Below, piece by piece: positions 1-64,000 of a stretch of 64,000 nucleotides of DNA. The DNA lies in NCBI RefSeq assembly GCF_032854445.1, contig NC_088295.1, forward strand, positions 25,965,385 through 26,029,384. Direction: 5' to 3'. The notes beneath the pieces are model-generated. The model saw nothing but the letters and a program-made list of their open reading frames with translations, did no database searches and was not told the origin of the DNA. A program made the translations under genes and the position numbers. Numbering within the stretch: position 1 is the first letter of the stretch; each line of letters begins with the position of its first letter. The DNA is from Liolophura sinensis (lineage: Eukaryota > Mollusca > Polyplacophora > Chitonida > Chitonidae).

Positions 1-34
1 GACAGGCGAAAAGGTTGAAGAATTACAGAAAAAG
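1..34 (+). CDS. possible end of a coiled-coil exon
   Basis: The first bases read in one frame (from base 2) as a charged heptad-like peptide, GEKVEELQKK, followed directly by AAG|GTAAAG, a good 5' splice site. This could be the tail of a plus-strand exon whose beginning lies before the window. No downstream partner exon was recognised. It is short, so chance is possible. Confidence 0.22.
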
Positions 35-35
35 G

Positions 36-1834
36 TAAAGCATTTGCTCTCTATCATGTCTTCAGTGATTTTTCTTTCATTTTCCAAGACCAACAACCTA
101 TACTGAGTCAGGAGGGTATGACAGTTCAAGTAAGTACTATATTAGGAAGAGGTAAAGGTGTCTGGTCCGTCAAGCTTTGTCATTCATCTAAGTGGTGCTT
201 AACACTACAGTTAACATCCTCACAGTCCTGAAGATGTACATGTGCTTAAATGACCGAAGTTTAGATTAGCATGAAGGTAGAATTAGCACAGCCTTAACTT
301 CCAGATGACTGGAAAATATTTATGGCATGCACAGCTATCACATACAGTATGTATACAACATAGTGGCTATAGCAACAAATGTCAAAACCTGAAATAAGAA
401 GTTAAACTAATTTACATGTACTCATAGCTAAGGAAATGCATTCTAAGATTACATAATTATGTGTAAGATTCTGGAACACCAACAGCCATGACAGGCATCA
501 ACTCTTGAAATATGCAATACCATACAGATACTTGGCCATTCAGATATTTATGTACACATGAATGCCAACCTATATTTAATGCTATAATGCCAGTGGCAAC
601 AAATGGCAAGGTGCAAATTGGTACACATACATATGAAGGTATACTGTATCCATACAAATGAATGAATGAATGAATGCTCACAGGGTTTTATGACGATGAG
701 GAGTCATTAGGAGTGTGTTCATATGTTGTGTCTTCTTATGACAGGGCGAGTTCATGCCACTGAAGTGTTGCCGTCACTGAAATATCACACCGAAGATACC
801 CAGACCTGACCAGTCACATTATACTGACACCAGGCCAACAAATCCTGTTTCCTTGCTCTAACGTCTCAGTGCTGTATACCATTTTTAAAGTGTGTCGTGT
901 ATCCATACAAGTGTCAACAGTACGTTACACAGTGACATAAAACTAAGCAACATGTGCAACACGACCGATTCATGGGTAATGTTAGAGCAACACCTGTATG
1001 TGTGCTATAATCAATGTATGTGCAATATTAAAGTCAGAATTGTTCCACAAGACATATATATAACATAACTCCTATAGCTGTTTGCCTGAAATGATGGCAA
1101 ACACAACACCTTTTGTCAAAGGGTGTTATTAATCTTGCTTTGGGAAGGTGTAAGGTATCATGAAGACGTTCCCTTTGATATCGGTGATTAGTGACACTAG
1201 AGCTGAACTGAGTGAGTGTCGTACATTACAGCATCAGCAAGCAAGTTAAGAAGGAAGTGATCAACTTGTGTGAAGCCTTTAAAGGAAGGCTATCTCTTGT
1301 TTTTATCAATTTCTTCTGAAGAAGCTATTTATCACAGGCCAGCACACAGGTGATTATGGACTCGGCTTTAATACAGTAATAACGAGGTAACAAAATGGAC
1401 AGGACACAGTAATCAATAAAGTTACGTGACTGGGAAAAGGAAGGGTTGCTATAACTGTGGCTAGTCAGTCAGCCACAGGCAACGCTTCAGACAGAACTCT
1501 GACCCATGTCTACAGAAGAGTACATCTTCCCAGGGTAATTTCAGGAAAATGCCAATAAGTACTCAGCTAATTGAAGCTTGGGAGAATTACTGTCGGAAAT
1601 ATCTTTGGAAAAACAAGACTATTCCATTTTCTTTTCCTCATGACAGCATCTAACTACTTTAATATCTAGTCATGGATACCCCAAAACTACAGCCCTTTCC
1701 AGTCATCTGACCGGATTTTAATGATGCACTAGATGGTCAGTTAAAAATAATCAATGTCTACTGTTGCCTACAGCAGAAAATAACCTGTACTTTCTAAGTA
1801 ATGTACATTTATATCTAAACATCAAAACTTTTTA
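36..1834. other. gene-poor AT-rich stretch
   Basis: No exon-like open frame with splice sites was recognised here. Apart from one SINE relic at about 655-905, it holds only simple AT-rich sequence. Confidence 0.5.
655..905 (-). mobile_element. SINE relic, family C
   Basis: It begins with a (GAAT)n run, then a degraded copy of a tail reading 'gacgatgaggagtcattagg', then a body with 'cacattatactgacacc' and 'taccatttttaaagt'. The same body recurs at 43255-43535 and 40741-41278. The orientation is inferred from the tRNA-like head at the right end of the 43.3 kb copy. Confidence 0.6.
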
Positions 1835-1835
1835 A

Positions 1836-2417
1836 ATTCCACACACAAATTAGAGACTTATGTTTATGAGATCCCACACACAAATTAGACTTGTGTTTAT
1901 GAGATTCCACACACAAATAGGGACTTCTGTTTATGAGATTCCACACACAAATAGGGACTTATGTTTATGAGATTCCACACACAAATAGGGACTTATGTTC
2001 TGAGATTCCACACACAAATAGGGACCTATGTTTATGAGATTCAACACACAAATAGGGACTTATGTTTAAGAGATTCCACACACAAATAGGGGACTTATTG
2101 TTTATGAGATCCACACACAAATAGGGACTTATGTTTATGAGATCCCACACACAAATAGGGACTTATGTTTATGAGATTCCACAACACAAATAGGGACTTA
2201 TGTTTGTGAGATTCCACACACAAATAGGGACTTATGTTTATGAAATTCCACACACAAATAGGCACTTATGTTTAAGAGATTCCCACACACAAATAGGGGA
2301 CTTATGTTTAAGAGATTCCACACACAAATAGGGACCTTATGTTTAAGAGATTCCACACACAAATTAGACATATGTTTATGAGATTTCACACACAAATTAG
2401 ACTTATGTTTATGAGAT
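1836..2417. repeat. 34-bp minisatellite, about 17 copies
   Basis: Tandem units follow the pattern GAGATTCCACACACAAATAG then GGACTTATGTTTAT. Inner units carry 'aaataggga'. The two units at each end carry the shorter 'aaattaga' form. Open frames on the minus strand here (1965-2150, 2198-2395) are repeat translations rich in C, V and I, and are not genes. Confidence 0.95.
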
Positions 2418-2446
2418 ACATTTCATGGAAGTTTACTAATACTTTT

Positions 2447-2585
2447 TTTTAAATTATTTATTTGACTGATGTTTACTGTCTTGCTCATCAATATTTTATC
2501 ATATACTATATATGTGTATGATGGTAGTCAGCTTATGAGTACAGGGAAACTGGAGTGACTTGAGTAAACCAGGTATGTCTTTCAA
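2447..2585 (-). mobile_element. degraded SINE, family A
   Basis: A reverse-oriented, weakly conserved copy: 'ttatttgactgatgtttactg' at the left matches the complement of the SINE tail, and 'gggaaactggagtg' matches the middle of the body. Confidence 0.45.
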
Positions 2586-3454
2586 GAATAAGCAATTGTA
2601 CTATCGAAATAATCAAAATATTGTCTTTCAAATTCTCCATTAGCCTAAGGCGCATGCAGAGATGAGTGATAGAAAGGTAATGAAAGAAAGAACATTGTCT
2701 ACTGCTGATGAAACAATTACAAAATCTTAGGAGTATTTGTAAAGATCACAAAGGCATTAATAATAATACACATGTATATAATAGTACAGCTTTCCATGAA
2801 GAAGTTCTGAGCTGTAAAGGAATAACAGTTCTCTCTCAAAAGGATCTATCCTCTATGGTTAACTTGATCATGGCGGCTTGATCAGCTATAAAGTGCTTGA
2901 CTACTAATATAGAATGTAGCCATGTAGATGTGTGAAAGATTGTCAGTAATATGTCAGATGTTCTGCCCTAATGTGTCAGTTTCCTCCATTTATAACAATG
3001 ATTTTAACAATAAAAACAAATATACAAATGGATCATTCTTCAGAATAGTGCTACATTAAACAACAGAATTAAAAACTCTTGACAAAAAAAATCTTTTATT
3101 ATCACAAGACTGAGAAGTATGTTGGTTGATGAAATGACTATTTTCTGCATTATGATGGCTCTTCATTGATAATAGACTGGAAATGCATTCACTTACTCCA
3201 ATAAGTATTTTAGAACACAAATTGAAACAACCTGAAAACATTTGAGGCAATTAAAACATGATGTTTTATCAAGTGCTGGGGTTAATATTTCTAACCCAAA
3301 CATGGAACATTTATCAGGTAACAAACAACTTTGCATACAGCTAAGGCTGAGGGATGGGTTAGGCATAGCATGTCACAAAGATCATTACAAAAAGTCTTTT
3401 CGGATCTCTGCCATTCAAAGACTACAATCTGTAATGCTTCTTGACATGCTACAT

Positions 3455-3862
3455 GTACAACTATTACATGTATAATACATCTATAATAGCAGGCGTCTGG
3501 ATGTGTTGATATGTACAACTATTAGATGTATAATACATCTATAATAACAGGCACAGGGATGTGTTATGTATAATACATCTATAAGAGGGACGGGGATGTG
3601 TTGACATATACAACTACTACATGTATAATAACAGGTACAGGGATGTGTTGACATGTACAACTATTAGATGTATAATACATCTATAATAACAGGCACAGGA
3701 ATGTGTTCACATTACAACTATTACATGTATAATACATCTATAAGAGGGACGGGGATGTGTTGACATATACAACTACTACATGTATAATACATCTATAATA
3801 ACAAATATTATATATATATAATATATGTATATAAAATACAAGGATGTGCTGACATGTGTTGA
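3455..3862. repeat. 57-bp AT-rich minisatellite, about 7 copies
   Basis: Units contain a short palindrome (ATGTATAATACAT), then 'ctataataacaggcacaggg' and 'atgtgttgacatgtacaac'. Units vary by internal deletion. The right end degenerates into an (AT)n tract at about 3808-3835. Confidence 0.9.
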
Positions 3863-3869
3863 AAACAGT

Positions 3870-4940
3870 CTAACAGCAGACATGTGGAGTGTAATAGATG
3901 TAGCTTATTAAAGAATGAAACAGAGGCTGAATAATTGCTTCATAAATAAATGAGTGTTAAGGCTTTGATACTCAGGCTTTTTTCACAGATACAGTCTTTG
4001 CCTGCTAAATTATTGAAGATCCTATCAGTATGCTACAGTAGGTACATGTACATGTGTCAAGGGTGAAATCCAAATCGTTCTCTCCAATGTTTTTCAAACT
4101 TAAGTTCATGTAAACCAAAAAACACACACAACAGGGGACCAAGTTGGAAAGCATTAGAAGACATTTACTTATTTATTCATTTGATTGGGGTTTAATGCTG
4201 CACTGAACAGTTCAGCGTATTTTGTCTCAATGTACACGTACATGCATTTGTCTGTATACTCCATAGCTACTTGCTTACAAAGAATTACAAAAATTCTTTT
4301 ATTTTTTGTGAGTTAACATACACATGTAGATTGAGAGTTTTTCTTTTCTTTAAACTTACTTGTATATCAAGAGGTTTATTAGTGAAAGAAACACTGTGGG
4401 GAGCAAGAAAATGTAGCCCCACCCTTCTCCATCTCATTGGTCATGAGACGTTAAGATGCGGTGAGAACACAGCTTAGACAAATGTTTTAGATTATGGGCA
4501 GAAAAACCTTAAGAAACATCAACATTTCACCAATTATAAGATGGTATTCCTGAGAAACGTGAATGTATCAGTAATTTATATTTCAATATTAATACAATGC
4601 TATGATTCTAATGCATAGTATTAACTGCATAAACGGTCTCAGAGTTTGTACACATTAGCACATTTTAAATTCAAGGCCTTTTCAAGGCTGTTTCATTAAA
4701 AGGTCCAGGCCAACATATATATATATATATGTACCACAGAAGAACCATGACAAACTCAAACTTGTTGATTTAGCTTACTAGTTTCACTGTATCATGACGG
4801 TTCTTCAAAGCTTTTTTTATTTCAACATATCTTACGACAGCTATATATGCAGGTAGATTAAGACATGGTGATCAGTCCTGTTACAAATTACATACAATAT
4901 AATGAAGTTCGAACTTGCCCTGGGGATTATACATTGGGAG
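3870..4940. other. intergenic stretch with SINE tail fragment and (AT)n
   Basis: No gene was recognised. A reverse SINE-tail fragment lies at about 4165-4260 ('ttatttattcatttgattgg') and an (AT)n microsatellite at 4714-4732. Confidence 0.5.
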
Positions 4941-4943
4941 AGA

Positions 4944-7900
4944 TTATCTCCTGATGTTTTCTCTGTTAAGTTCAGATTTAAATTTATGAATGAAGTACTG
5001 TTCTTTGATTCCTCTGGTGTGAGCGTTATTCACCAATAATTTAAAGAAGGGCATTATGTGGAACTTGGGCCCACTGTGTAGGTTACGGGTACATGATGCT
5101 ATATGTTTGGTTACAAGTAAAATCTGTAAACTTCGCTGGTCAATATCTAGCCTATGTACCCTACATCGATTCCTTAATGAATCACCGGTTTCGCCTATTT
5201 AGAATTTGTTACAATTAGAGCAGGTTAAGACATACAGTAGATTTCGGGAATTACAGTTCATATTAGTGTTAATACGAATGTTAAAATTGGTAACATGAAA
5301 CAAAAAATGACTGCTTGGGTCATGGGTCTCCACATTTAGTACTTGTATAACTGGTCTCTATTATGTTGGTAGTAAACCGAGCCTTTATTAAAAGTTTCTT
5401 AAGACTGGGAGCTTGGCTTTTAAAATTTATAATTTTGGTTTGATGAAAAGTTTTATGGAGATGATCATTTGATTCTAGTAGTGGTTGGTTGTTGTGGATA
5501 ATGGGAAAAGAAGTTGAAATTGTTAGCGTTATAAGTGCATATAAATGAGCATATCGGCGTTAGAAGTCGGTTTGCTGGTCCTTAAAACTGATATATCAAT
5601 TTTGTTTGCTTTGTCAATACCGATGTCTATTACTTCTTTTGGATAATGCCTCATTAATAGAAAAGTCTTAAACGCAGATAATCTGATTTGCCCAAGGTCT
5701 TTGTTAGGTACATTTGAGCAAATTTGTCTTGCAAGAGTAAACGGGACCTGGTTTTTTGTGTGACATGGGTGGCAGGATCTATAATCTAGGTATTGTTTTG
5801 TGTCAGTCGGTTTGTAGAAAATATCTGTGATTATCTCATTCCCTTTGTGAGTAAGGAGAATGTCTAAGAAATTTATTTTATCGTGACTAGTTTCTAATGT
5901 GAACTTGATATTTGGGTCCAAATTGTTTAAGGCAGTAAAAAGATCTATTATATTGCCTTTTCGCTGATCCCAAATGATAAAACCATCATCTAAAAACCTT
6001 TTGAATGACTCTTTGACGAAATATCACGCCCGTAGTTATTTTCAATTTCACTGAAGAGCTTTTGCTCTAAGTATCCTGATGCTAAAGTAGCACAGGTTGG
6101 TGCAAACTTTGTACCCATTGTTGTGCCTCAAATTTGGCCATAATTTTTATTTACAAATTCAAATGTGTTATTTTCTAAAATGATTACTATACCGTACAAA
6201 TTTCTTAGAAAAGCAGTTGCTGATATGGCCCGGGTATTTATCAAGCCAATATTCAATGGCTGTAATCTCAAGTTCACAAGAGATATTGCTGTGAAGATTG
6301 TTTGTGTCTAAGGTACAAAATATCTCATCATTTTTTATGGAATTAGGGATGAAGTTTAGAAAATCAAGATCATCCCGAACATATGGGACATAGTGAACAT
6401 ATGGTATTAAGAGGATATCAACAAACAGACTTAGGCGACGAGTGGGACAGACTGGTCCCGCTTTATGGGGCAGAATTTGAGATCACTTGGGTTGATTAAC
6501 TTAACATATTCAGTATTTTGCTCTTGTATCGCCGTTATGATTTCAGCTGATTTGTGAATTTTAGGTAGACCATATAATTGGCAGGTTTTGGCTTCAAATT
6601 TTGTTAAAATTTCTTTTCTGATTTTGTTAAGTTGGTGTGGTGGTCCTTGATAAGTTTTTTAATTTAGCGCTTAGTTAGATTATCTATGTTCCTGTTCATA
6701 TGTTTGGTTGTCCTTAAGCATTTCTTCCATTTTTGTCTGGTAGTACAATTTGTTCATTATAATACTTGCCGATCTTTTATCTGCCTCTTTCCTCCCACCA
6801 TAATGTTGGCCGTCGTCATATAAGTGAAATATTTCTGAGTATGGCGTAAAACTCCAATCAAATAAATAAATAAATACATTTATCTGCCTCTTTAATGACT
6901 ATATTTGGGTTGGCTTGAAGGGCTTTTAGAGCTTCAAATTCCGACTTGCTAAGATTATTTGCAGTTTTTTGTTTACCATTTGGACATGGGCAGTGAGTAA
7001 GGAAATCAATGAAAATGTCTAAATTTCTATCCCTACCTGGTTCAAGCCCACGCTTATTTTTAACTGAAGATTCATCCGTATAATTGGTATCAACAAAACA
7101 CTCACAAAGTCTCAGCTTTCTACAAAAGTCTGCAATGTCAGCAGCAAGCTCATGCTCATTTGATTTTGGTGTGGGGGTAAATTTCACCCCTCTTAGTAGT
7201 AAATTCTTCTCCTCTTCGGAAAGTTCTACTACAGACAAGTTGATAACTTTAGGATCAACTATCACTGGCTGTGGTTGGAAATTGTCCTGCTGCGTAGGTG
7301 TCGGTAATTTGAAGGGGTAACCCCACGTGGGTTGTGTTTCTGTCGCTTCAGTTCGTTTATCCTGAGTGAGCTGTTTGATTGGTTCGTCCTCTGTGGTGAC
7401 AGGTTTGGCTGTTTGGTTGTTGGTTGGGGGTTGTCCTGACTCCTCTTGCTCCCTGATGGTGATGGAGTAGTGTTTGAAGATGTGTGGTGATGGACTTCTG
7501 GTTGTATTGTCTGCTGGACCATTGTAGATGATTGGCTCCGCTGGCTTGTCTGTGGTGACAGGTTTGGCTGGTTGGGGGTTGTTCTGTCTCCTTTGGCTTC
7601 CTGATTGTTATGGAGTAGTATTCGGAGATGTGTAGTGACGGATTTCTGGTTGTATTTCCCGAAGTATTGGTCTCTGTTGTTGAGGAGGAGGAGATTTCTT
7701 CTTGCTTCGGCGTTGATCTAAAAAAGGCTGCCGCGGTTGCATATTTCTAGACCCAGTCAAAACGTCAGCATAAAATGGGTTCCCCTATATTGGTTTGGGT
7801 CTCACACTTCTCTCCTTCCAGTACTTTAATAAACCCATTTTTTCATGACAAAGAAGTTTTTCTTCTTTGCCATATTAATTTTGATTTTTCTTCCTCTTTA

Positions 7901-8287
7901 AATACTTCAGTCAGCCATAATTCATTGAGCTTATTTTTGACTGCAGCATTTGGAACTCTGTTGATCAATAGCCTCTTCACAGGCATTTATTTTCTCCTTG
8001 TGCTTTCCTGTCTGCTCTTTCAGTCGGCACATCTCCAAGCTGACCTTTTCAACACTTAAGTTCAGTTTTCTCTGTTTTTGGTAGGTGGTGTCATCAGGTG
8101 TACTAGCTTCACAAAATTTCCAAGGAATGTAGATGGGGTTGGTTTCAAGGAATTCGCCATAAATCTTTTGAACTCCTTCACCTCTGATAATGTTGTAAAA
8201 ACACATCTTCCTTTGGTTTTTTATCTTTGCCCACTGGTGCCTGATTCTGAGCCTGAAGGAGTAGGCCTCTTGGTTCGTTTTGCTCAT
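4944..8287 (-). pseudogene. Penelope-like RT/endonuclease pseudogene
   Basis: This is the coding remnant of the retroelement. The longest intact pieces are 118 aa (7931-8287), 135 aa (6858-7265) and 130 aa (5529-5921). A stop (complement of 5199-5201) replaces the expected Tyr of the Y-I-G motif in the endonuclease. The SINE at 6791-6878 splits the RT just after ADK. The frame ends at a TAA, complement of 4944-4946. In this family the RT primes copying at cleaved chromosomal DNA and the endonuclease makes the cut; neither can work here. Confidence 0.8.
6791..6878 (+). mobile_element. 5'-truncated SINE (family A) with 15-bp target duplication
   Basis: It holds the 3' tail of the SINE (box 'ccataatgttggccgtcgtc', then (AAAT)n). 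It is bounded by a perfect 15-bp direct repeat, TTTATCTGCCTCTTT, at 6776-6790 and 6879-6893. The duplicated target is part of the RT gene, where it encodes the end of IVIKEADK on the minus strand. Confidence 0.93.
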
Positions 8288-8329
8288 TTCCTTCTTGATG
8301 GCCCATGCTTCAGTGAAAGTCGAGAATTG

Positions 8330-8800
8330 AACTCCAATATATGTATATATATATGCATAACCCCACTTGTATTAACTTCAGCACTAGCAGCCAAATCCAG
8401 TGCCAATTGCTACAAAGACAAGTTCCTTATTTGTTGTTTAATGCCACAGTCTAGTATTTTTTACTGATTTGATGGTTATCAGTTTCATGGAATGAGGAAA
8501 TCCAAGTGCTCAGTGTAACCAACCGTTCTTTGGAGAGTTACCAATAAACTTTTTCACATGATATGTACACCTCATCTGTGGACAAATGGTCTTAACCACA
8601 TATGTGACTACTTGTGCAAGCGGTCACAGATATGTCATAAAGACAAGTTTCTGGCCCACTATCAAAGGCAATGTCAGAAATACTCCTGTGATTACAGTTG
8701 TTGTAATCTTCAATGCTACTTAACATGACTGAGAAACTGATATCGAACAGGCAGAAAAATGACAAGAACAGTGATTTTATATTCATGACCTAAACTTCAC
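8330..8800. other. no gene seen
   Basis: A short (AT)n run near 8340 marks the outer side of the retroelement. Nothing else was recognised. Confidence 0.4.
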
Positions 8801-9060
8801 AGGTTGGTTAGCACGCTAGCACAGCGTAATGACCCAGGAGTCTCTCACCAATGCGGTCGCTGTGAGTTCAAGTCCAGCTCATGCTGGCTTCCTCTCCGGC
8901 TATAAGTAGGAAGGTCTGGCAGCAACCTGCGGATGGTCATGGGTTTCCCCTGGGCTGTGCCCAGTTTCCACCCACCATAATGCTGGCCGCCATCGTATAA
9001 GTGAAATATTCTTGAGTACGGCGTAAAACATCAATCAAATAAAGAAATAAATAAACAAAA
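8801..9060 (+). mobile_element. near full-length tRNA-derived SINE, family A
   Basis: The head has a tRNA-like A box ('ggttagcacgctagcacag') and B box ('gtgagttcaagtccagctc'), followed by a body and the conserved tail 'ccataatgctggccgcc'. The end is AT-rich (aaagaaataaataaa). A short possible target duplication (TTCACAG) flanks it. Other copies in this window let the family be recognised from sequence alone. Confidence 0.9.
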
Positions 9061-12000
9061 TTCACAGTCCACTCACAAGTACATATATATGTTTTTTACC
9101 ATGACAGCATCCCGAAAATACATTGAAAGACATGTAGGCCAGTCTGGAAGAAACCTACAGGAATCACTTGCTGATGTTTGCCCTGCCATGTGACTACAAA
9201 CTGTTGCTTCTACTATATTACGCATATCTATATTTCGTTCACAAATGGTACAGTTTGCAACACAACAGTTGGGGAGATCTTTTTCACTCTATCTATTTTA
9301 GTACACAGGGTTGGAAAGCCATCAGTCTCGAAACTTGGACCTTCCCATTTCCCACCATATAATGCTCAATCAAAAAGTCCGCTGCTACAGGGACGCACTA
9401 AAACGAAACATGTGACATGGCTCCACCTCATTCTAAGAGTACACGCCATAACCTTCTCACTAGGTCATCTCCCTTGCCAGAGAATATGCTTTTGTTCCTT
9501 GATAAGGGAGACGACTTACAGGCGATCTTCGTTCTATGCACGGGGCACTAACAAGGTATAAACGTCTACCACAAAGCAGACAGATGTCGTAAAGCGGTCC
9601 TAGATTAAAATGTACATGTACCTCGCAAATAATTTCACTATAAGGTACAAATGTACTTTTATATTTTCAAGGCCACCGACAATAAAATCAAGGCCAAAAC
9701 TTTCATTTTCCAGGAAATCCAGGCCTTCAACTGAGGACTGCTAATTTCCAGTACGAGCCCTGCTACTGATGATCAGTGATGTAAATATCACACCAAAATC
9801 AACAAACAAAAAAACTGCACCTAGCTCATAAGCACAGCTGCAAACAATAGTGTGTCTACAACATAATGATGGCAAAGGTTCCACAACACTGACAAAGTTC
9901 AAGGTCAAGGAAAAGCAATAGGGGTTTTGTATTTTCACACACATGCACAAGTTGGATGAAAATTGTCACAAAATATATCTAAAATAACCCCAATATAATT
10001 TGAAAATTTGAAAGGTAATGATGAGGGTTCTTCTCAATGTCCAGGTATACATGTGGTATTAGTGTGACAAACCTGGATAATACGGCATTCGAGAGACAGA
10101 TCGTTTACAAGGAAAGAGATAGACAGTCTGATAGACATCAACCACTACAACAATAGTCACTAGCCAATTTTGGCCCAGGGGAAATAATGTAATTTGCTGC
10201 GTAATAAGACGCTGCCCTAACATGATTCTTGAAAGATATGTCAAAAGTCTCCCCACATCTGACTCCCTGGGCTTCCAAGCACAATGCAAACCCCATGCAC
10301 CACTTACATGGTGGTCTATTTGTCTCCAAAATGCTGTGGTCTTAACCAAGCAGTCAACAAGTGCCTTTTTGCCAGAATGATTCTGACATTGCCATTAAAT
10401 ATTGCCATGTTTCTACAGATGATCAACCTTATGGTATTGATAATTTCTGACAGCCTCAATCCTGATTTACGGTAAAGAGCCTCTGACGCCAATGCTGGGA
10501 AGAAAAAATGGGCATGCTACAGAGAACAATAAAAATGTATTTTTCAATTTTAATGACATTCATTAACATTTCAGTATCCTTGGAAGGGCTGATACTTACA
10601 TGTAAGATTGATCATTGTTGACAACAAAAATGGTAAAACATCCAGCAACAATTTTCAGCATTAGCAGAATGAGATGAAATTTGTAAAAATAGGTCTATAT
10701 GGCAACCACTATCAGCCAAAAAACACAAAGAAACATGGCAACCAAAATAATACTTTTTAGCCTATGCACAGAACATACTGACTGCTTTCATATTGATAAC
10801 AATATCAGTATTTTCTTGGAGGTTTGATCAATCCCAAATAAAAACACACCCGTCTTAATGTTATTCATGTACGTGTTATTACAGAAATATAACAATGTAA
10901 ATATATACGTGTATGTATACATCTCTTACATCTCAAAACTTACACACATCTACATATAAACTGTTAAATGAACCGAATGCAAAATTTTTTTACATCCTCA
11001 CACAAAGGGGATTGGTGTAACACAGTAAACACAAAAATGCTAAAAAAGCTGCTTGAAAATTAGAATATCTAGCAATTTTCACATCTTTTGACATGACTTA
11101 TACAAAGGTTTCACATAGCTGCACATTGTCACTGGTGTAGTCCTTGACCAGTACAGCACTGTATGTGCTAAGCTTTACTGTATCATGATATTATATAACA
11201 TTATCAACACTGGGTGTGTTTAACAGAGTCATGTGGGCTCTCCTCCATACTGGTGGTATAGTTGTGCAGCCTGGCTCTACTCCCACTGAACATGTCATAT
11301 TATCTCTCCACATGAACCTAAACTATCATCTCTCCACATGAACCTAAACTATACTAACAAACATAAACCTGCTGTCCCCAGACCCCAAGCTTGGTGATAA
11401 AAATGTCTCCTGAATTCTCCCTGTAATTTGTCATATTTAAACTGAAATGTGATGTTTACACATTTGATCCTATGCTGGCCTTTAAAAGAGATCACAGAAT
11501 TGCTAGGTAAATGGCCGAGGCACAGCCATGCTACGGGTCCAGATACCCCCATTAAACTGACAATCAAGGATGGAATGGAAGAGGTTCAGGGGAGGTTTTC
11601 ATGTCTGCAGTTCTTTCATTTTACATGCATACAGGCCCAGAGATCAGTTCAAGCACTACTGTCTCCACTCCTGGATGACAACAGTTGCCCATATAGTCAT
11701 ATAGTTCATATAGTCAGAATATCAGGACCATACAGTGGACCTAGTTATCTGTGTGCCAATTATGGGCTAAGTCTGTAAGTCATGTCTTCTACGTATTTTG
11801 CCACTTATACTAGTATGTTACAAGGTGGGCACGCAAATGTGTCAGAATGTTATTATAGTCAACATATATGTACATGTAATAATACAAACACAATGTAAGT
11901 ATGGTTTAATACTTAAAGATAAATCCTGAAATGTAATTGTTATTACAATCTTTATTCTCCCATTTATATCTCCCATGTGTCCTTCCATTAAGAAGTTGTT

Positions 12001-13560
12001 ATTCCAAACCCCTGCTTTTTATGATCATTTTAAGCCAGAAGCACTATAAACCTTAATGGTATAAAAGCAACTGAGCTACCAAACTGGCCAAACAGATTCA
12101 GTAAATTATCAGGGCTTGGTCCATTGTCAGCAATGGAACACTGGTCAAACTGTGATCACTTGAGTCAATGTTTGAACGCCAAATAATTCCCTCTGGTCCT
12201 TTGTCTGCAACTAAATGACCCTCTGACCACTGGTATTGACAGATCACAAGTCAGTCATTGATTTCAGACATTTCCTGTTCTCTAGGATTCAGACAGTCTC
12301 TCTAGTTCACCACTGTTCTTGTCCACAGGCTGACTCAAGATAACAGACCTTTCATTAAAAATTCTTACATGTAATCACAACTATCCAAAACTTAAAAGTT
12401 TAGTTCAACACTTACTGTTGTAGCTATACATTTACAACAATTTACATAGGCTACATGCAACTTTCTGCCACATTCATAGTTAAATTTCTTGTCAAAAACT
12501 AAATAAAAAATACAAAAAAAAAAAAAAAATGTACAAACTATTACGTGAAACTGAAAATTTCTTGATCATTACAAAGCAACAACATTTCTTCTGAAAGAAT
12601 ACAAGAAAATTCATTTAATTTAACCCAGGGCCAGAGAGTTACAGTACACATTATCTGATCCTGGAATATTCACAAATCAGGGGTGAAAAAATATCATCAA
12701 TCTCTGCATAAAACACAAGCCACTGAAAACAAATCAGTTTATTTCAATTCCTGTCCTTTACATAAAAAATCAATGCTACACTGGTAATCAAACAAGACAG
12801 ATAGTCAATCTGCCCTGTACACCTCATAAATAAAACGCCTTGCACAGAAAAATTCTTCTAAATTTACATTTGCATATGGTCTCAGTATTAAGTACACTGT
12901 ATTTCACCACAACGAATTCAAGATTGGGCAGCTCATAAAATTAATAACACTTATTATAAAGAATCATTATGCATCTTATTTGTTTGAGTTGTAGTGTGAA
13001 TCTAAGGGGGGGAGGGAAGGCAAAAAATCCGTTCCTATTGCTGATGACAGAAATCATCATTGTCTTGGAAAATTGAGTATGACAGAACTTGTTCATTGTA
13101 TACCTGCTACAAGTAAGTAATGCAGTAACAGCTTGAACTATGAATTCAGCACTTTAATATCTTTTAATCTAATTTAGCTACTTGAAGAGTACTAATTTTA
13201 CATCATACATATGTATATTCACTGCTTTGCTCTCAGACTGTTGGACATAGATGTACATCATGTGATATGCTCCCATTTTATCCTGAATCACCCCAGTCAG
13301 CCTGTGACTGCTTATGTTACACAACTATGTGCATTACCTGTATGATCATAGTGCTGGTCAATTAGCAATCACTATATATATATATAAATCATGTACATTT
13401 TACATGCATGTACTTCACATACATATACATATAAAAATATTCTACTTAACTCACAATTCATTCAATCTCATTTCTGATCGATCCAAAAGCAAAAACTTCA
13501 GAACAGATTCATCATTTTAGATACATTCAAATCCCAAAGTTCTTCTGATCTGGGAATGTT
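9061..13560. other. 4.5-kb stretch without a recognised gene
   Basis: Open frames are short and have no convincing domain or splice context. A poly-A run lies near 12515-12530. It could be upstream or regulatory DNA of the GT92 gene, but nothing in the sequence proves that. Confidence 0.45.
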
Positions 13561-14453
13561 GAAATTGCTTTGGTTGTATTTATTGAATTTATTATGAGTG
13601 GTTGGGGTGTGGTACTTTTCGCAGGAAACCTGGAAGCATTTTGTTCTTAGCTAGGAGCTGGCATGAGCTCTTAGGGGGACTTTCCTCTATCCCTCTGGGG
13701 TTGTGTATCCTGACTGACATCTTGATACATGCTACCACAGGAGATCACCAAATTAGAACAGTTAATTTGACCATGCTCGCATTCCCCAAGTCTTCCCCAT
13801 TCCATCTTTCCAATTTACTTCTATCATTCATAAGGTGCTCCTTGGTACCTCCGCCGGATTCCGAATGCCATCAGAGCTGATCAATTTCATACTGGCCACC
13901 GTTGGCGATATTGATTTTTTTTTCCTCCGCCAGCGAAGATCCCTGTCTTCAAACACTTCCTTTCAGTTTGGGATAGCACAGTGCCCCTACTTCACCAATT
14001 GCTGCGGACGTACGTACAAACATAGAAGTGGCGACCACAGGTTTCCCGGAATTCCCGGCCTGACCCAACACCCCTTGCATCATCAATATTAACCTTAGCT
14101 GAGAGCCTGTTTACCATGGTCTTTAACTCGAGCTCTGTCACCCTGGCCAGTCAGAGAGAGGAGATTTTAGGCCAGTCTTCCAGCCAACCAGGCAGTCTGT
14201 CTCAGTTCTCCTTGAACCTGTCTCGCCGCCTGACAATTGGTACAAGCAGTATAAATGGCTGGCAGATTTAATTTTTAAGTCACTACAGCATTTGGCAGTG
14301 TTGTACATTCGTGATGGAATGAGTGACCTTATGGTGAACACCCCTAAGCCACGCTAACCAGCAAATGTGCTTTACAGTAGTTCCCTGTCTGACAATGGGG
14401 TATAAGCCTGCAGGTGAAGTCAAGGCTCACAGCTGACGGCACACGAAGCCAGC

Positions 14454-16004
14454 ATGGAGCGAGAGAGTGGACCATCTATAAAACATGAAGCAGCAATGAC
14501 AAGATACAAAGGTGGAAGTCAGGTCACACCAATGATCACCAGCACGAGAGGTCTGTCACAACCACTGCTAGCCTGGGGCCATGTGTTCAGTAAGCGCCCC
14601 CAAGGCTGGAGGTGTTGGCCCAACAGGCTGATGCAGTGTCGAAAGCTAGGACTACTCTTCCTCAGTATTTATGTTGTCTCCGTGTTTGGAATGTTTCTTA
14701 TCTTCGCCGCCTTGGACCACCAGGACATGTTAAACTTTCAGTCAGCCAGCCGTCGCCTACACTGGGGACATGTCCCTGACTCTCCGCCTAATCAGGTAAT
14801 GTGCCCCAAGGCCAATCAGTCTTCCGTGAACTACATCAAGGTGGACAATAGAATTCAGGTTATATCTGCCTTCTTTGATACTCGTCTTGAACAATCTGAT
14901 TACGTGAGGGCCATTCTAGTGGTAATGGGGAAATTTGGTCTTCCAAAGCTGTATTGCACAGTGCAGGTTGTGAACAGTTCGGACTCCCAGTACATGGTAC
15001 AAAATCTCACAGTAAGGGCTAACCTTTACGAGTTCAATGAAAATCACGAGAGACGATACGGGGGACAACTGTTGTCATGTCCTATCCCCAAGGCCTTGGT
15101 GCTTATGGCCTGTGTTGTAGAACTTACCACTATTTCCAGGCGCTCACCTAACAGAACGGTCAGTGTCACTATGTCCAGCATTTCTACAGACCAATCCAGA
15201 CCCAAGTATAAATTTTCTGTGTGTGTGCCGCCATTGTGGGGCTATGCAAAACCTACACAGATTGTGGAGTTTGTAGAGATTCTGAAACTACTAGGCATTC
15301 AGCATGTTCATTTCTATGTGATGCAAAACAACAATAAACACACATATTTCCCGAATGAGAAGCAAGTGAGGCCGTACTTACAATATTATCAAGACCAAGG
15401 CCATGCTACAGTGACTAAATGGACACTGCCTTCACGTAGTCCAGTGGAAATCTGGTATTATGGTCAAGTGTTGGCTATACATGACTGTCTGTATAACTAC
15501 ATGGGAGAGAGTGAGTATGTAGCTTTCAATGATATAGATGAAATTCTTGTGCCGCGCATTGCCCCAAACTGGAGTGGCCTTATTGACTATCTACAGAGCA
15601 ACAACAACGGCAGTCACTGTGGTTATCGCATTAACATGTCTTTCTTCCCTCCCATGCCTGTAATGGGGCCTGTGATAATGAACAGTGCTTTTCGGTCTTC
15701 CAAAACAACAGACATCAGGACAAAATGTATTGTGCGCCCAGAGAGAATTTTTGAAATGGGAATTCATCACATTAGTAAACAATTAAAAGAGGAGTGGCAT
15801 CCTCTGCATGTGTCTGACAGAGTGGCTCTGATTCACCATTATCGCACCTGTGATTCCATGTTTGGTATGAAGTGTGGAATCATGACTGAAGACAGAACGT
15901 TACTACAACATCAACAGAACTTTAGCAAAAATTACCTTGATGTCATAGAGACAGTCAAAAGACTAAAACTACAGGGAGTTAAAAAACAAGTTGTGAATTC
16001 ATAG
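14454..16004 (+). CDS. GT92-family glycosyltransferase, type II membrane protein
   Basis: The protein has 516 residues. A basic cytosolic N-terminus precedes one membrane segment (about 65-87, LGLLFLSIYVVSVFGMF), as in Golgi glycosyltransferases. A lumenal stem follows, then the GT92 (formerly DUF23) catalytic domain from about 252 to 500: FSVCVPPLWG (254-263), the helix pair VEFVEILKLLGIQHVHFYV, the metal/nucleotide-sugar motif FNDIDEILVPR (358-368; DxD = D360, D362), and a C-terminal LIHHYRTC. There are about eight N-x-S/T sites, for example N121, N184, N233, N394. Characterised GT92 members such as worm GALT-1 add beta-1,4-galactose to core fucose; the substrate here is unknown. The frame is uninterrupted, unlike the fragmented genes nearby. 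The first ATG is used; the frame is stopped upstream. An ATTAAA lies just after the stop (16014-16019). Confidence 0.93.
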   Translation: MERESGPSIKHEAAMTRYKGGSQVTPMITSTRGLSQPLLAWGHVFSKRPQGWRCWPNRLMQCRKLGLLFLSIYVVSVFGMFLIFAALDHQDMLNFQSASRRLHWGHVPDSPPNQVMCPKANQSSVNYIKVDNRIQVISAFFDTRLEQSDYVRAILVVMGKFGLPKLYCTVQVVNSSDSQYMVQNLTVRANLYEFNENHERRYGGQLLSCPIPKALVLMACVVELTTISRRSPNRTVSVTMSSISTDQSRPKYKFSVCVPPLWGYAKPTQIVEFVEILKLLGIQHVHFYVMQNNNKHTYFPNEKQVRPYLQYYQDQGHATVTKWTLPSRSPVEIWYYGQVLAIHDCLYNYMGESEYVAFNDIDEILVPRIAPNWSGLIDYLQSNNNGSHCGYRINMSFFPPMPVMGPVIMNSAFRSSKTTDIRTKCIVRPERIFEMGIHHISKQLKEEWHPLHVSDRVALIHHYRTCDSMFGMKCGIMTEDRTLLQHQQNFSKNYLDVIETVKRLKLQGVKKQVVNS

Positions 16005-16013
16005 AGATGTAAA

Positions 16014-16019
16014 ATTAAA
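16014..16019 (+). terminator. possible polyadenylation signal of the GT92 gene
   Basis: ATTAAA lies 10 bases after the stop codon. Further AATTAAA copies lie near 16316, so the site actually used is uncertain. Confidence 0.3.
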
Positions 16020-19000
16020 GCAGAGACTGTGAAATGCAGTTTTCATTTTTCCAAATCTTTCTTTAATCGCTGGTGGAACCGACAAAGCTGGTACATCACT
16101 TTGTGACTACCCTGCATAAAAATGGCAAAACAGACATGTAACTATTTACATATATCCTTGGGCTAAGTTCTAGTTGGGAAGAAAACCAAACCATGCAAAA
16201 TGATTCATTTTTAAGTTTTTTATGTTAACTGTAAAATACCGGCACTTCCCAGAAACTAATTTCAGCCCTTTCAAAATTAAACAGAAACAGATTTTCTGGC
16301 ATGATTTGGATAACTGAATTAAAGCTGTGCTGCACTAATAGATCTTGTTCACTACTCACATGATGCAGCCCACTCATGTTGTTAATATTTGATAGTTCAC
16401 GCTGGTATAAGAATAAGCATCACTGTGGTTTAACTTGATCAGGAAACGTACAACTGTATGTTTGTATCATCTAACTGTAAAACATGTATGATCACATGGT
16501 ACACTGGTACGATGATGAAACTGTCTTCTTTTTCAAACTGGTTTCAAATAGTTCACAAATATCATGATTTTTTATATTCTGTTTAAGTAACAACAGACTT
16601 ATTATATATATTATCATCTCTGTAACTATTTGTCAAATATATCCAAAATCAATGAACATCAGGTCATTTGTTATTAAAAATTTAAACATTTCTTCATCGT
16701 AAAATTAAAAAAACTATTAATAATTTAATAAAAGAATGATACACAGTAAAAGGGTTGAAACTAAGACTTCTAACTGGGGTCTTTGACAATACAACTTCAG
16801 CTTATTGGGGTGATAAAGGGTGAGAATAACCAGATGCACTTCATGTACAATATTGTAGCGTGGAGCACACTTATAGGACTGTCAAGAGAAAGGAAGGTAG
16901 GGGAAGGGGTAGAAAAGAAAAAGAAAGAGTGCCTGCAAATTTCTTCTCACTTCAGAGTCAAAGGTGACCAACGAATGTTTACTGGATACAGGCACGAACA
17001 GCCTGTTCAAACCTTCCTGCCTGTTCCATGTTGACACCGGCCGTGGACTGTATTGACTCAGTCCTCCCAGGTAAGTGTTGAAACATTGACTTGGGATTAT
17101 TCTTAACTTAACACACTTATAGCAGACTGCAGCTATTGTTTAACCTTAGAAAAGAGCATGTATGTGGCTCAGAGAAAAGTTCTACCTTAAGTCTCCCTAA
17201 ATGAGCTAAGAAAACAAGATTATCAGCCTGCATGTGTAAAGTGTGACTACACAAACAGTGTGGGCGATTGTGTATTAAGAATTAATGCTACAAGCAGTAA
17301 ACACAGGGAAACAAATATTGAAAAGGAAGCTAAATGTTAAATACCACTGACTTTAAGATCTCAAAAAGTCTGCACTTATTAAAAGCTAATAAGTGTGAAA
17401 TTATTTGTTAATTACATTCCGATGGACATTAATGAAGACAGTGCATATTACATGTGACAAGGATTTGTGGAAAAATTGTAATGATTATTCATATATTGCC
17501 AATCATCTGATAATTGGAAAGTCATGCCCAATTACTTCAAATCTATAAAATAAATTACTGCTGTTTAATTACAATTCTTCAGAGAAATTTAAAGCCTCAA
17601 AACTGCGAGATGAATTATCAAATACAAGTACCAATGACATAAGAAGTAATCTTTGACATATATATATATATATATATTTCATGTGATCTATTAAAATGAT
17701 AGGTTCAGTTTCATCAAATTTTTGAACAACAGTATAAAAAATAAATTCTCTCTGCTTTATAATTTTTTTTTTACTTCATTCTATTTGAAAGCACGTGAAA
17801 ATGCATGTAGGACTGACAGTAAATGTCCAACATGCTACAGACCATGGGCAAACTTCATTTACTGGAGTAAATTACACACATAATGTTACCCATATGTACA
17901 AGGTCTTAGATCTAATAAAGGTGAACAAAAATGTATGCCTCACTCACCCATCATCTCAAAATATTTTAAAACAATTCAATGCTATGAGAGGTTACATGAT
18001 GTGAATTCCAGGAATGAATTATATGTGTATCTGTGTGGAGATTTGGAATGAGAGAGTGCATGGACACGAGAGTAATGTATCTCACAGAGGTGATTTGTCA
18101 CCACCATATGGATGGTTCAAATTAAGCCGTACTGTATGCTTTAAGCTTTGTTCTGGTTACTGTACCAACGCCAAAGTATACCAAGTAACCTCATACCACC
18201 AGGAAATATCATGGGGAGAAACTCCAGCAATTCCTCAAAGTGCTGTATATAACCAAAAAGTTTGTCCTTGACTAAGTTACTCATTTTGCCCGATTCTTGG
18301 ATTTCTTTAGATCATATTAACTGAAAGGTGTTTTCAGGTCTGTTTGGAAGAATAGGTATCCTACTGAAGGTAAAACATAGCATTTTATGACCATCAATTG
18401 CTTCTAAAAACAAAATTATAGGTATAATTTGTATCGTTCAGGATGTAAACATAAAAGCATGGCATGAAAATATATGCAATGTATTGGTTCACATTTACAG
18501 TTTTTTTGATTGGTGTTTGAACTCTACACTTCTGAATTAAAAATGTTTACTAGTCCAACGGCAGTCTGGCATGGAGGAAAGCCCTTACAAAAAAGTGCTC
18601 TGAAGAAACACTGTCCTTTTTGCAGGTTATGATCATCATACACAGATGTCACCAAGCAGATCAATTAATTGTCACAAATCTATAATAAATGCACCATGAT
18701 GGTCTCGCGTGAACATGCGGGGCATTTAATTTGGTATGCCACAGTGAAGGCCGTGCAATCACAGGCTGCATGATAATCTCAAATATGGTATCTGTGTTTC
18801 CACCATTTGTTAACCCATTGGTCCTTAAATTTGGCAGGCCTCAGTGAAGTGCCATTACAGGATATTTATATGCACATATCAGTGCTCAATACATAGGAGT
18901 GCAGAGTAATTCTTTCTCCATAAAGGCGCATATTGAAGAATTACAAAAGTTGTACAGAAAAGTAAATATTGGCCAGAGCTCTATGCTCCAACAGCGCACA

Positions 19001-19330
19001 TGAACAATAGACCTTATTAGTGAAGCAAAGCATTTGACAGCAAAACTGGTCATACATCTTATGGTATATGGCAGAAACCCAGTCATTTGATATGGTAAAC
19101 TGACCAACACTACATGAGTTTGCTTAATTCCCTGCTTTGCAAGAAACTACAGATATTATCCCAGTGAACAGACGTCAAAATGCAATTCATCACCATTGCA
19201 TCAGTCATATCTGCATGTAGAGACAAAATTATAGCGTTACCAGAATCCCATCATTCTGACACAGACAACCCAAATGTGAATATAAATGGCAAACTCATGA
19301 ATGGCATGATTACTGCAAATTTTGACTTAC
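16020..19330. other. no recognised gene
   Basis: AT-rich sequence with an (AT)n run at about 17657-17678 and a possible reverse SINE fragment at 18503-18600 ('gattggtgtttgaactc'). A good plus-strand donor (CCCAG|GTAAGTG) sits near 17070 but no coding exon is visible before it. Confidence 0.4.
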
Positions 19331-19363
19331 CTGATGCCACAGTTATTGTACTGTGAAACCATT
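19331..19363 (-). CDS. small unidentified coding exon (33 nt)
   Basis: On the minus strand an acceptor (CTGCTGCTTCAG) and donor (CAG|GTAAGT) enclose 33 bases. They read as EWFHSTITVAS in the phase that would continue the exon at 24744-24824 (both phase 1). A short exon with two strong splice sites and a matching phase is suggestive only. Confidence 0.3.
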
Positions 19364-22300
19364 CTGAAGCAGCAGTCAGAGAAAACATCACCCTACGACC
19401 TCGCCCTTCCTGAGGGATGAGGTAATGTGTATGTATCTATGTATATGTGTAAGTCAGTGCCAAAAGTCATCAAAGAAAAGTACAATCGCAAGCCTGCATG
19501 TAAACTTAATTTAACGAAGTGGCCTTTTTGGCACAAGAAAATTGTCTTGTGGTTGTCCTAGATGCCCATGGATGCTGTGGCTGTGGTCTAAAAATGCCAG
19601 ACACACAACAAAGCCGGGCACAGCACACCACCAGACTGTCTAAGCAGACTCAGCAAATTCAAATTTGAAGGTAAATACATAAAACCTAGTTTTGTGTCAC
19701 AAAACAGACTGCAGTCTTCTGTTTCTGGCTATTCCCATATGGTATACGTCTTTGGGTGTCAGATTAGGCCATTACGATCGTAAGAATTTGTGGGTCGTCA
19801 ATGCAGCATAAATCGTTCGTAGTACATCACAGATGCACACGACCTTTATACTGATACAGCAAGGAATGATTTATATGACCAGCTGCAGCATGGAAGGGCT
19901 CCATCAGTATTTGTTTCACTTCTCTGACCTGATGGTCACCTATCTCTAGATTGATTATTTACTGATTGATTGATTGATTGACTTTCAATCTGAAGGTATT
20001 AAACAGTATTTCTTCAATAATGTTTCTATGAGCATTATGTATATTTATCTTTCTTGTGTACAGCCTTGTTTACTACACAATATAATGTATATTTAAACAG
20101 TAACTATGACAAAAGACGAAAGGGGTATATAATTACATGTATCTTTAACAACATAAATAGACTATGTAATTTTGAATAATACAGTTTAATTACAACAAAG
20201 GTAGAGAGATATGTTTGATGTGTATCTTTCAGTTCAATAATACCATAAAAACCATTTATCAATTGTAAATGTTCTGTAAGACAAGAAATTCAAAAGGTCT
20301 TCATAAAAACAACATTATTAAAGAAATAAGCAGCTATATATACTGTAAACCTTCAACCTTTTCAACCACTAAAACCCTTTTATTCAGAGGAATTTAAGCA
20401 TACAATTATTATGAAAAGGATGCTAAAAATGATTTGTTTGTTTCATTAATGATGCAAACTTCAAAAAACTGCACAAATTATTTCTCTACACCCCATCACC
20501 CATAGTTCCCATGTTTCACAATATCGTTTGCAGACGCAGATGAAAAGGTTGAAGAACATACACACATTTATCTCTCTGGCCAAGAAACTTTATAAATGCC
20601 GAAAAAAAGAGTAAAAGAGTATTTGAATAAATAAGTATAAGAGCCAATAACTGAAAAACAAAAATCCCTTATGTAACATATACACACTAGTGCATAGAAA
20701 AGAAATGCAACTTGTTTAGTTCATTAAGTTTGGAGAAATTATTGATGAGATCTGTTGATGGCATTAAAGACATCAGGAGAAAGATGTGGACATTAAGTCT
20801 AGCTGTTGTATCACCACTTCCCAAGATGCCCAAAAAAACAAAATGTGCAAAAAACGATCTAGCTTTGACAGATTATAATAAGAATTTGTTTTTATATAAG
20901 GAACAATGATTCCTTACGTCAACAAATAATGGTATAGATAATTCAATATACAAAATCTATCTTTCAGGTTTAAATGATGCACAAGATATTGTATTTCCTG
21001 ATTATGCCAACTAACAATTTTTGGATTACTTTGAGTCTTTTATACAGTAGCAGAAGTTTATCTTCGAGGTTTGTCCTATCTGTAAACTGGGACGAGGAGA
21101 TGAGTTAATGCGCTGTGTAACCAGTATAAAGATCTAAGCAACTGTGAAAAGCTTGTGGTTCCAGCTGGTTGCCCACATGCTGTACATTACGTGACCAGGC
21201 CATTTTAAAGTACCAGCCACAGCAGGAAATGGATCGCTGAGGTCCCGAGTGTAATCTCCTGTTTAAAGCAATGACCATCATTTACTAATCTCACTTCCCC
21301 AATGAAATGATCATCAATCATCTCTCATGGAGACTAAATTCAATTTTGATCACTATCTTAGTATATACCCTAGCATGTGAAGTAACGGTGGGGTGTTCTT
21401 TAATAAAGCTGATTCACTGGAAAGATGTCAATCTTTGATGATGAATGCGTTTCCAAGCGAGATGGCCAAGCAGCCACGTAACTCAACCACATAAAAGACA
21501 ATGCGCTTCATTCGGGCAATACACTTTTGACGCCACAGTCTGACGCAAAGCTGCCATTAGACCACTGCTGGATACACGCATGCATATAAATTATCACTGA
21601 ACAAATTCGCCAAATTCCATGATCTGCCCATGACGAGCTTCTAGGTTCTAGAGTTTTGCTGCCAGCTGACGGTGGCAGACTGAACAGGGAGTACTGTACT
21701 GCTTACATGATGAATTGATCAGTACCTACACGCCACCTTCAAGAAGAACAACTCAATTATTGGACGGGTCTATCTAGACACAAGATCGAAGAAATACCCA
21801 GAGGGGCAGGTATCAGCTGGTACTTCTGTCACTCCATTACAAAACAAGTGACTTTTTCACCAGCAAACTGATTAATGTGCCTATAACAGATATTGCCTAC
21901 AACAGAAATTTTTCTGGAAGAGGCAAACTAATTACTGATCTCAGTGAAGCATAAAAAACAAAAAAAGACAGCATTGTTTTGGTAGTGGTTGTCACATATT
22001 ACTTTTTCAAATAACATTCCAAGTGTACATGTAAGTAACAGTCTCGGCACAAGCCTATTTTGAAAGTGGAATAATATATCTAAAACTACATATTTGAACA
22101 GACCTTTGAAATGGCTTTGTCACACAACACCCGATAAAGGTATGTACACTGTCCACATGGAAGCTAGTAATTTTTCCAACAAAGGCGGATGCACTTTGAG
22201 TCAAAATACAAATACAAACAGTTCACATATCAAAATACACTAAACTATGCAAAAGCAATTATTTGTACAGCAATGCTCATAGCCTTTACAGTACTCTGTA

Positions 22301-24743
22301 CACCTAAATATCACACTGTAATCCTGGATTGAAAGAGAATTATTGCAACATGGAACTTTCTTCTTCTCACTAGAGAGGATTTGCTACATTTCATGGTGGA
22401 CAATTAGAGGGAAAGCGATATTTCTCGATACTTTCTTTCATTCTGCAGCAATGAGGTGTCTTTTCACTGTAGTTCAGGAGAAGATGGAGAATTACTGGAG
22501 TGAAAGGAAGCAAACCTATAATCACACTTCAAAGTGTGTCTTGTCAAAGTTAATCAAATTCACTGGAGAGCCCATTGATTCCTGGCAGGCCCTATATCCT
22601 GACTACAACAGCGGTCTCCCGCTGGCCATTGTCAGTCTGCGCTGAAGGGGCATGCAACCAGCTGCCTTAGATTACATATCATCTCCACTCATTCAGCTGC
22701 CACAAGATCGCCCAGCTCTCCTTCAATGGCCATGTTTACAAAACCAATGGGCCACATGTGGAATTTAGGTGAAAATTAACATTTGATGTGTTCAAAGACA
22801 GTGCACATAAACTAAAAAATACCAGAGATGCTGAAGAGCTGTTCTCCAATACAAGTCTGCTCCAGGATTATGACGGTTGGTTCGGAAAAGGTCACATATT
22901 GAGAGTTCCATCCAAAATCTTCTCGATACTGAGAACAGATTAAGGAAATCTGAATGCGGATTAAAAATTCATCATAAGTTACAGTCCTGAAACAGCACTA
23001 CATGTAACATTAAACCCTTAGACTACGCTAAGCTATGATGTTCCTACAGCTATGTGATACTCTGAAGACAGACTGATAGTAAAACATGGCTTTACATTTA
23101 GAAATCTACCAGATGAACTCTCAGTCATTTCGATATATGTCCTCTGAAAGTGAAACATGCCATTTTCCAGCTTACACAAGACCACAAATAGACTCTGGCC
23201 TACAACACTATGAACAATCAACAGCCAAGAGTGTACTAAACCCAGTTACCAACTGCTAGTGATATAATGGTTCAAGGAGCCAAAAACAGACTGTAAGTCA
23301 ATGTATGAAACATTTGCAAGTTTGTTCATATGAACATGGGTTAAAATGAAATAGCTAGGTTCAACTCTATATTAATAGACCAGTTAACACATGTTTTTGT
23401 TTTTTGTTATTTACTGCTGTATTCAAGAATTTTTCAGTAATATGATTTACAACTAGTGGAAACCAGAGTGCCCAGAGCAAACACTTGTTGATAATGTCTA
23501 TCACCCTACAGGTACCATATCATAAAACATCATCAAAAGTATAAAGATGAACATATACATGGAGGATGGAGCACCTGGTGTCCATGGTAACACTTTCATT
23601 ACTGACAATACTGTGTGGTGGCCAAAATAAATACAAGATATTTGTTCAGCCTGGATAGGGTAAAGACCAGGGGCATTTTAAGTTATCATAAAAAAAAAAA
23701 CAGATACCGGTAATCCAGATTATATGATAAATTGCTTGTGGGCAAAGGTTAGTTTTGGCGGGGGAACTAGCTGCCTGCACCTGGGGAGTAGAAATCAATC
23801 AGCTACTGTATCACCTGCCAACTCAGCACTTTCCGCAGCCCATTCGCTCTGGTACATTACCCACAATGACAACTTTTTCCTCAGGAATCCTGTCTCATTT
23901 CTACCTATCTGAGGAAATCGCCAAGCACCTCTCGAGTCCAAGGACACTGTTTTTTGTGTTGTTTTATGATCCGTAGGTTGTTCTGTAATCCATGAGGTGT
24001 AATGAAGTCTAGAAAGCTTTCAAAACACTGAAGTTTTGCCAAACTTTGCCACAATACATTTCACACTTAAGAGCAGTGAGATCGTTTGAACCAGTGGAAT
24101 TTCCCATTGCTAAAATGAAAAAATTAAAAAAGGCAGACATTCTACATGACACTGAACATGTAAGAGATATTAAATCATTTAGTAAAGGTAACACTTTCTG
24201 AATACATTTAAAGCTCAAATCATTAAATGTGTATTTTATTTCATCTGCAAACAGGGATTCCGCCAACAAGCTTGGATCAATGTAATTACACCATGTCAAG
24301 GTTAACATGAATTCCCTTTCCCTTAATTATCTTTTCCCATCTGGCAGACAATTCTGGACATTGAAGTGATTGCAAAACATTAATCTACACTGCTATCTAC
24401 ATAGTTATCCCTTCTTTTCTCAGACAAAGTTGACAGCCTCCCAGGACATATTACATGTTCACCAGGTGAAGTGAATTCCTCTGATGAGTCTGGAAAACAT
24501 ACATTCAGTAACCAAAAGAGTGTACTTCTATTGAACATTGATTACCTGTCTACTGACAAACAAAATATTCTATTAAAAAATGACATGTTAGTAGAAGTGC
24601 ACCTATCAGTACATGTATGTCATTCCAAATGCTCTTTGTTATTAAAACTGGCCCTATTAAAAAATGAAACTTTAACTCATCCTTAACTTATAACTACAGT
24701 TTAGCAAACACACCAAAAGGTATTTAAGTAGCTTTGCTCTTAC
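19364..24743. other. no recognised gene
   Basis: Mostly AT-rich. It includes a GATT microsatellite near 19960 and a degraded reverse SINE near 23400-23520. The 100-aa frame at 22343-22645 (+) has no recognisable domain or splice support. Confidence 0.4.
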
Positions 24744-24824
24744 CTTTCTTTTCCTCCGGTTTGAGGAGAAACAGATAATTTATGAAGAAATCTGCCTCTT
24801 CACACGTGGCCTTGTGAATCATAT
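24744..24824 (-). CDS. unidentified coding exon (81 nt)
   Basis: The minus strand gives an acceptor (AAATCTAG), 81 open bases reading through TCEEADFFINYLF and LKPEEKK, then a strong donor (AAAG|GTAAGAG). Composition and charge pattern look like real protein. I do not recognise the family. It may belong with the 33-nt exon at 19331-19363, which would make the next residues EWFHST. It is not part of COPS3 as known in other animals. Confidence 0.45.
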
Positions 24825-27800
24825 CTAGATTTATTTCTAGAAATAATACTGTGTCTGTTGTTTAGCTTGCACCACCACATACACAGACAAGTCATAAAGT
24901 GCCAAGTTTTAATCTTCCAGAAACCACTTGGCTCTTTCCAGTTTTCAGTGTTTTCAGTGCCAAACAACTTCAATTATTTTCTGTTTGTTCTGCATTGGTG
25001 CAGCAATGAAACAAAAAGCAACCCAAAACTACCGAGTTAGTGTACATTTCTCTTGCCTGTTCTCTTTATATAGTTTTTATATACTTTCAACGCATGTATA
25101 AGTAATTGCTCCTATTTTTGTACAAGAACATCTTCAACAATCTTAACTGATACAAATCCCACATGTGTACAGAATATGTCCCCAAGGCAGCAATATATCA
25201 CTGCTTTGAGAAGTAAAAGCGTAACTTTCCTAAATTAGCTGACACAAATTCTCCCTCTTTCTATTGTCTTTTTCATTGCTGTTCCTTGAATATACTGATT
25301 TAGGACGCTTCTGTGATGTTTTTTTAACTTAAATGAGATAAAGCCACACTTGATGGGTCTTTGGCAATTCTTGACTGCCCACGGTTATTTAACTACATGG
25401 TAGTCCCAAATAAGGGTAAGATTGTTATTGAAGGCAATCAAACATTGGACATAATGCACCCTACATGTACAATTGCACCATCCAAGATATCCAGTCAGAA
25501 TGGAACCAACAGGTCATCACCAATCCACATTCCATGGACACAGATACTGGTTGAAATACAAATGGATTCTACTCACACTAGAAAGAAATGTTTATGCAAA
25601 ATCCGTCTCAAAATGTCACTCTATATACCAAAAAAACCAATGACAGGCACATATAACAGCACTAAGAGATGTACATCTGCAATAGATCACATAGATTTCC
25701 AGATATGCTAATCAAACGCATCCAAAGTCAACAAAAGCCAAAGGTAAGAGTAAAGTACATTGGTTACAAGTAAAAGTAAAGTTTTGGTTACAGCCTTTTT
25801 TTTTGTCAATTGAGCAAAGCAGATGTATGAAGCAAGTCCCTCTGGTGTATTCTGTTATCTTACAATCTAACAGAAAAACATTTACCCTTGTAGATACAGG
25901 AGATAAGCTGAGTCAATAACTCACTTGGGAGTCTGCTCGCTATAAATGTAATAGTGTTTGTCTGGGCCAAACTGTGCCTTTACTATCATCATATGGCCCT
26001 AGACTGAAAATGGTCCCCACGGTAATGCTATAGTTCTGAGGAGTGATGACACATGGTACATCACACAGCCCCGATAAGTGGCTAATCAAACCATAGAAGG
26101 ATCCTTTGTGACAGGCAGCTTTCTCAGGAGAACATGAGTACTGACTAATCACAATACGATGTATCGACACTGCAATCCCCAAATTATACACAGCTACTAA
26201 AAATTCTGAGTTTCCCTGTCAAATCAGATACTTGCAGGCAGACTTTATTAGTTACATTGTCCCCTGGCTAATCGACCATTCAGCATTGATAGCCAAGCTA
26301 ACTCAAACGAGCCATGTGGATGAATTTGATATAAGGGTAAGGCTGAACAGATTAAATCAATATGAACATTCGAAGGTAAAACAATTTATTCCAAATCCAT
26401 GAAAGAGGAATTTCAATGTATCTACACTAAGTTATAACATTTACATACTCTCCTGTAACCTCTGAAGTTTACTTAATATTATTAAATATACTGACAGAAC
26501 TTTTTAATGCCAATCGTCCAAGAGCCCCTCATATACAATAACAAAAGGCATGGAAGGTTAAATTATAAAACAAAACATCCTCCAAATATCCATCTTAAAA
26601 AGTAATCAATACACAAGGTGTATAATTTCAAAAGTTTCTGTTTTGTGAAGGTTTCAATAACCGACATTGTGATACATGTAGATGTCTATTAATTGCCAAT
26701 GGCTGAATATGTCTACAGTCGGTGATCAGACCAACTGTGGTAAACTGCACTATGGTGGCAATGTCTGTCTCCAAATCCAATGTGCAAGCATGTCAAGTCT
26801 GACTTTCAAACTGGCAATCTGGCAATCCACATATAAACATTTGACATACTTTCTGGACTTATTTAATTTAATACTGAAGACCTTTTTTCACTTTTCTGCA
26901 TTGGTGAAGGAAACACCCAAGTTTGCAAGTTAGTAATAATTTTTGTTTTGTGTAACATACAGACTTGAACACCTTGTGGTCTTGAACAACCTTAAGATTA
27001 AGACTCCATGAACAATAGTTTGGGAATCTAAAAATACCCAATCTAAGAGGCTGTGGTGGCAATCTTAGTACTTCCTAGGGTTGGAACTAATGAAGTAGTG
27101 AGATGTATGAACTGGTGAAATAGTGGCTTGTCTAGTGTAGGATGTGGCTTTTGTGATGTCTCATGTCGGGGGTCTTTTAATTGGTGTGTTATTTCACTGT
27201 GGCAAATACTATAAATACATTGTATTTTTTGCATTGTTAATAACCTATTACAAGAAAATAATAAATAAATAAATAACCAAATAAAATAAATAAATCCAAG
27301 GCAAATAAACGAAATGAAACCAGAACATTAAGGCTTTAATTAACTGGCATGTTATATCAGTTAAGCTTTATGTGGCAGAAATCACATAAATGACAGATGA
27401 CTTTTAGTGATTACGGTTTCACACATCATTCAACTGAGATGTAGACAGCCAGCAAAGCTATGGTTAAGTACGTTAAACCGAAAGCATGGATTTAAGCCAT
27501 CAAGTTTAGCAGTCTACAAAAAAGGAATACCTTAGGGAGCATAATAGTTAATGTATTTCCCACGACATTGACAATTATAGAAGAAGACAAAATAGATAAT
27601 GTACAGAAAGAGGTTGTAGCACATGACTTTCAAGCTGCACAAGGTGCCTGCAAAGTAGAGATTATTTTGTCTGTGGAGAATTAATTATCTTGCGCTACCC
27701 TCATATGTGAAGGTCAACATGCATGGAAATCCTGATAAGCCTACTGGAACCACTCAAAAGTGGCAATGGCTTTAAGAAAACAGCTGATGTACACAATGTT

Positions 27801-30800
27801 AAGCAGAAGAAAGGCGCCGGTTTGACTTCTAATAACTTCCGACTTTAATCTACACACAAGACTTTCCTCTTTTCAAGGGCATTTGATGGGGCGTAGTACA
27901 CTATATGCCTGCACCATGAAAGAAACTAAAAGTGAGATTGTTCATGGCATACAGTTAATAGAACTTAAAATTTGCACCTCAAACACGCTGTCCTAGATGA
28001 ATAATGCATTCTTAAATCCAGTGTGTGGTTTACCATATATCTCATGTATCATTTTGACAAGTGCTATGTGATACCCCAGAGCGTTAGCGCACAAGAATGA
28101 TACATGATAAAAAATACCAGAATATAGCAGTAAAACAGGCCACGGCTTGATCTCCCTTCAGACTGCTGCCATAGTGACAACCCAGCTGTTTGAGTTTGTC
28201 CCTACTTAATCTACCTGAATGATTCCCTTTCCTCTAATGAAGCACAATCGTGGAACATACAGCTTACAAGCCAGCAAATTCAACCTCAAGGATACGCACA
28301 CTAGTGCAGTATCTATCATAGGCCAGGGAATTGGTATTATTAAACTAGAAGAGGTGACTGGCCATCTAATATCAGTAACACAGACAATAATCCTATTAAT
28401 GGGATGAGAGAAACAGCCATGGCTTTTATTCTCGGGCCCCTGGCCTAGCATCGATGGTTGTACTGCTTTGGATACCGCTTGGCAGAATACAAATGCCGGC
28501 AATTTCACCTTGCTGTCCGTTGGGACTGTCTTGATGTGAGATAGACTTCTATTTGTCATTGGCCTCCAGTGAGGACATTCGTGAAGAGCCTGCCAAAAGA
28601 GCAGATGTGATGAACAATCCTCCCTTGAGGGTCACTTGGCACTGCTATGCCACCACCATGATGACACCTCGGAAAAACAGCCATGGGCCTGCCGTACAAC
28701 CCGATACATACACCAAAACAATACAATTACCACCCCCATCAATCTTACCCTGAAAAAAAAAACCCAATACAAGTCAAGACATGCATGGTACTGAAGATAT
28801 TTATCTTCATTGTGGCAAAGGCATGCTGTAACGCCCAGCAATGTAGACATAACCAGATGTCTGGCAAACTAATACTGAAGTCACCAAACTCGCATCTTTG
28901 TATCCCAATGTAACAAAAATCAATACTATTTCTTCCATACATTGACAGGAGTGTTTCAAACCCAGAAAGCTATGTTACAGGCTTCAATGTCATAACAACA
29001 AAGAAAAAGCTGATTCAAATCGATCCCTATTGGGCAGAAATCTAGACCTTCATGGAAAACAAATAAGGTTATTGTATGAAAATTTTATATCTGACTGTTC
29101 TATCAACAAAATCAGCTATCCTTCAGCTGGCTTGTGGACAACTATCACAAAAACTGTACTACATGACACTTGATACAATATAATTTAATATATAGACTTA
29201 AAACAATGCTAATAAACAAAGACACTTTAATTCAGATACTATAGTACATGACTATATGTATATACATGTAGATTTAATAGTTTATGATTCATCATTTATC
29301 TCATAGAGATCTCCAAAGCAATCTTTGTAAAAACGATATTAACATGGTGTATAAAAGAATAAATATGCTCGGAAATATTCCAACCAGATTAACAGAGGTA
29401 TATAGACATCACTGTTTTAATGCCAATTCCTAATAATTGGTTTAATACATGTGAGCATGAGACTTTATCTACAAAACTTTTCAACAGCTATTCAGTGCCA
29501 AACAAATAAATGAAATCCGGATAAATATGGAATGTTTGATTTGCTTTGTAAATAGTTCATTTACATGAAATCATGATGAACAAAGAATGTTCATATTTTT
29601 TTTTTATTCAAAATGAAGTCTCATACAAACATCCATACTTTAAAGTGACAGCAAAATCAAAAACCTTCATAAACAATCTTAGTAAAACTTATACAAGCCT
29701 TTCAACTCTAAAATTTTGCATTAATATTTCTTGGCTAACAAACACAATTACGTCCATCTTTCATTTTATACATAATCATGTACAACATGTACATTATACG
29801 GTTATGTTTAACCAATTGTCTTCTGTAAATTCATTTTTTCTGTGTAATAAAACATGGAGCAAGAAAGACATACAAATATGCATGTAAAATAAATGTTATT
29901 ATAATTCAAAATGATTGCTAGTTCGGAAATTTATTGCAATGTTAGTAATTGAAATAGAGAACAGCTGACTCACACTGGATGCCTTTTTCCAGATGTGTAG
30001 GATGGACAGAGGAAAATACTGAGGGCAAGGACGGAAAAAAACAGCAAAAAAAAAAAAAAAAGAAAAAGGAAAAAAGGCAGTTTTCAAAACTAACATATTT
30101 AGCACTAGCCCATATCAAGAACTGATATCACAGATGACGTGATATCAGTTGTATCTCTGGCATGACAGTAGCAGTACTTAACATCCCTCGTAATTTGATT
30201 ACAAGAACAAAAGATATTTTGCTTTGAACATCTATAATACATCCTCAGGCACAGTCCATAGCGGCAATCTGCCAAATAGTCTGGCAATCTCATCTAACAC
30301 AACGTCGCTCAATAATCTTTCAACAATTACCTGAATATATATACACATTAGGCTAATGAAGTACGGAAACTAATATCCCTAAATAAAGAGAATGTCAGCA
30401 GAGCCCCAATTCTATACCCTACCTTCAGAGATAATGTCTTGAAATAATGCAGAATATACATATATTCCACATCAAGGTGGAAAGAAATCACTAATCATTA
30501 TGAAAGCACATAATAATGAGTCTGGCATATGGAAAGATAATGATTATTTCAACCTTTTCTTAGTCTTAATTCCAGAGGCACAAGGAAATCCACCCCCTAC
30601 CCCCACTCCCAACGCCCAGTTATATATCAAGTTTACATACAAGGCCAGCCAAACCCCATCATATTATTACCATGTATAATTGAAAAGTTTGCCAACATAA
30701 ATATATACTGTATAGTATAATGTACAATGTATATGTCTCCAGAAATGAGAAGATGAAATATGAAACTTACAGCAGACTGACATGTAATCTAGGAGAGTGC

Positions 30801-32295
30801 TCGGAAGAAAATACATACACATATGCACACAAAGATATCACAAACAAATAATGATGATACAATAGAAAGTATTCCAAAAGTCATACTGGACCCCAAAAAT
30901 AAAGATCAATGTACTTATAGTAATGCTGCATGTTTCATATTTTTAGTCCTTTCATTCACATGCTAGATTGTTAACCTTGTTGATCTTCCATCAATATAAT
31001 TTGCTGGCAGGATTCCACTGCGTTATGTACATGCAAACATGGAAATCAATGTGAAATTTCATACCTAATCTTTTTTTTATTAGAGTGACAATCTTGAGTT
31101 GAGAAGAAGCCCTCCGGATATGAAAGGCTAGTTCCTACAGAAACCCCCTGACCCTACTATACCACCAAAGTAATCATTGTATGTTCCCTGTAGAAACTGC
31201 TCAAAGTAAAAGACAACTATCGACAAACAAAAATTTCAGAGTTACATGACTTGTTCTCTTGCCAAAGTAATTTCACCAATTGGATTTCTCAAAGCAGTTA
31301 GAAAAACAAAGTCGGCAGCAAAGGAAAGAGTCACAGACAGCAAATGAAGGTAGGTGCCATTTGAAAACTTCAACCAGGTTTCCATGGAAACCTGCAAGCA
31401 AACACTGTCTGGTTTCATACAGTTCCAGGATAGGCAATTCCCTGGTAACAAATGAAGAGGATTAGTAGAAGAAAAAAAAACCCAGGGTGTTGATTACACT
31501 GTAAAATTGCTATCTAAATCGCGCTCAACTGCTTCCTGACGTGTCTTGGCCAATATCTGACAGAAAAGGACTGGAATTCACTCAAAACATCATGTCACAA
31601 CACCTGAGTGGTATAACCTTAAGGAAATCATCAAAATTTCATTTGGGCAATTCCATAAAAAAGGCACACTTTCCCACAATGTACTCTGAACTTCTCCTTT
31701 TGATTGCTCAATGAAGAAAGCAATCTCTGGCAAGCTTGGCAGAAAAAACAGGCTACCACTAATGAGCAACATGGACATCACATACCACCTCTGACAACTA
31801 AATTAGCTGGCTAAAAAAAGAAGTTCTAAAAACAATGGACATCCAACTGTCAATACTTATCAGCATTAGAAGATCTTCAGGGATTAAACCAGCTTTAACT
31901 GGCTCCATGTTAAGCCAGGAGTGGATTTTATAGTGGCATACATCTCTAGATGTGTTTAGCTTGAGGTTTGGTTGATGGCAGCAATAACCCAGGCAACAGA
32001 GCAAAAGGCTTGTGAAAGGATGACAATACAATCCCTTATGAGAACAACAAAAAATGTATTTTACCCCAAAATGTTCGTGATGCCTTATGATGCAATAAAT
32101 AAGGTTCTACACTGACTAGGACATATTTCATTTGAGAGCGAGTAGTCTGTGTATTCTCTGACATGGCTGATTTCCGTATCAGGTGAGTTGGGTTAAACAG
32201 TCTTAAAATATAAAGTCTTGTTGTGTATCTCAACAATGTTACCATATTATTAATAATTAACATTTAAAATGTGTGTTAATTGAAAAAATTTAAGC
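24825..32295. other. 7.5-kb stretch without a recognised gene
   Basis: AT-rich DNA with poly-A and (AAAT)n runs (27255-27300, 30040-30060). Open frames on either strand lack domains. No exons of the missing COPS3 C-terminal half could be recognised here. Confidence 0.4.
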
Positions 32296-34548
32296 TTAAA
32301 AATATAGCTGCTAAAGCAGCGATGCCCGGGTTCAAGCCGATATTGCTGGCCTATACGGTGTCACTTTCGGTTACCTTAATGGTGTCCATGCATAGGTACA
32401 TAACCAACTTAAATAGAAAGCCTACATTCTTCATCATCATTACCGCAATGTAAGTACACTGTATAGCATATATATGTAGATGTGCTTAACACAGTAAATT
32501 AGACAGTAGGCGTCCATGTCCCTTCTTTTTCAACACAGCTTAACGATTTTCAGCACACATAGAGTACATGTGCAGTGCTTTGCACTCAGCCATTTTCAGC
32601 TTTACAGCTGTGAGGGTTTTCTCTCACCAGACCCACAAATATGGTGGAAATTGCGCTTTTTCGCATTTTGATGGCAATTTGCAGCAAAACTGTACGTCGC
32701 TGGAAAGAAATAAGACCGGATTCGTGATCAGGACGACAAACTATGTCAGGCAGCATGCTGACAATGTTCGTACGTTCATCCTAGTCGTAAATGCATTTAA
32801 AATGCATCATATAACATGGGGACGTCAAAGTGTGAAATATGGCAAATCAACCTTTGGACAATTTTTCAAGCACTGCAACTCCCACATTTATAAAGACACT
32901 TCAACGATTTTCCGCATGTATGCAGTTCACATATAGCCCTTTGCACTCAGTCATTTTTAGCTCCACACCTGCTGCAGTTTTTCTGCAGTCATTCGCATTC
33001 CCACGAACAGATGGACGAGCTTGATGATGCTATGCTATGCCCAGTGAAAAACGGTCATTACTTGGCAGACTAGCCCGCTTTTTGTAAGAAATAACGCAAA
33101 AACATGGCCCATGTAACAGCAAGTTTGTACTTCCACGTCTCAATCCACGACCTGCCATGCACACAGACTGACTCCCCTACTGACGCCTTGGCCGTTGTCA
33201 GAAAGCCAGCACCTGGACCACGACACACGTCAATATCTGTCAATCATGGTGGCCTGGTTAGCGTTTATTAAAGAAGACAGGGTCTGTGCAAAACAAAGTT
33301 TTAGAAATGAATGCACAACATACACTGGTTGAGCCAATCGCAACTGCAGTGCAAACCAGACAATTGAGAGAACATACATATAAGACATATTTTCAGCCCA
33401 CATAGAGTACATGTATAGCGCTTTGCGCTCAGCAGATTTTCAGCTTTACAGCTATAAAAGTTTTCAGTCACTTGACCTGCAAACATGGTGGAAATTGCGC
33501 TTCTTCGCATTTTGATCGCAATTTGGGACAAAAATATATATCGCAGAGCAAAAATAAGACCGGATTCGTGATCAGGAGGTAAAATTACGTCAGACAGGAT
33601 GTAAAAATCACCAAATTCAAATTTATCGTTTTCCCCTGACGTCATATCACATGTATTAGTCAAAGCCTAATATGCAAAAATATTGCATCCTTTTTCTGTC
33701 CAAATAGCCTCCATGGAACGCTTGTTATGTGTGCTAACTTTGAAGTCAATTGGACTTTGCGTTTCAGAAAAAATTGCTGTCAAATAATTGTACTTTAGCC
33801 CAAACTGGCCGCCAGATCACGTGACTCAGGTCACTCAACTTTTCACTCATAAGAGCACACCTCCTGGTCTATCACATGCCAAAGTTTCAGGCATTTTTGT
33901 TGAGACATTTTAGCTGTAGTAAATTTTCTATTTTGAAAAATGAAAAAATGGCAATTTTTTTTTGGCATGTACTACTTCCGGTTTGGTGGCGTCATTTCCG
34001 ATTGTGTAAAAGTTTTCTACTTGCTTTGCAATGATGCTAGGCCTTATGTTTGCATCTCTAGCTTCACTGGTTGAGGAGATATGCCCATTTGAAGTTTTGA
34101 TGATGTCACTTCTGGTTTTGCAAAAATTGCATATTCGGAATCAGCGTCCAAAACTGCATCAGATAGGACTATATGCCAGACCATATCTTTGGAATTGTTG
34201 AAATTATTAGCAAAAACTGATTTTTTGGTCACATTTTCACCCAATAGCGAGCTTCTAAAATTTTCGAGGAAAGTTCTCGTTCTCAAACTTAACGAGCCTA
34301 GGTTTTGTGCAACTGCATTTCAAATTTCAGCTCATTCGCATTAGCAGTTCTGTAGAAGATTTTTTTTAGGTTTTGAACAAAATCCAAAATGGCCACCAAG
34401 TCACGTGACCTCATCTGCCCAAAAGCTACGATGCACAACTTCAAGTCATACTGACAAACATGTTAAAATGTCATAAAATTCAGACTAATAGTTTTCTCTA
34501 GAAACGAGTCACAATTTTGGTGAGAATAAAAATAATAAAAACAAAAAT
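32296..34548. repeat. hairpin-capped non-coding repeat, unit 1
   Basis: It starts at an AT-rich junction and a perfect 6-bp-stem hairpin (32307-32320, GCTGCT/AGCAGC), then 'gatgcccgggttcaagcc'. It carries internal copies of a roughly 100-bp block ('attttcagctttacagct' ... 'ttttgatggcaatttgcag') at about 32590 and 33425, then a second half matching 35310-36060. It ends in a (AAT)n/AAAAAC tract. There are no conserved long frames, so it is non-coding and unclassified. Confidence 0.8.
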
Positions 34549-36130
34549 ATAGCTGTCAGAGACAGCGATGCCGGGGTTCAAGCCAGTAGGGCCGGTATGT
34601 GCATGTATCGGCGCATATACAATAGATGTGGATCCCTGTGCACTAGAAACATACCTAAATAATAAGGCTAGCCAACAAACTCATATTTTGTTTGACAACT
34701 GATGTATGATAGCCGTTTTGTGACCTCCATGTAGATGCAGTATTTTTGGGGGTAGCTCAAAGATTTTTAGCACACATACAGAACATGTATAGCATTATAA
34801 CAGCTTTAACAGTTTTGTGTCAAGTCATTCGCAAAAATGGCGGAAAATGTGACTTTTTGCACTTCGACCGCAATTTGCAACAAAAATATGCATCGTAGCA
34901 AAGAAATAAGATCAGATTTGTGATCAGGACGTCAAACTAGGTCGGGTAGCTGGCTGTCAACATTTCTACTTTCATCTTAGTCATAAACGCATTTATAATG
35001 CATTGTATAACATGGGGACGTCAAAGTGGCAAATATCATAAATCAGCCTTTGAACAATTTTTCAAGCACTGCACGTCCCACATTTAATTCCGCACACACA
35101 GAGTCCACACATAGCCCTTTGCACTCAGCCATTTTCAGCTTTGCAGCTATAGCCATTTTGTGTCACGTGACTTCCAAAAATGGGGGAAAATTGCAACTTT
35201 TCGCACTTTGATCGCAATTTGCGACAAAAATGAGATGATGTCACTTCTGTTTCCGGTTTTTTCCTGACATATTGCATTCTGCCTCTGTCAAAATAATTCT
35301 CAGGCAACAATTGTTCCATGTAGAGAATGTCAGGTCAATCGGATGTTAAGTTCAGAAGAAAATGCAACCCAACATGGCGGCTGGGTCACGTGACCTGGGA
35401 CACCTAAACTTTTATTCATATAAAAAACAGTCCCCACTCCTATTACCTAGTTAAATTTCACACATTTCTGCCATGCTAATTTAGCCGCAGAAGTTTTTCA
35501 ATTATGAAACTTGTAATAATAGTCATTTTCGTTTTGGGATGTACTACTTCCTGTTTGCTGACATTACTTCCTGTTATGTCAAATTTCTCTTCATGCCTTG
35601 GGATGATGTTAGGGGTTAAGACTGCGACTGCAGCTTCATTGGTTATAGAGATATTCCCATTTTCAGTTTTGATGACGTCACTTCCGGTTTCCCAAAATTA
35701 GCCTATCTGGACTCAGCGTCCAAAACTGCATCAGGCAGGACTATTTCTATGACATCATCTTTAAAAGTGTAGAAGTTATTAGCAAAAAACAAATTTTTCG
35801 GTCACATGACATATTCACCCAATGAATGTACCTAGGCTTAGTGCAACTACAGTTTAAATTTCAGATCAATCCCATCCGCCATTTTGCAGAAGAAGAGTTT
35901 TAAAGGTTTTGAACAAAATCCAATATGGCCGCCAAGTCACATGACCCTATCGGCCCAAAAGATTCAATGCACAACTTCAAGGTATGCAGATAAACATACA
36001 AAAATTTCATAAACTTTGGCCTAACCGTTTTCGCTAGAAAGGCGTCAAAGTTTTGCAGAGAATAATAATAATAAAAACAAATAATCCTAACAGATACAAT
36101 AGGGATTCAAGCCTGAATGGCTTGAACCCC
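34549..36130. repeat. hairpin-capped non-coding repeat, unit 2
   Basis: This is a head-to-tail second copy: the same opening hairpin position (34552-34566, GCTGTC/GACAGC), roughly 100-bp blocks at about 34795 and 35130, and the second-half homology. It closes with a 12-bp-stem hairpin at 36102-36130 (arms GGGATTCAAGCC and GGCTTGAACCCC, one mismatch) followed by TAATAATA. Confidence 0.8.
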
Positions 36131-36230
36131 TAATAATACGAACAGATACAATATGGATTCAAGTCTGAATGGCAAGTAGTTGACAAGTAGGTTGACTATC
36201 GTAAAATGAATGGCTTGAACCCCTAATTAT
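36131..36230. repeat. duplicated, interrupted terminal hairpin
   Basis: A second copy of the terminal segment ('aacagatacaatatggattc' ... 'aatggcttgaacccctaatt') is split by about 40 bases. Those include a 30-base sequence also found at about 36394-36422 in the flank. Confidence 0.7.
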
Positions 36231-37390
36231 AAGTACACAGAATACAAATGTAGAATCTCTGCCCCATAACCATCGCACCAACTTTTACTTGATTACTTCT
36301 TCAAATTTCTTGTGCCAAAACTTTCACACCAATTGAACACTAAGTTTCTCTTCAGCAATTTGAAGTCCACAGTTGTCATTTTCCCCTCTTTAGGTTGACA
36401 AGTAGGTTGACTATCGTAAAATGTTTTTATTACCTTTTCAACATGTACCAAGTAAAGAAACAGGGCATACCCACATAATGACATCCAGCGATTCTTGCTG
36501 TCAACTTTTGATGGAAATTGCTACCCCAATTGTGTCCCTCACAAAACAAGCTCAATTTCTATCACTGCATGTCTTGCAGAAAGGATCCTGATCTTGAACT
36601 ATATTTGATCAGCTGTAATTCATGGCAAAGATCAGAATGAATATTCCTGGCTGTCATGTTTCCTGGCTATCTGGGATGCTAATACAACTTGCTGAACCCA
36701 TCAAAGACTGGAAGTTTCCAAGCTTTGTCTTCCCATACTGACAATATCAGTGCATATACCACATGTTTGGTCAATGAACTTGAAATGGAAATGTATTTAC
36801 AAAGCTGTATGCCTCATAGATAAAATACTGCAAAATCACTTGTACACGTTTTTTACTCAAAACCATGAGGTGTATCTGTTCTGGTTATTCCACTCATACT
36901 GTCAGACGATGAGAAATTTTTGAAGCCTAAAAAAACTGTCAGCATCAGTGTAGCCTGACTTACGTCACATAAAAAAATTGTATGTACAACATGATGTACG
37001 TGTATATTATATGCAATGAAATTCCAGAGTACATATGCGTGTAACATGCTATCAAGTACAGTAATGTACATGAAAATAGTACAGAATGTTTGTAATTATT
37101 AGCCAGTTCCAGCAAACAAGTCCTCCTGTTTTCTCTTAATTCACTACTCTATTACTATTTTTCAGTATTCATGGATACAGCTGCACGTCTGAAATTGAGT
37201 TGGTCATGAATGAGTTGTCTCCCTGTAAACGGAACACACTGTAGGCTGTATTTATAGCCTGAAAACTTGTCAGGATTCAACTGAGAGAGATTCCAATTTT
37301 TATTCTTTTAATAAATCAGTACATCAAGCACCTGAAATAAATATATAAGTGCCTGTTACAAAGGAGGCCAATAATCTGAAAGTCATGATT
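36231..37390. other. no recognised gene
   Basis: Unique-looking AT-rich DNA between the hairpin-capped repeats and COPS3. A minus-strand stop-ending frame near 36851-36930 after a pyrimidine tract resembles a terminal exon, but its phase does not fit COPS3 exon 7. Confidence 0.35.
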
Positions 37391-37395
37391 TATAC

Positions 37396-37568
37396 ACACA
37401 TACACTTAAACAAAGGTGGCCAGAAATAAGGTGGTAGGAAACTGGGCATACCTTCCCACGACCAGAGAGGAAGTCAGCATGTGTGGGGCTTGAACTCGCA
37501 GTGACTGCATTGGTGAGAGGCTCCTGGTCAAGAGTTACTGGTTGACCATGTAAATTTCTTAGCTCCAT
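37396..37568 (-). mobile_element. SINE, family A, 3'-shortened
   Basis: A reverse copy with the tRNA-like head at the right: 'ggcttgaactcgcagtgactg' and 'cattggtgagaggctcctgg'. The AAAT tail is missing. Confidence 0.7.
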
Positions 37569-37625
37569 AATAGCCCAAGCCAGATATAGGCAGTGTACCT
37601 TTCACAAGCATAGACAAATACTTAC

Positions 37626-40600
37626 CACTTCATAGAAGTACAGTGCTCTGTCGTAATCTTTGAGGGCAGTGTAGATCATTCCACCATAGTAAAAGTATAG
37701 CAAGAAATCTTTAGCTTCATAGTGACCTCCCTGGAAGAAACAAGATATGTTCCCACATTCAACTTGATCTCATTGTTTTTTTTTTTTTTTTGTTGTTTTT
37801 CTTTTCAACAGGACTGATATTGGGTGAACTAAAGGAAGCTAGACTGAAACATGGAATTCATTAGTCGAGTGTCAGAGGTTAGAGGACTGTTTGAGTGATT
37901 GGTGTTTAACGCCACATTCAAGAATGTTTCCCATATGACAGGAATCAGGTTGATGGGTGGAGCAAACCACTGGCATTTGCCACATACATGTACCTGACAG
38001 CCTTGTAACTTGTGGTCTAAGTTGAAACAACTATAGCAGGATACATCAAGAGAAGCAGTTTAGATGGCTTGGTCAGTGAATGAAATGTAATTATTAAAAA
38101 CATACTTGTCTCTGGAGGTTAGTTTAAATTTCACAAAACAAAGAAAAAAAACATGCAGACACTTCTGAAACAAATTTTACATTCTGAAACCAATTTTAAG
38201 TTCCTACAAATTTTCATTTTCTAAGTTCCTACAAATTTTTGGGATTCTAATTCTCTGTAAAAGACTGTCATATAAGGCAGGCCTTGATATCTTTGTTACT
38301 ACTCATTAATTTCACAGCTAGAAGATAACTTCTGTGAAATCAATACCTCAGTTTGCATCATGACATTGTTAACATCTTCCAGTTTTGAAAACAAGACAAG
38401 TGTATCCATATAAAAACACATGAAAGATTATATATTGATTTAATATACACTGAATGAAACTGCAGTCTTTAAACTGTTGGAGTAATTGAGGGAGAAAACA
38501 TTTTATAAGACATAAACTCACTTCTTTGCTGATATCCGTCACATCCGTGGCCAGAAAGGGTAAAGCCGGTTTAAAGGTCTTGGCCAACAGGCACAGCTGC
38601 ACATCAGGAAAATGTCACACAAACTCACATCAAAGGGAAATACATGTTTGTGATGATATGTACATGTTATACTAGCAAATCTGTAAGGTTTATTCCTTGG
38701 TTGAGGTGCCATTTTTTGGTTCAAATAATAGCTGCATTAAATGTGTTTGCTACATTCCAAGCTCCCCCAAAGAACAACTTTAAAATTGCATGTGTTTCAG
38801 TTTGTCATATGAACTTGCTGAATATCTTAACAGAATTGCAAACAGGATCAACTTTGTTACATACAATTTGCACCACTGAAATAAAATTGAATGACCGTTC
38901 TGTTAAACTGTGCAAGACAGCGTGAAAACATTGTGCTGTGTGAACATTAAATAATTTGATGTTCAGCCCACCTTACCTGGCATAAATCAGCATGGACAGA
39001 TGTTAACTGGGCTGGGTGAAGCTGGATTTTACTAATAGCTTTTTCCAAAATTGAGATTCCCCGAATGGGCTGAAATCAAACAGTATTCCATAGAAGATTT
39101 GTACAGCTGTTCCATTGTTGCATGTATTTAAGAAATCATAAAGTCTGCCACTATAAATACATAGAAAAAAATGATACAGGACACACTTATCACAGAAAAA
39201 TATGTAAAATATTCTATAAAGTTTTGAATGCTGAGAAGATGAAATTCAGGATTAGGATATGGCACTGACGGACAATTCATTCCAAGCAGCCATGTTGCAG
39301 AAGCCCTTATGAACTTGGCCAATCACTAGCGCTGAAATTGTTACGTGATAATTGGCTGTCACGTCAAAAAACGTATTAGCTCTCGGTTGTCAGCGTAGTT
39401 TCTTATAGTGGAAAGACAGATACTGATGCAATAAATTGGATTTTGCGGTTAGTTTAAGTGTTGAACTGATGCATTTTGGGCCATACACTTATGGTCAAAG
39501 AGAGTCAAAGCTTGAAGAAAAATATTGGGGCCTTGCATTATTTTGCCTTAGCAAAGTCAGATTCATTATGAAACTATCTTTCCAACCTCTGAATGAAGGA
39601 GTTTGTTATCAATCAGAAGGTCCTGATATGTTCGGTAAATTCAATGCAGCGAGCTAGATCAAATGCTTAGATCCATGCCAGACGAGGAAGAGCAGGACTG
39701 CTAAAACACAACACTTGTTTCCACGAACATCGCTCTGACCTAGCGCCAAACTGAAAGAAACATCAGCTCTTTGAACACGTAACAGAGCTGATACTCTTTG
39801 GTTGGGTATCAGGAGATTTTGTTTCTATTTCGTCACTGTCACATGGTTAAGTACCAATGGGAGAGCTCCTAGGTTTTGTGACGTCACTCTAGATAACTAT
39901 AACATGGCAAAATGGCAACACCAAATGAGTGGCTCGGTACTGACAATTGTTTTATAAATTGACTATTTATTTTGTTGATGAGCGGAGTAGAATTTTTTAT
40001 ATATTATAAAACATTTCCAGGAATACTACTTTATTAATTCATTCAGCTTTATTGGCTGACTTTATGTTCACTTCAATGTAAGACGAATACTTAGGTTGAA
40101 GCATAAGTATAGCAAATATCATGTAAATCCAAAGTCATCAGTGTCTAACAGCAACATAACTCTGGTTCAGTATTATAAGTCTCACAATGATTTGAAAAAA
40201 AATAATTAATAAAAATATAAATAAACGCTATGTGTAGCAATTTCCATGGTATAAAAGCAAAAGTATTCATTCTGATCATTTTCATATGTTTGTACATGAA
40301 ACTAGTGAGTCTACAGAAAAAAGCACTAAAGACATACCTGTTTCTTTTCCACCAGGCTGTGTGTGAACTTGTGACACAATTCAGCATCTGTGGTACAAGA
40401 AACAAATGCGATCAGAAGTGTTTAGTTATTGGTCATTGTCAGCACAATGCAAGTGACCTTCATGTTAGACTATAGAAGAGTGCGAGTACTGCCTCTTCCC
40501 ACCAAACAATGACAGCAGAAAAATCTAGAAAATTCCCTATCCAAAATGAGGTTGAACTTTCATCTCAGATGGCCTAGTGATGTACAAGCAAGTAAATGAA

Positions 40601-43600
40601 GTATTCAGTCATCAAGGAATTTAACAGTATGGGAAGGAACTGTTGTAACGGGTCTTCTCATGCATCATTGTTTCATCTTCATCTAACTTACAGTTACCAA
40701 ATGTACAAGTGAAATAGCTATATAAAGACATGCAGAAGTTCCTCATGTATGTATGTATATATGCTTGGGGTTTACCGTCATACTTAACACTTTTTCAGTC
40801 ACAAGACGACAAGGAGTCAGAAAGTGTGTGTACATATATTGCGTCTGACACTGAAGTATCATGCCCAAGGACACTGGACATGACACCCCACCCAGTGACA
40901 TTACCCTAATTCTTCTAATTTTGGGGACAGACAGTAGCAGTGCTGAAAGCACAACATTACATTTCTTTCCCACCTTTTTGGAAAAGTAAAGATATGAGTA
41001 CATGTACATGTATATTGTTCATAAGATGGTCTAGCCATGTGAGAAAAATGAAACCAAATATTCCTGCTACAGTCACACGTGTATTGTTTAGAAAGAGCAG
41101 ACCAGGTGTACTGACACAGGGCTAAACAGTCATCTATTCTTGCTCTAACCTCTCAGTTCTGAGTGCCAAACGAGGCAGCAGCTAGTACCATTTTTAAAGT
41201 CTTTGGCAATATCTGGGTTAGATCCCCAGGTCTCCCAATTTCGAGGCAGACACTTTAACTATTATGACACCTAGGAAAAGTACCTAATAGTATCAAGGGT
41301 ATAAACATGTTCACATCTGAGAAATTTGCATTTAGGTATGTCAGAAAAGAAGACCTAAACAGATATATGTCACGCAGTGATTTTATTCAGCTCATCATAA
41401 AAGATCACTTTCTCAGCAGATCTTCATTTGGACAATTTTATATGCCTAGATATAAAGGAAATAAAATGTTTCAAGTGTGCATGGCAGGAAAAATACTTAC
41501 AAATGTCTGTTGCATATCGCACATGTTCACCATTACAAGTAAGAATAAACTCCTGTGTCTGGGCAAACAGGGTCTCAAAGTCCGGGATATTGGGCAGGTT
41601 ATACTTCACACACCTCCAAAAAACATACAATACAGTGTAATCATCAAATACATCTACACATATATGTAGATAAAGAAGATAAAAAGCTGATCCTAAATGG
41701 ATGCTCTTGTATATTATCAGCTTAAACATTTCACTTTAGAGAGCTTCTATTCACACACATTGGTATCATCTGCTGGTGGTTGTTTAACGCTTAACTTTAA
41801 CAGCTTGGGGCATGTGGGATGAAGGTGCCAACACTAGCAGAATGTGGCCATATTGGACACATAATTACAGCTTGTAAAGTGTGGTCCTGACAGCTAAACA
41901 ACAAAGAGGCTCATTCCACATTACGTTATCAAACCTAATGAAACAATGTGAATACAGTACAACTTAAAAAGTTACAGTAGAACTGGTTCAAATCTCACTT
42001 ACGTTATCAAACCTAACGAAACAATGTGAATACAGTACAACTTAAAAAGTTACAGTAGAACTGGTTCAAATCTCACTTGAACTTCAAATTTAGAAATGAA
42101 TACATCATGCACTGATTGCTTTTTGAGCCATACAAAAATATGACTATTGAAACTACTGTTTTAAAGAAATAAAACCAGCTGTCTTCAATATGCTCTACAG
42201 TAGAAAAGTGCAAATGTCGTTTTGTCATAGGTAAATACATACAAACAGCCTTAACTTTGAACTTTCTCAAATCATCAAACTAAAATATCAGATGACTACC
42301 AGTCCACACACCATTACATTAATATATTTTTGATTCAGATTTAACATCGTACATGTACTCAAGAATCATCCACATTTACATAAAACTTTAATCTAAAGTG
42401 GAAGATTAAAGATTAACTGAATATATGATGAGAAAAAAATCTGAAACATACATGTTTGTCAAAGGCTACTATGTCTCAAATGCTAAATCTGACAATGCAA
42501 AGTAAAAGAATACAACTTACAGTATGCCCAAAACACCCAAAGAATGTTGCTGTATATCCAGTGTGCCCAGAACATTGTCTAGATGGCCAGCATTCCTGGA
42601 CAGCACTTCAGCACTCTTCCCGATAAAGTCACATAATTGTACAAAATTACCTGGAATTTGAAAGTTATACACAACACTGATTTATGTCTTATTTCCATGC
42701 AAAGATATGTGTACAAACATTTTTTACACGTTATTCTTCACATGGAATTTAATATTTTAATTCTCACTAAACAATGGACTTGCTGGTGTTGTGGTGTTTG
42801 AGTTTCAAGGTAAAAGAAATAAACAGGGATGTAACCAGAAAGGAAGGTTCACCCTACCACACACTCGAGCATAAAACAAATTTTACTGAATACACGCATT
42901 ACTCTTAAATCCATTTATATAGCTCTGCTGCTCTTTATCAAATATTGGAAAATAAATATATCAAGACATGTTACTGATACTCTTTTATCGTGGCCCTGGA
43001 AGCAATTCCACCTGATACTGCACCACCTATTACAGAGCATATATCAGTGCACTGGTGAAGAACCAGATGGGTACATGTATAAACGTCCATTATACCATGA
43101 CACATTATATATTTTTGAATACCATGAATGTGCTCTTTTTTAATCTGTTGGCTTGAAAAATGTCCACAGAGCACTTTTTCTGTTACAGTCACTTGTATCT
43201 ATGTTTGAGGTTTTCACAATTTTTCAGGCGTACGATAACAAGCAGTAAGTAGATGTGTGAATATATACTGTGTCTTCTTCTGACCGGATGAGTCCATGCT
43301 GCCAGAGTCCTGTAGCCACTGAGATATCATGCCAAAAATGCCAGACGTGACACCTAACCCTGTAAAAGCGCACTGGCTGACACAGGGCCAATTAGTCCTG
43401 TTCTCTCATCTAACTTCTCAGTGCTGAGTGACAGGTGAGGAACCAACAAGTACCATTTATAAAGTCTTTGGAATGACCCAATCCGGGTTTGATTCTGGGT
43501 CTCAAGGTGGACACTCCAACCATTAGTCACTTGTAGACAGTCAAACCCTGTCAAAAGCCCATCTTCATATTCTGGTCATACCTTTCATTAGACTGGCCCC

Positions 43601-45208
43601 CCCAAAAAGGGTACTCTAACCTTTTGATTTTGTGAAGCCATGTTTACATGATGCGACTTGCTGAATGCCGCAATAGCACGAAATACCACATGTTCTATTT
43701 TTATATCGCTTGTCAAATTTAATGAGTGGATTTGACAATTACATCGTGTGAACTAACTTGGCATAATCAACACTTTCTCTCTTGAACAACCGTTATGTAC
43801 CTTGCTAGCCTTGCACTAAGTTCCGGTATGAAACAGATGCCTTCGGTGTAGACCAAACATTAGGGCTTACGTTCTAAAAGTTAGAAAAATATTCCTGCAG
43901 GACAACACAGGTAGGTCTGCCCAAAACGACATGTTGAGTTCGAATTGATGAGCTAGGCCCATCTCGTCCGATGTTGCTCTGACATTAGGTTTGGCAAAAT
44001 TTATTCCCCCATGGATTGTCCAAAACCAACGTCAGAGCACATTCCATTTAAAAGCCTGATGCACTTGGCTTGTGTCATGGCGTTTGAGACAAAAACTATC
44101 TATCAAATATGTGTTCACAGCCTTAAGTTTGCAGACAACTTGTGTTCCTTATATTTTCGTCTGTCAATATATTGTAAGAACAACATCGATCTGTTATTTC
44201 CTAGGCTGCATGGGAATGAGATTCCTTGGTGATGCTCAAAGCGAACGACTGTATACTGACAGCCTCAACAGTAACAGGTTTTTAAATGGAGTGCGATTTG
44301 ACGTTGGTTGGGGGCCGATGTGGCCGACCTAAATTTTGCCAACACCAATGATGAAAATTAGATGATTAGTACCTCTGGAAGCACTTTTCATCATGGTACG
44401 ATTAGACAAGGCCCTAAGTATAAAGGGCTAAGTTAATGACACAATTATGTTAGCTTTCACACATTTTAAATGTGAAAGGATACTTTATTGGATTATCAGT
44501 ATGAAATTTCGTGTGATCGGAAGGGGAGATATTAAGACATATATCTGATCAGCTAGATGTAAGTGGAGTGGTGTTTCGGGCCAGTTTCCCACCATTTCGA
44601 CAACTTGTTCTTCTCTGATTGTAGGTTGAGCAGCCATGAATATGGCATGTCCAAAGATTCCTCAACCAACAGTCAGTGGACTCGAACTAATAATAAGCCC
44701 AATCGGCATTGCAGACATTGGCGAGACAGGTGGAGGCTCTTGCAAACTAACATAGATAAAATATATTATTCATCCACATGTCTCGCCGATGTCTGCGTGA
44801 ACTCGCGAGATACCTGAAACACCGACTGGGCTTATTGACTAGCCACATCAAGATCACAGGAGCCATAATCTACTAAAACTGTACGCAGGTCTTTCAGCGC
44901 ATACTACATAGTATATGTTGAGAGAAACCTAAGTGGCTTTCCAATAGATAAGAGCTTCTGTGACTTCTGTGATCATGAAGGGCATTTTGTTTGCCCATCT
45001 TGTACCACTGGGTGTCCAGTTTCCGTAACAATGTCATTGTCGTTCTCAGTCAAACTCATTGTGATTTTACCAACAACTGTTTCCAACAACAACCCATAAA
45101 GAACTCATTTCCCTCCTTTCATTCAAAATGTGTTTGTGTAGGCCTACACATACCTTGCGTTGACAAATTTCGCACGTTCATCACATACTGTTCCAGTGTA
45201 CCCGCCAT
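37626..45208 (-). CDS. COPS3: COP9 signalosome subunit 3, N-terminal half (seven exons)
   Basis: COPS3 is a scaffold subunit of the COP9 signalosome, which removes NEDD8 from cullin-RING ubiquitin ligases. Exons (complement): 45154-45208, 42521-42650, 41501-41613, 40338-40387, 38977-39069, 38522-38596, 37626-37730. All junctions are GT-AG and the phases agree. They total 621 nt = 207 residues, matching about the first half of the roughly 423-residue animal protein. Diagnostic stretches are [63 protein letters not shown] and [20 protein letters not shown]. This is the helical-repeat region; the PCI domain exons were not recognised between here and base 1. The start ATG sits in AAAAATGGCGGG. 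The gene diverges from NT5M. Confidence 0.96.
37893..38035 (-). mobile_element. degraded SINE relic in COPS3 intron 6
   Basis: The left end 'gattggtgtttaacgccacattcaag' (split here as two parts of the tail box) matches the complement of the family A tail. The rest has diverged. Confidence 0.5.
40741..41278 (-). mobile_element. SINE family C copy interrupted by about 200 bp
   Basis: The tail 'gcttggggtttaccgtcata' and the body up to 'cccacccagtgacatta' are at the left. The body resumes at about 41109 with 'tactgacacagggctaaac' and runs to 'ggttagatccccaggtctcc' (B-box-like, reverse). The roughly 200 bases between 40908 and 41108 are extra compared with the copy at 43255-43535. It lies in COPS3 intron 3. 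Confidence 0.65.
41921..42076. repeat. 78-bp tandem duplication
   Basis: Two adjacent copies (41921-41998 and 41999-42076) differ at a single base (aacctaaTg / aacctaaCg). They lie in COPS3 intron 2. Confidence 0.97.
43255..43535 (-). mobile_element. SINE family C copy in COPS3 intron 1
   Basis: The reverse orientation is shown by a tRNA-like head at the right ('gggtttgattctgggtctc', 'ggtggacactccaaccatta'). The body is shared with 655-905 and 40741-41278. Confidence 0.7.
43990..44342. mobile_element. possible MITE with imperfect terminal inverted repeats
   Basis: The left arm begins TTTGGCAAAATTTA and later has AACCAACGTC. The right arm has GACGTTGGTT and ends TAAATTTTGCC, the same two blocks inverted and in reverse order. 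The interior has no gene. A target duplication was not found. Confidence 0.45.
44571..44836. repeat. foldback (inverted repeat) element
   Basis: Inner arms pair AATAAGCCCAATCGG (44692-44706) with CCGACTGGGCTTATT (44822-44836), and GCAGACATTGGCGAGACA with TGTCTCGCCGATGTCTGC. A further outer block, GGTGTTTCGGG near 44573, pairs with CCTGAAACACC near 44813. It is a non-autonomous DNA element or a secondary foldback in COPS3 intron 1. Confidence 0.6.
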
Positions 45209-45878
45209 TTTTGTCAGACGTCACTGTCAATGTTTATACCGAAATATTTTTCAGCAGCCATTTACTAATGGTTATCTAATGCTTTTAATGAACTGTTTAA
45301 AGAAACCGTTCGATACTTTTTCCAAGATATTTGTTGATATCGTATGTCATTTTCCCGATGTGCCTATTGTTATTATTGATGTGCGCGATAAAAAATCGCT
45401 GTGTGAAAATTACCCTATCCCGTTAAAATGACAATTCTATCTTCTTGAAGAAACGATGTAAATTTCAGAACACAAAACCGTTATTTGTTTTTAGAATGGT
45501 CTCGCCAGTCGAAGGGTGTCAGTTTTCTAACGCTTATACGGTTCTTGTTAATATGTGCGGTTTTATGCAGTCCAGATCACAGAACTTGTTGGTTTCACCA
45601 TGACAGGCGTGATTTTGACAGCTCGGTGGACGTCACATCTGAAAGTTCCGTAGGGCTTAATTAAATGAAAGTTACAGTTTTGAGGGAGGGTAGCAACGAA
45701 GAACCGAAGGATGTAATTGCAATGTGATTGTACAATCAGTGGCTGATTTGAATTTGATGGCTCCAAACCTCAGCCGAATGGCACATATACTTTGTTGTAC
45801 GACAACTTGTCCTAGGGAAATTTGTGTGAACTGAATATGTACAGCTGCTTCCAGGTTTGACCATCGTCCTCCGCGTCA
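45209..45878. promoter_or_regulatory. bidirectional promoter interval COPS3 / NT5M
   Basis: About 670 bases separate the two divergent start codons. Two GACGTCAC (CRE-like) sites occur, at 45218-45225 next to the COPS3 start and 45629-45636 in the middle. The COPS3 start overlaps an AAAATGGCGG box (YY1-like). No TATA box is evident near either start. Transcription start sites cannot be placed from sequence alone. Confidence 0.6.
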
Positions 45879-49053
<3,175 letters not shown>

Positions 49054-49056
49054 CAC

Positions 49057-49465
49057 AGGCCATTCTTAGAGTATAATCCTTGATGTAGGCCATTTTAGTA
49101 TAAATCCTAGAAACAGTTTATCACAGGCCATTTTTAGAGTATATACATTATATCCATCGGATATGTTCCATTTTTAGAGTGTAATCCTTCATATGCACTC
49201 TGACGTGAGCCATTTTAGTGTACATAAATTCAGTCTGTCAGGTAAGGTTCCATTTTTAGAGTTAAATCCTGCACTTTGCCATGAGCCATTTTTAGCACTT
49301 ATTTACAAAATCCTACAATGTACACATGTAGCCAATCAAGTACATGGATGGTTCACTTTTGGAGAGCATTCTTGAACATAATGTATCTGACAGAGGTACA
49401 TGTAGTGTTTAGACTACAATCTGTCGCCTGTGCTGTACAGTGATACAGTGACATCGGCCATTTTG
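49057..49465 (+). repeat. degenerate repeats in the NT5M 3' flank/UTR
   Basis: About eight copies of 'ggccatttttagagt' plus 'ataatcct' are spaced 35-60 bases apart, directly after the stop codon. They probably lie in the 3' untranslated region. Confidence 0.65.
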
Positions 49466-49950
49466 TAGAGAATAATCCTACAAGGACAGCGCATGCATTT
49501 TCCAGTTGTATATATAAATTACTGTTTATTGTTTAAAGTTCTTATTTGATGGTGCCTTGGAATGTTATACACTTTTTTAGGCCAGTAACTTCAACAAAAT
49601 AGGGTTAATTTGGCAAGGTTCCAATGTTGAATCACCTATCATTTTCATGTTACACTTTCCTTGTATAGAGGATAAAATTACATTTTAAAACTAAGTGGGT
49701 CATATTGCCTGCAAATGTAAGTTTATTTAGGAGTGAATAACAGTGTGATATATTTATAAAAGGCAGGGATTTCATGTGATTACAAATTAAGTGATTAACA
49801 TGTGTATTTGATTTAATATATGCCTCCTGGGCAGCACTATTTGTTTGTATCTTGTTAAGAAGAAGTAATAATTGACTGACAAGTTTTGTGTACTTTTCTA
49901 TATATACATATATGTAGGAACATTTATTTGGTTTGTCTTGCTCAAAATTA
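49466..49950. other. AT-rich downstream flank of NT5M
   Basis: No exon, SINE or repeat was recognised here. It probably holds the end of the NT5M transcript, but the poly(A) site could not be fixed. Confidence 0.35.
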
Positions 49951-50560
49951 TTAGTGGTTCAAGTCATTCAGGCTTGAATCTTTATTGTTTTTGTTGGGAT
50001 TATTATCCAATTTTGTGGAACATAAAATGGCTCATAATTGAAACTTAAGTGTGTTTTAGGAAAGCATCTGAAATGTGCTTTTTTCATATTTTGGAATCAT
50101 TTGGTCAAGTGACTTGGCGGCCATATTGGATTTTGTGCCAAACCTCAAAAAATCATCTTCTCCAGAACAGCTGATGCAATTGATCTGAAATTTTAACTGC
50201 AGTGCACATAGCCTAGGTACATGCAGGGTGTGATTGTGTACTTTCTGTGTTGAAAATTGTAAAAGTTCGCTATTGGGTGAAAATGTCATGTGACCAAAAA
50301 ATTGTGTTTTTGCTATTAAGTTCAACACTTCCACAGATGATGTCCGATACATTGTTCTATTTGATGCAGTTTTGGACACTGATTCCGAAAATGTAATTTT
50401 TGCAAAACCAGAAGTGATGTCATCAAAAGCTGTAGCGAGTATATCTCCTGAACCAAAGACAACAGAATCTTAAGGCCTAACATCATCCACAGGCAAGGAG
50501 ACAAATTTTGCATAACCGTAGGGGACGTCAGCAAACCATATACATGTACCATATGTATGG
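49951..50560. repeat. hairpin-capped repeat, inverted truncated copy
   Basis: It opens with the terminal hairpin in reverse (arms GGTTCAAGTC and GGCTTGAATC), then 'gtttttgttgggattatta'. It then holds reverse homology to the second half of the 32-36 kb units, including 'caagtgacttggcggccata' and 'gaagtgatgtcatcaaaa'. It lies about 900 bp downstream of NT5M. Confidence 0.75.
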
Positions 50561-51166
50561 TGAAAGTCTTTGGCTGGTGTCAAAAAAAACACAAGACATG
50601 CTCGCTTTCTAATCATGTCCAAAGGCAGATTTACCACATTTGGCACATTTACATGTGCATCCTATATAGTGTAATACAATGTATGAATAGGTATGAACAG
50701 TGTACACTTACACTTTCTAATTAAGTTAGTTATGTATCAGTGCATAGAGACACAATACAATTCACTGGAAGTGATGCCGCATAGTTCAGAAACACCAGCT
50801 TGAACCCTGACATTGCTGTTTTGGCATGTAAGATGAAGCCACACTGTGGAGTGAGATTTGCACCTTACCAGATAGACTCTCGCTCTGATCATGTCGAAGG
50901 CAGTTAACGTTGGGATAGGGAATTCAGCACAACATAAACACGATCCCAGGGAAGTCAACACTGACCTCAGCCCACACCTCAGGGCCATGAGGAAACCACA
51001 GAACTAGCACTCTTGACTTAAGGCATGACAGAAATCACAATGCTCACAGCAAATAAATTAATGATTTACAATCAGATTTATGGGCGGATGAAACTGGAGT
51101 GCCTAGAGTAGATCAGTGACCTCAGTTACCTGACAAATCTTTCAACTTAAAGGAAACAAAACACAA

Positions 51167-51418
51167 ATGGGGCCCTCTGTTGCCACAGTGGTTAGCATGC
51201 CAGTGTGGCATGAAGACCCAGGAGCCTCGCACCAATGTGGTCATTGTGAGTTCAAGTCCAACTCTCTGGCTTTACATGGAAAGGTCTGCAGCAACCTGTT
51301 GATGGCTGTGAGTGTCTTTCAGGCTCTGCCTGGTTTCCTTGGCTTCCACCATAATACTGTATAAGTGAATTTTTGTTTACTTCAGCGTAAAACACCAATC
51401 AAATAAATAAGTAAACAA
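51167..51418 (+). mobile_element. full-length but diverged SINE, family A
   Basis: The tRNA-like head has 'gtggttagcatgccagtgtg' and 'gtgagttcaagtccaac', followed by the body, a shortened tail box and 'aaataaataagtaaac'. Confidence 0.8.
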
Positions 51419-51419
51419 A

Positions 51420-54400
51420 ACACAAAAATGTGAAGTATGTCAGATTTTCTTAACCCAGTAAAATGCATGTGAAACTTTGGATTCGACAGTGGTCTTTTTG
51501 GACCATAATGGGATCACTGATGCCACATCAGGTTTTTGCCAATTAACATACATAGGCTGCTGGATTTCATCATTATACAAGCATATAGATATAGATCGAT
51601 GAATGTGTTCACTGAATAGATCTTGAAATATTTCAAGCAAAAAATATGGATGTGACGTCGGTAATACCTTCTGGGTCAATACAAACCATAGTAGAATCTG
51701 ACCTTGGGATCAAGAAGCCATCTTAGACTTAAGCCAAAATTTCAAATGATTTTAAAATTGTTATTTCTTAATTAACAAGGTCAAAATACTGCTTGACAGT
51801 GAAAATTCTGGACAAATTATTGTAAAACAAATTTCAGCTAAAATAACAGTACCAAGTTTAATTATTGCAATTTTGACAAGTGTAAGTTCACTTCGTAATC
51901 CTGGGGCCTGATAATTTAAAACCCATTTAACTTGGATGGAAAAATCCTAAAAAAAATGTGCAACAGACTATTTTCCCTAACAGTTTAATTGTCTTTCTTG
52001 TGATACATACTTCATGTCATTGTTTTCTTTGCGTTTAGTCATAGACATGTTCTACAATGTACTTGCAGTTATTCCCCCTCCATTCCTCAAAGTGGAATCT
52101 CATGTTAGAAATGGGCCACAAAACTCTGTTCACCAGTGGGCTCTACACAGTTTCCTCCCACCTGCTGCTGTTGTAGAACAGAAACATTCTTGAGTAGGAC
52201 ATAAACCACCAATCAAAAAATCAAATCTGTGCTGAAGAATAACCCCCAAATCAGTCACCAGTATATGAATGTCCCTAAATACATATTAAATATAAAGTTC
52301 AAACTTCTCAATCAAATTATGTATACATTTAGATTGTACTTCACACTTTTGTCATATACATGAACAGCAACATTTGCAAGCCTATAAAACTGCTGACGGA
52401 TAAAAATATTATTTAATTTGCTCATCACAGTATAAGTAATTTTATTGGGTGAAAATCTTAAATACATAATTTACATTATATACTTTATGCGGTATATACA
52501 TGAGTACATCATTATTGATTGATTTTTTGTCATGTTTATTGATCCTTTGTTGTTTAATGAATCTTGAGAGTACTCAAGAATGTATCACTTAGTGTAAAAA
52601 AAAAAAAAGCTCTTCTTTTCACCCAGCTTGATGGGAGAAGTAGACCTATACAAGAGTGGCCATATAATGGATAATGGTGACAAAGTTGTATGTGTGTGGT
52701 GTCTGTAGTGTTGTCATTCGCTACTATTTTCCAAGTTTGAAGGTTCGGGGTCACAGTATTCTGAAGTTGCCTTTGCACAACAGAATGCCAAATAGTGCAA
52801 GTCTCTATTTGTCAATAAATTTTAGCCTTGTGATGTAACTTTCGATGTGTGGAAAATTAACAAAAAACTTCTCTGAACCTATTGTATATAAGGTGTATGT
52901 AGTGTTCTACATGTTCCTTTCCAGTGTTCATACAGATATATGTAGCATGAACAGCTGAAAATACAACTTAAAATCTCTGCCACACAAACAATCAGTGAGC
53001 CTTCCGTGTAAACACAAAATTATGCACTTATTGTTGACCTTAATTACACACTGTACAAAGCACTATAAGTTAGCCACTAATTGATATGAGAAATTCAAAC
53101 AAGAGTTCAGGCGAACACAACATACGCCCCAACAAATGCATTCGTTCGAAATATATAAAAGAATACCAGCAGCACTATGGTGAGTATAACCCCTGAGGGT
53201 AATCTTCATGGGTGTTGATGATAGGTGTGTTGTTACCATAACAAATGCGTAAGTGGACAAATGTGTCCGCCAAAAATGAAACTTTATGCAGAAAACAAAA
53301 AATTGGAGTTGTAGCCCAGACATGAACTCATATCTATTTGTATAGTATACATAAGGAAATGGCAATCTGGTAACCATGACAGCTGGCGAAATGGACAAAT
53401 GTGAGTCACAACATATCATCTGTGGATGTATGTATCCACCAAAAATTAAAACTGTATGTAAAAAAACAACTGGACATAAAGCCCATACATGAATACAGAC
53501 GAACAAAATCACTATAACAAAATGCATGCTACACCTAACAGCACGGGTGTATGAAAAGTTTAAACAAGGTTTATGTGCAGTATTATTGTCAGCAGCATGG
53601 TGTAACTACATTATACTCTCTTTCACCAAAGGAAGACCATACATAAAACTATTTTCAACAATTGTTAATAATCGGTGAATAAAATGCATGTACAAAAATA
53701 ATATGACTGACAAGAAGTTCCTTAATGTCATTATTAACAAATCCATTGGTATCAAATAATTAACCAAAAAAAAAAAAGCATCAATATTTGCAAAAATACA
53801 CACCACCAATGGAGGCCCCTCTTGGAGGGGGGGGGGGGGGCACAGGCTCCAATTTCGTATCTACAATATGCCATTTGACAGATGATTTCTTTAATATTTC
53901 TGATAGCATTTTGCAATCAGGCTGACAGTTTGTATGAACCACCTAGAAATCTGACATTTTGTCAAAATTTATAAAAAACACACCACCTGAAGATAACTTA
54001 GCCATGATGCACAATTTCACAAAGTTTTCAATTTGTTATTAAAATGTTTATATTCTACCACAGATCATAAGTGTATAGATGAACAAAGAAGAATTAAAAA
54101 AATACTAATTATACCGGCTGCCAAAAGAGGTGGTTCAAAACTACAAACAACCATTCAGTAGCCTGATGAATGTCCCAAAGAAAGAAGACCTTTCTTATGT
54201 TAGAAAGGACACCTGTATTACTTCACTCAAAACAATACATGCACATATCGAAGCCTTGCGAATTTCTAACAATAATTTCTTGGGAACAAATCTGCCCATT
54301 TTATATGTTGATGAAGATATCTCTCAATACGTTTTGCAAACTGAATGTGCCAGTATACTGTCAATCAACACATCCCTCTTACCAAATGCTTCGGTGTTTA

Positions 54401-54430
54401 AGATATGCATGTATTCTACATGTATCGGTA
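51420..54430. other. region without a recognised gene
   Basis: Holds a degraded SINE (about 52072-52228, plus), a possible reverse SINE piece near 52530-52650 and a 14-base G run (53827-53840). It lies downstream of the convergent ends of NT5M and OGFOD3; the frame at 53063-53527 (-) has no domain. Confidence 0.45.
52072..52228 (+). mobile_element. degraded SINE, family A
   Basis: Recognised by 'gtttcctcccacctgctgct', 'acattcttgagtaggacata' and 'ccaccaatcaaa' in the order of the family tail. Confidence 0.5.
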
Positions 54431-57400
54431 TCAGCTAGTTTTTGGATCAGCTATCGCTTTTTCAGGATCACATGTAAAGGAAATTGTGATCGCATACCTA
54501 GTCCCAGATTCCACTTTTTCTACATGGTGAAGGTTTTCAGATCCAGACGTGAAAAAAGACACCCGCCCTGAAACAGAATGACAAAATCTCAGCTAAGAGA
54601 ATGACGTAATATGGCACACGAGAAACCTCTATGTAGTAATTCTGTGGTAAAAAACAAACAGAACATCTTGATTTATTTGATGGGTCTGATGTCACACTCG
54701 AGAAATTTTCGCTTACATGACAGCAATCTAGTTTTTTGGGTGGAGGAAGCCAAAGTGTCTTGGAGTGCCTTGATCTAAAAGACCTAAAATTGATCTAAAA
54801 TTTTGTGCACAAAAGCGCATTTTTAGAGGCAAATAAATTAAATTTACAATTTTCCAGTAAAATATCACCCCATGTTACAAGCAAACCTCAAAACACTTCT
54901 AATACCGATAGAACTTTTAAAATCAGGACAAATGGGCAAGTTAGTCATGGACGAAATTTGGTCATTATGGCCATTTAGGGTACTTCGTGTAAGACCACCT
55001 TGAAGAGCCACAGGAGTGCTGTCAACCACTTATTTGTACCAAGGTCCACGGAATGAAGGAGGCAGTGGAATCTCAAACACACTGTGTCTGAGCAGCTGAA
55101 AGCCAAACATCTTAATCATTTGTCCTACATTTAATATGCAGAAGATCTGCTGTCTGTGGGTGAAAAATGACATGTCATGCGCAACAGCATCCAAGCTGAA
55201 TTTAAATCCCTAAGCCATACAGTAGTTTTATGAGGAACAATAATGAGGTAACTCTGAATAATTATTACTTATTCAGACTTACCTGACTACTGCTATTCAC
55301 AGAACTCCTCTGTGGAGTTTGTACAACCCTCAGAACCACAATTACACCAACTATAAAGGTTCTGAATTAAACTGAAACACTGATCTAAATGTCATCATTA
55401 TTTTTATTCACTGCTGCTCTTCACATTGAATTTAAGTTTTTGTGTGTTGTGCAAGGATGAGTGCAGTCGTAAAACTCCCAGCTTCAACAGCATTGTATTT
55501 ATAACAAGTTGGCATTTAGATATGAAGAATGATGAATCCAAATGTTTTGAGGAAAGAAACAATAAAAATTTCAATACAACTGTCCTGGGTGATTACCTTT
55601 TCTGGGTTCCACAGTCATATTTTGAGCTTTGTCAACAAATATAAACCTTCCCCCTGTGAAATCTTTACCATAGTTGGTCAAATACAGGAGTGATGTGTAG
55701 TGGAAAGAGCCGTAGGTTTCCTGTGAAAAAAACAGCAAATAAGACAAACTCTTTGAATAGGAGGTAAAATGTTTTCAGCAGGTTAATGGTAAATACTGTC
55801 ATTCAGAAAATCTGGAAAATCTAACGGGTACGGTATTACGATTAACAAGCCTACCAGTAGGCCTACACAACAAACAGAATACTATATAAAAGGTGCAGTA
55901 AAGTTTACACTACATGACTGTACTCTTAATAAATGAACTCTTCTCAATCTTCAATCGAATTTCAACTGAGCATAATACAAGTGGGCATATTTATACTTGC
56001 ATCCTCCAGAAGCATTGTCAGATTTTGGAAGTGGGCTAGTGGGCAATTAACAATGGCTGGTATTTTTATGAGCAAAACCTTGCAAGTATGAGGGTGCCAC
56101 TACTAGACTAGACTATACAGTATCTGTATAAAGAAGATGTTTGTTGTCAACATGAGGACGCCAGTTGTCATGTGTAGTATAAGCAGTATCACTGTGAAGA
56201 CCTACACGTGCTTGTCACCATGAGAGTGCCAGTCATGTGCAGTCTGAGCAGTATCACTACGCGAAGACGTAACTTGTCAACTCAAAGGTGTCAGTCGTCA
56301 TGTGCAGTCTAAGCAGTATCACTACGAGAAGACGTAACTTGTCAACACAAGGGTGCCAGTCATCATGTGCAGTCTAAGCAGTATCACTACGCGAAAACAT
56401 ACCGTGTCAACATGAGGGTGCCAGTCGTGCAGTCTAACCTACAGTATCACTATGTAAAGACATGCCCTGTCAACATGAGGATGGCAGTGGTCCTGTGCAG
56501 TATCACTATGTGAAGACCTAAACATGTGCCTTGTCAACATGAGAGTGCCAGTCGTCATGTGCAGTCTAAGTAGTATCACTACGCAAAGACGTAACTTGTC
56601 AACACAAGAGTGCCAGTCATCATGTGCAGTCTAAGCAATATCACTATGCGAAGACGTACCTTGTCAGCATGAGGGTGCCAGTCATGTGCAGTATAAGCTA
56701 CAGAATCACTGTGAAGACACACCTTGTCAACATGAGGGTGCCAGTCATCCTGTGCAGTCTAATCAGTATCACTACCTGAAGATGTAACTTGTCAACACGA
56801 GGGTGCCAGTCGTCATGTGCGGTCTAAGCAGTATCAATACGCAAAGACGTAACTTGTCAACATGAGGGTGCCAGCCGTCCTGTGCAGTCTAAGCAGTATC
56901 ACTACGTGAAGAGTGAGTGAGTGTTTGGAGTTTAGCGTCGTACTCAACAATTTTTCAGTCATATGACGACGAAGGAATCATTAGGGTGCACGTACGTGTA
57001 ATGTGCCTCCTTGTTGCAGGACGGATTTCCACCGCTCTTTTATTTAGTGCTGCTTCACTGAGACAACTTACCGAAGGCAAGTAAGCCGCTCCGCCCGAGC
57101 CATTATACTGATACTGGTCAACCAGTCGTTGCACTATCCCCTTCATGCTGAACGCCAAGCGAGGAAGTTACAACTTCCTCTTTCTTAGGCGTGACTCGAT
57201 CAAGGATTGATCCTGGATCTACCGGTCCCGAAGCGGGCACTACGTGAAGACGTAACTTGTCAACATGAGGGTACCAGTCGTCATGCGCAGTCTAAACTAC
57301 AATATCACTGTGTGAAGACGTAACTTGTCAACATGAGGGTGCCAGTCGTCCTATGCAGTCTAAGCTGCAGTATCACTGTGAAGACATGCCTTGTCAACAA

Positions 57401-60400
57401 AAGGGTGCCAGTCGTTCTGTACAGTCTCAGCTGCAGCATCACTATGTGAAGACATGCCTTGTCAACATGAAGGTGCCAGTCGTCTTGTGCACTCTAAGTT
57501 GTACGATTATGAAGACATATGTTTTCAGCATGACGGTGACAGTAGTCATGAACAGTCTAAGCAGTATCACTATGTGAAGACATACCTTGTCTACATGAGG
57601 ATGCCAGTCATCATGTGTAGTCTAAGCTGTACAAATATGAAGACATACGTTTTGAGCATGAGGGTGCCAGTAGTCATAAACAGTCAACCTTGTCAATATA
57701 GAATGGCAGTCGTCATATGCAGTCTAGGCAGTATCACCATACGAAGACATACCTTGTCAAAATAAGCAAAATTGACACGTGAAGACATACCTTGTCAACA
57801 TGAGGGTGCCAGTACTCATCATGTATAGTCTGAGCAGGAATGGTTGTCATTCTTGAATAAAATGTTGGTTTTGTTAAAAACAACTTTTTGGCTGGAATGT
57901 TGAATTCTTTGGCAATGGTCTGATGAATCCTGTTCTTTACATTGCTGAAAATTCAAGGATCAGTCAGATTTTAACAACAGGCCTTGCATCTAACAAGGAA
58001 TAACATTACACAGAAAGTTCAAATAACAACACATTTAGACAATGCTTATACCTTAAGTTATTTTAAACCCCAAACTGATGCATAAGCCAGAGAAATGGTA
58101 TAACAACACACACACAAAATTCCACACACAATATCTTACTTGTACAAAATAAAATCCTCTTCTGTAAAAAGGTCTTCCTTCATCCTTTTCAACATCCTTT
58201 AACATCAAGATAAATTAAAATAGTCAGTCATGAATTTGTACATATACACATACATTTCAAAACTTTTCATACCATACACTTCTCAGTTTTCTTCATGTAC
58301 CTGTTGTACAGACTATGAATAAAACATAATCCTGAATAAAAGCGATGAGAGACTCAGGGATGAGCTACACAAATGGTCCACATCAGAGTAGTACACATCG
58401 TTTGCTTCTGTGATATTACAGTGCTTGTGTACTACTGAAGAGTTTCTATGAGCACACAGACTGATAATTGTGACGTAATAATGGAAAGAACAAAATAGCT
58501 CATAGCTTCAGACTGTATCATTATAGGCTAGAAGCAATTTTATGAGTTCCCTGTTTAAATTAGATCATTACCTCTTTCCTCAATAAGCTCTGACATTGAA
58601 TATAATGGACTAACCCGTATTTTGAAGTTCTAATATTACTACCACTAACTTGTACATTAGAAGCTTATGTGAGAGTTTACTTACACAAAAATGTTGATAT
58701 ACTCTGTTCCTTTTGACAAAGCACCGGAATGCAAATCTAATATTGATGCCTGACGAAGAGAACAATACTTCAATGAAAGCATTTATACCACAAAAAATAA
58801 AAAAAGGTATTTTCTATATTCAATGTAATACATATTTTATGATTTTCACATGTTCATTAATAAAAACAAAAGCTATATATATGCTGTGACTGTTATATTA
58901 GACCCTGATGTAGGCGAAGAAAATAGAATGAATGTATATATATGTTTAACATGTTTAAATATGAAATAATTCTTGTTCACCATTAACCTGGGCCATCATG
59001 TAACTGCACGAGTAAATCATTTCATCAACCTACTTTATGTGTTTATATTTAATGCAGATGCCAATCTTTTCTCAGATGAGGGAGGGGCCTCCGAGGCTGA
59101 GGTGGTTAGCACTCCAGCGCGGCGCAATGACCCAGAAGCCTCCCACCAATGCCATACGTGGGAAGGTGTGCCAGCAGCCTGCGGATGGTCGTGGATTTCC
59201 CCCAGGCTCTTTCCTCCAGTTTCCCCCCACCATAATGCTGGCCGCTGTCATATAGGTGAAATACTCTTCAGTACGGCATAAAACACCCATCAATTTGTAA
59301 GGGTACCCTTACTGGAGTTATTTATTTATTTATCTGATTGGCGTTTTACTCAAGAATATTTCACTTATACGACGGCGGCCAGCATTATGGTGGGTGGAAA
59401 CTGGGGAAACCCACGAGCATCCGCAAGTTGCTGCCAGACCTTCTCATGTACGGCTGGAGTGGAAGCCAGCATGAGCTGGACTTGAACTCACAGCGACCGC
59501 ATTGGTGAGAATCCTGGGGCATTACGCTGCGCTAGCGCTTTAACTGACTGAGCCACGGAGGCCCCCCCCTTATTAGAGAGTAAAGGTGAGAAACAACTAG
59601 CTTGTGTAACTCTCAAATCAGTGATAGGCACAAGATCAAACAAATAACCACAAAGAAGTTTGAATGAGTTCAATACATATTTTAACAAAATAGACTAACA
59701 ATACAATCAACAATAATATACAAAACAATACAAATATATATCTATATAAAATCCAAAATCCAAATCTGGATGGAAAATTCTGGCTTCCTATGGCGAATCA
59801 GTCCAAGTAATATAGAGTGAGTGAGTGAATGCTTGGGGTTTAACATCGTACAGTAAATATGACTGCTCTCAAATGGATTTGAGTAAATAACTGCTCACAA
59901 GTGGACTTGAATGAATGACTGACTGTGAGCTTCACCACTCCATTGCTCATATTTACACACTAACGTAAAGAAAATTCTGGATGGTTTGATCATAAACATG
60001 TTTACAACACTGATACATATTTCCAGAATGTATACTATATGTACAATGACACTAAACTCATAAACAGTGAAGCCAAAAGAATGCTGGACTGAATTACAGC
60101 GAAGGCTATAATGCAGGTCAGACACTGACAAATTTAAAAAAAAACAAAAATAATGAAAAAATAAAAAAATATAATACAATGTTTAAAGATGGGGTTCTTA
60201 ACAAAAGAAAAAAAATTCTCAGATGACTGAATATTCACTTTGATGTTTTGATACTTACACCTCCACTTGAGCCGCCTAAAGCTAGTCCTTTCATGCCAAT
60301 TCTGTCGAATATACATAAAAGATAGTCATTTGCATACAAAACCAAGTCACAAGTAAATATTTCAATAAAGATTAGAGGTTTACTTCTTATAATTTACAGA

Positions 60401-62276
60401 ATTATAAAAGCCATTATCAAGTATGATAAGTCAGTTTGGCCAAAGTTTATTAAGTGACATACAGGTGTTCATTCAAGCATATTCTGAAAGCATTATTAAA
60501 GCCCTGAAATTGGCCAATCCAAACAATGTAGTTTTTTCTCCAAAATCTGAGTATAAATATGCATAAATTCCACATGAGAATTGAGGAATTAGGGTAGTGG
60601 TAACATATTGCAATCACTCATTTTACTTCAAGACACTGGTATCTTTTGTTGATGATGTTGATGATGTTGATGCAATGAGTATGGGATGATCTGCATGAAG
60701 CCATCAGCAAAGCATTTCATGAATTGTAAAGCAAGTTTCATCTGATGTAATTTATCAAATTCGTATATGGCGCTCACTTGGTTTTTACCTTAACAGAGCA
60801 TCAGATTCTTCATCAGTTAACAAGTTGTCCGCAACAACCCTGCCACATTTTTTGGGCAAACAATCTGAAATTCAATCAATGAAAACACAATGGCACTGAT
60901 CAAATAAACCAGAGGATAATAGTCATTGTCCGTGAAACTCATACGTCACTTTCTACATTTTCCTTAGATCACTGCCACCACTATCAAATTTTGTATAGAA
61001 ATCTTGAACAGCCCTAAGGTGATCTGGGTCATGCCATCAAGACAAAAACGAACACTTGAAACAATTTTAATGACAAATGCTGGCAAAATAGTTTTGCGAC
61101 AGAACATGGTGAGGCTAATCCTAAATAAGCCCACGTGTGTCACACAGGCTCTAAATGTCAAGCTTGTCTAGGGGTGACACTGATCTAGAGTGGCACATGT
61201 AAGGTGTATGATTATCAGTGTAACTGTGCACATCTAACTGATACTACAGCAAATGAAAATTAGGACTTCAGACATTATTAAAAAAGTAGAGTTAAGAGAA
61301 TGCCTTTAAAAAAGACAAAAAAAAAACAAGTAATTTTTTGAATGGGTGATATACAGTGCTCCCTAGAATTAACACTCATCTGGACCCAAACGATTCATAT
61401 CGTGTTATAATCGAATCCGTGCAAAATCGAATCCTGAGAAGACAAATAATTGGTAATGGCTGGAAAAAAAACAGAATTCTGAACAAGACTGATGACAGCG
61501 GTACTGTATGATACAAAATATACACAAGAATTTAAGGTACTTGTGTTGAGTTATCTGGTTTAATAAAATAATAACAATTATAAAAATTCTTGCATGTTAA
61601 CAACAATAGAAAAGTCAATGGCAACATTATATGTGGTGGGCTTTAATAGCATGGCATTGATAGCAGGGAAGCAAATCGGCTGAAATCACATTTGTTCCTA
61701 GACTCCCGCTCAAGCACATCTCATTGTTTACCCAGCTACTGCAGGATTTCGATTCTCAGCATAGCTTTTATTTGTCTTGTGATCATTTTGATACTGGTAC
61801 AAAGACAAAAAAAACTGGGGACACCACACCATCCCATTAATTTTGATTTCGCGGTAAATGTAAATTCGAGAGAGCAGTGTAGTTAATGATGCAAAGTTCA
61901 AATTTAAGAAGGGGGCATAACTGCCATGAATGTAAATGGTGTTCTTTTCTCTAACTAATGTCACCACGAGTGTTAAATCCAAATGAAATGTCAAAACTTG
62001 CTCCTTTCACCAAAGTTAGTTAACTGCTATTACTTACCAATGAATTTAGTTTCTTTCTTGTAATCATCAGAACAGGGAACTTCATAGTACGCTCTTTCAT
62101 AAGTTGCATCTTGTTTTGCAAATTGCACCAAACTGCTACTGCCAAACTGAAGGTAATCTAAATAGGTATAAATCAAAATAAGGAATCCCAATCCCAATAT
62201 GCCAAAAGTGCCAAGAGAGACACAGAAGAACAAACTGGTTGTTTTCTGGCAGCTTTTTTCGCTTATAAATCCACTC
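54431..62276 (-). CDS. OGFOD3: OGFOD3-like 2-oxoglutarate/Fe(II) oxygenase, membrane-anchored (exons 2-9)
   Basis: Exons (complement): 62038-62276, 60789-60864, 60259-60301, 58685-58749, 58140-58196, 57791-57944, 55597-55720, 54431-54567. All are GT-AG with matching phases, about 298 residues. The first encodes a membrane segment (TSLFFCVSLGTFGILGLGFL...) and YEVPCSDDY; then CLPKKCGR, GLALGGSSGG, ASILDLHSGALS, FTEEDF, and a prolyl-4-hydroxylase-like fold. Iron ligands are H and D of HPHVDK plus the second-strand His of ENLHHV; the Arg of GTRYAITI should bind 2-oxoglutarate. Human OGFOD3 is a type II membrane protein of unknown substrate. The human family has HW where this gene has ES before GTRY. 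The first coding exon upstream of 62276 was not found. The H-x-D exon has seeded the minisatellite in the next intron. Confidence 0.95.
56120..57780 (-). repeat. about 21-copy, 65-bp minisatellite derived from an OGFOD3 exon end
   Basis: Each unit, read on the gene's strand, contains ACTGGCACCCTCATGTTGAC then AAG and about 20 bases of intron. That is the end of the exon at 57791-57944 with its donor. Most units lack three bases relative to the exon, so they would encode HDDWHPHVDK instead of HDEYWHPHVDK. Donors: GT is kept in about six units, GC in about four, and TTACGT replaces it in most of the rest. The array is interrupted by a SINE (56912-57237). The plus-strand frame at 57391-57765 is an artefact of the array. 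Confidence 0.95.
56912..57237 (-). mobile_element. tRNA-derived SINE, family B, inside the minisatellite
   Basis: The left end is the tail ('gtgagtgagtgtttggagtt', 'cagtcatatgacgacgaagg'). The right end is the tRNA-like head with a B box in reverse ('gattgatcctggatctaccg'). A 12-bp direct repeat, CACTACGTGAAG, flanks it (56900-56911 and 57238-57249). Confidence 0.9.
59085..59300 (+). mobile_element. SINE family A in OGFOD3 intron 4 (plus)
   Basis: The head 'gaggctgaggtggttagcac' is followed by the body 'tgcggatggtcgtggatttc' and the tail box 'ccataatgctggccgctg'. It pairs head-to-head in folding with the copy at 59318-59572. Confidence 0.9.
59318..59572 (-). mobile_element. SINE family A in OGFOD3 intron 4 (minus)
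   Basis: A reverse copy: (TTAT)n, 'gattggcgttttactcaag', 'ggcggccagcattatggtgg', and the head 'gacttgaactcacagcgacc' at the right. Only about 18 bases separate it from the plus-strand copy. Confidence 0.9.
59816..59870 (-). mobile_element. SINE tail fragment, families B/C
   Basis: 'gagtgagtgagtgaatgctt' then 'ggggtttaacatcgtac' matches the tail at 56912 and 40741. The body is missing. Confidence 0.55.
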
Positions 62277-64000
62277 CTGTAAACATAAAGAAAAGGCATA
62301 AGTGGCCTACACACAGTGCAATGAAATCAAAATGTCAAAGTCAAACAGGAAGTTTGAGTAAGCACAGACACATATAAATCAAATTATGTACACACAGATA
62401 TTTCTAAAGTATGTCATTTCAAAATGACACATTAAAGTTAAACATATCCTTGATTTCCATAAACCATGTTTAAACTAGAATGTGGATGTCCGAAATAACC
62501 CTCTTCCAAAGCCTTTTGGCTATGTGATAATGTATATATGTGATAAGCATCCTTATGCTAATTATAAGTACCTGAACAGGGTCTGTTGATTTGTTGATTT
62601 GAATGTCATGAAAATTTAGAAAGCACACACAGGAAAGATGTATAAAAAATTTTAAGGAAATCGGTGCTGTACACTCGAAGGGATTGTGCCACAAAAAAAT
62701 CACTTCTGTTAACTTGTGAGCACCGAGGGTTACTTTGTAAACACTGAAATGAAGGGCAGCAAAATCATGCATGAATGCACAAGTTTACATCATGGGTAAG
62801 AGTGAACTTTAAGTAGGTGGAGTTGCATGGAAAAAATCATGTCTGCAGGTAGAGAGAGAGACAAAGATCACAATACGTCCCACCCTTCCAGGTCACATTA
62901 TGTGCATTATGATGACATTGGATGAAGCATGCTGTTTACTGGAGTTATCTCCTATGGCACACATGCTTTGTAGTCTTTTGGCATGCAAAACCAAGTTGTG
63001 TGTCAATTTTGATTTGATTTGATTGGTGTTTTATGCCATACTCACTTATTTCACTTATATGAGTGTGGCCAGCATTATGGCGAGAGGAAACAGGGCAGAA
63101 TCCAGGGGACACCCACTGCCATCCAAAGTTTAATTAATTGCTGACTGACCTTCTCATGTCAACCTGAGAGGAAGCCAACATGAGCTTTACTGGAACTCAC
63201 TGTGTGTGAAATGTCACTTTACAAACTCAACAAACTACAGTATCGGACGGAGAGAAGATTCCAACCTCTTTTTTTTTTTAATGAAATTATGGACAGTATG
63301 TGTCGGTATGTAGCTCAACGTTTGTTTTGACAGATTTAAGTCCGCTTTATATGCAACCTTAGACAAGTAATATAAAACAAATACTGCATGTTCCTACAGT
63401 GGAATGATGTTCCTTGAGGTCGGCAATCTCCGAAAAAATGAGGTATAAGGCCGTCGAAATTGTAGAGCGCATATTTGTGCTGTGTTGTACTTTCGAAGGA
63501 GACACGTGCCTGTATGTACCGGAGGTGCGAGTTGGCAGAACTCTGGTACTACTCCAATAAAATCAAACAGCACTTTGTATAGCTCTACCCTGTATTATTG
63601 GGTGTAGAGGTGCATTTATGTAGAGCGAGGAAATTAGTACGATAAGTTTATTAGTAATTCGTAAATTTGGCCTACGCTCTCAACCGTCTCAGCAAATCAT
63701 TTTACGTGTGGTGGTTTTCCCATAATATCACATCTTGGCATTGGCAGTGTGTTTTTGTGCATAAGTCTAATCACCTTTTCCTAACTTCTCCCATCTGGTC
63801 ACCTAAATTTCCCCTGTGGGTAAGATGTGGTTTCCTTTTAGCGGTCGGCATCACAACGTGGTCTCGGTCAAAGATGTTTTGGAAGTACTACTTATTTACC
63901 TCTAACACAGAAGACCTGGATAACAACGGGTGTTCGATTTTTATTTGGAACGTAATGAGTATCTTGAGCAGAAGGGGCAGAAACGCTTGGTGAAATACAT
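62277..64000. other. upstream of OGFOD3 exon 2; first exon unresolved
   Basis: By homology one short coding exon, ending in phase 2, should lie here or beyond the window. No candidate with a start codon and donor was convincing. It also holds a reverse SINE (63010-63207). Confidence 0.4.
63010..63207 (-). mobile_element. SINE family A, reverse, diverged
   Basis: 'gattggtgttttatgccata', 'gtgtggccagcattatggcg' and 'ggaactcactgtgtgtg' match the tail, middle and head of the family in reverse. Confidence 0.75.

Follow-up and report, generated by a model that had tools for sequence, protein, structure and literature searches.

Why does an intron of a chiton gene carry about 21 copies of the end of the exon upstream of it, complete with copies of its 5′ splice site, and does the exon's own junction have to compete with them? 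In the window, by which we mean the whole stretch of 64,000 nt from Liolophura sinensis that was analysed, the gene crossing this region on the minus strand is an OGFOD3-like 2-oxoglutarate oxygenase. The exon at the head of the repeats, its junction and the next exon are placed as follows (a slash marks the exon-intron boundary).

57791-57944, minus strand: OGFOD3-like exon of 154 nt, open reading frame, encoding NVKNRIHQTIAKEFNIPAKKLFLTKPTFYSRMTTIPAQTIHDEYWHPHVDK
57781-57790, minus strand: authentic 5′ splice site AAG/GTATGTCTTC, intronic part of the seed unit, its use presumed from the gene model
55595-55720, minus strand: next exon (ETYGSFHYTSLLYLTNYGKDFTGGRFIFVDKAQNMTVEPRKG) with acceptor TTTTTTTCACAG, low coordinate approximate

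The intron in question thus has its far end at the acceptor at 55721. When joined, the exon at 57944-57791 and two exons downstream of it matched PF13640 (2OG-FeII_Oxy_3) with an E-value of 1.2e-11 and 45.9 bits against a cut-off of 27, while the two exons alone reached 17.6 bits and stayed under this cut-off. A hand-typed human OGFOD3 sequence, the sole oxygenase compared with the window, matched six separate coding stretches of it with E-values from 3.4e-17 to 0.097; some of the repeat units matched this query as well, with E-values of 0.055 and weaker. A search of solved structures with a 93-aa query gave no match at E-values up to 1. The exon ends in HDEYWHPHVDK, with a phase-0 junction at AAG/GTATGTCTTC, and carries at its 3′ end an HxD motif, which we take to have the iron-binding role that an earlier reading of the sequence alone had given it.

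The repeat of the exon end in the intron is a confirmed observation. Specifically, the units lie head-to-tail from 57780 to 56133 over 1.65 kb, and in each of them exon end, junction and some intron follow one another in the right order and on the right strand.

57781-57839, minus strand: seed segment, last ~49 exonic nt and ~10 intronic nt, homologous to the unit (unit profile E 2.4e-16, with the exon row part of that profile)
56133-57780, minus strand: tandem array of 21 units of exon end and donor, interrupted by one insertion (alignment and unit profile)
56078-56123, minus strand: possible 22nd unit, degenerate, at the distal end of the array (profile E 0.43, not significant alone)

A unit is made up of ~49 nt of exon and ~10 nt of intron, together with a few bases whose origin is uncertain. 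As cut by us, 17 of the 21 units measure 63-68 bp and the rest 31, 38, 70 and 73 bp; the three units next to the exon are those of 38, 73 and 31 nt, and the 70-bp unit is the one that bears the insertion. Repeated local alignment of the exon end found 19 stretches in the array whose aligned parts are 80-94% identical to it; of these, 18 scored above 39, the best score among 33 other pieces of the window, while the best score among 200 single-base shuffles was 38. With E-values from 0.00056 down to 4.5e-22 the unit profile recovered every one of the 21 units (57767 to 56133), although it was built from these units and the exon, which therefore match by construction. The statement of the sequence-only reading that there are about 21 units copied from the exon's 3′ end and donor is thereby borne out. 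Its range of 56120-57944 needs correction, as it takes in the genuine exon. Tandem Repeats Finder also reported periods of 130, 193 and 257 bp within the array, as would be seen after duplication of blocks of units.

Misassembly of tandem arrays is common, and a globin repeat of comparable kind in the draft amphioxus genome "appears to be aberrantly assembled" according to a passage of PMC3087553, so that an assembly artefact has to be considered here too. We regard such an error as unlikely, and indeed give it only a very slight chance. The units are diverged from each other by about 22% (mean pairwise, 17 units), and the published Liolophura japonica assembly, apparently the source of this sequence, was built from HiFi reads averaging 8,347 bp as stated in PMC11068029, several times the length of the array. 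Searches of the genome (609,464,459 bases in 632 contigs, one haplotype) found no second copy of the gene lacking the array, with the exons matching this locus alone. DNA searches with the exon end, with 198 nt of the array and, at E-values up to 10, with 193 nt gave no match elsewhere in the genome, an absence that is no proof of the rarity of the sequence.

How the array arose can be read to some extent from the differences between the units and the exon. The exon codes for part of the enzyme domain and keeps bases that the units lack, which indicates that copying ran from the exon into the array. Over the full alignment, 17.5-28.6% of the columns differ between a unit and the exon (71-83% identity; 17 of 21 units). 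Several substitutions relative to the exon are common to the units, as is a gap of three bases: this in-frame deletion, correctly noted before as present in most units, occurs in 17 of 21, while three units have a 6-base gap at the place and one does not cover it. Since these derived changes are shared, and since the units are about as distant from each other (22%) as from the exon (17 of 21 units), a single founder is favored over repeated copying of the exon. The correlation between a unit's divergence from the exon and how far along the array it lies was not conclusive (rho 0.47, p 0.055, 17 of 21 units).

Taken together we consider it very probable that the array is a minisatellite of the "mirage" type, produced by duplication of an exon end and amplification of a founder, and that its decoy donors are mostly silent. 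We infer that the founding event was a tandem duplication across the junction. In this event a segment covering the exon's 3′ end and the 5′ splice site would have been duplicated into the intron, one copy with the 3-base deletion would have become the founder, and unequal exchange or slippage may have amplified it to about 21 units. A dispersed element has inserted into a unit that was already there, and decay of the units is under way.

56913-57237, plus strand: dispersed repeat of 325 bp inside the array (genome copies and target duplications)

This element, which starts with GTGAGTGAGTG and which we label SINE-like, is bracketed by 13-bp target duplications at 56900-56912 and 57238-57250. 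Both duplications lie inside one unit, and the element must therefore have inserted into an array that already existed. The stretch 56913-57250, which had been counted as array, accordingly consists of the inserted element and one of its target duplications. Forty of 2291 first-look candidates in the genome were scored for this element, and among those scored were the array locus and 39 near-full-length copies with 95-96% identity, plus one short piece.

At the aligned donor position the 21 units show GT in seven cases, a displaced GT in one, GC in four and a destroyed donor in nine, in agreement with the series from GT through GC to TTACGT that had been described. GT is found at 57752, 57688, 57648, 57585, 56722, 56659 and 56402, and at 56207 it is displaced by three bases. 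GC is found at 57457, 57389, 56529 and 56465, and TT at 57323, 57255, 56852, 56787, 56594, 56337 and 56272, all seven reading TTACG or TTACA; the donor at 57520 reads AT and that at 56142 reads AA. The decoys are thus graded, two being identical to the real site over AAG/GTATGTCT, others GC and others dead. With the real donor at 57790 followed by GT copies at 57752, 57688, 57648 and 57585, the real site is the first in a row of repeated donors.

57743-57780, minus strand: short exon-proximal unit of 38 nt with the intact donor AAG/GTATGTCTTC at 57752 (alignment)
57586-57626, minus strand: most complete candidate cryptic exon noticed, 41 nt, between an acceptor-like TTTGTACAG and the intact donor at 57585

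The sequence-only reading proposed that the real junction now faces many decoys. Decoy donors are indeed present, but "many" overstates their number. In predicted pairing with U1, four of the 21 units have a donor that differs from the real site by no more than about 0.6 kcal/mol, namely 57752 and 57585, which equal it at -6.4 kcal/mol, 56659 at -6.0 and 56722 at -5.8 kcal/mol. Sites that pair at -5 kcal/mol or more strongly occur 9 times in the 1308 nt of the array and 355 times in the 63960 nt of the window's minus strand, i.e. 6.9 against 5.6 per kb. The array hence adds little to the background of decoys. Three sites in the intron pair better with U1 than the real donor, none of them a unit donor: the strongest, TCG/GTAAGTTG at 57071 on the minus strand (-8.9), lies in the inserted element, 56775 (-7.8) is off-register within a unit, and 55854 (-7.7) is outside the array.

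These values bear on whether the array donors, or a cryptic exon within a unit (57626-57586), are used in some transcripts, with extension of the exon lowering output through frameshifts or stops. The near equality of four unit donors with the real one in U1 pairing speaks for such use, as does the passable acceptor of the one unit that forms the candidate cryptic exon, inclusion of which would shift the frame. Furthermore, in human F7 mutation of the first donor leads, as a passage of PMC6627357 describes, to exon skipping and to activity of downstream intronic cryptic 5′ splice sites. Against it stand the array's scarcely raised density of donor-like sites and the normal splicing reported for published mirages in passages of PMC3087553 and PMC3902484. 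Extension to any of the 11 unit donors with GT (seven) or GC (four) would also be disruptive: the donor at 57752 adds 38 nt and shifts the frame, and the other ten extensions meet a stop after 18 added codons. This outcome argues against a useful protein and not against use of the donors, and on these grounds in-frame extension of the exon is unlikely as a source of useful protein. In sum we consider use of the array in some transcripts rather unlikely.

The mirage-type reading, in comparison, expects that splicing most likely continues from the exon's own donor and that the downstream copies are mostly silent decoys. The first donor, we infer, is the one in use, because exon definition and the 5′-to-3′ order of events would favor the upstream site. 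Some leakage into 57752 is plausible, since the region around this donor is identical to that of the real donor over 18 nt and only 38 nt away. That RNA structure might sequester the first donors was considered and rejected: the 66-nt region that holds them folds no better than shuffled sequence (z 0.18), with 113 of 200 shuffles folding at least as well. On the whole the first interpretation of this array is partly supported.

A rival reading is that decoy donors are harmful and that selection favors their loss through change of GT to GC, TT, AT or AA. The array would then be a molluscan mirage in which the donor dinucleotide changes fastest, and selection would be in the course of disarming its 21 decoy 5′ splice sites. 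Changes were counted per column on neighbour-joining trees from which the donor columns had been left out (60 trees, 59 of them resampled; 17 units and the exon, 63 columns). Position +1 was the most changed of the 63 columns and +2 the fourth, and none of the 57 other adjacent column pairs changed as often as the donor pair, with 17 or with 21 units. Four units, three with GT and one with the displaced GT, are absent from the 17-unit test, a possible bias; a rerun with all 21 units gave the same picture, +1 ranking first and +2 fifth, and by our own calculation about 6 of the 1953 rank pairs are as extreme as this. By entropy, +1 ranked second and +2 seventh of the 63 columns (17 units). However, the test is post hoc, the units are short and poorly resolved, and exchange of blocks between units inflates the counts of change. 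Column +4, which goes with the TTACG form, likewise ranks among the fastest columns, and the seven TT donors may represent one event spread by amplification. In addition the intact GT donors cluster nearest the exon (57752, 57688, 57648 and 57585), the reverse of what would be seen if the most dangerous decoys had been removed. The excess of changes at the donor GT is therefore suggestive only as a sign of selection, and we hold it improbable that selection is disarming the decoys. If it were true, the array would make it possible to measure what a decoy donor costs according to how far it lies from the exon.

The phenomenon as such is already known, and the present array adds a case from a mollusc. 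In amphioxus, mirages are described from Adh3, from the globins BflGb6 and BflGb9 and from TnC (passages of PMC3087553 and PMC3902484), and similar repeats from PGBD5 (PMC3902484, likewise in part). As in our array, the passages describe minisatellite-like tandem duplications over an exon-intron boundary with splice signals kept in many, but not all, copies. They report no effect on regular splicing (PMC3087553; for Adh and TnC also PMC3902484), and if these published cases are a guide, the array may be neutral for the gene. Amphioxus is a cephalochordate, whereas the present array is from a mollusc. For BflGb6, PMC3087553 gives, in the passage concerned, arrays of 3 and 6 units that are 81-100% identical and lie at the acceptor. 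The 21 units of our array are strongly diverged and lie at the donor, and an element has inserted into the array. That the units here are more numerous and more diverged is a comparison with the BflGb6 copy numbers alone.

A second parallel is intron 7 of human F7, where, according to passages of PMC6627357, the first of many 37-bp repeats contains the authentic donor and normal splicing uses this most upstream site only. There too an exon's own 5′ splice site heads a series of homologous repeats. The F7 repeats are described as highly homologous and variable in number, whereas the present units of ~65 bp have diverged strongly, and 9 of their 21 donors are destroyed. Minisatellites have also been described as expanding at exon-intron boundaries in human genes of segmental duplications, where they alter gene structure (PMC2812944, in part). 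Those cases, in recent paralogs, involve exons or introns that have become longer and introns proposed to be new, while here a change is seen only in the content of the intron. Earthworm metallothionein genes have minisatellite arrays in intron 1, for which the passages of PMC12783039 concerned state no exon origin. For molluscs, the titles and abstract openings of the literature found name no case of a minisatellite at an exon boundary. A type of exon-boundary minisatellite seen in lancelets and in human F7 is thus now found in a distant animal group. Its decoys, placed at known distances from the real donor, form a series that could be useful for testing first-site preference in splicing.

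Other tandem repeats occur in the window. An array of 17 copies of a 34-bp unit with 90% matches lies at 1836-2417, and tandem arrays with units of about 58 bp lie at 3453-3831. At 41921-42076 a 78-bp sequence is doubled head to tail with 99% identity, which is a recent tandem duplication whose length is close to that of a founder unit. The window furthermore contains, at 14454-16004 on the plus strand, an open frame of 516 aa that belongs to glycosyltransferase family 92 (PF01697, E 8.4e-37).
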